Origin: Prescottella sp. R16
GTDB taxonomy: Bacteria > Actinomycetota > Actinomycetes > Mycobacteriales > Mycobacteriaceae
Direction: 5' to 3'
Length of the DNA: 64,000 nt
Assembly (NCBI RefSeq): GCF_030656875.1
Contig: NZ_CP130943.1
Coordinates: forward strand, 2,914,001 to 2,978,000
Shown: positions 1 through 64,000 of the stretch, piece by piece
How the letters are laid out: every line of letters begins with the position of its first letter
Numbering within the stretch: the stretch's first letter is position 1
Translations under genes and position numbers: made by a program
The notes under the pieces: generated by a model
The model's input: the letters and a program-made list of their open reading frames with translations, nothing else
Told to the model about the DNA's origin: nothing
The model's database searches: none

Positions 1-105
1 CAGGCGGGCGGTCCGACTCGGGGGTGGGGGTGTCGGTGTGGGCACGGAAGGAGTCGCCTTCGGAGTGGTGGCCGTGGGTGTGGGTGTGGTCGCTGTCGTC
101 GTCAT
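1..105 (-). CDS. cysT: Sulfate ABC transporter permease CysT, N-terminal fragment (cut by window edge)
   Basis: An open frame begins with ATG at 105 and runs off the window start without a stop. Its ATG overlaps the stop of the sulfate-binding protein gene (shared ATGA), the usual coupling in a subI-cysT operon. The 35 visible residues are almost all Thr, Pro and Ala, ending in an Arg, with no membrane segment yet. The sequence therefore shows only an open, coupled frame. The permease call rests on the conserved actinobacterial order subI-cysT-cysW-cysA and on the neighbouring substrate-binding gene. Confidence 0.6.
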   Translation of the reverse strand, partial: MTTTATTPTPTATTPKATPSVPTPTPPPPSRTARL

Positions 106-1133
106 GAGGTTGCGTTCTCGTAGATGGCGGCGATCTTGCCCGAGTCCTGATCGAACAGATCCTGGTCGACGGTGTCCCAGCCGCCGAGGTCGGCGACGGT
201 CCACAGCTGCTGTGGTTCCGGGAAGTCGGCGGCGTACTCGGCTGCCACGGCCGGGTCGACGGGACGGAACCCGGCCTCGGCCCACCCGCGCTGCGCCGGC
301 GCCGTGTAGAGGAAGTCCCGGAACGTCACCGCGGTCGCCCGGTTGCGGCCGGTCGAGACGACCGCGACGGGATTCTCCACCTTGAACGTCTCGGGCGGGG
401 TGACGTGCTCGACCGGATCGCCCTTGCGTTCGGTGAACAGGGCCTCGTTCTCGTAGCTGAGCAGCACGTCACCGGTGCCCTGCAGGAACATTTCGGTGGC
501 CTCGCGACCCGACTTGGGTTGCACCGTCACGTGCTCGGTCACCAACTTCTCGAGGTAGTCGAGTCCGGCCTGCGGATCCTTGCCGCCGTTGCTCTCGACG
601 GCATACGGCGCCAACAGGTTCCATTTCGCCGATCCGGAACTGAACGGATTCGGCGTCACCACCTCGACACCGGGCCGCAGCAGGTCGTCCCAGTCCCGGA
701 TGTTCTTCGGATTCCCCTCCCGCACCACGAGCGTGATGACCGAACCGAACGGCACCCCGCCGTACGCGTCCTCGTTCCAGCTCTCGTCGACGAGACCGGC
801 GTCCACCAGCCGGGTGATCTCGGGTTCCACCGAGAAGCTCACCAGATCCGCATGCACACCGTCCGACACCTTGCGGGACTGGTCGCCCGACGGCCCATAC
901 GACGGATTGAAGCGCACCCCAGCCCCCTCGGGCGTTTCCGCGAACGCCGCGGTGACCTTGTCGTAGCCGGGTTTCGGCACGCCGTACGCGAACAGATTGA
1001 TCGTGCCTCCGCTGCCGTCGGCACCGATGTCGCCACCGCCCATGACGTCGCTCGGCCCGCCGCTACACGCCGTCAGCACGGCGGCACCGATCGCGACCAG
1101 CACGGTCGGCAACATACGGGAGCGGTGTTTCAT
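102..1133 (-). CDS. subI: Sulfate-binding lipoprotein of an ABC transporter (copy 1)
   Basis: This 343-aa extracytoplasmic solute-binding protein should capture sulfate or thiosulfate for the CysTWA importer encoded next. The N-terminus is a lipoprotein signal: basic MKHRSR, a hydrophobic stretch, then the lipobox LTAC with Cys at residue 23. The rest has the CysP/Sbp pattern, including NLFAYGVPKPG near the start, SYGPSGDQSR, and the TPNPFSSGSAKWNLL segment that lies by the anion site in this family. GGAAGG lies about 10 nt before the ATG. It corresponds to Rv2400c in M. tuberculosis. A second copy of identical length lies upstream on the same strand. This copy is the one joined to the permease gene, so it is probably the principal receptor. 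Expression is probably set by the Cys leader peptide at 1318-1410. Confidence 0.93.
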   Translation of the reverse strand: MKHRSRMLPTVLVAIGAAVLTACSGGPSDVMGGGDIGADGSGGTINLFAYGVPKPGYDKVTAAFAETPEGAGVRFNPSYGPSGDQSRKVSDGVHADLVSFSVEPEITRLVDAGLVDESWNEDAYGGVPFGSVITLVVREGNPKNIRDWDDLLRPGVEVVTPNPFSSGSAKWNLLAPYAVESNGGKDPQAGLDYLEKLVTEHVTVQPKSGREATEMFLQGTGDVLLSYENEALFTERKGDPVEHVTPPETFKVENPVAVVSTGRNRATAVTFRDFLYTAPAQRGWAEAGFRPVDPAVAAEYAADFPEPQQLWTVADLGGWDTVDQDLFDQDSGKIAAIYENATS

Positions 1134-1317
1134 CGGGGGTCAACCTTCCTGCCGAGCGGATACGCGCGGGGATTCGGGCACAGCAAACTCGGATCGGACT
1201 CCGAGCGGGAGCGACGTCCGGGAGAAAACGAGCACAGGGCGGCTCCGCGTCCCGATGCGGGACAGCGGGCGACGGTCACACGGACCGGACTCGAAAAGGG
1301 GGGGAACGCCGAAACTG

Positions 1318-1410
1318 TTATCGACAACAGTGGATGTCGGCGACCGCTAAACCGCCGACCGCGATCAACGCCAGTTCATGGCGGACTCGGGGAGCGGTGA
1401 CGTGCGGCAC
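1318..1410 (-). CDS. Cys-codon leader peptide upstream of subI copy 1 (30 aa)
   Basis: GTG at 1410 opens a 30-codon frame ending RVRHELALIAVGG...DIHCCR, with two adjacent TGT Cys codons just before the last Arg and the TAA stop. A -10 element TAGAGT ends 7 nt before the GTG, so the mRNA probably starts at the start codon (leaderless). A peptide differing at few positions precedes the second sulfate-binding gene, which shows selection on the peptide or its RNA. Short leaderless frames with terminal Cys codons before sulfur-assimilation genes are known in mycobacteria as cysteine-responsive attenuators, where translation through the Cys codons controls the downstream gene. That mechanism is inferred here from family resemblance. 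About 184 nt separate its stop from the subI start. Confidence 0.8.
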   Translation of the reverse strand: MPHVTAPRVRHELALIAVGGLAVADIHCCR

Positions 1411-1463
1411 GGGGGCGACTCTAGCAGAGCCCGACCCCGTGCCCCACATCTGTACGGGCAGTG

Positions 1464-1541
1464 TCAGCGGGTGAAGAACCACGCGACGACGACCAGAACG
1501 ATCAATGCGATCAGTGCGATGGTCACGCGGGAGCGCGGCAT
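1464..1541 (-). CDS. Very small single-pass membrane protein (25 aa)
   Basis: ATG at 1541 follows directly after the TAG stop of the 73-aa gene and encodes 25 residues beginning MPRSRVTIALIALIV and ending WFFTR. A basic N-terminus, about 16 continuous hydrophobic residues and a terminal Arg form one clear transmembrane helix. A good Shine-Dalgarno, GGAGGA, lies about 7 nt before the ATG inside the end of the preceding gene. This argues that the frame is translated even though it is too short for routine gene calling. It is the last gene of the unit subI copy 2, 73-aa protein, 25-aa protein. The function is unknown. A role as a small subunit or modulator of the sulfate system is only inference from position. 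Confidence 0.6.
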   Translation of the reverse strand: MPRSRVTIALIALIVLVVVAWFFTR

Positions 1542-1763
1542 CTAGTAGTCCTCCACCTTCGTCTCGGCCGGCCGGCCGGTCGGGTCGACGAGCTCGCCGC
1601 GCCCCAGCAGTGTGAACACCGCCGACAGGGCACGGTCGAGCAACCATGCGATACCGAAGCAGGCCGGAATCATCACCGCGAGCACCAGGATCACCTGGGG
1701 GACGAACGGCAGGCCGGCGACCCACAGTTCGGTGCCGTCCCACCAGCTCGCGATTCGATCCAC
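1542..1763 (-). CDS. Small membrane protein, function unknown (73 aa)
   Basis: This frame begins with GTG at 1763, 9 nt after the stop of subI copy 2, and is probably translated by coupling because no strong ribosome site precedes it. The protein has an amphipathic start (MDRIASWWDGTELW), a long hydrophobic region at about residues 18-50 that can hold one or two membrane helices, and a charged C-terminal tail of about 20 residues. I do not recognise a named family. Its stop is followed without a gap by the 25-aa gene. Its place directly behind a sulfate-binding gene suggests a link to sulfur uptake, but nothing in the sequence shows a catalytic or transport motif. Confidence 0.7.
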   Translation of the reverse strand: MDRIASWWDGTELWVAGLPFVPQVILVLAVMIPACFGIAWLLDRALSAVFTLLGRGELVDPTGRPAETKVEDY

Positions 1764-1772
1764 CCGGTCAGC

Positions 1773-2804
1773 CTACTTCGTCGCATTCTCGTAGACGACG
1801 GCGATGCTGCCGCTGCCCGGCCGGAACAGATCGGTGTCGACGGTGTCCCAGCCGCCCAGGTCGTCGATCGACCACAGCTGCTGCGGTTCCGGGAAGTCGG
1901 CAGCGTACTCGGCTGCCACCGCCGGGTCGACGGGACGGAACCCGGCGCGGGCCCAGAGCCGCTGCGCCTCGGTCGTGTACAGGTAGTCCCGGAACGCCGT
2001 CGCCCCGTCGATGTTCGGGCTGTTCGACAGCACCGCGACCGGATTCTCGATCGCGAACGTGACGGGCGGGGTGACGTGCTCGACCGGATCGCCCTTGCGT
2101 TCGGTGAACAGGGCCTCGTTCTCGTAGCTGACGAGGACGTCACCGGTGCCCTGCAGGAACGTCTCGGTGGCCTCGCGACCCGACTTGGGTTGCACCGTCA
2201 CGTGCTCGGTCACCAACTTCTCGACGTAGTCGAGTCCGGCCTGCGGATTCTTCCCGCCGTCGCTCGCAGCAGCATACGGGGCCAACAGATTCCATTTCGC
2301 CGACCCGGAACTGAACGGATTCGGCGTCACCACCTCGATGCCCGGCCGCAGCAGATCGTCCCAGTCCCGGATGTTCTTCGGATTCCCCTCCCGCACCACG
2401 AGCGTCACCACCGAACCGAACGGAATCCCCCGGTATGCGTCCCGGTTCCAGCTCTCGTCGACGAGACCGGCGTCCACCAGCCGGGTGACGTCCGGTTCCA
2501 CGGAGAAGCTCACGATGTCGGCGCGAGCCCCGTCGCGCACCTTGCGGGACTGGTCTCCCGACGGCCCGTACGACGCGTTGAACTGGACTCCCTGCCCCTC
2601 TTCGGTGTCCGCGAATCCAGCGGTGACCTTGTCGAATCCGGGCTTCGGGACGGCGTACGCGAACAGGTTGACCGTCCCGCCGCTGCCGTCGGAGACGGTC
2701 TCGCCACCGCCGGTGACATCACTCGAACCACCCGCGCACGCCGTCGACACGGCGGCGGTGATCGCAACGAGGGCGGTCAGGAACGAACGGGAACGAAGTC
2801 GCAT
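1773..2804 (-). CDS. subI: Sulfate-binding lipoprotein of an ABC transporter (copy 2)
   Basis: This second 343-aa binding protein has exactly the same length as copy 1 and is very similar throughout. It shares NLFAYAVPKPG, the SYGPSGDQSR segment and the TPNPFSSGSAKWNLL region. ATG at 2804 is chosen because it gives MRLRSRSF followed by a hydrophobic stretch and the lipobox STAC with Cys at residue 23, matching copy 1. A longer frame upstream adds 15 residues without signal-peptide character. It is not followed by a permease but by two tiny membrane-protein genes. It may serve the same CysTWA permease with different affinity, or be a recently duplicated receptor. A Cys leader peptide lies 84 nt upstream at 2889-2978. 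Confidence 0.92.
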   Translation of the reverse strand: MRLRSRSFLTALVAITAAVSTACAGGSSDVTGGGETVSDGSGGTVNLFAYAVPKPGFDKVTAGFADTEEGQGVQFNASYGPSGDQSRKVRDGARADIVSFSVEPDVTRLVDAGLVDESWNRDAYRGIPFGSVVTLVVREGNPKNIRDWDDLLRPGIEVVTPNPFSSGSAKWNLLAPYAAASDGGKNPQAGLDYVEKLVTEHVTVQPKSGREATETFLQGTGDVLVSYENEALFTERKGDPVEHVTPPVTFAIENPVAVLSNSPNIDGATAFRDYLYTTEAQRLWARAGFRPVDPAVAAEYAADFPEPQQLWSIDDLGGWDTVDTDLFRPGSGSIAVVYENATK

Positions 2805-2888
2805 GAGAGGAGTGCCTTTCCGGCAGGCCGAAGTGGTACGAGAGGACACCCGGCGGCAGGCCGGGTGACGGGGTGCAGGGAAACCGGT

Positions 2889-2978
2889 TCAGCGACAGAG
2901 AATGTCGGCTACCGCCAGGTCACCGACCGCGATCAACGCCAGTTCGTGGCGGACGCGGTGGGCGATGACGGTGGACAC
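2889..2978 (-). CDS. Cys-codon leader peptide upstream of subI copy 2 (29 aa)
   Basis: GTG at 2978 starts a 29-codon frame reading MSTVIAHRVRHELALIAVG and ending DILCR before TGA. It is nearly the same as the leader at 1318-1410 in the core RVRHELALIAVG and in VADI..C.R, but has one Cys codon instead of two. A -10 element TACTGT ends 7 nt before the GTG, the same leaderless layout as the other copy. Known mycobacterial Cys leader peptides act as cysteine-sensing attenuators for sulfur genes, and that role is inferred here. The distance to the binding-protein start is 84 nt, 100 nt shorter than in copy 1, so the intervening regulatory RNA has diverged although the peptide has not. Confidence 0.78.
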   Translation of the reverse strand: MSTVIAHRVRHELALIAVGDLAVADILCR

Positions 2979-3095
2979 GGCGCAGACAGTAACAGAGGCC
3001 GGACCCGCCGCCGAGGGTTGAAATCGGACTGCGGCAAAGTACCCGTCGCCGGGGAATCGTGGACGCGGACTCGATGCCGGGTCGATGATGAACAG

Positions 3096-5018
3096 ATGAC
3101 GTCACTGCCCGAGCATCGCAGCGTCTTTCCACCGATCGACGACTACGCGTTCCTGTCCGACTGCGAAGTGAACTGTCTGATCGCCCGCAACGGGTCCGTG
3201 GAGTGGATGTGCGTACCCCGGCCGGACTCCCCCAGCATCTTCGGCGCCCTCCTCGACCGCAGTGCCGGACACTTCCGGATCGGCCCGTACGGCCAGAACG
3301 TCCCCGAGGCCCGCCGGTATCTACCGGGCGGACTCATCGTCGAAACGACGTGGCAGACCCAGACCGGATGGCTGATCGTGCGGGACGCCCTGGTGATGGG
3401 CCGCTGGCACGCCAACGAACAGCGCTCCCCCACCCGACGGCGGACACCGTCGGACTGGGACGCCGAGCACATCCTGCTGCGCACCGTGAAGTGTGTGAAC
3501 GGCACCGTCGAACTCGAGATGAGCTGCGAACCCGCGTTCGACTACCACCGGGCACCCGCGGAATGGGAGTACACCGGCAAGGTGTACGAGGAGGCCACCG
3601 CCACGTGCCGGGCAACCGTCGGCGGCGACCATCCGACGCTGCGGCTCACCTCGAACCTGCGGATCGGGATCGAGGGACGCGAGGCCCGTGCCCGTACCCG
3701 CATGGTCGAGGGCGACAACGCGTTCGTCGCGCTCTCCTGGTCCGACGTGCCGGCCCCGCAGACGTTCGACGAAGCCGCCGCCCGGATGTGGCAGACCACC
3801 GAGTGCTGGCGGCAGTGGGTCACGATCGGCCGGTTCCCGGACCATCCCTGGCGCGGGCACCTGCAGCGCAGCGCCCTCACCCTCAAGGGGCTGACGTACG
3901 CGCCGACCGGCGCCCTCCTCGCCGCCCCCACCACATCGCTCCCGGAGACGCCGGGCGGCGAACGCAACTGGGACTACCGGTACGCGTGGGTGCGCGACTC
4001 GACGTTCGCGCTGTGGGGCCTCTACACCCTCGGCCTCGACCGGGAGGCGAACGACTTCTTCTCGTTCATCTTCGACTCGAGCCGCAGCGAGGACGGCTAC
4101 CCGGCACCGCTGCAGGTCATGTACGGCGTCGGCGGCGAGCACACCCTCGTCGAAGAGGAACTCGACCACCTGCACGGATACGACGGCGCCCGCCCGGTCC
4201 GCATCGGCAACGGCGCCTACGACCAGAACCAGCACGACATCTGGGGCACCATGCTCGACTCGGTGTATCTGCACGTGCGGTCCCGCGACCAGGTGCCCGA
4301 AACCCTGTGGCCGCTGCTCAAACGGCAGGTCGAAGAGGTCGTCAAGAACTGGAGACAACCCGACCGCGGCATCTGGGAGGTGCGCGGCGAACCACAGCAC
4401 TTCACGTCGTCGAAGATCATGTGCTGGGTGGCGCTCGACCGCGGCGCGAAACTCGCGGCACTGCACGGGGAGAAGAGCTACGCGCAGCAGTGGACGGACC
4501 TCGCCGACGAGGTCAAGGCCGACGTCCTCGAGCACGGTGTCGACGAACGCGGGGTGCTCACACAACGCTACGGGCACCCGTCCCTCGACGCGTCGCTGCT
4601 GCTCGCCCCGCTGCTGCGGTTCCTGCCCGCCGACGACCCCCGCATCCGGGCGACGGTCCTCGCGATCGCCGACGAACTCACCGAGGAGGGCCTCGTCCTG
4701 CGCTACCGGGTCGACTCCACGGACGACGGCCTGTCCGGGGAGGAGGGCTCGTTCACGATCTGCTCGTTCTGGCTCGTCTCCGCGCTCGTCGAGATCGGGG
4801 AACTGCCACGCGCCAAGGCCCTGTGCGAGCGGCTCCTCGCGTTCGCCAGCCCCCTCGAGCTGTACGCAGAGGAGATCGACCCCAAGACCGGTCGGCACCT
4901 CGGTAATTTTCCGCAGGCGTTCACCCATCTGGCGCTCATCAATGCCGTCGTCCACGTCATCCGGGCCGAGGAGGACGGGCACACCGGAACCTTCCAGCCC
5001 GCCCACGGGCCGATGTGA
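3096..5018 (+). CDS. Glycoside hydrolase family 15 protein, trehalase-like (640 aa)
   Basis: This protein of the GH15 glucoamylase/trehalase family has the position of Rv2402. In mycobacteria the related enzyme hydrolyses trehalose to glucose. An N-terminal beta-sandwich domain (about 1-230, starting PIDDYAFLSDCEVNCLI) is followed by the (alpha/alpha)6 barrel. The family signature NWDYRYAWVRDSTFALWG lies at about residue 290. The two expected catalytic acids are visible: Glu428 in GIWEVRGEP and Glu549/Glu550 in GEEGSFTICSFW. ATG at 3096 is used because it begins MTSLPEHRSVFPPIDDYAF like relatives. It is monocistronic or joined to the VOC gene. There is no signal peptide, so it acts in the cytosol. 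Whether the substrate is trehalose or another alpha-glucoside cannot be fixed from the sequence. Confidence 0.88.
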   Translation: MTSLPEHRSVFPPIDDYAFLSDCEVNCLIARNGSVEWMCVPRPDSPSIFGALLDRSAGHFRIGPYGQNVPEARRYLPGGLIVETTWQTQTGWLIVRDALVMGRWHANEQRSPTRRRTPSDWDAEHILLRTVKCVNGTVELEMSCEPAFDYHRAPAEWEYTGKVYEEATATCRATVGGDHPTLRLTSNLRIGIEGREARARTRMVEGDNAFVALSWSDVPAPQTFDEAAARMWQTTECWRQWVTIGRFPDHPWRGHLQRSALTLKGLTYAPTGALLAAPTTSLPETPGGERNWDYRYAWVRDSTFALWGLYTLGLDREANDFFSFIFDSSRSEDGYPAPLQVMYGVGGEHTLVEEELDHLHGYDGARPVRIGNGAYDQNQHDIWGTMLDSVYLHVRSRDQVPETLWPLLKRQVEEVVKNWRQPDRGIWEVRGEPQHFTSSKIMCWVALDRGAKLAALHGEKSYAQQWTDLADEVKADVLEHGVDERGVLTQRYGHPSLDASLLLAPLLRFLPADDPRIRATVLAIADELTEEGLVLRYRVDSTDDGLSGEEGSFTICSFWLVSALVEIGELPRAKALCERLLAFASPLELYAEEIDPKTGRHLGNFPQAFTHLALINAVVHVIRAEEDGHTGTFQPAHGPM

Positions 5019-5053
5019 CACGGATTGCCGGTGACGCGTGTCACTATCGGAGG

Positions 5054-5428
5054 ATGCTGGATCATCTGGGAATCCAATGTGACGACACTGCGGCGAGTGC
5101 CGCGTTCTACGACAAGGTGCTGGCCCCGCTCGGCGCCGTCCGCATAGCGGAACACGGCCCGATCATCGGATACGGGATCCCACCGAACCCCGACTTCTGG
5201 ATCAGCCCGCGAGTGCCCGCCGACGCCGGGTTCCGCGAGAACCACTTCGCGTTCGCCGCACCCACCCGCGCCGTGGTCGACGCCTTCTTCGCCGCCGCCG
5301 TCGACGCCGGCGCCGAGGTGCTGCACGAGCCGCGCGAGTGGCCGGAATACCACCCCGGCTACTACGGCGCGTTCGTGCGGGACCCCGACGGCAACAACGT
5401 CGAAGCCGTCTGTCACGCCCCGGAGTAG
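5054..5428 (+). CDS. VOC/glyoxalase-fold protein (124 aa)
   Basis: This is a small vicinal-oxygen-chelate protein beginning MLDHLGIQCDD.AASAAFYDKVL, the typical first beta-alpha-beta unit of the family, and ending FVRDPDGNNVEAVCH with the usual C-terminal Glu of the metal site. Family members bind a divalent metal and act on small carbonyl or aromatic compounds, or only bind ligands. The substrate is unknown. ATG at 5054 matches the family N-terminus, but GGAGG directly abuts it. An in-frame GTG at 5015 overlapping the trehalase stop (GTGA) would add 13 residues and give translational coupling. That alternative places an 8-bp inverted repeat (5015-5022/5037-5044) inside the gene. Confidence 0.8.
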   Translation: MLDHLGIQCDDTAASAAFYDKVLAPLGAVRIAEHGPIIGYGIPPNPDFWISPRVPADAGFRENHFAFAAPTRAVVDAFFAAAVDAGAEVLHEPREWPEYHPGYYGAFVRDPDGNNVEAVCHAPE

Positions 5429-5437
5429 GGGCGCCGG

Positions 5438-6370
5438 TCAGTACGTGCGGCGCAGGAGGCGTTCGGCGTCCGCACCGATCTCGCGGACGACGTCCCCGGC
5501 CGGGCGGACCGAGGTGACGAGCCCCGCCGCCTCCCCCGCATACACGACACCGACGGTGGTGTCGGCGGGATCGTAGGCGGCGGCGAGGGTGGCGTTGTCC
5601 GCGCCCTGCCCGTGCCACCGTTCGGTGTACGCGTTGACGAGGGCTCGTCCACCCCAGCGCTGCGGCCACGGCTGGTCCCGGGCCTGATCGAAGATCGACG
5701 TGTAGACGGTGTCGGCGGAGTCGGCCTCGACGAGCCGCTGCCGCGCGAAGTCCGGTCCGGTGGTCTCCGGGCTCGCGAGCAGGGCGGTCCCGATCCAGCC
5801 GCCCGCGGCGCCGGCGGCGATCACGGCGGCCAGCCCGCGTCCGGTGGCGATACCGCCCGCCGCGATCACCGGCAGGTCGGTGGCCTCGAGGATCTGTTGC
5901 AGCAGCGGCAGTGTGCCGATCCGGCCCGTGTGGCCACCGGCCTCGGTGCCCTGCGCCACCACGAAGTCGACACCCGCAGCCTCCACCACCCGCAGGTCCT
6001 CGATCGTGTTGATCTGCGAACCCACCAGGGCGCCACACGCTTTCGCGCGCGGCACGAACGGCGCCGGATCACCGAACGACAGCGAGATCACGTCCGGCTC
6101 CTCGCCGATCGCGGCGTCGAGCAGGGCGTCGTCGTCGTACAGCGACCACGTCATGAGCCCGACACCGAGCTTGCCGCCGCCGAGTTCCCGGGCCACCGCG
6201 GACTCGGCGGCGATCCACTCCGGGGTGGCGTAGCGGGCGGCCCCGAGTAACCCGAGCCCACCGGCCCGCGTCACTTCCCCCGCCAGACGGCCTCCGGCCC
6301 GTCCACCCATCGGGGCACCGACGATCGGCACCTCCAGTCCCAGTTCCCGGGTCAGCCAGGTGTCGATCAC
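5438..6370 (-). CDS. Nitronate monooxygenase family flavoprotein (310 aa)
   Basis: This TIM-barrel FMN enzyme of the 2-nitropropane dioxygenase family oxidises nitronates or related compounds. Visible features are the N-terminal VPIVGAPMGG flavin-binding loop, AQGTEAGGHTG near residue 180 with the catalytic His, and the phosphate-binding loops VIAAGGIATG and IGTALLASPE. GTG at 6370 is preceded at 4 nt by AAGGAG. The ribosome site lies at the end of a three-fold 11-bp tandem repeat that fills most of the 49-nt gap after lepA, which is on the same strand and may be co-transcribed. The true substrate is unknown. Many members detoxify propionate-3-nitronate. Confidence 0.87.
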   Translation of the reverse strand: MIDTWLTRELGLEVPIVGAPMGGRAGGRLAGEVTRAGGLGLLGAARYATPEWIAAESAVARELGGGKLGVGLMTWSLYDDDALLDAAIGEEPDVISLSFGDPAPFVPRAKACGALVGSQINTIEDLRVVEAAGVDFVVAQGTEAGGHTGRIGTLPLLQQILEATDLPVIAAGGIATGRGLAAVIAAGAAGGWIGTALLASPETTGPDFARQRLVEADSADTVYTSIFDQARDQPWPQRWGGRALVNAYTERWHGQGADNATLAAAYDPADTTVGVVYAGEAAGLVTSVRPAGDVVREIGADAERLLRRTY

Positions 6371-6378
6371 GATGCTCC

Positions 6379-6411
6379 TTCCGAGCGGCTTCCGAGCGGC
6401 TTCCGAGCGGC
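6379..6411. repeat. Three perfect tandem copies of an 11-bp unit
   Basis: The unit TTCCGAGCGGC is repeated three times without change at 6379-6389, 6390-6400 and 6401-6411, between the end of lepA and the start of the nitronate monooxygenase gene. On the coding strand each unit reads GCCGCTCGGAA, and the last copy runs into the AAGGAG ribosome site. Such a repeat can change copy number by slippage, altering the spacing between the two genes. Confidence 0.9.
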
Positions 6412-6419
6412 GCAGCCGC

Positions 6420-8279
<1,860 letters not shown>

Positions 8280-8440
8280 GCCCAAATCCCTCGTCTCACT
8301 CGCACATCGTTCATCGACTCGGCACAGCGTCACCCGCGTCCCGTGCCACCCCATCATCCCTTGAAGGTGGGCGCACGTACACATCCAGGGTCGTCGCGGC
8401 CCACCCGGACGGGCCGCGGTCACCGTTAAGCTCGGGCGTC

Positions 8441-9010
8441 ATGGCGAGCACGTGGGGCACCATCGGCAGAAAGCTCGGCGACTACGCGACCCGTGAGGGC
8501 CCGAAACTGCTGCGGCAACTGCGCACCAGCGCACCCGTCACCCGCGCGACCGCAACCGTGTCGGGGATGCTGTCCGCGCCGCAGCGTCCGGCGACGACGC
8601 CCGGCCGACCGGCGTCGCGCACGTCGGCGCCCACCGCGCACCGGGCGCGTCGCATCGACTACGCCCCGAGCCTCGACGGCCGGGCCGACCCCGGCGAGAT
8701 CGTGTGGACGTGGGTGGCCTACGAGGACGATCCGCGGCAGGGCAAGGACCGTCCGGTCCTCGTCGTCGGGCGCGACGGCGACACCCTGCTCGGATTGATG
8801 CTGTCGTCGAACAGCCGGCGCGACGACGACCCCGACTGGCTGCCCCTCGGCGCCGGGACGTGGGATGCGGAGAACCGGCCCAGCTGGGTGCGCCTGGACC
8901 GGGTGCTCGACGTCCCCGAGGCCGGTATTCGCCGCGAGGGCGCGATTCTCGACCGCGGCCGCTTCGATGCCGTCGCCACCCGGTTGCGGGCGGACTACAG
9001 CTGGCACTGA
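8441..9010 (+). CDS. PemK/MazF-fold protein without a partner antitoxin (189 aa)
   Basis: This is the orthologue by position of Rv2405. Residues 1-75 are basic and rich in Pro, Ala and Thr, probably disordered. From about residue 78 the sequence follows the PemK/MazF pattern: [27 protein letters not shown], then LMLSSNSR, and a C-terminal [10 protein letters not shown] segment. MazF toxins are mRNA endoribonucleases, but no antitoxin gene lies on either side, so calling it a toxin would be premature. The -10 element TAAGCT ends 8 nt before the ATG, suggesting a leaderless mRNA. It shares the promoter region with lepA on the other strand. Possible roles are RNA binding or an orphan nuclease. 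Confidence 0.82.
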
Positions 9011-9040
9011 GACCAGCTACGGTCCGACACCCTGCACCGG

Positions 9041-9079
9041 ACGACGGCCCCGGCGCGAACCACGCACCGGGGCCGTCGT
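9041..9079. terminator. Bidirectional hairpin between PemK-like gene and aquaporin gene
   Basis: A perfect 13-bp stem (9041-9053 with 9067-9079) of mostly G-C pairs encloses a 13-nt loop, between two convergent genes. No long T-run follows on either side, as is common for actinobacterial terminators. Confidence 0.75.
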
Positions 9080-9089
9080 CGCCGGGTCG

Positions 9090-9860
9090 TCAGTCGTTCA
9101 GACGGTCGAACCGCCCGAACAGTGCCCGATAGAGCACGGCGCCCAGCGCGCCGCCGATCAGTGGGAACACGATGAACAGCCACAGCTGTCCGAGCGCGCC
9201 GTCCTGATAGAAGGCGACAGCGATGCTGCGGGCCGGGTTGACCGACGTGTTGTCGATCGGGATCGCGATCAGATGGATCACCGCGAGGGTGAACCCGATC
9301 GCGACGCCGGCGAGCGGAATGTCGGACAGCTGGTCGGTGGACGCGAGCACCACGAACACCAGCAGCGCGGTGAGAATGATCTCCACCGTCATCGCGGCGC
9401 CGATCCCGTACCCGGGTTCGACGAGCATCCCGAGCGGACCGGCCTCCGCCGACGGACTGTGCACACCCCACCCGTTGGCGGCGAGCCCGTCGGCCGCCCG
9501 GTCGTAGCTCGGCAGGCTCTGCGCGATCGCGAACACCGCGAGACCCGCCACGAGGCCCCCGATCACCTGCGACACCACATAGATCCCGGCCTTCGCTGCG
9601 GACAACCGGCCCAGGACGAAGTGGCCCAACGTCACTGCCGGGTTGACGTGGCAGCCCGAGATCGGACCGATCGCGTAGACCAGGAACAACAAGGTCAGGC
9701 CGAATGCGAGCGCGATCCCGAGCTGCCCGACGCGACCACCGGAGAACACCGCGGTACCGATCGCGGCGAACACCAGAACGAACGTGCCGATTCCCTCGGC
9801 GAGGTACTTCTTCAGATCCGAGATCGGTTCCTTTTCCGCAATCTCCTGTGCTGTCGACAT
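9090..9860 (-). CDS. Aquaporin of the MIP family (256 aa)
   Basis: This channel protein has six membrane helices and two half-helix loops. Both NPA motifs are present: [13 protein letters not shown] near residue 65 and [10 protein letters not shown] near residue 195. The Arg after the second NPA is part of the selectivity filter. The sequence around them is closer to water channels (AqpZ type) than to glycerol facilitators, but substrate specificity is uncertain. ATG at 9860 is preceded by AAGGAGG and starts [10 protein letters not shown]. The frame extends nine residues upstream without a better site. It is monocistronic. A hairpin at 9041-9079 ends the transcript. Confidence 0.9.
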
Positions 9861-10193
9861 ACGTCCTCCTTCCGAACCACCGAACACCTGCCACTTGCGA
9901 TCCGGACGTTACGTACGAGCTGGTCCGTTTCCGGGGATTTCACGGGCCCCCGAGTCCGAATCGGTATGTTCGGGAAGAAGTTCCGGACGCCCGGTTCCGC
10001 CGGCGTCGCGCACCCACCCGAGTTCCGGGGACGCCCGACACGGGACGTGTGCGAGGATGCGGTAGAGTCCGGAAAAGCCCTGGACGGCCACCGGTTTGAG
10101 ATCATCTCGTGGGTACTGGTAGTGTCGTCGGTCGGCGCATACGTGCCCAGAGCTTTTCGACAGAAACCAGCAAAAGACGACAGGATTTTACGC
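9861..10193. promoter_or_regulatory. 333-nt divergent region between aquaporin gene and rpsT
   Basis: I see no credible gene here. On the plus strand the best rpsT promoter is TTGAGA (10096-10101), an 18-nt spacer and TAGTGT (10120-10125), leaving a leader of about 60 nt. On the minus strand a TAACGT hexamer near 9910-9915 could be the aquaporin -10 element, but I see no convincing -35. Confidence 0.55.
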
Positions 10194-10454
10194 GTGGCCA
10201 ACATCAAGTCCCAGGTGAAGCGGATCCGCACCAACGAGCGCAACCGACTCCGCAACCAGTCGGTCAAGTCCTCGCTGCGTACGGCGATCCGTTCCTTCCG
10301 CGAGGCCGCGGCAGCCGGTGACAAGGACAAGGCCAACGAGCTCCTCGTCTCCACCAGCCGCAAGCTCGACAAGGCTGCCGGCAAGGGCGTCATCCACGCC
10401 AACCAGGCTGCCAACAAGAAGTCGGCGCTCGCGAAGGTCGCCAACTCCCTCTGA
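10194..10454 (+). CDS. rpsT: 30S ribosomal protein S20
   Basis: This 86-aa primary 16S rRNA-binding protein starts with GTG and reads [20 protein letters not shown], the invariant S20 N-terminus, ending [12 protein letters not shown]. It is highly basic and helical throughout, as expected. It is transcribed alone, convergent with holA, and followed by a strong symmetrical hairpin at 10494-10524. The neighbourhood rpsT, holA, comEC, comEA matches Rv2412-Rv2415c. Confidence 0.97.
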
Positions 10455-10493
10455 CAGGTTTCTGACGGGTCCACCGTCGCAAGCTCTGTGGTG

Positions 10494-10524
10494 AAAGGCC
10501 CCCGATCATCGATCGGGGGCCTTT
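10494..10524. terminator. Bidirectional terminator between rpsT and holA
   Basis: A perfect 13-bp stem (10494-10506 with 10512-10524) closes a CATCG loop. The stem begins with AAAGG and ends with CCTTT, so transcripts from either side end in a short T-run. It serves both convergent genes. Confidence 0.9.
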
Positions 10525-10561
10525 CGCCGTCCTTCCTGCGCCATATGGGAGCGCGGGCCGG

Positions 10562-11542
10562 TCAGCGACCGGAGGAATGCAGATCCACGATCCGGCGCAC
10601 CGCCGCCTCGACGGCGTAGTCGGCATCCGCGGCCTGCCCCTTGACCTCACCGTTGAGGGTGGCCACCACCTGCAGCGCCTCCCCGATCGACGCGGAGTCC
10701 CAGCCGCGGGCCTGCTCCTGGGCCTTCTTGATCTTCCACGGCGGCATGCCCAGCTCGGACGCCATCTTGAACGGGTCGCCGCGGCCGACCGAACCGACCC
10801 GGGCGATGGTGTGGACGGCGTCCGCGAGCGCGTCGGCGAGCAGCACGTGCGCGACACCGCGGTGCATCGCCCAGCGCAACAACTCCAGCGCCCCGCGCCG
10901 GTCACCGGAAACAGCCTTGTCGGCGACGTCGAAACCGGACACCTCGGCCTTGCCCGAGTAGTAGCGCTGGACTGCGCCGGCATCGATCCGGCCACCCGTG
11001 TCGGCGATCAGCTGCGAGCAGGCCGCCGCCAGTTCCCGCAGGTCGGAGCCGACTGCCTCGACGACCAGTCCCAGCACGTCCGGGGCGACACGCACACCCG
11101 CGGCCCGGAACTCGCCGCGCACGAAACCGGCCAGTTCGTTCTGCTTGAGTTTCGCGCACTCGTGGACGGTGGCGCCGGCCTTCTGCAGCGCCCCGGCGAG
11201 CGCTTTCGCCCGGCCCGCACCCGAATGCAGCACGACCAGCACGACACCCTCGGGAACGTCGGCGGCCGCGCTCTGGACGAGGGCGACGGCGTCCTTACCG
11301 GCTTCACCGGCCGCCTCGAGCACGATCACCCGGTCCTCCGCGAACAGGGACGGGCTCAGCAGTTCCGCCAGTTCGGGAGCACTCGCGTCACCGGCCCGCA
11401 GCCGGGACACCGGGACGTCCTCCCCGTCCGGTCCGGCAGCAGCCCGTACCGCGCCGATCACCGACGTCACCGCGCGTTCCACCAACAGTTCCTCGTCGCC
11501 GAGGACGAGATGCAGCGGGGCGGGGCGGGTGGAGGTGGTCAC
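10562..11542 (-). CDS. holA: DNA polymerase III subunit delta
   Basis: This 326-aa clamp-loader subunit opens the beta clamp within the DnaX complex. The N-terminal AAA-like domain begins [16 protein letters not shown], the usual HolA opening. The middle carries the degenerate nucleotide-binding fold and the collar domain forms the C-terminal third. It lacks Walker motifs, as this subunit does. GTG/ATG choices near 11542 overlap the end of comEC (11539) by 4 nt, so the two are translationally coupled. It corresponds to Rv2413c. Confidence 0.94.
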
Positions 11543-13908
11543 CGGACGATGGTGCCATGGGAACGGCCCACGACGGCAAGTGCCCCGGCACCGGTCCGGG
11601 TCACCGCGACGTCGCCCTGCAGGTCGGTGCGGGCGACGACCGCACCGAGTGCAGTGGCCCGGTCCAGGATGCCACGGTTGGGGTGCCCGAACGGGTTGCC
11701 GGCACCGACACTGACCACCACCAGCCGGGGCCGCACGGCTTCGACGAATTCCGGTGCGGTGGTGCGCGATCCGTGATGCGGAAGCTTGAGGACATCCGCC
11801 CGCAACGTCACCCCGGACCGCATCAGGGCGCGCTGCCCGGCCTCCTCGACGTCCCCGGTGAGCAGGATCGTGCCGGCCCGAGTGTGCGCGCGGATCACCA
11901 GGGAGGTGTCGTTGGCGGCATCGTCGGCCGCGGCCGCGGTGCGCGGCGTCGGCACCAGCGGCCCCAGGATCTCCAGCCGCACCTCACCGAGGATCACCTC
12001 GTGTCCGGGGGTGAGCCGGACGACGGGCACCCCCGCCCGGTCCGCCGCGCCGGACACGAACCGCATACCACCCGCAGGCAGGTCGGACGGTCCGATCGCG
12101 ACCGCGGCGACGGAGCGCCCGGACAGTGCGCCGTCGAGGCCGCCGTAGTGGTCGGCGTGCAGATGCGTCACGATCAGCAGGGCGATCTCGTCGACACCGA
12201 GTCCGCGCAGGCAGCGGTCGACGGGACCGGGTTCGGGTCCGGCGTCGACGACGACGGCCCGCCCGTCCCCCGTGGACAGCACCAGCCCGTCGCCCTGCCC
12301 GACGTCGCACGCCACGAACGCCCACCCGTCGGCCGGCCATCCCGGGGTCTGGATGCGGGTCGGCACCCACACCGCCGCGACCCCGACCACGAGCGCCACC
12401 AGGAGCCGCCGGGACCAGCGGTGCCGGACGGCGACCGCGGTGACGGCCAGGGCGACGCCGACGATCACCGAGCCGGCGAGTCCCCCGGCGATCGTGACGG
12501 TGGCACCGGGGATCGCGGCGGCCCGGTCGGCGACCTCGAGCAGCCACCACAGCGGCGGGCCCGCGGCCCGCACCAGCAGCGTCGCGGCGGGCAGCCACAG
12601 CATCGCCAGCACCGCGGTCACCGCCCCGATCACGGTGATCGGGGCGACGACCGGCGCGACGAGCAGGTTCGCGACGATCGACACGACACTCACCGTCCCC
12701 GACATGGCGGCGACGATCGGGGCGGTGACGACGAACGCCGCGACCGCGACCGCGCACATCTCGGCGAGCCACCGCGGCCACCCCCACGACCGCATCTTCT
12801 CCACCAGGATCGGGGCGACCACGATCAGGCCGGCGGTGGCCGCGACCGACAGCGCGAACCCGAAGTCGACGGCGAGGGACGGCACCACCGCGAGCAGCAC
12901 GATCACCGACGCCGCCAACGCCGGCATCGCCTGCTTGCGGCGTCCGACGACGAGCGCCAGCAACGCGACGGCACCCATCACCGCGGCCCGCAGCACGCTC
13001 GGGGACGGTCGCGCGACGACCACGAACGCGACCAGCGCGGCACCCGCGAGGACCGCGCCGATGCGCGGCCCGATCCCGGCGCCGCGCACGAGCAGCAGCA
13101 CGGCACCCAACACGACCGACACGTTCGCGCCCGACACCGCCGTCAAGTGGGTGAGCCCGGCCGCGGTGAACTGGTCCTTCACCTCCTGCGGCAGCGCGGA
13201 GACGTCCCCGACGACGAGGCCCGGCAGCAGCCCGGCCTGCGCGGGTGGCAGTGCCGCAGCGGCCGCGGCGGAGAGCCGGTGCCGGACGGTGCCGGCCCAC
13301 CGCTGGTGCACCGGTGGGGGCCGGACCTCCGACGGTGGCCCGGCCGCGCGGAGCACCGCGACCGTGAGGTCCCGGCGCTCCGGTACGGCGAGTTTCCCGC
13401 GCACCGTCACCTGCTGTCCGGGCAGCAGGTCCTCCCACCGCTCCCCCTGGGCGAAGACGAGGATCGAGCCGCCGGCCCGGACGGTGCGGTCGCCGTCGCG
13501 CACCTCCCGCAACGACGCCCGCACCAGCAGTTGACGGGGTCCCCCGAAACCGGAGGCGCGCAACGGTTTCGGATCGTCGTCGACGACGACGCTCAGGGTC
13601 GCCGACGCACCTCGTGCTGCCGCGCCGGCGAGTGGATTTTCGGTCACCGCGTGGACCCGGAGGGCGGTGGCGGCCGCGAATCCGGCGCCGAGCAGGGTCG
13701 CGGCGATCAGGGCGGCCGCCACGGTGCGCCGCAGCGGGGCGGCACTCCGATACGCCGCCACCGTCGTGACGGTTCCGGCCGCGACGAGCCCGACCCCCAC
13801 GACCGCGACCGGCCGCCACCCTGCGAGCAGCCCGGTCAGTGTCACCGCCCAGCACACCGCCGCGGACGGGACCAGCCGCAGATCGACCGGCCCGTCCGGA
13901 TCGGTCAC
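11539..13908 (-). CDS. comEC: ComEC/Rec2-type DNA-uptake channel protein (789 aa)
   Basis: This is a polytopic membrane protein with three parts. There is a periplasmic OB-like region after two or three N-terminal helices, then a Competence domain with about eight helices ([19 protein letters not shown] marks its start), and a C-terminal metallo-beta-lactamase domain with [12 protein letters not shown] and HHGSRTT. ComEC carries single-stranded DNA across the membrane in competent bacteria. The MBL domain is thought to degrade the other strand. GTG at 13908 overlaps the comEA stop (GTGA), which decides the start; the open frame further upstream is out-of-frame comEA. It is in one operon with comEA and holA. 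Natural competence of this organism is not shown by the sequence. Confidence 0.92.
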
Positions 13909-14732
13909 ACCGTCACCAGGTCCCGCAGCTTCGCGAGCCGGCCGGGCCCGATGCCGTCGACCTCCCCCAACTGTTCGACGTCGGTGAAACGTCCGTTCGT
14001 CGCCCGCCAGGCGACGATCGCGGTGGCGGTCACCGGCCCGACACCGGGCAATGCGTCGAGCGCGGCCTCGTCGGCGGTGTTCAGATTCACCTTGCCGCCC
14101 GGCTGGGCCCCGGCTTTCGCGGCAGTTCCCGCGGCTCCCGCTCCCGATCCGATACGGGCACTGCCGACGGTGGTGGGGCCACCGTCCGGTGCCGCCGCCC
14201 CGACCAGGATCTGGTCGCCGTCGTCGACCCGTTCGGCCATGTTCAGGCCCAGGACGTCCGCGCCGGGCCGGGCACCGCCCGCCGCGGCGAGGGCGTCGGC
14301 CACCCGGGATCCGGGCGGCAGCCGCACCAGCCCCGACCGTTCGACGACGCCGACGACACTGACCACCAGTTCCTCGGCGGGCGCGGGTACGGGTGGCCCG
14401 GCGGACGACGGTGGTGACGGCGACGCCGGCTCGGTGTCGGGCAACGTCCCGGATTCGACGACGGGCAGCGGTGGTATCGCCTGTACGGCGGGCCGGTCCC
14501 GCCACACCGTCACCGCGGCGACGATCGCGGCGACCAGTCCGACCACCACGAGTGCGGCGATGCCACGTCGTCCCGGGTTCAGGCGCAGACCGCGCCACCG
14601 GTCCGGGCCCGGGAGCACGGCGTCGTCGTATCGGTCCGGACGGTCGTCGTCGGTGAGCCACCCGGGCTCGCCGCCGGTCGACGCCGCGGCCAGCCGGCCG
14701 CGCACTCTCGCTCGATCCTCATCGGTCCCCAT
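13905..14732 (-). CDS. comEA: ComEA-type helix-hairpin-helix DNA-binding protein (275 aa)
   Basis: An acidic cytoplasmic N-terminus of about 55 residues is followed by one membrane helix (IAALVVVGLVAAIVAAVTVW), a Pro/Ser-rich linker, an SLBB-like domain (VVSVVGVVERSGLVRLPPG), and a C-terminal pair of HhH motifs (VNLNTADEAALDALPGVGP, then IGPGRLAKLRDLV). ComEA binds incoming double-stranded DNA outside the membrane and hands it to ComEC. A -10 element TAGGGT lies 7 nt before the ATG, so the operon probably starts leaderless here. It corresponds to Rv2415c. Confidence 0.92.
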   Translation of the reverse strand: MGTDEDRARVRGRLAAASTGGEPGWLTDDDRPDRYDDAVLPGPDRWRGLRLNPGRRGIAALVVVGLVAAIVAAVTVWRDRPAVQAIPPLPVVESGTLPDTEPASPSPPSSAGPPVPAPAEELVVSVVGVVERSGLVRLPPGSRVADALAAAGGARPGADVLGLNMAERVDDGDQILVGAAAPDGGPTTVGSARIGSGAGAAGTAAKAGAQPGGKVNLNTADEAALDALPGVGPVTATAIVAWRATNGRFTDVEQLGEVDGIGPGRLAKLRDLVTV

Positions 14733-14819
14733 GCCGCCGACCCTAGGGTCGCGCGGCCGCCGCGATACCGCTCGAACGGGCCGGGAGAGAAAATCTGTGG
14801 ATCAATCGGGAGCTGTGGA

Positions 14820-15659
14820 TCAATCGCCGGTAGACGCCCCTCCGGTGCAGGTCACGACACCGATCGTGCCCGGCCCCAGATGGACGCCGAGTACACTGCC
14901 GATCTCCGTCACGACCACCTCGGTCAGCGACGGGATCCGCTCCTCGAGCTGAGCGGCCACGGTGTCCGCCCGCTCACGGGCATGCACGTGGTGCACGGCG
15001 ACGGCGGCCGGTGCGTCACCGACCTGCTCGGCGACGGCATCGACGAGCTTGGCGAGGGCCTTCGTCGACGTCCGGGTCTTCTCCCGCAGCACCAGTTTGC
15101 CGTCCACCAGGTGCAGCACCGGCTTCATCGCCAGTGCCGTACCGAGCAGGGCCGCGGCCGTTCCGATGCGGCCGCCGCGACGCAGATGATCGAGCCGGTC
15201 GACGACGATCAGTGTGCGCCCCTGCCCGGCCACGTCGACGGCCCGGCGGTACACGGCGTCGAGGTCGCCACCCGCGCGGGCCGTGCGGGCCGCCTCGAGC
15301 ACCGGATATCCGAGTCCCATACCGGTGGACGCGGAGTCGACGATCCGTACCTTCTCACCGAGCCCGGCCGCGGCCTGCCGGCCCGCATCCCACGTCCCCG
15401 ACAGGTGCCGGGACAGATGGATCGCGACCACGCCGTCACCGTCGCTGTCGGCGAGCGCCGCAGCATAGGCGTCGGCCAGTTCCCCGGGCGACGCCCCCGA
15501 CGTGGTCACTCCGGTCAGGTCGTCGGGGATCGGGTCGATGCCCTCGCGGTAGTCGTGGCCGTCGTGCAGGACGTGCAACGGCACGACCCGGACCCCGAAC
15601 CGGCCGACCAGCTCGGGGGTCAGGCAGGAGGACGAGTCGGTGACGACGACGACAGGCAT
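14820..15659 (-). CDS. DegV family fatty-acid-binding protein
   Basis: This 279-aa protein has the DegV fold, in which a fatty acid is bound between two domains. In other bacteria such proteins (FakB) present fatty acids to the kinase FakA. The start MPVVVVTDSSSCLTPELV contains the family DSS motif. Later segments, including TSGASPGEL and the HLSRHLSGT region, hold the Thr and Ser residues that contact the carboxylate. ATG at 15659 is used because 16 extra upstream residues have no family match. It lies 4 nt after octT and is probably co-transcribed with the nadD-rsfS-gpgP-octT operon. It corresponds to Rv2417c. Confidence 0.9.
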   Translation of the reverse strand: MPVVVVTDSSSCLTPELVGRFGVRVVPLHVLHDGHDYREGIDPIPDDLTGVTTSGASPGELADAYAAALADSDGDGVVAIHLSRHLSGTWDAGRQAAAGLGEKVRIVDSASTGMGLGYPVLEAARTARAGGDLDAVYRRAVDVAGQGRTLIVVDRLDHLRRGGRIGTAAALLGTALAMKPVLHLVDGKLVLREKTRTSTKALAKLVDAVAEQVGDAPAAVAVHHVHARERADTVAAQLEERIPSLTEVVVTEIGSVLGVHLGPGTIGVVTCTGGASTGD

Positions 15660-15663
15660 CCGG

Positions 15664-16431
15664 TCAGCCCTGCTCGCTCTCGGCGGACTCCGGGAGTCGG
15701 CGCGCATTCTTGACGGCGTCGATCATCGCGGCCGCGACCTCCTCGTGCGCGTCCCACCCCCAGTGGATTCCGTCCGGGTTGGCCCGATCGGAGAACACGT
15801 TGCCGCGAACAGCGGCGGCCAGGTCCACCATCGGCACCTTCTTCTCCGCCGACCACGCCGCCAACGCCCGCACCGCAGGCTCCCGGCCCGTGTGGACCTG
15901 CCCGTAGGCGTCGCACCGGTGCACCGACGGGAACGTGCCGATCACCGGCAGCTCCGGCCGGATCGCGGCGAGAGCGTCCCGGCAGCTCTCCAGGTATTCG
16001 ACGGACAGTTTCGGGGGCAACGCGACCGGGCGGCCCAGTTTCGACAACCGCGGCTGCAACCACTGGTAGCCGGAGCGGACCACGCGGCGCAGCGCCGGCG
16101 GACGAATGTACCGCAACTGCTCACGCAACGCGGTCGGCAGCGGCGACGGCAACGAATCCATGCCGCCGACCGCGAACACGACGGCGCCCGCACGCGGCAC
16201 CGCCGCCCACACTCGCGGGTCCTGGGTGATCGCCCACCACGCGTCCCGGCTGGTCCAGCCGATACGCGCGACGAGCTCGACCCGCCAGCCCAGTTCCTTC
16301 GCCACCAGATTCGGCCAGATCCGCGGATCGTCCGCCGGCAGCCCACCCTTGGGCCCGTAGTAGGCGAGCGAATCCGCGACTACCAGCAGGACGGGCTGTT
16401 CGCCGTCGCGTTCCACACGTCCAGACGCCAT
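15664..16431 (-). CDS. octT: Diglucosylglycerate octanoyltransferase, SGNH fold
   Basis: This 255-aa protein has a GDSL/SGNH-like N-terminus with [12 protein letters not shown] (Ser of block I) and the late [13 protein letters not shown] segment, whose Asp/His fit the catalytic pair of block V. In mycobacteria OctT acylates diglucosylglycerate, an early precursor of the methylglucose lipopolysaccharides that bind fatty acyl chains. ATG at 16431 lies 52 nt inside the upstream gpgP gene in another frame, so the two genes overlap. The order gpgP-octT-degV is that of Rv2419c-Rv2417c. The assignment rests on synteny as well as motifs. Confidence 0.85.
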
Positions 16432-17054
16432 ACCGGATCCGTTCCCTCCCCAAGAGCGCTGAGTTCCACCCAGGCCGTGTTTCCGAGTCCACCGAGCACC
16501 GGCCACCGATCCACCGGCAGGTCCAGCAGCCGCGCCGTGAGAGCCGCGATCAGACCCCCGTGCGCGACGAGGACCAGGGGACGCTGCGCGTCCTGTGCGC
16601 TTCCCCGGGAGCCCCCACCGTCCGAGACGAAGAGCTCCTGTACCACCGGCAGGCTGCGGGCAGCGACGTCGATGCGGGATTCTCCGCCGGGCGGCGCCCA
16701 GGAGGCGTCGGTACGCCACTGGTCGCGGGCTCCGGGGGCGATCTCGTCGACCTCGGTGTGGGTGAGCCCCTGCCAGTCCCCGAGATGCGTTTCCTGCAGC
16801 CGGGGATCGGTGTCGACGGGCATGCCGAGGTGGTCGCCGAGCGCGAGGGCGGTGTCGTGGGCGCGGCGCAGGTCCGACGAGACGATCGCGTACGGGTTCT
16901 TCTCGGCGAGGGCCAGGGCCGCGGTCTTCGCCTGGGCCCGCCCCAGGTCGGTCAGGTCGGTGTCGAGCCGGCCCTGCATCCGGTTGGTGGCGTTGTATTC
17001 CGTCTGCCCGTGCCGCAGCAGGATCAGCCGCCGCACCCGGCGACCGGCCGTCAC
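16380..17054 (-). CDS. gpgP: Glucosyl-3-phosphoglycerate phosphatase
   Basis: This 224-aa histidine-phosphatase protein has the phosphohistidine motif [12 protein letters not shown] near residue 15, the second-half His in [15 protein letters not shown], and Arg/Glu residues of the phosphate pocket ([10 protein letters not shown]). GpgP removes phosphate from glucosyl-3-phosphoglycerate to give glucosylglycerate, the first stable intermediate of methylglucose lipopolysaccharide. GTG at 17054 overlaps the rsfS stop (GTGA), fixing the start. The end overlaps octT by 52 nt. Length and position match Rv2419c. Confidence 0.9.
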
Positions 17055-17482
17055 GACTGCGTCTCCCCCGGCTCCCCGGCCTCGCCCGCCTCGTCGGCGT
17101 CGTTCAGGGACAGGCTGCGCGGCTCGATGCCCTCGACGGGCACCACGGGGCAGTCCTTCCACAGCCGGTCGAGGGCGTAGAAGTTGCGTTCGTCGGTGTG
17201 CTGGACGTGGATGACGATGTCGACGTAGTCGAGCAGCGCCCACCGGCCTTCCCGGGTGCCCTCACGACGGACGGGCTTGTGCCCGGCCTCGCGGAGCTTG
17301 TCCTCGATGTTCTCGACGATCGAGTTGACCTGGCGCTCGGTGTCCGCGGATGCGATGACGAAGCAGTCGGTGATGACGAGCTGCTCCGAGACGTCGAGTA
17401 CCACCACGTCGGAGGCCAACTTCTCGTCGGCCGCCAGTGCGGCGATCCGTGCCATGGCGATGGCGTCGTTCGATGCGCTCAC
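17051..17482 (-). CDS. rsfS: Ribosome silencing factor RsfS
   Basis: This 143-aa DUF143-family protein binds ribosomal protein L14 and blocks joining of the 30S and 50S subunits in slow growth. Family landmarks are [40 protein letters not shown] and the [10 protein letters not shown] segment. The last 20 or so residues are acidic and variable. GTG at 17482 follows the nadD stop with no gap, and the stop overlaps gpgP by 4 nt, so translation of nadD, rsfS and gpgP is coupled. It corresponds to Rv2420c. Confidence 0.95.
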
Positions 17483-18232
17483 TCAGTGTTCTCCCGGTTC
17501 TGCTGATGTTGACGATAGTGGGGTGGGCGCGGCGCCGTGGACACGACGATGCGCGGGGACGGGCTCGGACATGGTGGCCGCGCCGTCGGGTCGGGCCGCG
17601 CCGTGCGGCCGGTACAGGTTGCGTTTGCTGATGTACTGCACGACGCCGTCGGGCACGAGATACCAGACGGGCCGGTTCTCGGCGGCCCGCTGTCGGCAGT
17701 CGGTCGACGAGATCGCCAGTGCCGGGATCTCGATGAGGGTGACGGCGTCGGCGGGCAGCTGCTCGAGATGCGCCGCGAGATGCTCGGTGTGCAGTTCGTA
17801 GCCGGGCCGGGAGACGCCGACGAAACGGGCGAGCCCGAACAGTTCCTCCCAGGCCTGCCACGACAGGATGCTCTCGAGCGCGTCGGCACCGGTGATGAAG
17901 TACAGGTCGGCGTCCGGATGCTGGACGTGCAGGTCGCGCAGGGTGTCGACGGTGTAGGTGACCTTGTGTCGGTCGACGTCGACACGACTCACCGAGAACC
18001 GCGGGTTCGACGCCGTCGCGATGACCGTCATGAGGTAGCGGTCCTCGGCGGGGCTGACCTCCCGGTTCTCCTTCTGCCACGGCTGACCGGTGGGGACGAA
18101 GATCACCTCGTCGAGGTCGAACCGATCGGCGACCTCGCTCGCGGCCACGAGGTGGCCGTGGTGGATCGGGTCGAAGGTTCCACCCATCACGCCCAGGCGG
18201 CGCCGGGGGGTGATCGGTGTCGGCTGCTGCAC
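17483..18232 (-). CDS. nadD: Nicotinate-nucleotide adenylyltransferase
   Basis: NadD makes deamido-NAD from nicotinate mononucleotide and ATP in NAD synthesis. The nucleotidyltransferase motif [15 protein letters not shown] is at residues 14-28 and the second motif ISSTDCRQ at about residue 185. It is 249 aa, somewhat longer than usual because of a Pro/Arg-rich tail after [12 protein letters not shown]. The first gene of this operon, it starts with GTG at 18232. A -10 element TAAGCT (18241-18246) ends 8 nt upstream, predicting a leaderless transcript. Confidence 0.95.
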
Positions 18233-18260
18233 GAGGATCCAGCTTACGGGCTGCGGCCGA

Positions 18261-19706
18261 TCACACCGGCAGCAGTCCGGAGACGACGGCGGACAGTTGC
18301 TGCGCGGACCGGCACTCGTGCATGTCGATCACCTCGTTGTAGACGAGGGCGGCCGAGTCGCCGCTGCCCCACTGCCGGCGCGGTTCCGGGTTGAGCCAGT
18401 GGGCGTGCCGGGCCACCGACACCAGGTGCGTGAGTGCCGCCAGGCCGGGGTCGCGGTAGTTGTTGCGGCCGTCGCCGAGGACGAGCAGCGAGCTGCGGCT
18501 GGTGAGCGTGTGTGCGTACCGTTCGGCGAACACCCCGAGGGAATGGCCGTAGTCGGAGTGGCCGTCGTACGTGATCAGTTCGGCCTCGCGCACCATGCGC
18601 GACATCGCGACACCGAGGTCGGCGCCGGTGTCGAAGAACCTGGTCACCTCGTCGGTGGTGTCGATGAACGCGAACACCCGCACCCGCGAGAACTGTTCCC
18701 GCAGCGCGTGCACCAGCAGCAACGTGAAGTGCGAGAACCCGGCGACCGAGCCGGACACATCGCACAGCAGCACCAGTTCGGGGCGGGCCGGGCGCGGCTT
18801 GCGCTGCACCAGATCGATCGGGACGCCGCCGGTGGACATCGACTTGCGCAGGGTGCGGCGCAGGTCGATCGCGCCCGCCCGGGCCCGGCTGCGCCGCACC
18901 GAGAGCCGGCTCGCGAGGAGCCGGGCCAGTGGCGTGACGCTGCGCCGCAGGGCGACCAGTTCGGCGTCCGACGCCCGCAGGAAGTCGACCGCCTCCGCCA
19001 GCTTGGGCACCCCGTAGTTCGCGACCCGTTCGCGGCCGATCCGTTCGGCGGACCGGCGCCGGGTCTCGGCGTCGACCAGCTTCCGGAAGTCCATGATCTT
19101 CTGGATCGCAGCCCGCTTCGCGACCTCGGACGCGTAGTCGCCGTCGGCGCGTTCCTCACCGGGCTGGTTGCCGAGGAGCCCGGAGAGGATCTTCTCGAGC
19201 AGCGTGTCGGGGGCGACGTTGCGCAGCGCCTGGTACGCCGAGAACGACGCCCCGTTCGGGGACTCGTACCGGCCCAGTTCCTCCACCATGAGCGCGACGA
19301 GTTCCTCGAGCCGGTCGTGGGCGTCCGGGGAGTCGTCGGACAACAGTGCGGCGAGCAGTTCCTGCAACGCGTCGTGGTCGAGCTCGCCGTCCGGGGTACG
19401 CGGGAGCTGCTGCGGGTCGTCCGCGTCCGGGCTGCGGAGACCCGTCCCGGCCGGGAACCACAGGTCGAACAGGGCGTCGAACGTGGCGCGGTGGGTGGGC
19501 CGGCGCAGCAGCGCGCACGCGAGTCCTTCCCGCAGCGCGTCCCGATCGAGCAGATCGAGGACGGCCATCACCCGTCCGGCGTCGACCGTCTCCGACGGTC
19601 CCACCGCGATCCCCCGGCGGCGCAGCGCCTCGACGAACTCGACGAGATGCCCGGGGATGCCGTGCGGTGCGAGCGGACCTCCGGAACGCGCGAACGGTGC
19701 GACCAT
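18261..19706 (-). CDS. VWA-domain protein of the CoxE type (481 aa)
   Basis: A helical N-terminal region of about 250 residues (starting [18 protein letters not shown]) precedes a von Willebrand A domain. The MIDAS metal motif DVSGS is visible with Asp316, Ser318 and Ser320. Proteins of this kind pair with MoxR AAA+ ATPases and act as metal-insertion or complex-remodelling chaperones. The MoxR gene lies 13 nt upstream on the same strand. The client is unknown, since no cofactor enzyme is encoded nearby. The pair matches Rv2425c/Rv2426c. Confidence 0.88.
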
Positions 19707-19719
19707 CGGCTCGGTCTCC

Positions 19720-20601
19720 TCAGTTCAGGCGCAGCTCGGCAGCGGCCCGCTGCTGGTCGGCGCGATGTTTGAGGACGACGCCCATCGTGGCGCGGACCGC
19801 GTCGTCGTCGAGGGTGTCGAGGCCCAGCGCGAGCAGGGTGCGCCCCCAGTCGATGGTCTCGGACACCGACGGCACCTTCGCGAGCTGCATGCCGCGCAGC
19901 ACCCCGACCGTCCGGACCAGCTGGTCCGCGACCGCCTCGGGCAGTTCCGGTACCCGGCTCGCGAGGATGCGGCGCTCGAGGTCGGCGTCCGGGAAATCGA
20001 GGTGCAGGAACAGGCAGCGGCGTTTGAGTGCCTCGGACAGCTCCCGGGTCGCGTTCGAGGTGAGCACCGCGAACGGCTTCCGGGTCGCGGTGATCGTGCC
20101 GAGCTCGGGGATGGTGACCGCGAAATCGCTGAGCACCTCGAGGAGCAGTCCCTCGATCTCGACGTCCGCCTTGTCGACCTCGTCGACGAGCAGCACCGTC
20201 GGCTCGTCGCGGCGGATCGCGGTCAGCAGCGGCCGCGGCAGCAGGAACTCCTCGGAGAACACGTCCTGCTTCGTCGCGTCCCAGCTGTGATCGCTCCCGG
20301 CCTGGATGCGCAGGATCTGTTTCGCGTGATTCCACTCGTACAGGGCCCGCGACTCGTCGACGCCCTCGTAACACTGCAGGCGCACCAGTTCCGCCGCCGA
20401 CGTCTGTGCGACGGCGCGCGCCAGCTCGGTCTTGCCGACACCGGCGGGCCCCTCGACCAGCAGGGGCTTGCCGAGCCGGTCCGCGAGGAACACCGCGGTC
20501 GCGGTGGCCTTGTCGGACAGATAGCCGGTCTCGGCGAGCCGGGCGGTGACATCGTCGACGCTCGCGAACAGCGGCGGTGTCGTCGGCAGTGCTCGATCCA
20601 C
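19720..20601 (-). CDS. MoxR-family AAA+ ATPase
   Basis: This protein of about 293 residues has a single AAA+ module: Walker A EGPAGVGKTELARA near residue 50, Walker B VLLVDEVDKAD, sensor AVLTSNATRELSEAL and the Arg-rich KRRCLF segment, then a lid domain. MoxR proteins drive maturation of partner complexes through a VWA protein, here the next gene. A start at GTG 20601 puts AAGGAG at 5 nt. A GTG at 20607 would add two residues but abuts the ribosome site. The upstream gap to proA is small, and this pair may form its own unit. Confidence 0.9.
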   Translation of the reverse strand: MDRALPTTPPLFASVDDVTARLAETGYLSDKATATAVFLADRLGKPLLVEGPAGVGKTELARAVAQTSAAELVRLQCYEGVDESRALYEWNHAKQILRIQAGSDHSWDATKQDVFSEEFLLPRPLLTAIRRDEPTVLLVDEVDKADVEIEGLLLEVLSDFAVTIPELGTITATRKPFAVLTSNATRELSEALKRRCLFLHLDFPDADLERRILASRVPELPEAVADQLVRTVGVLRGMQLAKVPSVSETIDWGRTLLALGLDTLDDDAVRATMGVVLKHRADQQRAAAELRLN

Positions 20602-20643
20602 GCTCACTCCTTGCTGGCTCTACCGGTTGTCACCGGTGATCGG

Positions 20644-21927
20644 TCATGCCGGGCGGGTGTGCCCGTCGCCCCACACGGTCCACTTGGTGGAGGTCAGCTC
20701 ACCGAGCCCCATCGGGCCGCGGGCGTGCAGCTTCTGGGTGGAGATGCCGATCTCGGCACCGAAACCGAACTGCTCGCCGTCGGTGAACGCGGTCGAGGCG
20801 TTGACCATGACCGCGGCCGCGTCGACGCGGGCCGTGAACTCGCGGGCCGCCGCCAGATCGGAGGTGACGATCGCCTCGGTGTGGCCGGTGCCGTAGCGGT
20901 CGATGTGGGCGACGGCCTCGTCGATGCCGTCGACGACCTTGAGCGCGATGTCGAGGGTCAGGTACTCCTGCGACCAGTCGTCCTCGGTGGCCGGGACCAG
21001 ACCGGGGAGATCACCGTGCACGGTGATGCTGTGCATCTGCAGCACCTGCAGCAACTGCGGCAGCGCGGTCTCGGCGATCGCCGAATCGATCAGCAGCGTC
21101 TCGACCGTGTTGCACACGCTCGGGCGCCGGGTCTTGGCGTTGACCACGATCTTCTCGGCCATCGCGAGATCGGCGGCCGAATGGATGTAGATGTGGCAGT
21201 TGCCGACACCGGTCTCGATGGTGGGCACGGTGGCGTCCCGCACGACGGCGTTGATCAGTCCGGCGCCGCCCCGCGGGATGACGACGTCGACGAGGCCGCG
21301 GGCCTGGATGAGGTGGGTGACCGACGAGCGGTCCTCGCTCGGCAGCAACTGGACGGCGTCCTCGGGCAGCCCCTGCTCGGCGAGGGCCGCGCGCAGTACC
21401 GCGACCAGGGCCGCGTTGGAGTGGGCTGCCGACGACGATCCGCGCAGCAGTGCCGCGTTACCGGACTTGAGGGCCAGCCCGAACGCGTCGACCGTCACGT
21501 TGGGACGCGCCTCGTACACCATGCCGACGACGCCGAGCGGGACCCGGAGCTGACGGATCTCGAGGCCGTTCGGCAGCGTCGAACCGCGCACGATCTCCCC
21601 GACCGGATCGGCCAGGCCCGCGACCTGGCGCAGGCCCGCCGCGATGCCGTCGACACGAGCCTCGGTGAGCCGCAGCCGGTCGAGCAGCGACTCCTCGGTG
21701 CCCGCCGCCTTCGCCACCTCGATGTCCTCGGCGTTCGCGGCCAGCACGGTGGCGGTCGCGGCGAGGACCGCGTCGGCGGCCGCATGCAGCGCGGCATCCT
21801 TCTGGGCGGTGGTGAGCAGGGCCAGCGTGCGGGAGGCGACACGCGCACGGCGGGCGGCGTCGTGTACCTGCCCGCGGATGTCCCCGACCTCGCTGGCGGC
21901 CGATGTGGTGTGCGTCGCGGCAGTCAT
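20644..21927 (-). CDS. proA: Glutamate-5-semialdehyde dehydrogenase (gamma-glutamyl phosphate reductase)
   Basis: ProA reduces gamma-glutamyl phosphate with NADPH in proline synthesis. The 427-aa protein has the aldehyde-dehydrogenase fold. The catalytic Cys272 is in [13 protein letters not shown], and the ProA signature [14 protein letters not shown] precedes it. Its partner proB is about 10 kb away at 31739-32839 on the same strand, as in M. tuberculosis (Rv2427c and Rv2439c). ATG at 21927 has a -10 element TAATCT ending 6 nt upstream, so the mRNA is probably leaderless. It is divergent from the permease gene. Confidence 0.96.
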
Positions 21928-21998
21928 GCGTACAGATTAGCCACTACCGGGAGCGCATAATCGTTCTGCCCATTCGCCGTCCGAGTAAGGAAACACCA

Positions 21999-23384
21999 GT
22001 GTCACCACACGAGACGGTCGATCACGCTCCGTCGGAGGGCTACAGTCGCGGGCTCAACGCGCGCACCGTACAGATGATCGCCCTCGGTGGCGCCATCGGA
22101 ACCGGCCTGTTCTACGGCTCCGGCGGCGCCATCGAGGAGGCCGGGCCGTCCCTGATCCTCGCGTATCTGGCGGCCGGTCTCGTGATCTTCGTCATCATGC
22201 GCGCACTCGGTGAACTCCTCACCTACCGTCCGGTCTCCGGCAGTTTCGCCGAGTACGCGGAGGAGTTCCTGGGCCGGTTCTTCGGCTTCGCGACCGGCTG
22301 GGCGTACTGGGCGGTGTGGGCGGCCACCTGCATGGCCGAGATCACCGTCGCCGGCAAGTACGTCGAGTACTGGTGGCCCAGCGTGCCCGGCTGGCTCACC
22401 GCACTCGTCGTGCTGCTCGCCTTGTTCGGCGCCAACCTCATCTCGGTGAAGATGTTCGGTGAGGCCGAATTCTGGTTCTCCACCATCAAGATCACCGCGA
22501 TCCTCGGCATGATCCTCATCGGCATCGGCGTCCTCACCCTCGGATTCGGTCACGCCACGAATCCGACCGTGACGAACCTGTGGGCCGACGGCGGCGTCTT
22601 CCCCAACGGATTCGGCAGTTCACTGATGGCCCTGCAGGTCGTCATGTTCGCGTACGTCGGTGTCGAACTCGTCGGCGTCACCGCGGGCGAGGCGGAGAAC
22701 CCCAAGGAGACACTCCGCAAGGCGATCAACACGCTGCCGTTCCGCATCGGCCTGTTCTACGTCGGCGCGCTCGTCGTCATCCTGTCGGTCGCCGGCTGGC
22801 AGGACTTCCATGCCGGACGCAGCCCGTTCGTCGAGGTCCTCGAACAGATCGGCATCCCCGCCGCCGCCGGCATCATGAACTTCGTCCTGCTCACCGCCGC
22901 ACTGTCGTCGTGCAACTCGGGTATCTACTCCACCGGCCGCATGCTGCGCAGCCTGTCCCAGCGCAAAGAGGCACCCGAGGTGCTCGGCCGGCTCAGCAGT
23001 CGCCAGGTGCCGTACGCGGGCATCACCATGTCGGCGGCCGCGATGCTCATCGGCGTCGTCGTCAACATCCTGTCCCCCAACCGCGCCTTCGTCTACATCA
23101 CATCGGTGTCGACGATCGGCATCATCTTCGTGTGGGGCGTCATCCTCGTGTGCCACCTGCGCTACCGCCGGTTCGTCGCCCGCGGCATCCTGACCGCCTC
23201 CGACTACCGACTGCCCGGCGCCCCTTACACCAACTGGATCGCCCTCGCCTTCCTCGCATTCGTCGTCGTCCTGCTGTTCTTCACCGACACCGGCCGCATC
23301 GCTCTCGGCGTGGGCGTCGTGTTCGGTGGCATCGTCGGCGGCGGCTACTACCTGCTCCTCGGACGCGCGTCGTCCCGGCACTGA
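21999..23384 (+). CDS. Amino-acid permease of the AAT/APC family (461 aa)
   Basis: This is a twelve-helix proton-coupled amino-acid importer. The N-terminal GLNARTVQMIALGGAIGTGLF is the APC signature with the substrate-binding loop of helix 1. SGSFAEYAEEFLG, the helix-6 segment FAYVGVELVGVTAGEAENP, and SSCNSGIYSTGRML are typical of the AAT branch that includes aromatic amino acid, lysine, GABA and asparagine carriers. The substrate cannot be fixed. GTG at 21999 is preceded by GTAAGGAA. Its promoter region is shared with divergent proA. The relation to proline is only positional. Confidence 0.9.
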   Translation: MSPHETVDHAPSEGYSRGLNARTVQMIALGGAIGTGLFYGSGGAIEEAGPSLILAYLAAGLVIFVIMRALGELLTYRPVSGSFAEYAEEFLGRFFGFATGWAYWAVWAATCMAEITVAGKYVEYWWPSVPGWLTALVVLLALFGANLISVKMFGEAEFWFSTIKITAILGMILIGIGVLTLGFGHATNPTVTNLWADGGVFPNGFGSSLMALQVVMFAYVGVELVGVTAGEAENPKETLRKAINTLPFRIGLFYVGALVVILSVAGWQDFHAGRSPFVEVLEQIGIPAAAGIMNFVLLTAALSSCNSGIYSTGRMLRSLSQRKEAPEVLGRLSSRQVPYAGITMSAAAMLIGVVVNILSPNRAFVYITSVSTIGIIFVWGVILVCHLRYRRFVARGILTASDYRLPGAPYTNWIALAFLAFVVVLLFFTDTGRIALGVGVVFGGIVGGGYYLLLGRASSRH

Positions 23385-23412
23385 GTTCCCGCCAGGCGCT
23401 AGCGTGCGGATC

Positions 23413-24282
23413 GTGAGGCGCAACAGGGTGGTCGTCGTCGGCAGCACCAACATGGATCTGGTCGCGTCCGTCCCGCGGCCGCCCGCTCCGGGTGAGACGG
23501 TCCTGGGGACAGCGTTCACGACGACGCCGGGCGGCAAGGGTGCCAACCAGGCGATCGCGGCGGCGAAAGCCGGCGCGGACGTGGTGTTCGTCGGTGCGGT
23601 CGGCGACGACACGTTCGCGTTGGATCTGCGGCAGGCCCTGGTCGACGCCGAGGTCGACACCGAGAACCTGCGTGAGGTTCCCGGTCCCAGCGGAGTCGCC
23701 GCGATCACCGTCGACGCCGACGGCGGCAACGCGATCGTCGTGGTGCCCGGCGCGAACGCACAGCTCACCACGCTCACCGACGCCGACCTGCAGGCGATCG
23801 CCGACGCCGACGTGCTGCTGTGCCAACTCGAGATCCCCCTCGACACGGTCGTTGCGGCCGCGCGGCACGCCGCCGCGCACGACACGGTGGTGATGCTCAA
23901 TCCGTCACCGGTCCGGCCGCTGCCGGACGCCCTGCTCGCCGCCGTCGACGTGCTGGTCGTCAATCAGACCGAGGCCTGGCAACTCGGGCGCGACGTCCTG
24001 GCCGCGGTACCGCACGTGGTGACCACCCTCGGCGCCGACGGCGTCCGGTACCGCACACACCAGTTGCTCCAGAGCATCCCGTCCCCGACGGTCGACGCCG
24101 TCGACACCACCGGCGCGGGCGATGCGTTCGCCGGGGTGCTGGCCTGTGAGTGGGGTGCCGAGCCGCTTGCCGCCCTGATCTTCGCGGGTGCGGCCGGGGC
24201 GCTGGCCACCACCCGCCGCGGCGCGAGCGTGTCGTCACCGACACGGGCGGAGATCGATGCGCTCGTCACCGCGTGGCCCTGA
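23413..24282 (+). CDS. rbsK: Ribokinase / PfkB-family sugar kinase
   Basis: This 289-aa kinase has the PfkB signatures: TTPGGKGANQAIAAAKAG near residue 40, and DTTGAGDAFAGVLA near 230, with the catalytic Asp of GAGD. RbsK phosphorylates ribose at C5, but related PfkB enzymes use other sugars or nucleosides, so specificity is probable rather than certain. GTG at 23413 is chosen because a -10 TAGCGT (23400-23405) ends exactly 7 nt upstream, the leaderless layout. GTG at 23404 would add three residues. No ribose transporter lies nearby. It corresponds to Rv2436. Confidence 0.88.
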   Translation: MRRNRVVVVGSTNMDLVASVPRPPAPGETVLGTAFTTTPGGKGANQAIAAAKAGADVVFVGAVGDDTFALDLRQALVDAEVDTENLREVPGPSGVAAITVDADGGNAIVVVPGANAQLTTLTDADLQAIADADVLLCQLEIPLDTVVAAARHAAAHDTVVMLNPSPVRPLPDALLAAVDVLVVNQTEAWQLGRDVLAAVPHVVTTLGADGVRYRTHQLLQSIPSPTVDAVDTTGAGDAFAGVLACEWGAEPLAALIFAGAAGALATTRRGASVSSPTRAEIDALVTAWP

Positions 24283-24325
24283 CGCGTGGCACCGATCTGT
24301 CGGACGTCTCCGGCACGATGGGGGC

Positions 24326-26440
24326 ATGACGACCGCACCGACTGCCGCCGACCCGACCGCCGCCGATCTGCGCGACGAAGCCGAACGGCTGCTGCGTGAG
24401 CTGGCCGGCCCGGACGCGCGGCTGCGGGAGGATCAGTGGACGGCGATCGAGGCGCTCGTCGTGGGCCGGCGCCGGGCGCTGGTGGTGCAACGCACCGGCT
24501 GGGGCAAGTCGGCCGTCTATTTCATCGCCGCGAAGCTGCTGCGCGCCCACGGGCACGGCCCGACGGTCATCGTGTCGCCGCTGCTGGCGCTGATGCGCAA
24601 CCAGGTGGCGTCGGCCGAGCGGGCCGGGGTGCGGGCCGCGACGATCAACTCCGGCAACGTCACCGAATGGGACGAGATCCATCAGCGGGTCGCGGACCGC
24701 GAACTCGACGTGCTGCTGGTGAGCCCCGAGCGGCTCAACAACCCGGACTTCCGGGACCAGGTACTGCCGTCGCTGGCCGCCGACGCCGGGCTCGTCGTGG
24801 TCGACGAGGCACACTGCGTCTCCGACTGGGGGCACGACTTCCGTCCCGACTACCGCCGCATCCGCACGCTCGTCGAGGATCTGGGCGACGGCATCCCGGT
24901 CCTCGCGACCACCGCGACCGCCAACGACCGCGTCGTCGGCGACGTCGCCACCCAGTTGGGGGTCGGCGGCGCGGAGACGCTGGTGCTGCGCGGCACCCTG
25001 GAGCGGGATTCGCTGAGCCTGTCGGTGGTGCGCATCCCGGAGGCGACACAACGGGCGGCGTGGCTCGCCGAGCACCTCGACGACCTGCCCGGATCGGGCA
25101 TCGTCTACACGCTCACCGTGTCCGCGGCCCGCGACCTGGCGAGCCTGCTCGCCGACCGCGGACACCGGGTGGCCGCTTACACCGGGCAGACGGACGCCGC
25201 CGAACGTGAAGTGCTCGAACAGGATCTGCTGAACAACCGGGTCAAGGCGCTGATCGCGACGTCGGCGCTCGGGATGGGTTTCGACAAACCCGATCTGGGG
25301 TTCGTCGTGCACCTGGGCGCGCCGTCGTCGCCGATCTCGTACTACCAGCAGGTGGGCCGTGCGGGACGCTCCACCGACAGTGCCGAGGTGGTGCTGCTGC
25401 CCGGTCACGAGGACCGGCAGATCTGGAGCTATTTCGCGTCGGTGTCGTTCCCGCGGGAACATGTCGTCCGCCAGGTGCTCGACGTCCTCGACACCGAACG
25501 AGTGCAGTCGACGATGGCGCTCGAGCCGCTCGTGGAGCTGAACCGCACGCGCCTGGAACTGGTGCTCAAGGTCCTCGACGTCGACGGCGCGGTACGCCGC
25601 GTCAAGGGTGGCTGGGTGTCGACCGGGCAGCCGTGGACGTACGACGCCGACCGGTACGGTCGGCTCGACGCCGCCCGGCAGGCCGAGCAGCAGGCGATGC
25701 TGGACTACGAGACCACCGATGAATGCCGGATGACGTTCCTGCGCCGTCAGCTCGACGATCCCGGGCTCACCGCGGACAGCCGCTGCGGCCGCTGCGACAA
25801 CTGCGCCGGGCCGAAGTACACCGCGGAGGTGGCCGCGGACACGGTCGCGGACACGCGGCGCCGGCTCGAACGCCCCGGTATCGATCTGCCGCCGCGCAAG
25901 CAGTGGCCGAGCGGCATGGCGAAGCTCGGGGTCGGCCTGTCCGGCAAGATTTCCGACGGTCCGGAACCGGGCCGGGTGCTGGGCCGGTTGTCCGATCTGG
26001 GGTGGGGGCAGCGGCTGCGGGCACTGCTCGACGGGCCCGATGCGCCGGTGCCGGACGCGGTCGTCGATGCCTGTGTCCAGGTGTTGGCGGCGTGGGACTG
26101 GGCGGAGCGCCCGGATGCGGTGATGTGCCTCGAATCGCCCCGGCATCCGGTGTTGATGCGGTCGCTGACCGCGCGGCTCGCGCAGGTCGGCCGGCTCACC
26201 GACCTCGGTGTCCTGTCGGAGCGTCCCGGTCGGCCGCCGGTGTCGGCCGCCAATTCCGCGTATCGGGTTGCGGGTCTGGTCGATGCGTGGGAGGTGCCGG
26301 ATCTGGCCGATCGGACGCGTCCGGTGCTGTTGCTCGACGCCGTCACCGATTCGGGGTGGACACTGACGATGGCGGCTCGAACCCTCTGCCGGGCAGGTGT
26401 CCCCTCTGTCCTCCCTTTCGCTCTCGCCACCCCCAAGTGA
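24326..26440 (+). CDS. RecQ-type ATP-dependent DNA helicase (704 aa)
   Basis: This superfamily-2 helicase unwinds DNA 3'-5' in repair or recombination. Motif I is QRTGWGKS (residues 55-62), motif II DEAHCVSDWGHDF (Asp160), motif III ATTATANDR, and motif VI QQVGRAGRSTD. A RecQ zinc-binding region follows with Cys residues in ECRMTF, SRCGRCDNC. The C-terminal about 160 residues lack a clear HRDC domain and end in a phosphoribosyltransferase-like stretch (PVLLLDAVTDSGWTLTMAARTLCRAG), a feature of a subset of actinobacterial RecQ proteins. ATG at 24326 gives MTTAPTAADP. It stands alone between rbsK and ectA. Confidence 0.9.
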   Translation: MTTAPTAADPTAADLRDEAERLLRELAGPDARLREDQWTAIEALVVGRRRALVVQRTGWGKSAVYFIAAKLLRAHGHGPTVIVSPLLALMRNQVASAERAGVRAATINSGNVTEWDEIHQRVADRELDVLLVSPERLNNPDFRDQVLPSLAADAGLVVVDEAHCVSDWGHDFRPDYRRIRTLVEDLGDGIPVLATTATANDRVVGDVATQLGVGGAETLVLRGTLERDSLSLSVVRIPEATQRAAWLAEHLDDLPGSGIVYTLTVSAARDLASLLADRGHRVAAYTGQTDAAEREVLEQDLLNNRVKALIATSALGMGFDKPDLGFVVHLGAPSSPISYYQQVGRAGRSTDSAEVVLLPGHEDRQIWSYFASVSFPREHVVRQVLDVLDTERVQSTMALEPLVELNRTRLELVLKVLDVDGAVRRVKGGWVSTGQPWTYDADRYGRLDAARQAEQQAMLDYETTDECRMTFLRRQLDDPGLTADSRCGRCDNCAGPKYTAEVAADTVADTRRRLERPGIDLPPRKQWPSGMAKLGVGLSGKISDGPEPGRVLGRLSDLGWGQRLRALLDGPDAPVPDAVVDACVQVLAAWDWAERPDAVMCLESPRHPVLMRSLTARLAQVGRLTDLGVLSERPGRPPVSAANSAYRVAGLVDAWEVPDLADRTRPVLLLDAVTDSGWTLTMAARTLCRAGVPSVLPFALATPK

Positions 26441-26447
26441 TACATCA

Positions 26448-26463
26448 TGTGACGAGCATCACA
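26448..26463. promoter_or_regulatory. CRP/GlxR-type operator upstream of ectABC
   Basis: The 16-bp sequence TGTGACGAGCATCACA is a perfect TGTGA-N6-TCACA palindrome, the consensus bound by cAMP-receptor-type regulators (CRP, mycobacterial Rv3676, corynebacterial GlxR). Its centre lies about 99 nt before the predicted ectA transcription start, a spacing used by class I activators. Binding is inferred from the motif only. Confidence 0.7.
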
Positions 26464-26519
26464 TTCACCGTCTCACCTGCACTGCAACAGGGTCTACTCT
26501 GCCCGATTTTCGCGGTTCC

Positions 26520-26548
26520 ATGACATTGAGACCGGGGGTTGTTACGTT
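26520..26548 (+). promoter_or_regulatory. ectABC promoter (-35 ATGACA, 17 nt, -10 TACGTT)
   Basis: ATGACA at 26520-26525 differs from the TTGACA consensus at one base. A 17-nt spacer separates it from TACGTT at 26543-26548, a TANNNT -10 element. Transcription should begin near 26555, leaving a leader of about 33 nt before the ectA ATG. Confidence 0.65.
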
Positions 26549-26587
26549 CGATTGGCAAGCACGTCAACAATACTGACGCCAACGCCT

Positions 26588-27115
26588 ATGACCCCAACTG
26601 AACTGAGAGTTACCCCGACCACCGCGCCGGACGCGGTGAAGTTCCGTCAGCCCCAGATCTCCGACGGAGTCCGGCTCTGGGAGATCGCCAAGGATTCACA
26701 GGTTCTCGACCTCAATTCGAGCTACGCATACCTGCTCTGGTGCAGGGACTTTCGCGACACATCGATCGTCGCCACCGTCGACGACACCGTCGTCGGATTC
26801 GTCACCGGCTACGTGCGCCCCGAGGTGCCGGCCACCCTCATGGTGTGGCAGGTAGCGGTCGACGAGAACCACCGAGGCCACGGCCTGGCCGGACGTATGC
26901 TGTCCAGCCTCCTCGATCACGTTGCACTGCAAGGTGTCTGGAAGCTAGAGACCACGATCAGCCCGGGCAATGACGCCTCCGTCGCACTCTTCACATCCGT
27001 CGCACATCGACGTGGATGCACGATCACGAAGCAAGAACTGTTCTCCCCGAACGATTTTCCCGATGGGCACGAGGCCGAGGATCTGTACACGATCTCGCCG
27101 CAGAACGCCTCCTGA
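26588..27115 (+). CDS. ectA: L-2,4-diaminobutyrate N-acetyltransferase (EctA)
   Basis: EctA acetylates diaminobutyrate at the gamma-amino group, the second step of ectoine synthesis. The 175-aa protein is a GNAT-fold enzyme with the EctA opening FRQPQISDGVRLWEIAK, LDLNSSYAYLLWCRDF for substrate binding, and the acetyl-CoA loop VDENHRGHGLAGRM near residue 100. ATG at 26588 is preferred over a TTG at 26552, because that TTG would lie at or before the predicted transcription start. No clear Shine-Dalgarno precedes it. It is first in ectABC, and its stop is 14 nt before ectB. Confidence 0.94.
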   Translation: MTPTELRVTPTTAPDAVKFRQPQISDGVRLWEIAKDSQVLDLNSSYAYLLWCRDFRDTSIVATVDDTVVGFVTGYVRPEVPATLMVWQVAVDENHRGHGLAGRMLSSLLDHVALQGVWKLETTISPGNDASVALFTSVAHRRGCTITKQELFSPNDFPDGHEAEDLYTISPQNAS

Positions 27116-27129
27116 GGAAGGAGCACCCC

Positions 27130-28389
27130 ATGACTACAGCCACGACCAGCATCTTCGAGGATCTCGAATCCGAGGTTCGCAGCTACTGTCGGAATTGGCC
27201 GACCGTCTTCGAGTCGGCGTCCGGCGCGTGGATCCGGGACGAATCCGGACGTGAGTACCTCGACTTCTTCGCCGGCGCCGGTGCGCTCAACTACGGGCAC
27301 AACAACCCGGTGATGAAGGAGGCTCTGCTCGAGTACCTCTCCGGTGACGGCATCACGCACGGACTGGACATGTCTACCGTCGCGAAACGCCGATTCCTGC
27401 AGACATTCGAGCGAAACATCCTGCAGCCCCGGGGATTCGACTACAAAGTCCAGTTCCCCGGGCCCACCGGCACGAACGCCGTCGAGTCGGCACTGAAACT
27501 GGCCCGCAAGGTCACCGGTCGCGAGTCGATCATCAACTTCACCAACGCTTTCCACGGTATGACGTTGGGCGCACTGTCGGTGACCGGTAACTCGATGAAA
27601 CGGGCCGGGGCCGGTATCCCCCTCGTGCACGCGACGCCGATGCCGTTCGACAACTACTTCGGCGGCGTCACCGACGACTTCCAGTGGTTCGAGCGTGTCC
27701 TCGACGACTCCGGCAGTGGCCTCAACCGGCCGGCCGCGGTGATCGTCGAGACCGTGCAGGGCGAGGGCGGCGTCAACGTCGCCCGCCCGGAATGGCTGCG
27801 CGCCCTGGCCGATCTGTGCACGCGCCGCGACATCCTGCTCATCGTCGACGACGTGCAGATGGGCTGCGGTCGTACCGGCCCCTTCTTCTCGTTCGAGATC
27901 GCCGGCATCACTCCCGACATCGTGACGCTGTCGAAGTCGATCGGCGGCTACGGCATGCCGATGGCCTTGACGCTGTTCAAACGGGAACTCGACCTGTGGG
28001 CTCCGGGTGAGCACAACGGCACGTTCCGTGGCAACAATCCGGCGTTCGTGACCGCGACGGCGGCGCTGGACCACTACTGGTCCGACGACGCCCTGCACCG
28101 TTCGACGCTCGCGAAGGGTGAGCGGATCAACCAGATCTTCGCCAACCTCACGGACAGCTTCGAGGGTGTGAGCACCCGGGGCCGCGGCATGGTCCGGGGC
28201 CTGGTGTTCGACGATCCGAGCAAGGCCGTCAAGGTGTGCGGTCTCGCGTTCGACGAGGGTCTGCTCACCGAGACGTCCGGGCCGTCGGACGAGGTGGTGA
28301 AACTGCTTCCGCCGCTGACGATCACGGATACCGAACTGGATCACGGGCTGAGCATCCTCGCCGAGGCGACCGCGAAGGTCTGCGCCTGA
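27130..28389 (+). CDS. ectB: Diaminobutyrate-2-oxoglutarate transaminase (EctB)
   Basis: EctB converts aspartate semialdehyde to L-2,4-diaminobutyrate using glutamate, the first committed ectoine step. The 419-aa class-III PLP aminotransferase shows [16 protein letters not shown] for cofactor phosphate, the Asp of [13 protein letters not shown], and the Schiff-base Lys269 in [11 protein letters not shown] strong ribosome site GAGGAAGGAG lies before the ATG. It continues to ectC after 43 nt. The length is that of known EctB enzymes. Confidence 0.96.
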
Positions 28390-28432
28390 CCGTCGCCGGC
28401 TTCCCCATTCTTTTTCGACCACAGGAGTTTTC

Positions 28433-28849
28433 ATGATCGTTCGCACCACCGACGAGATCACCGACACCGACCGCGACATCACCAGCGAGGACGGGAACTG
28501 GCGCAGCAAGCGGATCGTGCTCGCGGGTGACAGTGTCGGATTCTCGTTCCACGAGACCACGATTCGCGCCGGATCGGTCAACGAGTTCCACTACGCCAAC
28601 CATGTCGAGGCCGTGTGGCTGGTGGAGGGTGACGGTATCCTCACCGACCTCGACAACGGTGAGGTGCACCAGTTGCGTGCGGGAACGATGTACCTGTTGG
28701 ACGGTCACGAGCGGCACCGGGTGGAGCCGGTCACCGAGATGCGGATGCTGTGTGTGTTCAATCCGCCGGTCACCGGTCGCGAGGTGCACGACGAGAACGG
28801 CGTGTACCCGCTGATCACGCTCGACGACGACGAGCGCGCCGCCTCCTAG
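28433..28849 (+). CDS. ectC: L-ectoine synthase (EctC)
   Basis: EctC closes N-gamma-acetyl-diaminobutyrate to ectoine, a compatible solute that protects against osmotic stress. The 138-aa cupin begins [16 protein letters not shown]. The metal and substrate residues of the family lie in [18 protein letters not shown] and [19 protein letters not shown] lies 8 nt before the ATG. No ectoine hydroxylase gene (ectD) follows, so the product is probably ectoine rather than hydroxyectoine unless ectD is elsewhere. Confidence 0.96.
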
Positions 28850-28867
28850 TCCGAACCGGTACGAACA

Positions 28868-28907
28868 CGGGCGGGGCCCGGTCGATTCGTCGACCGGGCC
28901 CCGCCCG
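28868..28907. terminator. Strong terminator after ectABC (18-bp stem, TTCG loop)
   Basis: A perfect 18-bp GC-rich stem (28868-28885 with 28890-28907) closes the very stable TTCG tetraloop. It lies between ectC and the convergent YhgE-like gene and can serve both. No T-run follows. Confidence 0.9.
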
Positions 28908-28915
28908 CTGTGCGA

Positions 28916-30811
28916 TCAGCCGATCCGCTCCATCACGATGGTCGGACCGTCCATCGGGGAAATCTCCTCGGCCGCCGGTTCCTGCCGGCGCCGCCACCAG
29001 ATGGTGCAGGCCACCGCGACGACGACGAGCGCCGCGAGCGCCGCGACCGCGGTCCAGAAGCGCGGTCCGTAGTACCCGACCAGCACCATCCGCAGCGAGT
29101 TACGCGCCCACGTCAACGGCATCAACGCGTGCAGCCACTGCACCGGCGCGGGCATCTGCTCGATCGGATAGACCGCACCGAACGCGAAGATCTGGATCAT
29201 CAACGCGCCCAACGCGACAAAGGTGCCGTTCACGGCCCCGAAGACGACGGTGAAGAGCCGCCCCGACGCCACTGCGGCCGCACCGACCAGGATCATGACG
29301 GCGGTCATGGCGAGCACGCTCGGCGGATTCGCGTCCGCGACGACGAGCGAGACCGTCGACGCCACGAGGGCCGCGACGAACGTGACCGTCGCGGGAATCC
29401 GGTACCGGCGCAATCCTTCCCGGATCACGCTCTCGTGTACGCGCTGCGGGCGTCCCCGCCGCGGGCGGACGACGAACCAGGTCAGGATGCCGCACAGGAA
29501 CAACAGCACCGACATCACGGCCGGCACCGCGCCCGGCCCGAACCCGGCGGCCGGGTACGCGTACGTCTCCTGGACGGCCACCGGTGCCGCCAGCAGCCCC
29601 GCCGTGGTGGCGCGCTGCTCGTCGGTGAACTGCGGCACCTGCGCGGCCCCGTCCGTCAGACCGGTCGCGAGTTCGTTGCTGCCACTGTCGAGTTGGGTCA
29701 TACCGGTCGACAGCTGCCCCAGCCCCTCTTCCAACTGGAGGCCACCGGTGTTCAGTTGCCCGAGACCCGACGACAGCTCGTTCGCGCCGGTACCGAGCTG
29801 GTGGGCGCCCGACGACAGCTCGCCCAGCCCGGTGTTCAGTTCGGCCGCGCCGGCCGCCGCGGCGAGCAGGCCACCACGGTAGTCCGCGGCCGGGTCGGTG
29901 AGCTGACGCGCGAGTTCGCGGGCCCCGTCCCGCAGCTCGGCCAGCTGGGATCCGATGTCGCCCTGCTCTCCGAGAAGGTCGAGCACCGGACCGGTGACCA
30001 TGTCGACGACCTCGCTGATCTGCTTCGCACCGGCACCCAGCTCGTCGGTGCCACCCACCAGCTGGTTCAGGCCGGTACTCAGTTCACCCGACCCGGCCGC
30101 GGCCTGATCGGCGCCCGCTGCGAGCTCACCGGCACCGGCCGCGAGTTCCCGCCCACCCTGGTTCGCCTCGCCGAGCCCCGCCGACAGTTCCTTGCTGCCC
30201 GCGTAGAGTTCGTCGGTGCCGGCCAGGGCCTCCTTCGTACCCGCCGAGAGCTGCCGGGCACCGGCCGCGGCCTCACCGAAACCCTTACCGAGGTCACCGA
30301 GACCGATGAGCACCTGGTCCACCGATTGCTCGCCGATCGACTCCGACACCGCCGAGCGCACCTGCGCGACGACGCTCTCCCCGACCGGTGTCGCCACGAG
30401 GCTGTTGTAGTCGTTGTAGACCACGTCGAGCTGTGCCTTGCGTCCGGTCCCACCGGCGGCGCTCGCGACGTCCGCGCTGAACGTCTCCGGGATCACGACG
30501 GAGAAGTAGTACCTGCCGTCGTCGACACCGTCCCGGGCCTGCTGGGCCGTCACGACCTTCCAGTCGACGTCACCGCTGTCGACGAGCGCGGCCACCACGT
30601 CGTCGCCCGCGACGATCCGGGTCCCGTCGACGTCGGCGCCCGTGTCCGCGTTGACGATCGCGACCGGCAACCGGTTCACGGTGTCACCCGGATTCCACAA
30701 CGCCCACATGTAGAAGCCGGCGATCGCGAGTGGCGCGATGACGAGCAGCGCCAGGATCGTACGGACGATGTGGGCACGACGCGCATCGGTCGGGGGCACG
30801 GTTGGGAACAC
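28916..30811 (-). CDS. YhgE/Pip-domain membrane protein with repeat-rich extracellular domain
   Basis: This protein of about 631 residues has an N-terminal membrane helix (ILALLVIAPLAIAGFYMWAL), an extracellular YhgE/Pip domain (VAIVNADTG...ARDGVDDGRYYFSVVIPETFS), a long series of short repeats built on LxxGxxELxxGxxQL from about residue 180 to 420, then five C-terminal membrane helices of ABC-2 permease type. Related proteins are phage-infection proteins and ESX or exporter-associated membrane proteins of unknown substrate. GTG at 30811 starts just before the first helix. A frame reaching 30877 adds 22 residues. It is divergent from the sirtuin gene across two inverted repeats. Confidence 0.85.
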   Translation of the reverse strand: MFPTVPPTDARRAHIVRTILALLVIAPLAIAGFYMWALWNPGDTVNRLPVAIVNADTGADVDGTRIVAGDDVVAALVDSGDVDWKVVTAQQARDGVDDGRYYFSVVIPETFSADVASAAGGTGRKAQLDVVYNDYNSLVATPVGESVVAQVRSAVSESIGEQSVDQVLIGLGDLGKGFGEAAAGARQLSAGTKEALAGTDELYAGSKELSAGLGEANQGGRELAAGAGELAAGADQAAAGSGELSTGLNQLVGGTDELGAGAKQISEVVDMVTGPVLDLLGEQGDIGSQLAELRDGARELARQLTDPAADYRGGLLAAAAGAAELNTGLGELSSGAHQLGTGANELSSGLGQLNTGGLQLEEGLGQLSTGMTQLDSGSNELATGLTDGAAQVPQFTDEQRATTAGLLAAPVAVQETYAYPAAGFGPGAVPAVMSVLLFLCGILTWFVVRPRRGRPQRVHESVIREGLRRYRIPATVTFVAALVASTVSLVVADANPPSVLAMTAVMILVGAAAVASGRLFTVVFGAVNGTFVALGALMIQIFAFGAVYPIEQMPAPVQWLHALMPLTWARNSLRMVLVGYYGPRFWTAVAALAALVVVAVACTIWWRRRQEPAAEEISPMDGPTIVMERIG

Positions 30812-30853
30812 CAGGCACGCTCTCTTGTCGGGGCGGGAGCACGGACGAAACTC

Positions 30854-30906
30854 TGGACGGATGTCCAATTTGCTCACGATAGAGATCCGCGGTCACGCCC
30901 GTGACC
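30854..30906. promoter_or_regulatory. Two short inverted repeats in the YhgE/sirtuin divergent region
   Basis: TGGAC-GGAT-GTCCA (30854-30867) and GGTCAC-GCCC-GTGACC (30891-30906) lie between the two divergent genes. Their half-site size suits a TetR- or GntR-type regulator. No regulator gene is adjacent, and I do not recognise either motif. Confidence 0.3.
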
Positions 30907-30944
30907 GTTTTCGGGCAGATCGACGTCCGCCTACCCTGGACATC

Positions 30945-31811
30945 GTGATCGACCAGATGCTCGACCTGCTCGACGGACGCCGCGTCTGCGTCCTGACCGG
31001 TGCGGGAGTCTCCACCGACTCCGGGATCCCCGACTACCGCGGCCCCGATTCCCCACCCCGTAATCCGATGACCTACCAGCAGTTCGTGGGCGATGCCGCG
31101 TTCCGCCGCCACTACTGGGCCCGCAACCACCTCGGCTGGCGGTTCATGGACGCCGCCCGCCCCAATCTCGGGCACCGGGCCCTGGCCCGGCTCGAGCGGG
31201 CCGGCGTCGTACACGGTGTGATCACCCAGAACGTGGACCTGCTGCACACCAAGGCCGGCAGCCGCCGCGTCGTCGACCTGCACGGCAGTTACGCCCAGGT
31301 CCGCTGTCTGGTCTGCGACCACCGGATCTCCCGCTGGACACTCGCCGATCGGCTCGACGCCGCCAACCCCGGTTTCGCCGACACGGTCGCCGCGGCCACC
31401 GGGGTGGAGATCGCGCCGGATGCGGACGCGGTCGTCGAATCCACCGACCATTTCCGGGTCGTCGACTGCGACCGCTGCGGCGGCACGCTCAAACCCGACA
31501 TCGTCTACTTCGGCGAATCGGTCCCGAAACCTCGTGTCGCGGAAGCGTTCTCGATGGTCGACGCCGCCGACGCCCTCCTGGTCGCGGGCTCGTCACTGAC
31601 GGTGATGTCGGGACTGCGGTTCGTTCGCCGCGCCGCCCGCGCCGGCACACCCGTCGTCATCGTCAACCGGGGCGCCACCCGCGGCGACGAGTTCGCCTCG
31701 ATCAAGCTCGAACTGGGCTGTTCCGAAGTCCTGGACGCCTACAGTGCCACCAAATCGTCCGCGTGCACGACGGGACGATGCATGTCGGCGGGCAACTCCG
31801 TCGTGGAGTGA
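30945..31811 (+). CDS. NAD-dependent protein deacylase (sirtuin)
   Basis: This 288-aa sirtuin removes acyl groups from lysines using [18 protein letters not shown] (residues 19-33) binds [15 protein letters not shown] follows, the catalytic His113 is in DLHGSY, and four Cys of the zinc site are in CLVCD and CDRCG. GTG at 30945 is supported by a -10 TACCCT (30932-30937) ending 7 nt upstream, so the mRNA is probably leaderless. The normal fold ends near the SEVLDAYSA segment. The last about 25 residues run into the convergent proB gene, overlapping its coding end by 73 nt. Confidence 0.9.
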
Positions 31812-32839
31812 CCGAGCATGTCCTCGATCTCGGCCGAGTCGTAGGCGACGACACCGCGGGCGACGGGCATCTCGTCGGGGCCGACGAGTGAGACGACGTC
31901 GCCGCCGTGGAACCGTCCGGACACCGCGGTGACCCCGGCCGGCAGCAGGGACCGCCGTCGCTCGACGACGGCCCGCACGGCACCGTCGTCGAGGTGGATC
32001 GCGCCCTGGGTGTCGGCGGCGTGCCGCACCCAGAACTTGCGGGCGGACATCCGGTGCGGTCGGGCCGCGAACACCGTGCCCGACTCGGCGGTGGTCAGGG
32101 CTGTCGCCGCATCGGATGCAGCGGTGAGCAGCACCGGCACCCCCGAGTCGGCGGCGAGGCGGGCCGCGGACAGCTTGGACGCCATCCCGCCCGTTCCGAG
32201 CGCACCGCCGGAGCCGGCGACCACCCCGTCGAGATCCTCGGGGCTGTTGACCTCCGGGATCAGGGTGGCCGCGCCCTTGCGCGGGTCACCGTCGTACAGT
32301 CCGTCGACGTCCGACAACAGCACCAGCGCATCCGCGCCCACGAGGTGCGCGACGAGCGCGGCGAGCCGATCGTTGTCACCGAACCGCAGTTCCGTCGTGG
32401 CGACGGTGTCGTTCTCGTTGACGATCGCGACCGCGTGCAGTGCCCGCAGCCGGTCCAGGGTGCGCTGCGCGTTGCGGTGCTGGGTGCGCCGGGCGATGTC
32501 GTCGGCGGTGAGCAGCACCTGCCCGACGGTGCGCCCGTATCGCGCGAACGACGTCCCCCACGCGTGCGCCAACGCCAACTGCCCCACACTCGCCGCCGCC
32601 TGCTTCGTCGCGAGATCCCGTGGGCGACGGGTCAACCCGAGTGGTGCGAGTCCCGCACCGACCGCACCCGACGACACGACGACGACGTCGGAACCGGCCC
32701 GCATCCGCGCCTCGAGCGCATCCGCGAGCACGTTCAACCGTCCGACGTCGAGTCCCCCGACGAGGCTCGTGAGTGCCGACGATCCGATCTTGACGACGAT
32801 GCTGCGCGCCGACGCGACGGCGGCTCTGGTGTCGCTCAC
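31739..32839 (-). CDS. proB: Glutamate 5-kinase
   Basis: ProB phosphorylates glutamate as the first step of proline synthesis and is normally inhibited by proline. The 366-aa protein has the amino-acid kinase domain ([47 protein letters not shown]) and a C-terminal PUA domain ([12 protein letters not shown]). GTG at 32839 overlaps the obg stop (GTGA), fixing the start and coupling translation. The end overlaps the sirtuin gene on the other strand. It corresponds to Rv2439c. Confidence 0.95.
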
Positions 32840-34296
32840 TTGTTCTCGGGGTCCTCGCTGTCGAGTCCGCGCCGCACCCGCCGGGCGTGCTTGCGTTCGG
32901 AGGCACCGATCCGGTCCACCTGGTCGAGGCGGGCGTCGGTGCCGCGGCCGGTGCGGACGATGTCGACGCCCGCCGCGGTCTGCGGTTCCCACTCGAATCC
33001 GACGTCACCGATCGTGACGAACGCACCGGGTTCGGCGCCCTGCTTGACGAGTTCGTTCTCGACACCGAGCCGGGCGAGCCGGTCCGCGAGATAGCCGACG
33101 GCCTCGTCGTTGTCGAACGCGGTCTGCCGTACCCAGCGCTCCGGCTGTACACCGCGGACGATGAAACCACCCGGGTTGTCCGGGTCGGCGATGACGTCGA
33201 ATCCGGTCTCCTTGGCTGCGATCGGACGGATCACCTGTCGCTTCGGGGCGGCCGGCGGATGGGCCTCACGGTAGTCGGCAACCATCTTCGCGAGCGCGAA
33301 CGTCAAGGGTCGCAGACCGTCCCGGCTCACCGCCGAGATCGTGAACACGGGCCAGCCGCGCGCCTCGAAGTCGGGGGTGACCATCTCGGCCAGTTCCGCG
33401 GCCTCGGGCACGTCGGCCTTGTTGAGGATCACGATGCGCGGCCGGTCCGCGAGCTCACCCAGGCTCGCATCGCCCTCGAGCGCCGGCTGGTAGGCGGCCA
33501 GTTCCGCCTCGAGCGCGTCGACGTCGGAGATCGGGTCGCGTCTGGGCTCGAGCGTCGCGCAGTCGACGACGTGCGCGAGCACCGCACACCGTTCGAGGTG
33601 CCGCAGGAAGTCGAGGCCGAGACCACGGCCCTTGCTGGCGCCGGGAATCAGCCCCGGCACGTCGGCGACGGTGAACGTGGTGTCGCCGCTCGACACCACA
33701 CCGAGGTTGGGCTGCAGGGTCGTGAACGGGTAGTCCCCGATCTTCGGCTTGGCGGCCGACAGCACCGACACCAGCGACGACTTGCCCGCGGACGGGAAGC
33801 CGACGAGACCGACATCGGCGACGGACTTGAGTTCGAGAACGACGTCGAGTTCCTCGCCGTCCTCGCCGAGCAACGCGAAACCGGGCGCCTTGCGGGCCCT
33901 CGATGCCAGCGACGCGTTCCCGAGGCCGCCCCGGCCGCCGCGGGCCGCGACGAACTGGGTGCCGATACCGACGAGGTCGGCGAGAACATTGCCCTGCTTG
34001 TCGAGGACGACGGTGCCGTCGGGCACCTTGAGGGTCAGGTCGGAGCCGTTGGCACCCTCCCGGTTGCCACCCATCCCCTGCGTTCCGTTCGTGGCCTTCG
34101 CCCGCGGATGGAAGTGGAAGTCGAGGAGCGTGTGCACGTTCCGGTCGACCTCGAGGACGACGTCCCCGCCCCGGCCACCGTTGCCGCCGTCCGGACCACC
34201 GAGTGGCTTGAACTTCTCGCGGTGGACGGAGGCGCAACCATTGCCGCCCTTACCGGCGCTGACGTGCAACACCACGCGGTCAATGAATCGGGACAT
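32836..34296 (-). CDS. obg: GTPase Obg
   Basis: This essential 486-aa GTPase is linked to 50S ribosome assembly and stress control. The Gly-rich Obg domain fills residues 1-158 ([32 protein letters not shown]). The G domain follows with [16 protein letters not shown] and NKAD, and an OCT domain ([16 protein letters not shown]) completes it. A basic tail of about 45 residues extends beyond the OCT domain. It lies downstream of rplU-rpmA, separated by a terminator, and upstream of proB, as in Rv2440c. Confidence 0.96.
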
Positions 34297-34330
34297 GAGT
34301 GCCGAACCCTTCCTCAGCAGGATGAAACAA

Positions 34331-34377
34331 CAGTAGGGGCGGGCAAGGGTTCTGAAGACCCTGGCCCGCCCCTACTG
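34331..34377 (-). terminator. Terminator after rplU-rpmA
   Basis: A perfect 14-bp outer stem (34331-34344 with 34364-34377) and an inner AGGGT/ACCCT stem form a long hairpin between rpmA and obg. It would end or attenuate the ribosomal-protein transcript before obg. Confidence 0.8.
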
Positions 34378-34445
34378 GGAGATCGGAACGGAATCGTGTT
34401 CGTCAGCGCGAGGCGCTGTGAACGCGAACCGTAGTCGGCAGCAGA

Positions 34446-34709
34446 CTAGGCCTGTGCCGCGACCGGAACGATGTTCACGGTCTTGCGCCCGCGCTTGGTG
34501 CCGAACTCGACGGCGCCGGCAGCGAGAGCGAACAGGGTGTCGTCACCGCCACGGCCGACGTTGACGCCGGGGTGGAAGTGGGTGCCGCGCTGACGCACCA
34601 GGATCTCGCCGGCGTTGACGGCCTGGCCGCCGAAACGCTTGACGCCGAGTCGCTGTGCGTTCGAATCGCGACCGTTACGGGAGCTGGATGCACCCTTCTT
34701 ATGTGCCAT
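34446..34709 (-). CDS. rpmA: 50S ribosomal protein L27
   Basis: This 87-aa protein at the peptidyl-transferase centre begins [29 protein letters not shown], the invariant L27 N-terminus that reaches the tRNA ends. No cleavable N-terminal extension is present, unlike in Firmicutes. It lies 63 nt after rplU in the usual rplU-rpmA operon. Confidence 0.97.
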
Positions 34710-34772
34710 GACTAACCCTCCAGGTTCAGGAATCCACGAGTTCGCGGTGCACGGGGCGGGGCCCCGATGCGG

Positions 34773-35084
34773 TTACTTGATGCCGGTGACCTTGACGACC
34801 GTCAGCTTCTGACGGTGGCCCTGACGCTTGTGGTAGCCGGTCTTGTTCTTGAACTTGTGGATCCGGATCTTCGGGCCCTTGGTGTGCTCGACAACCTCGG
34901 CGGACACGGAGACCTTCGCCAGCTTGTCGGCGTCGGTGGTCAGCTCGGAACCATCGACCACGAGGACCGGAGCAAGCGAGACAGCAGCGCCGGGCTCACC
35001 CTCGATCTTCTCGACCTTGACGAGGTCACCAACAGCGACCTTGTACTGCTTTCCGCCGGTCTTGACGATCGCGTACGTTGCCAT
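34773..35084 (-). CDS. rplU: 50S ribosomal protein L21
   Basis: This 103-aa 23S rRNA-binding protein opens [29 protein letters not shown] and has the C-terminal [19 protein letters not shown] signature. It is first in the rplU-rpmA operon, behind a leader of about 150 nt from the promoter at 35243-35272. Confidence 0.97.
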
Positions 35085-35242
35085 CGGACGGCTACCCCTT
35101 GCTACTTCGAACGTGCTCGCGCCGCTGCCGTGAGGCTTTCAGTGCTGCGCGACTGGTCTGGTGTGGCTACTACCCCATGCCCGCCCGTGGTAGGCCCTCG
35201 ATCGGGCGCAGCAGAGCGGTATCGCCGGGTAGCGACCGGTCA

Positions 35243-35272
35243 AGATTACGGGACGCGGACCACCATGGTCAA
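35243..35272 (-). promoter_or_regulatory. rplU-rpmA promoter
   Basis: Read on the minus strand, TTGACC (35267-35272), an 18-nt spacer and TAATCT (35243-35248) make a good housekeeping promoter. The start should be near 35236, giving a leader of about 150 nt that may hold autoregulatory structure. No known ribosomal leader motif was recognised. Confidence 0.6.
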
Positions 35273-35352
35273 ACCGAGGTGACCGCCGATCCCGCTGCGA
35301 CGGTTCGCCGCCTCCGTGGGAGCACGAGGACGACGAACCGTCGCGATGCCTG

Positions 35353-38300
35353 TCAGGCCTCGGTGTCCACCGGAGGCCCTGCCGGGCGGGCCGCGGCGCG
35401 ACGACGCCGGGGGCGCCGCGACACGGCGGGTTCACCGTCACCCGCCGCCGTTTCCGGCCCGGTGGCCGGCGCCGGGGCCGCCTCCGCGGCCGGTGCGGAC
35501 TCCGTCACGGGAGCCGCCTCCGGTTCCGGGGACGGGGTGGGGATCACGAACACGGTTCCCGCATCCGACTTCTCCCCGGACTCCGCCGTCGGCGCCGCTG
35601 CCGCCCGGGACACCCGGCGGCTGCGCCGCCGGGCCCGCGGTGCCGGCGCGGCGTCGGCCGCTGGTGCCGAGACGACCTCGGGTTCGCGTTCCGGTTCGAG
35701 AGCGGGCTCCGGCTCGCGCTCGGATTCGGCGACGATCGGCGCCACCACCTGCGCAGCGATCGGCTCGGTCGACACCGGCTCCGCCGTGTCGGCCTGCTCG
35801 GCGTGTTCGGCGTGTTCGGGGTCGTGGTGCGAGGCCATCGCGAGCGCCACCGGGTGCGCACGCTTGACCGTGGCGTCCACGGCGGCTTCCTCCACCGTCG
35901 GATGCGGGTGCGACTCGGTCACCTCGGCGGGTGCCGCCGCGGCAGCACGATCCTTGCCGCGCTTGCGGCGGCCACCGGACTCCTTCGACTGCCCACGGCC
36001 GTCGTCGCCCGACTTCACCTCGATCGGCTCGCTCTGCACGATGATGCCGCGACCGTGGCAGTGCTCACACGTGGTGGAGAACGCCTCGACCAGCCCGGTA
36101 CCGAGCTTCTTGCGTGTCATCTGGACCAGGCCCAGCGACGTCACCTCGGACACCTGATGCCGGGTGCGGTCCCGGCCGAGCGACTCGGTGAGACGCCGCA
36201 GCACCAGATCCCGGTTCGATTCGAGCACCATGTCGATGAAGTCGACGACGATCATGCCGCCGATGTCCCGCAGACGCATCTGCCGGACGATCTCCTCGGC
36301 CGCCTCGAGGTTGTTCCGGGTGACGGTCTCCTCGAGGTTGCCGCCGGCACCGGTGAACTTGCCGGTGTTGACGTCGATGACGGTCATCGCCTCGGTGCGG
36401 TCGATCACCAGCGTGCCGCCGGACGGCAGCCACACCTTGCGGTCGAGTGCCTTCGCGAGCTGCTCGTCGATGCGGTGCGTCTCGAACACGTCCGGGGTAC
36501 CCGGCGCGGAATCGTGCCGTTCGACACGCGGCAGCAGGTCCGGGGCGACCGCCCCGATGTAGCCCTCGACGGTGTTCCACGCCTTCTCGCCCTCGATGAC
36601 GAGCTTCGAGAAGTCCTCGTTGAACAGATCCCGGACGACCTTGACCAGAAGATCCGGTTCCTCGTACAGCGACTGCGGGGTGCCGGACTTGGCGGCCTGC
36701 GCCTTGTCCGCCTGCTCCTGGATGGTCGCCCACTGGGCCTGCAGCCGGGTGACGTCCCGCGACAGTTCCTCCTCGCTGACGCCCTCCGACGCAGTCCGGA
36801 TGATCACACCGGCGTCGGCCGGGACGATCTCCTTGAGGATCTCCTTGAGCCGCTTGCGCTCGGTGTCGGGCAGCTTGCGGCTGATGCCGGTGGACGTGCC
36901 GCCGGGCACGTACACCAGGAATCGGCCCGCGAGGCTGATCTGCGTGGTCAGGCGGGCACCCTTGTGCCCGACCGGATCCTTGCTGACCTGCACGACGACC
37001 TGGTCGCCGGGCTTGAGGGCCTGCTCGATCTTGCGTTCCCGGCCGCCGAGACCGGCCGCCTCCCAGTTGACCTCACCCGCGTACAGGACGCCGTTGCGTC
37101 CACGGCCGATGTCGATGAACGCGGCCTCCATGCTGGGCAGCACGTTCTGCACCCGTCCCAGGTACACGTTGCCGACCATCGACGAGGACGACGACCCGGT
37201 CACGAAGTGTTCGACGAGCACGCCGTCCTCGAGCACCGCGACCTGTGTCGACGCTGCCGGGTTGCTGCCGCCGGTTTTCTCCCGGACCACCATCACACGG
37301 TCCACCGACTCGCGGCGGGCCAGGAACTCCGACTCGCTCAGGATCGGCGGGCGACGGCGTCCCGCGTCGCGTCCGTCACGACGGCGCTGACGCTTGGCCT
37401 CGAGCCGCGTCGAGCCGCTGATGCCCTGCACCTCGTCCTTGACGCGGGCCTTGTTCCGCGGTTCGCGTTCGTGGACGACGGTGGTGACGCCGTCGTCCTC
37501 GGCGGTGTCGGCGGACTCCGCGCTGCCCTTGCGACGACGGCGACGACGGCGACGGCGACTGGTGCCCTCGCCCGACTCCTCCGTATCGCCGGACTCGGCG
37601 TCGGCTCCCTCGGTCGACTCGGCGTCGGTTCCCTCGGCGGATTCTTCCGACTCGGTCGTCTCCGTGCCCTCGGTGGACTCGGTGGCTCGAGTGTCCTCGA
37701 TGGTCTCGTCCGTGCCGGGCACGTCGGACTCGTCGGTCTCGGTACCGTCGGCGCCCTGTTCCCCGCGGCCCCGGCCCCGGCCCCGGCGGCCCCGGCGACG
37801 GCGACGCTGATGATCGCCCCCCTCGGACTCCGCAGTCTCCGTCTCGGCAGTCTCCGAGGACTCACCGGACTCGGTGGTCCCGGTGGAGTCCGTCGCCTCG
37901 GTCGCCTCGGCGCGGTCTGCAGCCTCGGCGGCCGGGGTCTCGACACCGGCCTCGGTCTGCTGTTCCTCGGTCTGCTGTTCCTCGGTCACCGCAGGCGCCG
38001 CTGCCCGGCGGCTGCGGCGACGTCGCGGCGTGGATTCGGCGGCCGGAGCCTCCGGGGTTTCCGGCTGCAGGAACAGCGGCGCCTGCACGGCAGGGGCGGC
38101 CGGCTGGATCTGCGGCTTGTGGCTCACGAGCTCGGCATCGGTGAACAGGCCGCCGGTCTCGGTCGCCTGTCCGGGTTCAGCGGCAGCCTCCGGCTCCGGC
38201 TGAGGCTCGGGCACGGACTCCGTGACAGCCTCCTCCGCCCGGGGAGCCTCCGCCTTGGGCGCGGCTTTCTTGCGGGTGCGCTTACGCGGCGCCGGCTTCT

Positions 38301-38634
38301 CGACCGGCTCGGCAGCCGCTTCTGGTTCCGGCTGAGCTTCCGGTTCCGGCTGAGCGGCGGGTTCCCGCTGCGCCTCGGGAGGTTGCTCCGAGGCCGGCGC
38401 GGACATGATCGCGTGAATGCGTTCGGCGAACTCACGCTGCAGGCTGGACTGCGCGCTGCGCAGCTCGGTGCCCAGCGCGGCAGCCTCGGCGAGGACCTGC
38501 TTACTGGTCACACCGAGCATCTTCGCCAGCGCATGGACACGAATCTTCTCGGGCAGCACCGGGGTGGTTCCGGTATCGGCCGACGCTTCCGCGGTCGGGT
38601 TCTGCACGTTCTCGGGCGGCGCTTGGTCGGCCAC
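35353..38634 (-). CDS. rne: Ribonuclease E/G family endoribonuclease
   Basis: This 1093-aa enzyme is the main mRNA-decay and rRNA-processing endonuclease. The catalytic core is central: an S1 domain (MVGNVYLGRVQNVLPSMEAAF), then the DNase-I-like domain with metal-binding Asp754 in TVIDVNTGKF and Asp798 in VVDFIDM, then the zinc link TCEHCHGRG. The N-terminal about 430 residues hold an IF2-N-like helix (RVHALAKMLGVTSKQV) and very acidic Glu/Thr/Ser stretches broken by Arg blocks. The C-terminal about 240 residues are Ala/Glu/Pro-rich with Arg blocks. Both arms are probably disordered scaffolds for RNA and partner proteins. GTG at 38634 has GAGGAG 6 nt before it. Confidence 0.95.
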   Translation of the reverse strand: MADQAPPENVQNPTAEASADTGTTPVLPEKIRVHALAKMLGVTSKQVLAEAAALGTELRSAQSSLQREFAERIHAIMSAPASEQPPEAQREPAAQPEPEAQPEPEAAAEPVEKPAPRKRTRKKAAPKAEAPRAEEAVTESVPEPQPEPEAAAEPGQATETGGLFTDAELVSHKPQIQPAAPAVQAPLFLQPETPEAPAAESTPRRRRSRRAAAPAVTEEQQTEEQQTEAGVETPAAEAADRAEATEATDSTGTTESGESSETAETETAESEGGDHQRRRRRGRRGRGRGRGEQGADGTETDESDVPGTDETIEDTRATESTEGTETTESEESAEGTDAESTEGADAESGDTEESGEGTSRRRRRRRRRKGSAESADTAEDDGVTTVVHEREPRNKARVKDEVQGISGSTRLEAKRQRRRDGRDAGRRRPPILSESEFLARRESVDRVMVVREKTGGSNPAASTQVAVLEDGVLVEHFVTGSSSSSMVGNVYLGRVQNVLPSMEAAFIDIGRGRNGVLYAGEVNWEAAGLGGRERKIEQALKPGDQVVVQVSKDPVGHKGARLTTQISLAGRFLVYVPGGTSTGISRKLPDTERKRLKEILKEIVPADAGVIIRTASEGVSEEELSRDVTRLQAQWATIQEQADKAQAAKSGTPQSLYEEPDLLVKVVRDLFNEDFSKLVIEGEKAWNTVEGYIGAVAPDLLPRVERHDSAPGTPDVFETHRIDEQLAKALDRKVWLPSGGTLVIDRTEAMTVIDVNTGKFTGAGGNLEETVTRNNLEAAEEIVRQMRLRDIGGMIVVDFIDMVLESNRDLVLRRLTESLGRDRTRHQVSEVTSLGLVQMTRKKLGTGLVEAFSTTCEHCHGRGIIVQSEPIEVKSGDDGRGQSKESGGRRKRGKDRAAAAAPAEVTESHPHPTVEEAAVDATVKRAHPVALAMASHHDPEHAEHAEQADTAEPVSTEPIAAQVVAPIVAESEREPEPALEPEREPEVVSAPAADAAPAPRARRRSRRVSRAAAAPTAESGEKSDAGTVFVIPTPSPEPEAAPVTESAPAAEAAPAPATGPETAAGDGEPAVSRRPRRRRAAARPAGPPVDTEA

Positions 38635-39037
38635 GTATTCTCCTCGAGCCCCCGGGCGCGTCCATCCGTCTGTCGATCGGGTGTGACGCGGCCGCGCGGG
38701 GGCGATGGTTGTGTACTCGCACCGGGGGTACGAGATTGTATGGTCTCGCTCCACGTGCTTCGCGGTGTCCGTTACTCACTGCGAAATCGCGCGGCGCCTG
38801 GCTGGATGGCGGCGATCCACGGCGCGGACGCCTGACCGTTCACGAGGCGAGCGCCTGATCATCCAGCGTGCCGGCCGGAGCAGGGGTTGCCTGCCGGTGG
38901 ACCGCGATGACGGGCTTCGCACCGTGGTGTCATCCGATCGGATCCGCGTGAAACGCAATTGCAGTCCGACCATCTCGAGTATCCCACATGAATGCCTCGT
39001 GTTCTCTCAGCGGCGCACCGTCGACGAACAAACGAAA
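38635..39037. promoter_or_regulatory. Region upstream of rne, about 400 nt without a gene
   Basis: No convincing gene is present. On the minus strand a TACAAT -10 hexamer at 38735-38740 is the best rne promoter, though no good -35 precedes it. It would give a leader of about 95 nt. RNase E genes are often controlled through their own leader, but no specific structure was identified. Confidence 0.45.
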
Positions 39038-39072
39038 GGACGCCCCCGGGCCCGCTGGGCCCGGGGGCGTCC
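39038..39072 (-). terminator. Terminator after ndk
   Basis: A perfect 16-bp stem (39038-39053 with 39057-39072) closes a 3-nt loop. On the minus strand it is followed by a T-rich stretch beginning TTTCGTTTG. It ends the valS-folC-DUF4233-ndk unit. Confidence 0.9.
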
Positions 39073-39086
39073 CGTACAACGTGGAA

Positions 39087-39506
39087 TCAGGACTGGGCGA
39101 GCTGCGGAAACCAGAGGGCGATCTCGCGTTCGGCGGACTCGGTGGAATCCGATCCGTGGACGAGGTTCTGTCCACCGTCGAGCGCCAGGTCGGCGCGGAT
39201 GGTGCCGGGAACGGCCTTCTCGACCGGGTCGGTGCCGCCGGCGATCTGGCGGAACGCGGCGATCGCCCGTGGCCCCTCGAGCACGGCGGCCACGAGCGGA
39301 CCGGACGTGATGAACTCGAGCAGGCCCGGGTAGAACGGCTTGCCTTCGTGTTCGGCGTAGTGCGTGGCGGCCACGTCGTTCGGCGCGGTCCGCATCTCCA
39401 TCGCCGCGATGGACAGGCCCTTGCGTTCGATACGGGAGAGGATCTCTCCGACGTAGCCGCGGGCCACGCCGTCGGGCTTGATCAGTACCAGGGTGCGCTC
39501 AGTCAC
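39087..39506 (-). CDS. ndk: Nucleoside diphosphate kinase
   Basis: Ndk moves the gamma-phosphate between nucleoside triphosphates and diphosphates through a phosphohistidine. The 139-aa protein starts [17 protein letters not shown] and has the active His117 in [12 protein letters not shown]. It is the last gene of the run valS, folC, DUF4233, ndk and is closed by a strong terminator. Confidence 0.97.
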
Positions 39507-39524
39507 GAAAAACAGCCTAGACGG

Positions 39525-39944
39525 TCAGTCTCGTTGTCCGGGCAGCAGACCCCGCTCGATCCGCTGCGTGATGTCCTTGCGCAGGTACACGATGTACAGC
39601 CACACGGCACCGAACAGCAGACCGATCACGCCGAGCGCGACGTCGATGAAGAATCCGAGGATCGTCAGCACCTGCAGGGCGAGATTGAACTTCATCGCCC
39701 ACGGACGGCCCTGCATCCCGGCACCGAGGATCATCAGCAACGCCAGCACGCAGATGTAGGTGCCGGAGAACCAGGTCAGGCCGGTCGAGTTGATGACCGC
39801 GACGACCGGCAGCGCCAGCAGCACGACGATCGCCTCGAGGACGAGGGTTCCGGCCATGACGCCGCGGAAACCCTTCCACGGGTCGGTGGCCGGCGGGCGG
39901 AAGCCCTGCTCGGGATTCTCGGGGGTATCGGGCGTCTCGCTCAC
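39525..39944 (-). CDS. DUF4233 membrane protein
   Basis: This 139-aa protein has a hydrophilic N-terminus of about 22 residues and four membrane helices: FRGVMAGTLVLEAIVVLLAL, TWFSGTYICVLALLMILGAG, LQVLTILGFFIDVALGVIG and LLFGAVWLYIVYL. It always sits between folC and ndk in mycolata (Rv2446c), but its function is unknown. GTG at 39944 overlaps the folC stop (GTGA), so translation is coupled. Confidence 0.88.
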   Translation of the reverse strand: MSETPDTPENPEQGFRPPATDPWKGFRGVMAGTLVLEAIVVLLALPVVAVINSTGLTWFSGTYICVLALLMILGAGMQGRPWAMKFNLALQVLTILGFFIDVALGVIGLLFGAVWLYIVYLRKDITQRIERGLLPGQRD

Positions 39945-41371
39945 GCGGGGTCCTTTCCGAACAGGGAGCGGGCCACGCCCGCGGTCACGACCGAACCGGT
40001 CACCACGACGCCCGCACCGGACACCGCCTCGCCGGGTTCGGCGACCTCCTCTGCCAGGCCGATCGCGGTCTCGATCGCGTCGGCCAGGGTCGGCGCGACG
40101 ACGACACGTTCGTCCCCGAACCGGGCGACCGCACGGTTCGCGAGATCCTCCACGTCCATGGCCCGAGGGGATCCGTTGTGGGTGACGACGAGTTCGTCGA
40201 AGATCGGTTCGAGGGCGTCGAGGATGCCGTCGACGTCCTTGTCGCCCATGACGGAGACGACGCCGACGAGCTTGCGGAAGTCGAATTCCGCGGACAGAGC
40301 CGCGGCGAGGGCACGGGCGCCGTGCGGATTGTGGGCGGCGTCCAGGAACACCGTCGGCGCGCTGCGGACCCGCTCGAGCCGACCCGGGTTGACGACCGAC
40401 GCGAAACCGGCACGGATCGCGTCGGCGTCGAGCTGCCGGTCGGCGCCGGCCCCGAAGAACGCCTCCACCGCCGCCAGCGCGAGCGACGCGTTGCGCGCCT
40501 GGTGCTCGCCGTGCAGCGGCAGGAAGATGTCGTCGTACACACCGCCGAGGCCCTGCAGCTCGAGCTGCTGGCCGCCGATCGCGATCTGTCGGCGCAGAAC
40601 CCGGAACTCGGATCCCTCGCGGGCGACGGCGGCGTCGACCTCGACGGCACGACGCAGCAGCACGTCCATCGCCTCGGGATCCTGTTCGGCGATGATCGCG
40701 ACGGTGTCGACGCCGGGCATGCCCTCGACCCCGCTGTCGCGGCCCTTCGCGATGATCCCGGCCTTCTCCCCCGCGATCGACGCGAGATCCGAGCCCAGGT
40801 AGTCGACGTGGTCCAGGCCGATCGGGGTGATCACCGCGACCTGCGCGTCGATCACGTTGGTCGCGTCCCACGTGCCGCCGAGACCGGTCTCGACGACGGC
40901 GACGTCGACCGGAGCCTCCGCGAACGCGGCGTACGCCATCGCGGTGGTCACCTCGAACTTGCTCATCGCCGGGCCGCCCGCGGCCTGCGACTGCGCATCG
41001 ATCATCCGGATGTACGGCTCGATCTCGCGATAGGTGTCGATGTACGTGCGGACGTCGATCGGCTTGCCGTCGATGCTGATCCGCTCGGTCGCCAGCTGCA
41101 GGTGCGGGCTCGTGGTGCGGCCCGTACGCCGGTGCAGTGCGGTGAGGAGCGCGTCGATCATCCGGGTCACCGACGTCTTGCCGTTGGTGCCTGCGACGTG
41201 GATCGCCGGGTAGTTGCGCTGCGGCGACCCGAGCAGATCCATCAGCGCGGAGATCCGGGTCAGCGACGGCTCGATCTTCGTCTCGGGCCAGCGCTGATCC
41301 AGCTCGGCCTCGACGAGGGCGAGTTCGGCCAGGTCGACCGGGCCGGGGTCGCCCGGACGTTCGGTGCTCAC
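39941..41371 (-). CDS. folC: Bifunctional folylpolyglutamate/dihydrofolate synthase
   Basis: FolC adds glutamate to dihydropteroate and to folates. The 476-aa Mur-ligase-type enzyme has the ATP loop [12 protein letters not shown] near residue 60, the FolC signature LVETGLGG-like [16 protein letters not shown], and [13 protein letters not shown] for the glutamate domain. GTG at 41371 overlaps the valS stop (GTGA). The order valS-folC-DUF4233-ndk follows Rv2448c-Rv2445c. Confidence 0.94.
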
Positions 41372-44028
41372 GCTCCGCCCAGCTCCTTCAGACGTGCACT
41401 CATCCGGGTGATCTCCTCCTGCGCCACCTGCCGGCGGGCGCGGATCTTGTCGACGACCGCGTCGGGGGCCTTCGCGAGGAACGCCTCGTTGCCGAGCTTC
41501 GCGGTGGTGCCGGCCAGTTCCTTCTCCGCGGCCGCGAGGTCCTTCTCGAGACGCTTCTTCTCCGCGCCCAGGTCGACGGCCCCGGACGTGTCCAGCTCGA
41601 CGGTGACGGTGGCCTTGCTCAGCCGCACCTCGACGGACGCGGTCGCCGCGAACGTCTCGGTCGGCTCGGTGAGCTTCGCGAGCGACGACACCGACGCCAG
41701 CTGCGACTCGATGTCGGCCTCGGCGGCACCGGACAGGCGCGCGGCCACCTTCTGCGACGGCTTGAGACCCTGGTCGCTGCGGAAGCGGCGCACCTCGGTG
41801 ACCAGGCGCTGCATGTCCTCGACGCGCTGCGCGGCAACGGGATCCACCGCGACACCGGTCGCGACCGGCCAGTCCGCGACGACGACGGACTCGCCGCCGG
41901 TGAGCACCTTCCACAGCGTCTCGGTGACGAACGGGATCACCGGGTGCAGCATCCGCAGCAAGGTGTCGAGAACGTTGCCCAGCACGGCCCGGGTGGACGC
42001 TGCCGCCGTCTCGTTCGAGGCGAGCTGCGGCTTGGCGAGCTCGAGATACCAGTCGCACACCTCGTCCCACGCGAAGTGGTACAGCGCCTCACAGGCCTTG
42101 GAGAACTCGAACTTGTCGAGGGCTTCGTCGACCTCGCCGCGGACCTGCTCGAGCCGGTCGAGGATCCAGCGGTCGGCGTCGGTCAGGGCCTCGCGGGCCG
42201 GCAACTCGGCGACGACGGCACCGTTCATGAGCGCGAACTTGGTGGCGTTGAACAGCTTGTTCGCGAAGTTGCGCGAGGACTGCGCGTGATCCTCACCGAC
42301 CGCCAGGTCGCTGCCCGGATTGGCGCCGCGAGCCAGGGTGAAGCGCAGCGCGTCGGCGCCGAAACGGTCCACCCAGTCGAGCGGGTCGATGCCGTTGCCG
42401 CGGGACTTCGACATCTTCTTGCCGTACTGGTCGCGGACCAGACCGTGCAGGAACAGATCCTTGAACGGCACCTTGGCCCCGCTCACGGCGTCGTCTCCGG
42501 CCACGTACGTGCCGAACATCATCATCCGGGCCACCCAGAAGAACAGGATGTCGTAGCCGGTGACGAGAACGCTGGTGGGATAGAACTTCTCGATCTCGGG
42601 GGTCTTCTCGGGCCAGCCCATCGTGGAGAACGGCCACAGACCCGACGAGAACCACGTGTCGAGGACGTCGGGGTCCTGCTCCCAGCCCTCGGGCGCGGTC
42701 TCGTCCGGACCGAAGCACTGCACCTCACCGTTCGGGCCGTACCAGATCGGGATGCGGTGACCCCACCACAGCTGACGCGAGATGCACCAGTCGTGCATGT
42801 TGTCGACCCACGCGAACCAGCGCGGCTCCTGGCTGGCCGGGTGGATCACGGTGTCGCCGTCACGGACCGCGTCACCGGCGGCCTTCGCGAGAGCGTCGAC
42901 CTTGACCCACCACTGCATCGACAGCCGCGGCTCGATGGTCTCGCCGGAGCGCTCCGAGTGGCCGACGCTGTGCACGTACGGACGCTTCTCGGCGACGACG
43001 CGGCCCTGCTCGGCGAGCGCCTCGCGCACCTTGACACGGGCCTCGAAGCGGTCCATGCCGTCGAACTGCGTTCCGGTGTCGGCGATCTTGCCGGTCTTGT
43101 CCATGATGGTGGGCATCGGCAGGTTGTGCCGCAGGCCCATCTCGAAGTCGTTGGGGTCGTGCGCGGGCGTGATCTTCACGGCGCCGGTACCGAACTCGGG
43201 GTCGACGTAGTCGTCCGCGATGATCGGGATCCGACGGCCCGTGAACGGGTGCTCGAGTGTGGTGCCGATCAGGTCCTTGTAGCGCTCGTCCTCGGGGTGG
43301 ACGGCGACCGCGGTGTCACCGAGCATCGTCTCGACACGGGTGGTCGCGACGATCACGTGCGGCTCGTCGTCGTCGAGGGAGCCGTAGCGCAGCGAGACGA
43401 GCTCGCCCTCCACCTCCTCGAACTTGACCTCGATGTCGGAGATCGCGGTCTGCAGCACCGGCGACCAGTTCACCAGGCGCTCGGCGCGGTAGATGAGGCC
43501 GTCGTCGTAGAGGCGCTTGAAGATCGTCTGGACGGCCCGCGAGAGGCCCTCGTCCATCGTGAAGCGGTCACGGCTCCAGTCGACGCCGTCGCCGATGCGC
43601 CGCATCTGGCCCTGGATGGTGCCGCCGGACTCGCGCTTCCAGTCCCACACCTTCTCGATGAAGGCCTCGCGGCCGAAGTCTTCCTTCTTCTTGCCGTCGG
43701 CGGCGAGCTGCTTCTCGACGATGGTCTGGGTCGCGATGCCGGCGTGGTCCATGCCAGGCAGCCACAACACCTCGAAGCCCTGCATCCGCTTGCGCCGCGA
43801 CAGTGCGTCCATCAGCGTGTGGTCGAGGGCATGCCCCATGTGCAGCGAGCCGGTCACGTTCGGCGGCGGCAGCACGATCGAGTAGCCGGGCTTGTCGCTC
43901 GTCGCGTCGGCGGTGAAGTAACCGGCGTCCACCCAGCCCTGATACAAGTCGGCCTCTACCGCGCTGGGATCCCAGCTCTTCGGGAGGGCGTCTGCGGGGT
44001 TCTGGGGAGTCTCTGGCGCACTGGTCAC
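41368..44028 (-). CDS. valS: Valine-tRNA ligase
   Basis: This 886-aa class-I synthetase carries the HIGH-type motif [16 protein letters not shown] near residue 50, the editing domain, and [15 protein letters not shown] near 555. A C-terminal coiled coil follows ([19 protein letters not shown]), which grips the tRNA elbow in ValRS. GTG at 44028 is used because 40 extra upstream residues in the open frame come from intergenic hairpin DNA. A TACGAT hexamer ends 6 nt upstream, so the mRNA is probably leaderless. It is the first gene of a four-gene operon. Confidence 0.96.
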
Positions 44029-44090
44029 CCCCCAATCGTAATCAGTGACGGCGAATCGCCCGGACCCGGCTCGAAGACGTCCCCCTCCCC

Positions 44091-44154
44091 CGCGTTTTGC
44101 GCACTTATCGCGTCTTTCGGGGCACGAAAACACGCGATAAGTGCGCAAAACGCG
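44091..44154. repeat. Long perfect inverted repeat (23-bp arms) behind valS
   Basis: Arms 44091-44113 and 44132-44154 are exact reverse complements over 23 bp. The 18-nt centre contains a further TTTCG/CGAAA stem. The arm core TTTTGCGCACTTATCGCG is AT-richer than the surroundings. It lies upstream of valS and downstream of the S9 peptidase gene, both on the minus strand. It could be the peptidase terminator, a mobile palindromic repeat, or a protein site. Confidence 0.9.
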
Positions 44155-44211
44155 AAAGGTCGGCCGAGCAGGCCCGGCAGGGAGCGAAGACCGGGCGGGA
44201 AGCGGGACGAA

Positions 44212-46275
44212 TCAGCCGAGAGCGTCGGGCAGGGGCACGGTGTCACCGAGGACGTGTTCGGCGAGGAACGATTCGACCACCTGATACCAGATCTTGGTGT
44301 GCTGGGGGCTCAGGATCCAGTGGTTCTCGGTGGGGAAGTACAGGAAGCGATGGTCGGTGGTGCCGTCGGCGTCGGCGGGCAGGCCCGATTCGGACAACAG
44401 TTCGTACCAGAGCCGCAGGCCCTCCCCGATCGGGACGCGGTAGTCCTTGTCGCCGTGGATCACGAGCATGGGCGTGGCGATGTCGGCGACGTACAGGTGC
44501 GGCGAGTTCTCGAACGCCATCTCCGGTGTCATTTCGCGGGCCCAGTACCAGGCGGCGTCGGTGGTGGGCGCGAACTGGTCGAGGGCCCACAGGCCGGCGT
44601 GGGTGACGATCGCGTCGAACCGGTCGGTGTGTCCGGCGATCCAGTTGGCCATGTAGCCGCCGAACGAGCCGCCCATCGCGGCGGTGCGGGTGGCGTCGAT
44701 CTCCGGTAACGCGGCGGCGGTGTCGGTGATCGCCATGAGATCGGTGAACGGTTCCTTGCCCCAGCGGCCCCAGCCGCGCTGCACGAAGTCCTGTCCGTAC
44801 CCGGTGGACAGGGCCGGATCGGGCAGCAGCACCGCATAGCCCTGGGCGACGAGCAGCCACGGGTTCCACCGCCACGACCACGTGTTCCACGAGTTCAGGG
44901 GGCCGCCGTGGATCCACAGCAGCAGCGGCGCCGGGGCCTCGTCCGACGCGGTCTCCGGCAGTGCGAGCCATCCGCGCAGCGGGGTGCCGTCGACGCCCTG
45001 CGCGACGACCTCGGTGAGTCGTCCGGGCAGCGGCGGGTTCTCCGACGGGGCGCGCAACGGAGTGACGGTGCCGGCGTCGTCGCCGGTGAGCGAGATCCGG
45101 ACGGGGTGCGGGGGCGACGTGTACGAGGCCCGCAACGCGTACACCGCCGCGGCGTCGGGGGCGACCTGCAGATCGGTGTACGCCGCAGCGTCGGTGGTGA
45201 GCGGTTCCGGGATGCCGTCGCGCAGCACGAAGACCGGGCCGCGTCCGTGGTCGTCGGCGGTGAGGAGCACTCCGGTGCCGTCGGGCAGCCACGTCACCGA
45301 TGTGGGCCAGCGGTCCCACCCGGGTGCGAGGTCGTCGACCTTTCCGGTGTCGAACCGGTAGCGGTGCACCGTGATTCGCGGCGCGTTGTCGGCGTCGCCG
45401 TGGGCTTCCCGCAGAAAGGCGACGCTGCTGCCGTCCGGGGCGATCATCGGGTGCCCGGCGTCCGCGGTGGCGTCGTCGACGAGGACGGTCCGCTCCCCCG
45501 TCGCGGTGTCGATGCGTACCAGTGTCGTGCGGCGGGCACCGAGCGCACCCGGCACCGTCCACGTGCTCACCACGAACGTGCCGTCGGCGGACAGGTCGTA
45601 GTCGGCGTCCCGCAGCGCTGCCCCCGGATCGGGCGTCAGATCGTCGACGTCGATGCCGTCTCCACTGCCGCTGCCGTCGGTGCGGCCGACGAGGAGGTGT
45701 GGAACGTCGGCGCCGAGATCGTGGTCCCAGTGCCGGATCGGGTAGCCGCGGTGCAGGACCGCGGTGATCTTCTTGTCCTTGCGGTCGCCGCGGATCCGTT
45801 CGTCGTCGGCGGCGGTGGCCCCGAACACGGCACCACGCAGCACCGTTCGCGGGGAGCAGCGGGCGGCGCGGACACCGGTGAATCCGCCGCCGCGGGCCGC
45901 GATGCGGTGGGCCTCACCACCGTCGGCGGGCAGCCGCCACAGCGCGGCCGGGGTGTCGTCGCCGTCGTCGGGGCCGGGGCGGGACGCGAGGAACAACAGG
46001 TCCCCGGCGTCGGTGAAGACGGGTCCCGATTCCCCGGTGGCGCCCCAGGTGAGCCGGCGTGCCGGGCGTTCCCCGGACGGATCGATCTCCCACAGTGCGG
46101 ATACATATTTCGTGGCGGCCTCGTCGAGCACCGCCCGGGTCACGACGAGTCGGGTGCCGTCCGGGGACAGCACGAGCCCGGACGTGCGCGGCAGCGCCAC
46201 ATAGTCGTCCAGGTCGCGGAAAGGCGTGGAGGGGACGGCCGGCGAGGAGGTGTCGGGGGTCATGCTCGTGCTCAC
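44212..46275 (-). CDS. S9-family prolyl-oligopeptidase-type serine peptidase
   Basis: This 687-aa peptidase of the acylaminoacyl/dipeptidyl peptidase type has a WD40-like beta-propeller of about 400 residues (repeats such as SPDGTRLVVTRAV and TDAGDLLFLASRPG) and a C-terminal alpha/beta-hydrolase domain. The catalytic triad is visible as Ser537 in GGSFGGYMANW, Asp611 in HGDKDYRVP and His652 in TENHW. There is no signal peptide, so it acts in the cytoplasm on short peptides. GTG at 46275 overlaps the GNAT stop (GTGA). ATG at 46263 is an alternative. Confidence 0.9.
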   Translation of the reverse strand: MSTSMTPDTSSPAVPSTPFRDLDDYVALPRTSGLVLSPDGTRLVVTRAVLDEAATKYVSALWEIDPSGERPARRLTWGATGESGPVFTDAGDLLFLASRPGPDDGDDTPAALWRLPADGGEAHRIAARGGGFTGVRAARCSPRTVLRGAVFGATAADDERIRGDRKDKKITAVLHRGYPIRHWDHDLGADVPHLLVGRTDGSGSGDGIDVDDLTPDPGAALRDADYDLSADGTFVVSTWTVPGALGARRTTLVRIDTATGERTVLVDDATADAGHPMIAPDGSSVAFLREAHGDADNAPRITVHRYRFDTGKVDDLAPGWDRWPTSVTWLPDGTGVLLTADDHGRGPVFVLRDGIPEPLTTDAAAYTDLQVAPDAAAVYALRASYTSPPHPVRISLTGDDAGTVTPLRAPSENPPLPGRLTEVVAQGVDGTPLRGWLALPETASDEAPAPLLLWIHGGPLNSWNTWSWRWNPWLLVAQGYAVLLPDPALSTGYGQDFVQRGWGRWGKEPFTDLMAITDTAAALPEIDATRTAAMGGSFGGYMANWIAGHTDRFDAIVTHAGLWALDQFAPTTDAAWYWAREMTPEMAFENSPHLYVADIATPMLVIHGDKDYRVPIGEGLRLWYELLSESGLPADADGTTDHRFLYFPTENHWILSPQHTKIWYQVVESFLAEHVLGDTVPLPDALG

Positions 46276-46889
46276 CGCTGCCCGGTGTCCCGCGGTCGAC
46301 GCCACATCTGCCACAGCGTGGGCCCGCCGTTCGGGATCACGATCTCGCCGGTCACCTCGAAACCGAACCGTTCGTAGTACGGGATGTTCCCTTCCTTGCT
46401 CGATTCCAGGTACGCGGGTAGGCCGTCCGCGTCGCACCGGGACAGCCGCGAGTTCAGCAGTGCGGTGCCGTGGCCGCCGCCCCGGCCGGCCGTCGACGTT
46501 CCGATCGACGCGAGATACCAGTGCGGTTCGGTGGGGTGCGCGGCATCGAGTGCGCCGTCGACCTCGGCGCCGGCCCGCAGCTGCCGGCCCAGGGCCAGCG
46601 CCAGCGTCGGCAGGCTCAGCAACGACGACAGTGTCGACTGCTTCCACCGTCCCGGCGGATCCCACAGTGCGCCCCCGACGATCGTGCCGTCGTCGGTGTA
46701 TGCGAGTTCGGCGCCCCCTCCGGCCAGGTGGTGGTAACGGATCTCGGCGCCGAACAGGCGGGCCATGCCGGCCGGGCGGCGCTCCGGGTCCGGCAGGATC
46801 CAGCACATGACGGGGTCGTCGTCGAACGCGTCCGCGAGGGCCACCGAGACGGCACGGATGTCGGATCGGGTCACGGGACGCACAGGCAT
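46272..46889 (-). CDS. GNAT-family N-acetyltransferase (205 aa)
   Basis: This GCN5-type acetyltransferase begins VRPVTRSDIRAVSVALADAF. Its acetyl-CoA loop is the GTSTAGRGGGHGTALL segment near residue 135, ending with YYERFGFEVTGEI. The substrate is unknown. It is coupled to the S9 peptidase gene by a 4-nt overlap, so the two may act in one process. A -10 TAGGCT (46896-46901) ends 6 nt before the ATG, suggesting a leaderless mRNA. It is divergent from the FdhF-type gene. Confidence 0.87.
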   Translation of the reverse strand: MPVRPVTRSDIRAVSVALADAFDDDPVMCWILPDPERRPAGMARLFGAEIRYHHLAGGGAELAYTDDGTIVGGALWDPPGRWKQSTLSSLLSLPTLALALGRQLRAGAEVDGALDAAHPTEPHWYLASIGTSTAGRGGGHGTALLNSRLSRCDADGLPAYLESSKEGNIPYYERFGFEVTGEIVIPNGGPTLWQMWRRPRDTGQR

Positions 46890-46960
46890 GCCGGGAGCCT
46901 ACCGTCGGACGGCGTGTCGGTACGCGTGCATCGGAATCGTTTCGGGGCCACTATAGGTCC

Positions 46961-49273
46961 ATGACGCGTCAGGGACCTCGGGACGACATCGACGAAAACG
47001 ATCTGGTCGTCGGCAGCGCGAAGGACTACGCGGCCGGGGTGCCGGCGGTGTTGGTGTCGATGCAGCGGGCGGTCGAGCAGATGGGTGTCGTGCGGACCGC
47101 TCGCACACTGACCCGCCTCAACCAGCGGCACGGTTTCGACTGCCCGGGCTGCGCGTGGCCGGAGACGCCCGGACATCGCAAGCCCGCCGAGTTCTGCGAG
47201 AACGGCGCGAAGGCCGTCGCCGAGGAGGCGACACTGCGCACCGTGACACCGGAATTCTTCGCGTCGCATCCGATGTCGCTGCTGGCCGAGCGCACCGACT
47301 ACTGGTTGGGCCAGCAGGGCCGGATCACGCATCCGATGGTGGTGCGGCCCGGTGGCGACCGGTACGAACCGATCGGCTGGGACGACGCGTACCGGCTGAT
47401 CGCCGAGCATCTGCGGGGCCTCGACTCCCCCGACGAGGCGGTGTTCTACACGTCGGGCCGCACCAGCAACGAGGCCGCGTTCGTGTACCAGGCGATGATC
47501 CGGAGTTTCGGCACCAACAACCTGCCGGACTGCTCCAACATGTGCCACGAGTCGTCCGGCAGTGCCCTGACGGAGACGATCGGGATCGGGAAGGGCTCGG
47601 TGACGGTTCCCGACCTCGAGCAGGCCGACCTGATTCTCATCGCGGGACAGAACCCCGGCACCAATCATCCGCGGATGCTGTCGACGCTGGAGAAGGCGAA
47701 GGCCAACGGCGCGAAGATCATTGCGATCAATCCGCTGCCCGAGGCCGGGCTGCTCCGGTTCAAGGACCCGCAGAAGGTCGGCGGTGTCGTCGGCCACGGC
47801 GTCCCCATCGCCGACGAGTTCCTGCAGATCCGGCTCGGCGGCGACATGGCCCTGTTCCAGGGGCTGGGACGGCTGCTGCTCGAGGCCGACGACCGCAACC
47901 CGGGTTCGGTGGTCGACCGGGCGTTCGTCGACGCGCACTGCGCCGGGTTCGACGACTGGGCGGCACACGTGCGGGCCGTCGACCTCGACACCGTCGCCCT
48001 GGCCACGGGCCTGACCCGGCGTCAGCTCGACGAGACCGCTGCCGCGCTGGCCGCCTCGGAGCGCACGGTCGTGTGCTGGGCGATGGGCCTGACGCAGCAT
48101 GCGCACGCCGTCGCCACCATCCAGGAGACGGTCAACGTGCTGTTGGCCCGCGGCATGATCGGCAAGACCGGTGCCGGGGTGTGCCCGGTGCGCGGACATT
48201 CCAACGTGCAGGGCGATCGAACGATGGGGATCTGGGAGCAGATGCCCGAGGAGTTCCTCGCTGCACTCGACGCCGAGTTCGGTATCTCCAGTCCCCGCAG
48301 CCACGGGTTCGACACCGTCGACGCGATCCGCGCGATGCGGGACGGCCGCGCCCGCGTGTTCGTGGCGATGGGCGGCAACTTCGTGTCCGCGACCCCGGAC
48401 ACCGCCGCCACCGAGCAGGCGCTGCGCAACTGCGAACTGACGGTGCAGGTGTCGACGAAGCTCAACCGCAGCCACGTGGTGCACGGGCGCACCGCACTGA
48501 TCCTGCCGACGCTGGGCCGCACCGACCTCGACGTCCAGGACACCGGGAAACAGGCGGTGTCGGTGGAGGATTCGATGTCGATGGTGCACCTGTCGCGGGG
48601 ACGTCTGCACCCGGTGAGCGAGCACCTGCGCAGCGAGATCGCCATCGTGTGCCAGCTGGCGCGGGAGCTGCTCGGGGCCGACCACCCGGTGCCGTGGCGC
48701 CGGTTCGAGGCCGACTACGACCTGATCCGGGACTCCATCTCGCGGGTGGTGCCCGGCTTCGAGGACTACAACGTGCGGGTACGCCGCCCGGACGGTTTCC
48801 AGTTGCCGCATCCGCCACGGGATTCGCGGGAGTTCCCCACCCACACCGGCAAAGCCAATTTCACGGTCAGCCCGCTCGAATGGGTGCCCACCCCGGCCGG
48901 CCGGCTGATCCTGCAGACCCTGCGCAGCCACGACCAGTACAACACCACCGTCTACGGCCTCGACGACCGTTACCGCGGCATCAAGAACGGCCGCAAGGTG
49001 GTCTTCGTCAGCGCCCCCGACATCGCCGAACTCGGCCTGCACGACGGGCAGATCGTCGACATCGTCTCGGAGTGGACCACCGCCGACGGCCGGCTCGAGG
49101 AGCGTCGGGTGCACGGATTCCGCGTCGTCGAGTACAGCACGCCGCGCGGCAACGCGGCCGCCTACTACCCGGAGACCAACCCGCTGGTGCCGCTCGATCA
49201 TGTTGCGGCCAAATCGAACACACCGGTGTCGAAGGCGATCGTCGTCCGACTCGATCCCGTCGGGAACAGCTAG
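46961..49273 (+). CDS. FdhF/YdeP-family molybdopterin oxidoreductase (770 aa)
   Basis: This molybdenum-bis-MGD enzyme is related to formate dehydrogenase H and YdeP. FYTSGRTSNEAAFVYQAMIRSFGTNN precedes DCSNMCHESSG, the site where formate dehydrogenases carry Cys or Sec. Molybdopterin-binding segments are IAGQNPGTNHPRML and GHSNVQGDRTMGI. The N-terminus has only CPGC plus one later Cys (EFCENG), fewer than a standard 4Fe-4S CxxC-x3-C motif, as in YdeP proteins. The adjoining fdhD gene suggests that the enzyme needs sulfuration of its cofactor. The substrate is unknown and may be formate. Confidence 0.88.
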   Translation: MTRQGPRDDIDENDLVVGSAKDYAAGVPAVLVSMQRAVEQMGVVRTARTLTRLNQRHGFDCPGCAWPETPGHRKPAEFCENGAKAVAEEATLRTVTPEFFASHPMSLLAERTDYWLGQQGRITHPMVVRPGGDRYEPIGWDDAYRLIAEHLRGLDSPDEAVFYTSGRTSNEAAFVYQAMIRSFGTNNLPDCSNMCHESSGSALTETIGIGKGSVTVPDLEQADLILIAGQNPGTNHPRMLSTLEKAKANGAKIIAINPLPEAGLLRFKDPQKVGGVVGHGVPIADEFLQIRLGGDMALFQGLGRLLLEADDRNPGSVVDRAFVDAHCAGFDDWAAHVRAVDLDTVALATGLTRRQLDETAAALAASERTVVCWAMGLTQHAHAVATIQETVNVLLARGMIGKTGAGVCPVRGHSNVQGDRTMGIWEQMPEEFLAALDAEFGISSPRSHGFDTVDAIRAMRDGRARVFVAMGGNFVSATPDTAATEQALRNCELTVQVSTKLNRSHVVHGRTALILPTLGRTDLDVQDTGKQAVSVEDSMSMVHLSRGRLHPVSEHLRSEIAIVCQLARELLGADHPVPWRRFEADYDLIRDSISRVVPGFEDYNVRVRRPDGFQLPHPPRDSREFPTHTGKANFTVSPLEWVPTPAGRLILQTLRSHDQYNTTVYGLDDRYRGIKNGRKVVFVSAPDIAELGLHDGQIVDIVSEWTTADGRLEERRVHGFRVVEYSTPRGNAAAYYPETNPLVPLDHVAAKSNTPVSKAIVVRLDPVGNS

Positions 49274-50098
49274 ATGGGACGGGTCACCGCCCGACGCCCC
49301 GTCCTGCGCATCACCGCCGACGGCACCCGCCGCCGCCCGGATGCGCTGGCCGTCGAGGAGCCGCTCGAGATCCGTCTCGACGGCCGCTCGCTCACCGTCA
49401 CGATGCGCACCCCCGGCAACGACGTCGAACTCGTGCACGGATTCCTGCTCACCGAGGGGATCGTCGCGACGGCCGCCGATGTGGCGGTGGTGCGCTACTG
49501 CGACGGGGTCGACGCCGACGGCGCCAACACCTACAACGTGCTCGACGTCGCGTTGGCGGCCGGTGTCCCCGATCCCGGTGAGCGGGGCCGGCGCGCGTTC
49601 CTCACCACGTCGGCATGCGGGGTGTGCGGCAAGGCGTCGCTCGACGAGGTCGCGGTCCGCAGCCGATTCGACCTGTCCGACAGCAGCTTCGAGATCTCCG
49701 CGGCGACCCTGTCGACACTGCCGGAGACGTTGCGCAGCCACCAGCGGGTGTTCGACGCCACCGGCGGCCTGCATGCGGCCGGGTTGTTCACCGCCGACGG
49801 CACCCTGCTCGCGGTGCGCGAGGACGTGGGCCGGCACAACGCCGTCGACAAGGTTCTCGGCTGGGCGCTCACCGAGAACCGGGTCCCCCTGTTCGACGCG
49901 GTTCTCGTGGTGAGCGGGCGCGCATCGTTCGAACTGGCGCAGAAGGCCGCGGTCGCGGGGGTGCCGGTGCTCGGGGCGGTGTCGGCACCGTCGTCACTGG
50001 CCGTGGACCTGGCCCGCGACCGCGGGATGACGCTCGCCGGATTCCTGCGCGGGGAGACGATGAACGTCTATTCCGGCGAGCAGCGCATCCTCCTCTAG
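49274..50098 (+). CDS. fdhD: Formate dehydrogenase accessory sulfurtransferase FdhD
   Basis: FdhD passes sulfur from a cysteine desulfurase to the molybdenum cofactor of formate dehydrogenases. The 274-aa protein has the two reactive Cys in [10 protein letters not shown] near residue 117, [11 protein letters not shown], and the [19 protein letters not shown] nucleotide segment. ATG at 49274 follows the stop of the oxidoreductase gene with no gap, so the pair forms one unit. Its stop shares the bases CTAG with the stop of the convergent lipase gene. Confidence 0.95.
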
Positions 50099-51309
50099 CA
50101 GGTGCCGGCCGGCTTCTCGCCGTTCGCGAGCGCCGACATGAACTGCGACGCGTCGTCGTACGAGGCGGGGATCGCCGCCCGGTGGTCGGCACCCTCGTAC
50201 GTCTTGTACGCGACCTCGCTGCCGTTGCTGCACAGGCTCTTCACGAGCGAGCTGCTCATGGCCTCGGTGACGAGCGTGTCCGCCGTGCCCTGCAGTACCA
50301 GTGTCGGCACGGTCGGTGTGACCGCCCCGGGCGCCTGCGCCTTCAGGTAGTCGGTGAGTTTGCCGAGATCGACGCCGGGCGCGAACGCCTTGTCCGGCGG
50401 GACCTGCCCGATGACGTCGCGGATCTGCCCGACGCAGCTGGTGCGGGCCGCGGTGAGCAGCACCTGCGCCTCCGGGGTGACGTAGTCGTCGGCGACGATC
50501 GACGGATCGGCGGCCTCGGCGCCCAGCAGGATCAGCGGCAGGAACGCGAGGGCGGGCGCCACCTCGGGGGTACCGGCCGCGAGGTACTGCGGGGTCTCGC
50601 TGATGTCGTTGCCCGGGGCGATCGCGATCGCCCCGCGCAGGTCGAGTTCCGGTGCCCGGTCGGCGCCCTGCGCCGCGGTGAACACGGCCGCGTGCCCACC
50701 CTGGCTGTGTCCCATCGCGTACCACTGGGTGCCGACCGCATCGTCGAGTTCGCGGCTGGCCCGGACGATGTCGGTGACCGCGTTGGCCTCGGTGCCGCCG
50801 TCCATGTACGGGTGGCCGCCGGGAGTACCCATGCCGACGTAGTCGGTCCGGACCACGACGTAACCGTCGGCGACGTACTTGTCGAGGGTCTGGTCGACGC
50901 CGGCCAGGTAGTCGTGTGCGAAGCCGTCGATCGTGTCGGCGGACGGCGCGCAGATGTCGGAGACACCGGTGGTGCCGTGGGCCCAGCTGATCACCGGGAA
51001 GCCGCCTTCGGGCGCCGCACCGGACGGGATCGACACCGTGCCGGAGACGACCACGGGGTCGCCCTGCGCGTTCTGCGACGCGTACGTGATCAGTTCGCTG
51101 CGGCCGGCGCTGGGCAGCACCGGGGTACCGCGCAGTTCCTGGACCGACAGCAACTGCCCGGGTTCGAGCGTCGCGGCCGCACTCTCGTTCGACGGGCCGC
51201 TGCTGCAGCCCGAGGCCACCAGCGCGACGGTCGTGGCCGCGACGGCGGTGAGAACACCGGCACGGGTGGTACCGGTACGTCGCTGATTCGTCGACGACGG
51301 TCGGAACAC
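50095..51309 (-). CDS. Secreted lipase/esterase lipoprotein, LIP family (404 aa)
   Basis: This alpha/beta hydrolase of the secretory-lipase family has a lipoprotein signal: Arg/Thr-rich N-terminus, hydrophobic [17 protein letters not shown] and a lipobox ending at Cys34. The nucleophile is in the elbow [21 protein letters not shown] supplies the oxyanion region, and [12 protein letters not shown] near the end holds the catalytic His. GTG at 51309 has GGAGGT 5 nt upstream. A longer frame to 51360 lacks this. It is divergent from the TetR gene across 68 nt, so that TetR is a likely regulator. Confidence 0.88.
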
Positions 51310-51377
51310 AGAACACCTCCAGATTAAGAACTTTGTCTCAACTTGGTGAACATAGTGCATTGGATACTCTGACCGTC

Positions 51378-52037
51378 ATGCACTCGCCCAATGGACGCGA
51401 CATGCTCATCCGTGTCGCCGAACGACTCATCGCCGAGCGCGGACTCCACGGAGTGTCCGCCCGCGAGATCGTGAGAACGGCCGGGCAGCGGAACAACTCG
51501 GCGATCACCTACCATTTCGGCACGTGGGACGGGCTGCTCGAGGCGGTGTGGCTCACCCACATGGACACCGTCAATGCGCATCGCGCCGAGATGCTCTCGA
51601 CCCTGGATCACGCCGAGTCACCCGCCGACGACACCACCGTGGACACCCTGGCAGCCCTCGTTCATGCCTACATCCACCCGTTCGTCGTGGAGATCGAGTC
51701 GTCCGAACCGTCGTACTGGGCACGTTTCAACGAACAGTGGCTCACCGGCATCCACCTGGATTTCGTGAGCAGTCCGACGGCGCTCGACCCGGAGGATCCG
51801 AGGTTCCCGCGGGTCGGCGGTATGAACATCCTGCAGGGACTGTTCGAGCGGCTCCGCGCACAGCTCACCCACCTCGACGAGAGCGTCCGGGCCCGGCGGG
51901 TGGCCCTCATGGCCCGGTTCGTCGTCTCGGGGCTCGCGTCGTGGGAGCGGGAATCGGTGAGCGGCGGCGCCCCCGACCTGGCCGCGTTCGAGATCGAGCT
52001 GAACTCGCTCGCGGTCGCGCTGCTGCGGGCCACGTGA
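51378..52037 (+). CDS. TetR-family transcriptional regulator (219 aa)
   Basis: The N-terminal helix-turn-helix domain reads RDMLIRVAERLIAERGLHGVSAREIVRTAG, then SAITYHFGTWDGLLEAVW, the TetR recognition pattern. The ligand-binding part is unassigned. ATG at 51378 is chosen because a -10 TACTCT ends 7 nt upstream (leaderless layout). A frame start at 51333 would lie over this promoter. It is divergent from the secreted lipase and is followed after 19 nt by the IclR gene, with which it may be co-transcribed. Confidence 0.87.
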   Translation: MHSPNGRDMLIRVAERLIAERGLHGVSAREIVRTAGQRNNSAITYHFGTWDGLLEAVWLTHMDTVNAHRAEMLSTLDHAESPADDTTVDTLAALVHAYIHPFVVEIESSEPSYWARFNEQWLTGIHLDFVSSPTALDPEDPRFPRVGGMNILQGLFERLRAQLTHLDESVRARRVALMARFVVSGLASWERESVSGGAPDLAAFEIELNSLAVALLRAT

Positions 52038-52056
52038 CGATCCGGTCGGCGATCCC

Positions 52057-52827
52057 GTGACCGGCTCCGAGGGCGTCCCCAACACCGTGATCGGCAAGGT
52101 CGTCGTCGTCCTCGACGCGTTCACCGCCGAGGACCACTGGGTGAGCTTCACCGAACTCGTCCGCCGGACCGGGCTGCACAAGACGACGCTGCACCGCCTG
52201 CTCGCCGAACTGGTGGGCAGCCGACTCGTCGACCGGTCCGGGGCCGGCTACCGGCTGGGCCGGCACCTGTTCGAACTGGGCATGCGCGCCTCCGTCGAAC
52301 GCGGCCTCATCGAGGTGGCCACCCCGTTTCTCGAGGACCTGCGGGAGCGCACCCACGAGACCGTGCACCTGGGGGTACTCGAGGGCGACGAGGTGGTGTA
52401 CGTCGCGAAGATCGGCGGGCACCGGCAGGCCGCGTCTCCGTCGCGGATCGGTGGCCGGATGCCGTTGTACTGCACCGCGATCGGGAAGGCGATGCTCGCG
52501 CACGCCCCGGCCGACCTGAAGGCCCGCACCCTGTCCGGGCCGCTGCCGCGGCGTGGGCCGCGCACCATCACCACCCCGGGCCTGCTCGCCCGACAGCTCG
52601 AGACGATCCTCGAGACGGGGGTGGCGTTCGAGTACGAGGAGTCGGCGGTCGGCATCGTGTGCGTGTCGGCCGCGATCCTCGACGCCGACGACCGGCCGGT
52701 CGCCGGTGTCAGTGTGACCGGCCCCGTCACCCGCTTCCGGCCCGAGGCACACACCCACCAGGTGCGGGCCGCGGCCGCCGGTATCGCGGCCACTCTCGCC
52801 CGCCGGGACAACCTGCGGCAGGACTGA
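52057..52827 (+). CDS. IclR-family transcriptional regulator (256 aa)
   Basis: A winged helix-turn-helix domain (GKVVVVLDAFTAEDHWVSFTEL, LHKTTLHRLLAELVGSRLV) is followed by the IclR effector domain (GRMPLYCTAIGKAMLAHAP, FEYEESAVGIVCVSAAI). IclR proteins often govern aromatic-compound catabolism. An IclR-like palindrome at 53785-53801 sits at the promoter of the nearby hydratase-dehydrogenase-aldolase operon, making this gene its probable regulator. GTG at 52057 lacks a clear ribosome site. Confidence 0.9.
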   Translation: MTGSEGVPNTVIGKVVVVLDAFTAEDHWVSFTELVRRTGLHKTTLHRLLAELVGSRLVDRSGAGYRLGRHLFELGMRASVERGLIEVATPFLEDLRERTHETVHLGVLEGDEVVYVAKIGGHRQAASPSRIGGRMPLYCTAIGKAMLAHAPADLKARTLSGPLPRRGPRTITTPGLLARQLETILETGVAFEYEESAVGIVCVSAAILDADDRPVAGVSVTGPVTRFRPEAHTHQVRAAAAGIAATLARRDNLRQD

Positions 52828-52837
52828 CCGCACCCCG

Positions 52838-53695
52838 TCAGCCACGTTCGTGGGCGACGGCCCGCCGGATCGCCGGAATCGTTTCCTCGGCGAGGGCACG
52901 CAGGTCGGCCTCGGTGCCGTCGGAGTCGAGCACGAACGTGTCGATACCGTGCTCGACCGCGAGCGACGTGCACAGGTCGACCAGGGCGTCCCGATTCGAC
53001 TTGCCGTTGATATTGAGGATGCGACGGATGTCCGACGGTGCCCGTCCGGCTTCCCCGGCGGCGTCGTCGATGCGTTTGCTCGCCTCGGCGATCCCCGGCA
53101 CGTCGACGAACCCGAGCGACGGCAGCCACCCGTCGGCCGTGCTCCCCACCAACCTCAGCATGCGCGGCTTGTAGCCGCCGACCCAGATGCCGATCGGATG
53201 CGCCGGTACCGGTCCCGGATGCACGCCGGAGAGCGAGTAGAAGTCACCGCTGTACCGCACCGAGCGCTCCCCGCTCCACATCTGCCGGGCCACGTCGATC
53301 GCCTCTGCCAACGCCGACACCGCGTCCCCCGGCGTGCGGCGCGGCCCACCCATCGCGGCGATCGCGTCCCAGAACGCGCCCGTGCCCAACCCCAGTTCGA
53401 CCCGACCGCCGGTGAGCAGATCGAGACTGGCCGCAGCCTTCGCCAGCACCGCCGGCGGCCGCAGCGGCAGGCTCGCCACGTCCGGGAACAGTGTCACGCG
53501 ACTGGTGCGGGCCCCGAGCACGGACAGCAGAGTCCACGCGTCGAGGAACCGGGCCTGGTACGGATGGTCCTGGATCCCGATCAGGTCGAATCCCAGTTCG
53601 TCACACAGCACCGCGGACCGCACGAGCGCAGCGGGGTCGTCCGCGGCGGGAGTCGGGAAGTGACCGAATGCGACAGCTCTACCGTAATCGGGCAC
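52838..53695 (-). CDS. LLM-class, probably F420-dependent oxidoreductase (285 aa)
   Basis: This luciferase-like TIM-barrel protein of the F420 group shows FGHFPTPAADDPAAL, IGIQDHPYQARFLDAW, the LGLGTGAFWDAI segment and the PIGIWVGGYKPRMLRL cofactor region. The substrate is unknown. GTG at 53695 has AGGAGG 5 nt upstream. It is divergent from the meta-cleavage operon and shares its 176-nt regulatory region, so it may be controlled with it, though a catabolic role is unproven. Confidence 0.86.
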   Translation of the reverse strand: MPDYGRAVAFGHFPTPAADDPAALVRSAVLCDELGFDLIGIQDHPYQARFLDAWTLLSVLGARTSRVTLFPDVASLPLRPPAVLAKAAASLDLLTGGRVELGLGTGAFWDAIAAMGGPRRTPGDAVSALAEAIDVARQMWSGERSVRYSGDFYSLSGVHPGPVPAHPIGIWVGGYKPRMLRLVGSTADGWLPSLGFVDVPGIAEASKRIDDAAGEAGRAPSDIRRILNINGKSNRDALVDLCTSLAVEHGIDTFVLDSDGTEADLRALAEETIPAIRRAVAHERG

Positions 53696-53784
53696 GCCGG
53701 CCTCCTGAGTTCCTCGGTACGGGCCCCACTCGACAGGTACCACACAGCGGGACACACCGCCGGGAAACCCGCACCGACAGGTAA

Positions 53785-53801
53785 GTTCCGCTCAGCGAAA
53801 C
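53785..53801. promoter_or_regulatory. IclR-like operator at the meta-cleavage operon promoter
   Basis: GTTCCGCTCAGCGAAAC is a 17-bp palindrome with 8-bp arms (one mismatch) and a single central base, the size and style of IclR-family sites. TAAGTT at 53782-53787 overlaps its left arm and could be the -10 element. An IclR gene lies about 1 kb away. Binding is inferred. Confidence 0.55.
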
Positions 53802-53871
53802 CGAATGCTCGCGCGCGGCGGGCATCGTCACGCACAGTCGTAATCACGCACAACCCACGACAAGGACATCC

Positions 53872-54687
53872 ATGCCTGACACCGCACCTACGATCTCCGA
53901 AGAGGCGATCACCCAGGCCGCGAAGCGCCTCGCCACCGCAGCCCAGACCGGCGTCGCCTGCGCACCGATCAACGACCTCATCGGCCCGTCCGACATCGGC
54001 GTCGCCTACCGCGTCCAGCAGAAGCTGATCGACTGGCAGATCGCCGACGGTGCCGTCGTCGTCGGCCGCAAGATCGGTGCGACGTCGCTGGCCGTGCAGA
54101 CCCAGCTCGGCGTCGACCAGCCGGACTTCGGTGTCCTGTTCGACAACATGGACGTCTCCGACCTGCCCGAGGTGCCGACCGAGCGGATGCTCCAGCCCAA
54201 GGCCGAGGCCGAGGTCGCGTTCCGTCTCGGTGCCGACCTCGCCGAGGGCGATCTCGACCTCGACCAGATCCGTGCGGCCGTCACCGGCGCCGTCGCGGCC
54301 CTCGAACTCGTCGACAGCCGCATCGAGAACTGGAAGATCCTCATCACCGACACTGTCGCCGACAATGCGTCGTCCGGCCTGTACGTGCTCGGCGACAAGT
54401 GGGTCACGCTCGACGAGTTCGAGCCCAAGGACGTCGTGATGAAGATGTACGCCGACGACGAACTCGTCTCCGAGGGCAACGGCGAGGCCTGCCTCGGCGA
54501 TCCGCTGATCGCACTGCAGTGGCTCGCCCGTACCGCCCGCGAGTACGGTCAGCCGCTGCGCGCCGGCCAGGTCGTGCTCTCCGGCGCCCTGGGTCCCATG
54601 GTTCCCGCCGCGCCCGGCGTGACCATCCGCGCCGAGCTGTCCACCCTCGGCTCCGTCACCGCAGTTTTCTCCCGGAAGGAATCGTGA
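53872..54687 (+). CDS. 2-keto-4-pentenoate hydratase (2-hydroxypenta-2,4-dienoate hydratase)
   Basis: This 271-aa enzyme of the fumarylacetoacetate-hydrolase-like family hydrates 2-hydroxypentadienoate to 4-hydroxy-2-oxovalerate, the first lower meta-cleavage step (BphE/HsaE/TesE type). [18 protein letters not shown] and [15 protein letters not shown] contain the metal-binding acidic residues, and [15 protein letters not shown] is typical. AAGGA lies before the ATG. The gene ends in GTGA shared with the dehydrogenase. No ring-cleavage dioxygenase lies in the window. Confidence 0.93.
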
Positions 54688-55676
54688 CAATCGTGACGAA
54701 CAACGCTGATTCGAAGAAGATTCGGGTCGCCATCATCGGGCCGGGCAACATCGGCACCGACCTGATGATCAAGGTCCTGAACAAGTCCGACGTGCTCGAG
54801 ATGGGTGCCATGGTCGGCATCGATCCCACGTCCGACGGCCTGGCCCGCGCCGAGCGTCTCGGCGTGCCCACCACCTCGGAGGGCGTCGACGGTCTCATCG
54901 CGCTCGACGGTTTCGACCAGATCGACATCGTGCTCGACGCGACCTCCGCCAAGGCGCACATCTCCAACTGCGAGAAGCTCGCCCCGTACGGCAAGAAGAT
55001 CATCGACCTCACCCCGGCCGCGATCGGCCCGTTCGTGGTGCCGCCGGTGAACCTCGAGGAGCACCTCGACGAGGACCTCGACAACCTCAACATGGTCACG
55101 TGCGGTGGCCAGGCCACCATCCCGATGGTCGCCGCCATCTCCGCCGTCACCCCGGTCCCCTACGCCGAGATCGTCGCCTCGATCTCCTCGAAGTCGGCCG
55201 GCCCCGGCACCCGCGCGAACATCGACGAGTTCACCGAGACCACGTCGAACGCCATCCAGCAGGTCGGCGGCGCAGGCCGCGGCAAGGCCATCATCATCTT
55301 GAACCCGGCCGAGCCGCCCATGCTCATGCGCGACACCGTTCTCGCACTCGTCGGCGACGCCGACCAGGAGGCCATCCGCGCCTCCGTCAAGGAGATGGCC
55401 GCCCGGGTCGCCGAGTACGTGCCCGGTTACCGCCTCAAGCAGGAGGTCCAGTTCACGCCGGTCGCCGCCGACGAACCGGTCCACACCCTGCTGCCCGAGG
55501 GCTCGGGCCCGGTCACCACGAAGGTCACCGTGTTCCTCGAGGTCGAGGGCGCGGCCGACTACCTGCCCGCGTACGCCGGCAACCTCGACATCATGACCTC
55601 GGCCGCCCAGCGCACCGCCGAGTCCATCGCGCGCCGTCTGATCGCCGCGCGCACCAACACCCCCGCGGAGGTCTGA
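54684..55676 (+). CDS. Acetaldehyde dehydrogenase (acetylating)
   Basis: This 330-aa enzyme (BphJ/HsaG/DmpF type) converts acetaldehyde and CoA to acetyl-CoA with NAD. The Rossmann motif [13 protein letters not shown] is at about 15-27 and the catalytic Cys140 in MVTCGGQAT. It normally forms a channelled complex with the aldolase encoded next, passing acetaldehyde internally. GTG at 54684 overlaps the hydratase stop and has AAGGA 3 nt before it. GTG at 54693 is possible. Confidence 0.94.
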
Positions 55677-55678
55677 GC

Positions 55679-56710
55679 GTGTCCACCAAGATCTACATCC
55701 AGGACGTCACCCTGCGCGACGGCATGCACGCCGTCCGGCACCGGATGTCCCCGGAGAACGTGGCCAAGATCGTCACCGCCCTCGACGAGGCCGGCGTCGA
55801 CGCCATCGAGGTCTCCCACGGTGACGGCATCGCCGGTGGCTCGCTCAACTACGGCCCGGGCTCGAACACCGACTGGGAGTGGATCGAGGCCGCCGCCGGT
55901 GCCGTGAAGAACGCGAAGCTCACGACGCTGCTGCTGCCCGGCATCGGCACCATCGAGGAGCTCGAGCACGCCCACAAGCTGGGTGTGCAGTCGGTTCGCA
56001 TCGCGACGCACTGCACCGAGGCCGACGTCTCCGCACAGCACATCGCGAAGGCCCGCGAGCTGGGCATGGACGTGTCCGGCTTCCTCATGATGAGCCACAT
56101 GGCCGCCCCCGAACTGCTGGCCCAGCAGGCCAAGCTCATGGAGTCGTACGGCGCGCACTGCGTGTACGTCACCGACTCGGGCGGACGCCTGACGATGGAC
56201 GACGTCCGCGCCCGCATCAAGGCCTACCGGGACGTCCTCGACGCCGACACCCAGATCGGCATCCACGCGCACGAGAACCTGTCGCTGTCGGTGGCCAACA
56301 GCGTCGTCGCCGTCGAGAACGGCGTGTACCGCGTCGACGCCTCCCTCGCGGGTCAGGGCGCCGGTGCCGGCAACTGCCCGATCGAGGCGTTCATCGGTGT
56401 CGCCGACCTGTACGGCTGGGAGCACGGCTGCGACGTGTTCAAGCTGATGGATGCGGCCGACGACATCGTCCGACCGCTGCAGGATCGTCCGGTCCGCGTC
56501 GACCGCGAGACCCTCACCCTCGGCTACGCCGGCGTGTACTCGAGCTTCCTGCGGCACGCCGAGAAGGCGGCCGCGGACTACGGCCTCGACGCCCGCACCA
56601 TCCTCCTCGAGGTCGGCAAGCGCAGCCTCGTCGGCGGCCAGGAAGACATGATCGTCGACATCGCGCTCGATCTGCTGAGCAAGGAAAACAAGGCGAACGT
56701 CTCCGCCTGA
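55679..56710 (+). CDS. 4-hydroxy-2-oxovalerate aldolase
   Basis: This 343-aa enzyme (BphI/HsaF/DmpG type) splits 4-hydroxy-2-oxovalerate into pyruvate and acetaldehyde. The HMGL-like TIM barrel has the metal and base residues in [12 protein letters not shown] and in [11 protein letters not shown], and a C-terminal communication domain ([19 protein letters not shown]) meets the dehydrogenase. GTG at 55679 lies 2 nt after the previous stop. It closes the operon, and a hairpin follows at 56715. Confidence 0.94.
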
Positions 56711-56714
56711 AGCC

Positions 56715-56757
56715 GAAGGGACCCTTTGTGCGCCGAGCACGTACGAAGGGTCCCTTC
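56715..56757 (+). terminator. Hairpin after the aldolase gene
   Basis: A 12-bp perfect stem (56715-56726 with 56746-56757) built on GAAGGGACCCTT holds an inner GTGC/GCAC stem. No T-run follows. It lies between convergent operons beside a second hairpin at 56782. Confidence 0.75.
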
Positions 56758-56781
56758 AGCTCGGCCGACCCCGTGAAAACG

Positions 56782-56821
56782 GCACTGCCCCCGACCTCCG
56801 CGCGGAGATCGGGGGCAGTGC
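56782..56821 (-). terminator. Terminator after clpX
   Basis: A perfect 13-bp stem (56782-56794 with 56809-56821) and an inner TCCGC/GCGGA stem lie 43 nt beyond the clpX stop. Confidence 0.8.
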
Positions 56822-56864
56822 TGTTGTGTCGATGTCGTGGATGTCCGCGTTGTCGCGGCCGGTG

Positions 56865-58142
56865 TCAGGCCGACTTGTCGCGGCGCTCGCGGTCCGTCTT
56901 GCGGGGCACGATCGTCGGGAGCACGTTGTCGTTGACGGTCTCGGCGGTCACGACGACCTTCTCGACGTCGTCACGGCTCGGGATGTCGTACATCACCGGC
57001 TGCAGCACTTCCTCCATGATGGCGCGCAGGCCGCGGGCGCCGGTGCCCCGGAGGATCGCCTGATCCGCCACCGCCTCGAGGGCGTCGGCAGTGAACTCCA
57101 ACTCCACCCCGTCCATGTCGAACAGCCGCGAATACTGCTTGACGAGTGCATTCTTCGGCTCGGACAGGATCTGCACGAGCGATTCCTTGTCGAGGCTCGT
57201 CACCGACGCCACGACAGGCAGCCGGCCGATGAACTCGGGGATCAGCCCGAACTTGATGAGATCCTCGGGCAGGACCTCGGAGAAGTGGTCCTGCGTGTCG
57301 ATCTCCGCCTTGGAGCGGACCTCGGCACCGAAACCGATACCCCGCTTGCCGACCCGGTCGGAGACGATCTTCTCGAGGCCCGCGAACGCACCGGCGACGA
57401 TGAACAGCACGTTGGTCGTGTCGATCTGAATGAATTCCTGATGCGGATGCTTGCGTCCGCCCTGCGGCGGAACACTCGCCTGCGTACCCTCGAGGATCTT
57501 CAGCAGCGCCTGCTGCACACCCTCACCGGACACGTCGCGGGTGATCGACGGGTTCTCCGACTTACGAGCGATCTTGTCGACCTCGTCGATGTAGATGATG
57601 CCGGTCTCGGCACGCTTGACGTCGTAGTCGGCGGCCTGGATCAACTTCAGGAGGATGTTCTCGACGTCCTCACCGACGTAGCCGGCCTCGGTGAGTGCGG
57701 TGGCGTCGGCGATCGCGAACGGCACGTTGAGCATCTTCGCGAGCGTCTGCGCCAGATACGTCTTGCCGCAGCCCGTCGGGCCGAGCATCAGAATGTTCGA
57801 CTTCGCCAGTTCGACGGTCTCGCCGCGCGCGTCCCGGCCACGGTCACCGGCCTGGATGCGCTTGTAGTGGTTGTAGACGGCGACCGCGAGCGTCCGCTTC
57901 GCGGCATCCTGGCCGATCACGTAGTTCTCCAGGAAGTCCCGGATCTCGGCCGGCTTCGGCAGTTCGTCGAGCTTCACCTCGCTCGACTCGGCGAGTTCTT
58001 CCTCGATGATCTCGTTGCACAGATCGATGCATTCGTCGCAGATGTAGACCCCAGGTCCCGCAATGAGCTTCTTGACCTGCTTCTGGCTCTTGCCGCAGAA
58101 CGAGCACTTGAGCAGATCGCCGCCGTCACCGATGCGTGCCAT
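56865..58142 (-). CDS. clpX: ATP-dependent Clp protease ATP-binding subunit ClpX
   Basis: This 425-aa AAA+ unfoldase feeds substrates to ClpP. The N-terminal zinc domain has Cys13, Cys16, Cys35 and Cys38 (CSFC...CDEC). Walker A is GPTGCGKT at 121-128, Walker [10 protein letters not shown], and the ClpP-docking IGF-type loop is [14 protein letters not shown] at 58142 gives [13 protein letters not shown]. It lies 229 nt from clpP2 and probably has its own promoter at 58250-58279. It corresponds to Rv2457c. Confidence 0.97.
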
Positions 58143-58249
58143 CTCGTTAGGTCCCTACTTCCTTGTCTCCGTGCGAGCCCGTCACGGTCCGCGAGTTCCA
58201 CCGTACGGCGGTTCCGCCTCCCCCACCGGGTTCGAGAGCTCCTGGTGAG

Positions 58250-58279
58250 ACCGTACCCGCAGATCCGGAACGGGGTCGA
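58250..58279 (-). promoter_or_regulatory. Possible clpX promoter
   Basis: On the minus strand TCGACC (58274-58279), an 18-nt spacer and TACGGT (58250-58255) form a fair promoter about 108 nt before the clpX start. A second TACGGT nearer the gene is an alternative. Confidence 0.35.
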
Positions 58280-58371
58280 CCGTTCACGCGTGTTGCGGCC
58301 CGGCCGCTACGAATCCCCGGCACGCCGGTCACACGGATCCTTCGTGCGACCGACGGGCCGGGGGCGCCACA

Positions 58372-59034
58372 TCACTTCTGGGCGGACAACTTTCGGTACT
58401 CGAGCACGTTGTCGATGATCCCGTACTCCTTGGCCTCCTCGGCCGTGAGGATCTTGTCGCGATCGGTGTCCTTGCGGATCACCTCGGGATCCTTGCCGGT
58501 GTGCCGGCCGAGGGTCGTCTCCATCAGACGGCGCATCCGCTCGATCTCGGCGGCCTGGATCTCGAGGTCCGAGACCTGACCCTGGATGCCGCCCGTGGCG
58601 GGCTGGTGGATCAGCACGCGGGCGTTGGGCAGCGCGAGACGCTTACCGGGGGTGCCGGCCGCGAGCAGCACCGCTGCCGCCGACGCCGCCTGCCCGAGGC
58701 ACACCGTCGTGATGTCGGCGCGCACGTACTGCATCGTGTCGTAGATCGCCATGAGCGACGTGAACGAGCCACCCGGCGAGTTGATGTACATCGTGATGTC
58801 GCGGTCCGGATCGAGCGACTCGAGGACCAGCAGCTGCGCCATGATGTCGTTCGCGGAGGCGTCGTCCACCTGCGTGCCGAGGAAGATGATGCGCTCCTCG
58901 AACAGCTTGTTGTACGGGTTGGACTCCTTGACGCCGTAGCTGGAGTGCTCGATGAACGACGGCAGGATGTAGCGGGACTGGGCACCGGCCGGGGCCTGGC
59001 CGCCGAGTGCGCGAGGATCGAACATGTTGGTCAT
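58372..59034 (-). CDS. clpP2: ATP-dependent Clp protease proteolytic subunit ClpP2
   Basis: This 220-aa serine protease subunit has catalytic Ser118 in [10 protein letters not shown], His143 in LIHQPA and the Asp in the KDTDRDK motif near 190. GQAASAA in place of the more usual AASM is the ClpP2 form in mycolata. It pairs with ClpP1 as a mixed two-ring particle. It lies 47 nt after clpP1, and the ATG-rich start [12 protein letters not shown] includes a probable propeptide. It corresponds to Rv2460c. Confidence 0.96.
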
Positions 59035-59081
59035 CAGTTCTCCAAGAATGGTCTGGGCTTCGGGGACGGGACGGCGGGCGG

Positions 59082-59690
59082 CTAGTTGCCTGCGCCACCG
59101 GCCTGCCGGGCACGGGAGACGACGTGGTCGACGAATCCGTACTCGAGCGCTTCCTGAGCCGTGAACCAGCGGTCACGATCGGAGTCTGCGGTGATCTGCT
59201 CGACGGTCTGACCGGTGTGCTCGGCGATCAGCTGAGCCATTTCCCGCTTGGTGTGCGCGAACTGCTCCGCCATGATCGCGATGTCGGACGCGGTGCCACC
59301 GATACCGGCGGACGGCTGGTGCATCATGATCCGCGCGTGCGGCAGCGCGTACCGCTTGCCCTTGGTGCCGGCCGAGAGCAGGAACTGGCCCATCGACGCA
59401 GCCAGGCCCATGCCGAACGTCGCGACGTCGCACTCGGCGAACTGCATCGTGTCGTAGATGGCCATGCCCGCCGTGACCGACCCGCCCGGCGAGTTGATGT
59501 ACAGGCTGATGTCACGCGTCGGATCCTCCGCCGACAGCAGCAGGATCTGGGCGCACAGCTTGTTCGCGATGTCGTCGTCCACCTGCGTACCGAGGAAGAT
59601 GATGCGCTCACGAAGGAGGCGTTCGTACACCGAGTCGCTGAGATTCAGGCCGGAAGTGGCCGAGGTCATGGCGGGATTCTGGTAAGTCAC
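59082..59690 (-). CDS. clpP1: ATP-dependent Clp protease proteolytic subunit ClpP1
   Basis: This 202-aa serine protease subunit has catalytic Ser99 in GLAASMGQF, His124 in MMHQPSAG and the Asp in ADSDRDRW. It makes the mixed ClpP1P2 protease with the next gene. GTG at 59690 (MTYQNPAM) has AAGGCAGG upstream. ATG at 59669 would be seven residues shorter, and N-terminal processing makes either plausible. It corresponds to Rv2461c. Confidence 0.96.
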
Positions 59691-59736
59691 GGTACCTGCC
59701 TTCTCGAAAGATCGTTGTTCCTGACACAGACACTAA

Positions 59737-59778
59737 CGAAGTAGGGCGGCACCGGAGTCCCGGTGCCGCCCTACTTCG
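59737..59778 (-). terminator. Terminator after tig
   Basis: A perfect 19-bp stem (59737-59755 with 59760-59778) and a 4-nt loop lie between tig and clpP1. They separate the trigger-factor transcript from the protease genes. Confidence 0.88.
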
Positions 59779-59829
59779 CTGAAAGCGGAAAAGTCTTTTC
59801 CCACAGGCGGCGTCACCGCCGCCGGAGAA

Positions 59830-61209
59830 CTACTCCTTCTCGGCCGCCTCGGCGTCCGCGGCAGTCTCGTCCTCGGCAGCGTCGTCCGAAGCCGTACCGA
59901 ACATCTCGGCCGTGTCGACCGCCGCACCGGTGGTGTCGGTGACGGTCGCGGCCTCGACGACACCCGCGAGGGCCTTGCCGCGGCGGACGTCGGCGAAGAC
60001 GGCACCGAGCTGGTTGGCCTGCTGGATCTGCTGGATGAACTGCTCCGGAGCCATGCCGTAGCGCTGCGCCTGGAACAGGATGCGCTCGGTGAGCTCGTCC
60101 TGGCCGACGGTGGTGCCGGCGGCGTCGGCGATCGCGTCGAGCAGCAGCTGCGTCTTCACCGAACGCTCGGCAGCCTCCTTGGCGTCGGCGTCGAACTGCT
60201 CACGCGTGGTGCCCTGCGACTCGAGCATCTCGGCGAGCTTCGCCTCGTCGTGGTCGAGACCGTGGATGGCGTCGTGCAGGGCGGCGTCGACCTCGGCCTT
60301 GACGACGGCCTCGGGCAGCGGAACCTCGACGGTGTCGAGCAGGTGCTCGAGCACCTTGTCGCGGATCTGACCGGCCTGCTCGACCTTGCGGACGCGTCCG
60401 ACGCGCTCGCGCAGGTCGGCCTCCAGCTCGGCGAGGGTGTCGAACTCGCTCGCCATCTGGGCGAACTCGTCGTCGGCCTCGGGCAGCTCGCGCTCCTTGA
60501 CCGACTTCACGGTGACGGTGATGACCGCGTCCTTGCCGGCGTGCTCACCCGCGACCAGCTTGGACGTGAAGTCCTTCGAGCCGTCGGCCTCGAGGCCGAT
60601 GACGGCCTCGTCGAGGCCCTCGATCAGCTGACCGGAGCCGACCTCGTGGGACAGGCCCTCGGTGGCGGCCTCCGGAACGGCCTCGCCGTCGACGGTGGCC
60701 GACAGGTCGATCGACACGAAGTCGCCGTCCTGCACGGCCCGCTCGACGCCCTTGAGGGTGCCGAAACGCTGGCGCAGCGACAGCAGCTGCTCGGCGACGG
60801 CCTCGTCGGTGACCTCGATCGGGTCGACCTCGACGGCGACGGTCGCGAAGTCCGGGAGGGTGATCTCGGGGCGGACGTCGACCTCGGCGGTGAAGGTGAA
60901 CTCCTGGCCGTCCTCGAGCTTGGTGAGCTCGATCTCCGGCTGGCCGATGACCTTCAGGTCGTTGGCCGAGACGGCCTCCGAGTAGCGGGCCGGCAGGGCG
61001 TCGTTGACGACCTGCTCGAGCACGGTGCCACGGCCGACGCGGGCCTCGATCAGCTTGGACGGAGCCTTGCCCGGGCGGAAGCCGGGGAGACGAACCTGCT
61101 GCGCGAGCGTCTTGTAGACCTTGTCGAAATCAGACTTGAGCTCCTCGAAGGGCACCTCAACGTTGATACGGACTCGCGTCGGGCTGAGCTGCTCGACGGT
61201 GCTCTTCAC
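59830..61209 (-). CDS. tig: Trigger factor, ribosome-associated chaperone
   Basis: This 459-aa chaperone meets nascent chains at the ribosome exit and has prolyl isomerase activity. The N-terminal ribosome-binding signature [17 protein letters not shown] is near residue 45, followed by the FKBP domain ([18 protein letters not shown]) and the helical arms. A highly acidic tail ([18 protein letters not shown]) ends the protein. GTG at 61209 has AAGGAG 8 nt upstream. The longer frame runs into the tRNA gene. It corresponds to Rv2462c. Confidence 0.96.
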
Positions 61210-61298
61210 GGATCTGACTCCTTCATGTGGTGGTGCTCGTTGTTCGATGTCCGGTACCGCTGTGCGGCGAGGACCGTTTCCGGCCCCGCCGCACATGT

Positions 61299-61375
<77 letters not shown>

Positions 61376-61512
61376 TTCGAACCAGGACTTCGCAATCCTC
61401 GCGACGACCCGCGCAGAATCCTACGGCTCCCCGATTAGGAATTCCAAAGCGAGGTGGGTACAGTCTGTTTTCGCACACGGCATCACTGGCGATCCCACAA
61501 TGTCGTATGCGC

Positions 61513-61586
61513 GGGGATGTAGCTCAATGGTAGAGCCTCAGTCTTCCAAACTGATTACGCGGGTTCGATTCCCGTCATCCCCTCCA
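61513..61586 (+). tRNA. tRNA-Gly (anticodon TCC)
   Basis: The cloverleaf has acceptor stem GGGGATG/CATCCCC, D-arm GCTC/GAGC, anticodon stem TCAGT/ACTGA with loop CTTCCAA (anticodon TCC at 61545-61547), T-arm with TTCGATT, discriminator T and an encoded CCA (61584-61586). TACAGT about 45 nt upstream could be its -10 element. Confidence 0.95.
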
Positions 61587-61592
61587 CGAGGG

Positions 61593-61634
61593 AAACCCCG
61601 GTTCGCCTGCGGAAACGCAGGCGGACCGGGGTTT
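61593..61634 (+). terminator. Intrinsic terminator after tRNA-Gly
   Basis: A 19-bp stem with one G-T pair (61593-61611 with 61616-61634) closes a GAAA loop and runs into six Ts at 61632-61637. It is the most classical terminator in the window. Confidence 0.94.
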
Positions 61635-61757
61635 TTTCACGTCGCCGCCACGGCCGTCGCACATGTGACGCAGCACACTTTCCGATCCGATCGGTTCCGG
61701 ATCGACCTCGCACGTTTCGGGCGTTTCCCCACCCCGCACCGCTCCCCCGCCCTAAGT

Positions 61758-61771
61758 TGGAACCTGTTACA
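61758..61771. promoter_or_regulatory. KstR-like operator upstream of a nitronate monooxygenase gene
   Basis: TGGAACCTGTTACA fits TnnAACnnGTTnnA, the operator consensus of KstR, the TetR-type repressor of sterol and lipid catabolism in mycobacteria and rhodococci. It lies 63 nt before the start codon and just after a TAAGTT hexamer that could be the -10 element. Binding is inferred from the motif alone. Confidence 0.5.
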
Positions 61772-61833
61772 GATTTCTGTCGGTTCCCCGCCCGGCACGG
61801 GCCGGTGGAGGCCCTCACGCAAGGAGCGCCCGG

Positions 61834-62967
61834 ATGCACACCCCTCTCTGCGACGACCTCGGGATCGAGTTCCCGATCTTCGCGTTCACCCATTGCCGTG
61901 ACGTCGTGGTCGCAGTCGCCAAGGCCGGCGGATTCGGCGTCCTCGGCGCCGTCGGTTTCACACCGGAGGAGCTCGAGATCGAGCTGAAGTGGATCGACGA
62001 GCACATCGGCGACCGCCCGTACGGCGTCGACATCGTCGTTCCCGGCAAGTACGAGGGCATGGACTCGAACCTGTCCGCGGACGAGTTGACGACGATGCTG
62101 CAGAAGATGGTGCCGCAGGAGACCCTGAACTTCGGCCGCAAGATCCTCACCGACCACGGCGTGCCCCTGCCCGCTCCCGGCGAGGACAACGCCCTGCAGT
62201 TGCTCGGCTGGACGGAGGCGACGGCCACCCCACAGGTCGAGGTGGCACTGCAGCATCCGAAGGTGACGCTCATCGCGAACGCGCTCGGCACCCCGCCCGT
62301 CGAGATGATCGAGCACATTCATGCCGCCGGCCGCAAGGTCGCCGCCCTGTGCGGCTCCCCCTATCAGGCCCGCAAGCACGCGGACGCCGGCGTCGACATC
62401 ATCATCGCGCAGGGCGGTGAGGGCGGCGGCCACTGCGGCGAGGTCGGCTCGATCGTGCTGTGGCCGCAGGTCGTCAAGGAGGTCGCGCCGGTGCCGGTGC
62501 TCGCGGCCGGCGGCATCGGCAGCGGCCAGCAGATCGCGGCCGCGCTGGCCCTGGGTGCGCAGGGCGCATGGTCGGGCTCGCAGTGGTTGATGGTCGAGGA
62601 GGCCGAGAACACCGCCGTCCAGCAGGCCGCGTACGCGAACGCGACCAGCCGCGACACGGTCCGCAGCCGCTCGTTCACCGGCAAGCCGTGCCGCATGCTG
62701 CGCAACGACTGGACCGAGGCGTGGGAGCAGGAGGGCAACCCGGAGCCACTCGGCATGCCGCTGCAGTACATGGTGTCCGGGATGGCCGTGGCCGCGACCC
62801 ACAAGTACCCGGACGAGACCGTCGACGTCGCGTTCAACCCGGTCGGTCAGGTCGTCGGCCAGCTGACGAAGGTGGAGAAGACGTCGGCCGTCATCGAACG
62901 CTGGGTGCAGGAGTATCTGGAGGCGACGGGCACGCTCGAACGGTTGAACGCCGCCGCCGGCGCGTGA
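61834..62967 (+). CDS. Nitronate monooxygenase-family flavoprotein (377 aa)
   Basis: This TIM-barrel FMN protein of the 2-nitropropane dioxygenase superfamily opens MHTPLCDDLGIEFPIFAFTHC. It has the motif QGGEGGGHCGEVGSIVLWP with the catalytic His, and the FMN loops LAAGGIGSGQQI and GAQGAWSGSQWL. The sequence differs strongly from the other family member at 5438-6370 and is about 65 residues longer. Members near sterol genes act on CoA-ester or enone substrates, so the KstR-like site upstream suggests a lipid-catabolic role. This is inference. A hairpin at 63001 ends the transcript. Confidence 0.86.
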   Translation: MHTPLCDDLGIEFPIFAFTHCRDVVVAVAKAGGFGVLGAVGFTPEELEIELKWIDEHIGDRPYGVDIVVPGKYEGMDSNLSADELTTMLQKMVPQETLNFGRKILTDHGVPLPAPGEDNALQLLGWTEATATPQVEVALQHPKVTLIANALGTPPVEMIEHIHAAGRKVAALCGSPYQARKHADAGVDIIIAQGGEGGGHCGEVGSIVLWPQVVKEVAPVPVLAAGGIGSGQQIAAALALGAQGAWSGSQWLMVEEAENTAVQQAAYANATSRDTVRSRSFTGKPCRMLRNDWTEAWEQEGNPEPLGMPLQYMVSGMAVAATHKYPDETVDVAFNPVGQVVGQLTKVEKTSAVIERWVQEYLEATGTLERLNAAAGA

Positions 62968-63000
62968 CACCACTCGTCCCACCAACGATTTCGTCTCGAT

Positions 63001-63038
63001 CCGGGGCTCGACGCCGACCTGTCGGCGTCGAGCCCCGG
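63001..63038 (+). terminator. Hairpin after the nitronate monooxygenase gene
   Basis: A perfect 18-bp palindromic stem (63001-63018 with 63021-63038) has only two central bases unpaired, so in DNA it is a near-perfect palindrome. A TACCCT hexamer that may be the next promoter's -10 begins immediately after it. Confidence 0.8.
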
Positions 63039-63081
63039 TACCCTGGATGTTGTCCGATTTGCCGCCTCCGGAAGGCATCCC

Positions 63082-63897
63082 GTGGAATTCCTCCTCATCG
63101 TCGCCGTCCTTGCTGTCGTCGTCCTCCTGGTCGCGAAGAGCCAGAACAGGAACCGGGGCCATTCGGCGAACCGTCTCGACGACGCCAAGGCGGACGCTCG
63201 CCAGGCGATCGAGCGTCTCGGCGGACAGGTCTACAACCTCGTCGGCAGCAACGACGCCGCCAAGCAGGCACTCGCCGACGCGTCCGAGCGCTACACCGCC
63301 GCCGGTTCGCAGATCGAGCAGGCCGCGACCCCGGTGCAGGCGCGACTGGCCAAGCAGACCGCACTCGAGGGCCTCTACTACATCCGGGCCGCGCGGACCG
63401 CGATGGACATGGATCCCGGCCCCGAGATTCCGAGCATCGACGGCCAGCAGTCCGCCGGTGCCGTCACCGAGGACCGGAAGATCGAGTTCGAGGGCCGGCA
63501 GGTGTCGGCGTCGCCGAACCCGTCCGCGGCCACCCCGAACTATTACCCCGGCGGCCGCGTCGCCGGACGCCCCGTCCCCGCCGGCTGGTACTCCGAGCCG
63601 TGGTGGAAGCCGGCCCTCGTCGCGGGCGCGTGGGGTGTCGGTTCGATGCTCCTGTTCTCGGCCATGTTCTCCGGCATGGCAGGCGTCCCGTACGACGCGC
63701 AGTCGTTCGAGAGCGGTGCCGGCGACGGCTCCGACGCCGGTGGCGGCGATGCGGGTGGTGACGACTTCGGTGGCGGGGACGACTACTCGGGCGGCGACAC
63801 CGACTACGGTGCCATGGGCGACGGCGGCAGCGACTGGGGCGGCAACGACTTCGGTGGCGGCTTCGACGGCGGCGGAATGGACTTCGGGGACTTCTAG
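63082..63897 (+). CDS. Membrane protein with Gly/Asp-rich C-terminus (271 aa), unknown function
   Basis: The protein has an N-terminal membrane helix (FLLIVAVLAVVVLLVA), a helical region of about 100 residues probably coiled (DDAKADARQAIERLGGQVYNL, RYTAAGSQIEQAATPVQARL), a second hydrophobic segment (ALVAGAWGVGSMLLFSAMF) near residue 195, and a tail of about 60 residues almost wholly Gly and Asp with Tyr, Phe and Ser. GTG at 63082 has GGAAGG 6 nt upstream. I do not recognise a function. Its stop shares CTAG with the stop of the convergent glycosylase gene. Confidence 0.85.
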   Translation: MEFLLIVAVLAVVVLLVAKSQNRNRGHSANRLDDAKADARQAIERLGGQVYNLVGSNDAAKQALADASERYTAAGSQIEQAATPVQARLAKQTALEGLYYIRAARTAMDMDPGPEIPSIDGQQSAGAVTEDRKIEFEGRQVSASPNPSAATPNYYPGGRVAGRPVPAGWYSEPWWKPALVAGAWGVGSMLLFSAMFSGMAGVPYDAQSFESGAGDGSDAGGGDAGGDDFGGGDDYSGGDTDYGAMGDGGSDWGGNDFGGGFDGGGMDFGDF

Positions 63898-64000
63898 TCC
63901 GGCTGGCAGCCGGGACACCAGAACAGGTTCCGGCCCTTCATGACCGTGTGAGCGATCGGCGTGCCGCAGATGCGGCACGCCGATCCTGTTCTGCGGTAGA
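63894..64000 (-). CDS. Nei/Fpg-type DNA glycosylase, C-terminal zinc finger only (cut by window edge)
   Basis: The visible 34 C-terminal residues read YRRTGSACRICGTP, then RNLFWCPGCQPD and a TAG stop. The pattern Cys-x2-Cys-x16-Cys-x2-Cys with RNLFWCPGCQ is the zinc finger that closes Fpg/Nei base-excision glycosylases. Position next to tig/clp matches Rv2464c. The catalytic N-terminus lies beyond the window. It is convergent with the membrane-protein gene, sharing 3 bases of their stops. Confidence 0.85.
   Translation of the reverse strand, partial: YRRTGSACRICGTPIAHTVMKGRNLFWCPGCQPD

Follow-up and report, generated by a model that had tools for sequence, protein, structure and literature searches.

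In classical amino-acid attenuators such as trpL, hisL and leuL, a pathway operon is preceded by a short open reading frame (ORF) whose regulatory codons are placed towards its end. In mycobacteria, cysteine-responsive leaderless short ORFs were reportedly the subject of a study by Canestrari from 2020. Leaderless short ORFs with a cysteine response are also described for mycobacteria in passages of Shell 2015 (PMC4633059), and passages of PMC13236596, PMC9094748 and PMC9031893 cite Canestrari 2020 on such leaders. According to parts of PMC8632094, the uORFC-8-2 motif, which lies before cysS in Rhodobacterales, contains tandem Cys codons, with UGC being dominant, and is followed by an intrinsic terminator. 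TnaC is a Trp-dependent arrest peptide (PMC10941005).

The window, i.e. the whole stretch of 64,000 nucleotides of Prescottella sp. R16 DNA that was analysed, harbours two GTG frames of 30 and 29 codons which the original prediction had interpreted as cysteine leader peptides guarding two sulfate-binding genes. Both frames are indeed present (Table 1) and, like the binding genes, situated on the minus strand, a detail absent from the prediction; they are referred to as D (downstream copy) and U (upstream copy). The common stretch claimed for the two peptides is found in both as RVRHELALIAVG, and their C-terminal ends, for which a terminal Cys-Arg had been noted, read CCR in D and CR in U. When the peptides were compared with short-ORF leader families, a check which had been proposed, the NCBIfam model NF042937 (“Ms4533A family Cys-rich leader peptide”, leader_Ms4533A) matched D with 58.8 bits (E = 4.4e-16) and U with 46.8 bits (E = 2.4e-12), both scores lying above the curated cut-off of 31 bits. 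Of the positions that were scored in this genome, D and U are the sole ones above the cut-off, while none of the 14 control genomes contains a match above it and eight of them yield sub-cut-off matches at E ≤ 1. The NF042937 scores, the control genomes and the recurrence across the genus rule out chance ORFs. Clearly, both frames are members of the Ms4533A leader family and hence of a kind already known. A leader of the Ms4527A family (NF042936, 49.3 bits) is also encoded in this genome, about 10 kb outside the first base of the window.

Table 1. Features of the two leader-plus-gene units in the window (C1, first terminal Cys codon; C2, second; P2, stem in the RNA behind the leader).
Feature	Position	Strand	Remarks
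Leader peptide D	1318..1410	-	GTG at 1410, TAA at 1318-1320; 30 aa, ends Cys-Cys-Arg-stop; MPHVTAPRVRHELALIAVGGLAVADIHCCR
Leader peptide U	2889..2978	-	GTG at 2978, TGA at 2889-2891; 29 aa, ends Cys-Arg-stop; MSTVIAHRVRHELALIAVGDLAVADILCR
TANNNT-type -10 hexamer of leader D	1418..1423	-	TAGAGT; TGC precedes
TANNNT-type -10 hexamer of leader U	2986..2991	-	TACTGT; TGT precedes
In-frame hairpin in leader D	1369..1383	-	CGCCA-N5-TGGCG; third positions conserved; seen in single-sequence folds
In-frame hairpin in leader U	2937..2951	-	CGCCA-N5-TGGCG; third positions conserved; seen in single-sequence folds
C1 of leader D	1327..1329	-	UGU; C2, also UGU, at 1324-1326
C1 of leader U	2895..2897	-	UGU; sole Cys codon; CGC (Arg) next
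Spacer RNA D	1134..1317	-	C-rich
P2 5' arm in spacer D	1304..1311	-	CGGCGTTC; starts 7 nt after stop
P2 3' arm in spacer D	1212..1219	-	GGACGTCG
Spacer RNA U	2805..2888	-	Without P2 region of longer spacers; own GC-rich hairpin
Shine-Dalgarno, binding protein D	1144..1150	-	AGGAAGG
Shine-Dalgarno, binding protein U	2815..2821	-	GGAAAGG
Sulfate-binding lipoprotein D	102..1133	-	343 aa; first gene of subI-cysT-cysW-cysA
Sulfate-binding lipoprotein U	1773..2804	-	343 aa; duplicate

Upstream of both leaders a TGN-TANNNT arrangement is present, the hexamer being separated from the GTG by exactly 7 nt as stated in the original prediction. The same distance of exactly 7 nt is observed in all 25 leaders of the genus, which had been found without the aid of the hexamer. 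For the leaders from outside the genus and from the named loci the start codon was picked with help of the hexamer, so that hexamer counts in these sets constitute no independent evidence. A strict sigma-70 consensus scan reveals no promoter at the hexamer of leader D, and a strict TANNNT 5-9 nt before the start is absent in 17 of 19 leaders of other families. The hexamer suggests a leaderless start, with the 5' end of the transcript at or next to the GTG. The prediction had read the frames as cysteine leader peptides in front of sulfur genes, their hexamers lying where a leaderless start would require them, and in this it is right.

Each of the two leaders precedes a sulfur-acquisition gene. 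As anticipated, both proteins match the sulfate-binding model TIGR00971, that of copy D with 153.3 bits, slightly below the cut-off of 155.5 bits, and that of copy U with 168.0 bits, above it. The cysT, cysW and cysA genes following copy D lie almost entirely beyond the window. As the start of binding gene U, a GTG at 2849 was considered as well, but it was rejected and the ATG at 2804, which possesses a Shine-Dalgarno sequence of its own, was preferred. Measured to the ATGs of the binding proteins, the spacers comprise, precisely as predicted, 184 nt in D and 84 nt in U. Throughout the genus Prescottella (Rhodococcus equi group) the spacers of the D copies measure 184-218 nt, those of the U copies either 70-84 nt (three copies) or 216-249 nt (eight copies).

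A leader above the NF042937 cut-off occurs in all 14 genomes of the genus that were examined, and 11 of them contain the tandem leader-plus-gene unit, which leads us to reject a duplicate confined to this window. At E ≤ 1e-4, matches were obtained in 204 of 401 genomes at the family level and in 42 of 393 at the class level, 19 of the latter outside the family; in these searches at most 19 or 20 candidates were scored per genome and second copies may be missed. Outside the genus, two matches among the candidates scored were found in one family genome only (G037), on separate contigs. From the leader sets, false frames without usable start were excluded, locus L101, which yielded no leader, was dropped, and by the rule used no leader was obtained from seven of the 79 named loci (L141, L147, L155, L160, L176, L177 and L181). 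A tree built from 37 binding proteins groups all 11 D copies as one clade (99/95) inside the genus and leaves the U copies and three single copies unresolved at the genus base. Most simply, the leader-plus-gene unit would have been duplicated once within the genus with both leaders being kept. The tandem pair may serve as a natural experiment in which Cys number and spacer differ while hexamer spacing and core peptide are common.

The two leaders differ, as had been pointed out, in the number of Cys codons near their end, two consecutive ones in D and a single one in U. Among 121 distinct leader ORFs a second Cys follows the first in 65, while in 56 the first is followed by Arg and is thus the only terminal Cys. 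In the tandem pairs of the genus two terminal Cys are encoded by 11 of 11 D copies and by five of 11 U copies, the remaining six U copies having one. A single terminal Cys is found in each of the 41 named Nocardia loci which have a leader and in seven leaders of genus g21 (L069, L077, L081, L082, L083, L085 and L088), the g21 genomes concerned each giving one match among the candidates scored. One versus two Cys is ordinary variation in the Ms4533A family, and a consequence of duplication is rejected as a general rule since single Cys codons are common and also occur in one-copy genomes. Accordingly, what had been claimed as new is largely ordinary: the observation itself is correct and the spacers do differ, but the element is of a known kind, the family is already contained in NCBIfam, the tandem pair recurs in most of the genus and the single Cys is widespread. 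The reduced Cys number in six U copies, together with the short spacer of copy U and the loss of stem P2 from it, might be taken to mean that the U leader decays after duplication and that its regulation is lost. We regard this as quite improbable, because hexamer, frame, core peptide and UGU are kept in 11 of 11 U copies and a single Cys is normal in one-copy genomes.

The feature most worth following is the identity of the first terminal Cys codon (C1), followed by the selection acting on the peptide. All 121 distinct leaders have TGT as C1, and so do all 19 leaders from two other families, so that the pattern persists across three families. The second terminal Cys is encoded by TGT in 56 and by TGC in nine cases (TGC in four of four in the other families), and of the Cys codons lying further upstream in the leader ORFs 16 are TGC and five TGT (all 14 in the other families being TGC). 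Cys is encoded by TGC 85 times and by TGT 15 times in 32 long ORFs of the window, and the third base of the remaining NNY codons in the leaders is T in 249 and C in 432 instances. The Ms4527A leader has five Cys codons; across the 14 genomes of the genus, TGT is used at them in 9, 14, 12, 14 and 0 sequences, respectively. We would like to note that the sequences underlying these UGU counts are related and hence not independent. No mention of an invariant UGU was found in the literature searched, which includes passages of PMC8632094 and PMC8079986; it may be known from the main paper on these leaders, which lies outside that search.

The 18 core codons preceding C1 show a pooled pairwise pN/pS of 0.125 within the genus (25 leaders) and of 0.237 for the 121 leaders, while the six codons in front of the core reach 0.862 and 0.779, respectively; the values were pooled over pairs and not derived from a tree, and the sequences, being related, do not count as independent. 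The synonymous divergence of the genus core (0.38-0.40) is similar to the divergence of the aligned spacers (0.46), from which follows that the DNA is free to change while the residues are not. Hence, the 18-residue core is under purifying selection at the amino-acid level. Within the genus the synonymous divergence amounts to 0.22 in the first half of the ORF, which includes the CGCCA-N5-TGGCG hairpin, and to 0.56 in the second half. The arms of the hairpin hardly vary, providing too little change for a covariation test, and pS is lower in that half of the ORF; the first half is partly constrained as RNA.

Selection on residues which would reside in the exit tunnel, and not on those before them, is what one would expect if the core acts within the tunnel and stalling arises from the nascent chain together with slow UGU decoding, comparable to TnaC and ErmBL, and not from codon starvation alone. 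The proximity of synonymous and spacer divergence, the single terminal Cys in nearly half of the distinct leaders and the retention of the core (LALIGV...VAD) in another family with another target and another spacer point in the same direction. However, the control polycysteine leader Ms4527A is equally conserved, with a pN/pS of 0.107 for codons 5-18 and of 0.176 after them (14 genus sequences). Residue conservation is therefore a trait of both leader families, does not single out few-Cys leaders and is ruled out as a mark of the Ms4533A family or of few-Cys leaders alone. Since, in addition, some of the constraint on the first half is explained by the in-frame hairpin, such a contribution of the nascent chain appears rather unlikely to us.

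In the other actinobacterial family just mentioned, a Ms4533A leader precedes a gene for an oligopeptide-type ABC transporter in both loci examined; the closest NCBIfam model for this transporter is GsiB (glutathione), which it matches far below the cut-off. At a single locus from a third family, the leader match, which does not reach the family cut-off, is followed by a sulfatase gene. Between families, target and spacer differ while core peptide and UGU are retained. Pursued further, these findings would make the Ms4533A leader a portable sulfur-sensing arrest peptide, whose 18-residue core would act in the exit tunnel, for which one obligatory slow UGU would suffice, which would be placed as a module before genes of sulfate uptake, oligopeptide-type transport or a sulfatase with unrelated spacers, and whose sensitivity would be set by UGU in place of UGC. 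We consider this far-reaching proposal unlikely. If UGU is obligatory and the peptide matters, a large actinobacterial family would work by codon-specific decoding plus the nascent chain instead of Cys counting, which, if true, would explain regulation by single-Cys leaders.

How stalling at C1 might be passed on to the binding gene was addressed by RNA folding. One possibility, to be regarded as tentative, is that the ribosome site of the binding gene is sequestered in RNA structure until a ribosome stalls at the Cys codons and opens it; for mycobacterial leaders an action on translation is described, with reference to Canestrari 2020, in passages of PMC13236596 and PMC9031893. The mean energy for opening the Shine-Dalgarno sequence, calculated by folding for 90 leaders, is 4.5 kcal/mol, and directly after the leader stop a stem, P2, is found in the genus, with 91.4% of cells paired in 22 leaders compared to 24.8-46.1% when slid. 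This alignment (A2) comprises 22 of the 25 genus leaders, the three short spacers being excluded, and GGAAGG of the Shine-Dalgarno sequence is invariant in it. P2 is, however, absent from these three short U spacers (G000, G002 and G012) and its covariation is weak, three pairs being changed on both sides and the same number in one slid control. Furthermore, when a ribosome is masked precisely at C1, the mean shift in opening energy across the 90 leaders is 0.009 kcal/mol, with a drop of more than 1 kcal/mol in eight of them and an equally large rise in another eight. In the window leaders the change is 0.0 (D) and 1.1 kcal/mol towards closing (U), so that the pairing of Cys codons and ribosome site which the original prediction proposed to look for by folding received no support. 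Coarser masking along the frame, with every second codon masked and C1 itself covered in only some leaders, shows no peak at the Cys codons. Thus, unmasking of the Shine-Dalgarno sequence by a stalled ribosome is unsupported in the folding simulations.

Searches for a conserved RNA element behind the leader yielded no Rfam match at the gathering score in the leader region, one sub-threshold match reaching 21.9 of 88 bits (E = 0.35); seven related loci of three genera gave no match up to E = 0.5 either. An automatic model, R1, was set aside, stem P2 having been dropped from it. The Nocardia leaders exhibit a different, well supported element with 86.5% of cells paired (32.8-42.7% when slid) and 23 of 44 pairs changed on both sides, two of whose helices could coexist with P2 only as a pseudoknot; the underlying alignments A1 and A3 comprise 34 of 41 leaders and 32 of those 34, respectively. 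Model R2, which represents this element, detects four of seven unused Nocardia loci at E ≤ 3e-11, three of the four being near kin of a building row, one further locus at 0.05 and two not at all; an eighth locus, L136, was itself a building row. In the window, 14 genus loci and 20 loci of Rhodococcus and relatives R2 finds nothing below E = 0.2, and the Nocardia element is rejected as a general downstream part because R2 gives nothing significant in the genus or Rhodococcus loci. From one genus to the next the spacer RNA is not preserved, which leaves no sign of a shared downstream RNA switch.

What the spacers do have in common is their composition. From stop to Shine-Dalgarno sequence, spacer D has a C/G ratio of 1.40, and the ratio is at least 1.0 in 90 of 90 spacers with a median of 1.36, a value that is reached in 4.9% of 4000 stretches of 200 nt drawn at random from the window. 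Intrinsic terminators are matched at chance level, with one terminator-like match in spacer D, none in U and 1.0 expected by chance from shuffles of the stretch scanned. C-rich, G-poor spacers lacking more than such matches are compatible with Rho-dependent transcription attenuation, in which Rho would load on the spacer following normal termination at the leader stop and bring transcription to an end, and a ribosome paused at UGU would block loading, as has been proposed for tna. Such a mechanism was proposed for mycobacterial cys leaders by Seliverstov 2005, where, in the part of PMC1262725 concerned, the prediction is graded “rather weak”. Composition alone, however, is a weak argument, as 15 upstream intergenic stretches of the window, one of which contains leader U, span C/G ratios from 0.64 to 1.79 (mean 1.09), and the two papers already quoted place the action of mycobacterial leaders on translation. 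We regard attenuation via Rho as tentative, to about the same degree as translational attenuation.

Irrespective of the downstream step, we consider it likely that both frames are cis-acting leaders of the Ms4533A family in a tandem-duplicated unit which sense cysteine by stalling at UGU. The transcript would begin at or next to the GTG, so that the leader is translated first, and upon scarcity of Cys-tRNA the ribosome would stall at the invariant UGU close to the end of the frame. Stalling would enable expression of the binding gene and, in copy D, of the cysTWA genes as well, resulting in more sulfate uptake when cysteine is short. We infer this stalling and the direction of the response as well as a downstream step that may be translational, at the ribosome site, or transcriptional, via Rho. 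Copy U would most likely represent a still working leader with a simpler RNA part, as hexamer, peptide and UGU are kept while there is one Cys and no P2. The reading as cysteine leaders is adopted because of the NF042937 matches, the 7-nt hexamers, the UGU, the selection on the core, the gene targets and the published precedent. Against it, a sensor of starvation would have little to rely on with a single Cys codon, the simple unmasking model is unsupported and the spacers are not conserved between genera. Judged from the sequence, the safest reading would be cysteine-responsive attenuation through ribosome pausing at UGU in a leaderless frame, and the conservation pattern leaves room for a contribution of the nascent chain.

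Compared with the systems described so far, the window peptides resemble most closely the Ms4533A family (NF042937), with which they share the length and the ALIAVG...AVADI.C core; they differ in that a tandem pair is present here and that, with one Cys in U, “Cys-rich” is a poor fit. The polycysteine leaderless short ORFs of mycobacteria, Ms5788A and Ms4527A (Shell 2015, Canestrari 2020), are alike in hexamer placement, terminal Cys and sulfur genes downstream, but the window leaders contain one or two terminal Cys and not a run, and their core peptide differs. With trpL, hisL and leuL they have a similar codon placement in common, whereas here a terminator-like match occurs only at chance level and the residues before the Cys are conserved. 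As in uORFC-8-2, Cys codons are located in a short upstream ORF, with the difference that C1 of the window leaders is an invariant UGU. Finally, the logic may possibly be like that of TnaC, with arrest near the stop before a C-rich spacer.

A covarying RNA element is observed in Nocardia 3' of the stop codon of the Ms4533A leader, the presumed Cys-sensing leader peptide, and located before the binding gene. In the alignment of 34 Nocardia leaders (A1, drawn from within the range L125 to L180), 23 of its 44 pairs show changes on both sides, and it may possibly include a pseudoknot. No Rfam match was found in the four Nocardia leader loci scanned.

Between the D and U units of the window two small frames are present, the longer of which (73 aa) gave no match when searched against Pfam and NCBIfam. 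In three genomes of the genus (G001, G003 and G006) the distance between the two units amounts to merely 121–122 nt.

Leaders of the Ms4533A family also precede genes other than those for sulfate uptake: at two loci of another actinobacterial family (L237 and L238) an oligopeptide-type ABC transporter gene lies downstream, and at L235 a sulfatase gene, the leader of the latter scoring 29.9 bits, below the family cut-off of 31 bits.

Prescottella also carries a further Cys leader peptide (L212 and L213–L217), which reads ...RRRHVDFA(L/H)VCT(C/S)GCR close to its end. Its GTG is preceded by a TANNNT hexamer at 6–7 nt, and the last Cys codon is TGT in all six leaders.

Coordinates of the small frames and of the further leaders
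Feature	Coordinates	Strand	Family match
Pair of short frames, 25 aa and 73 aa, between D and U	window 1464-1763	minus	
L212 leader peptide	G000:C1:4154913-4154960		
L200 leader	G000:C1:2904249-2904311		Ms4527A (NF042936), 49.3 bits

The L200 leader is situated outside the window, about 10 kb beyond its first base. In residue conservation, the Ms4527A leader equals the Ms4533A leader.
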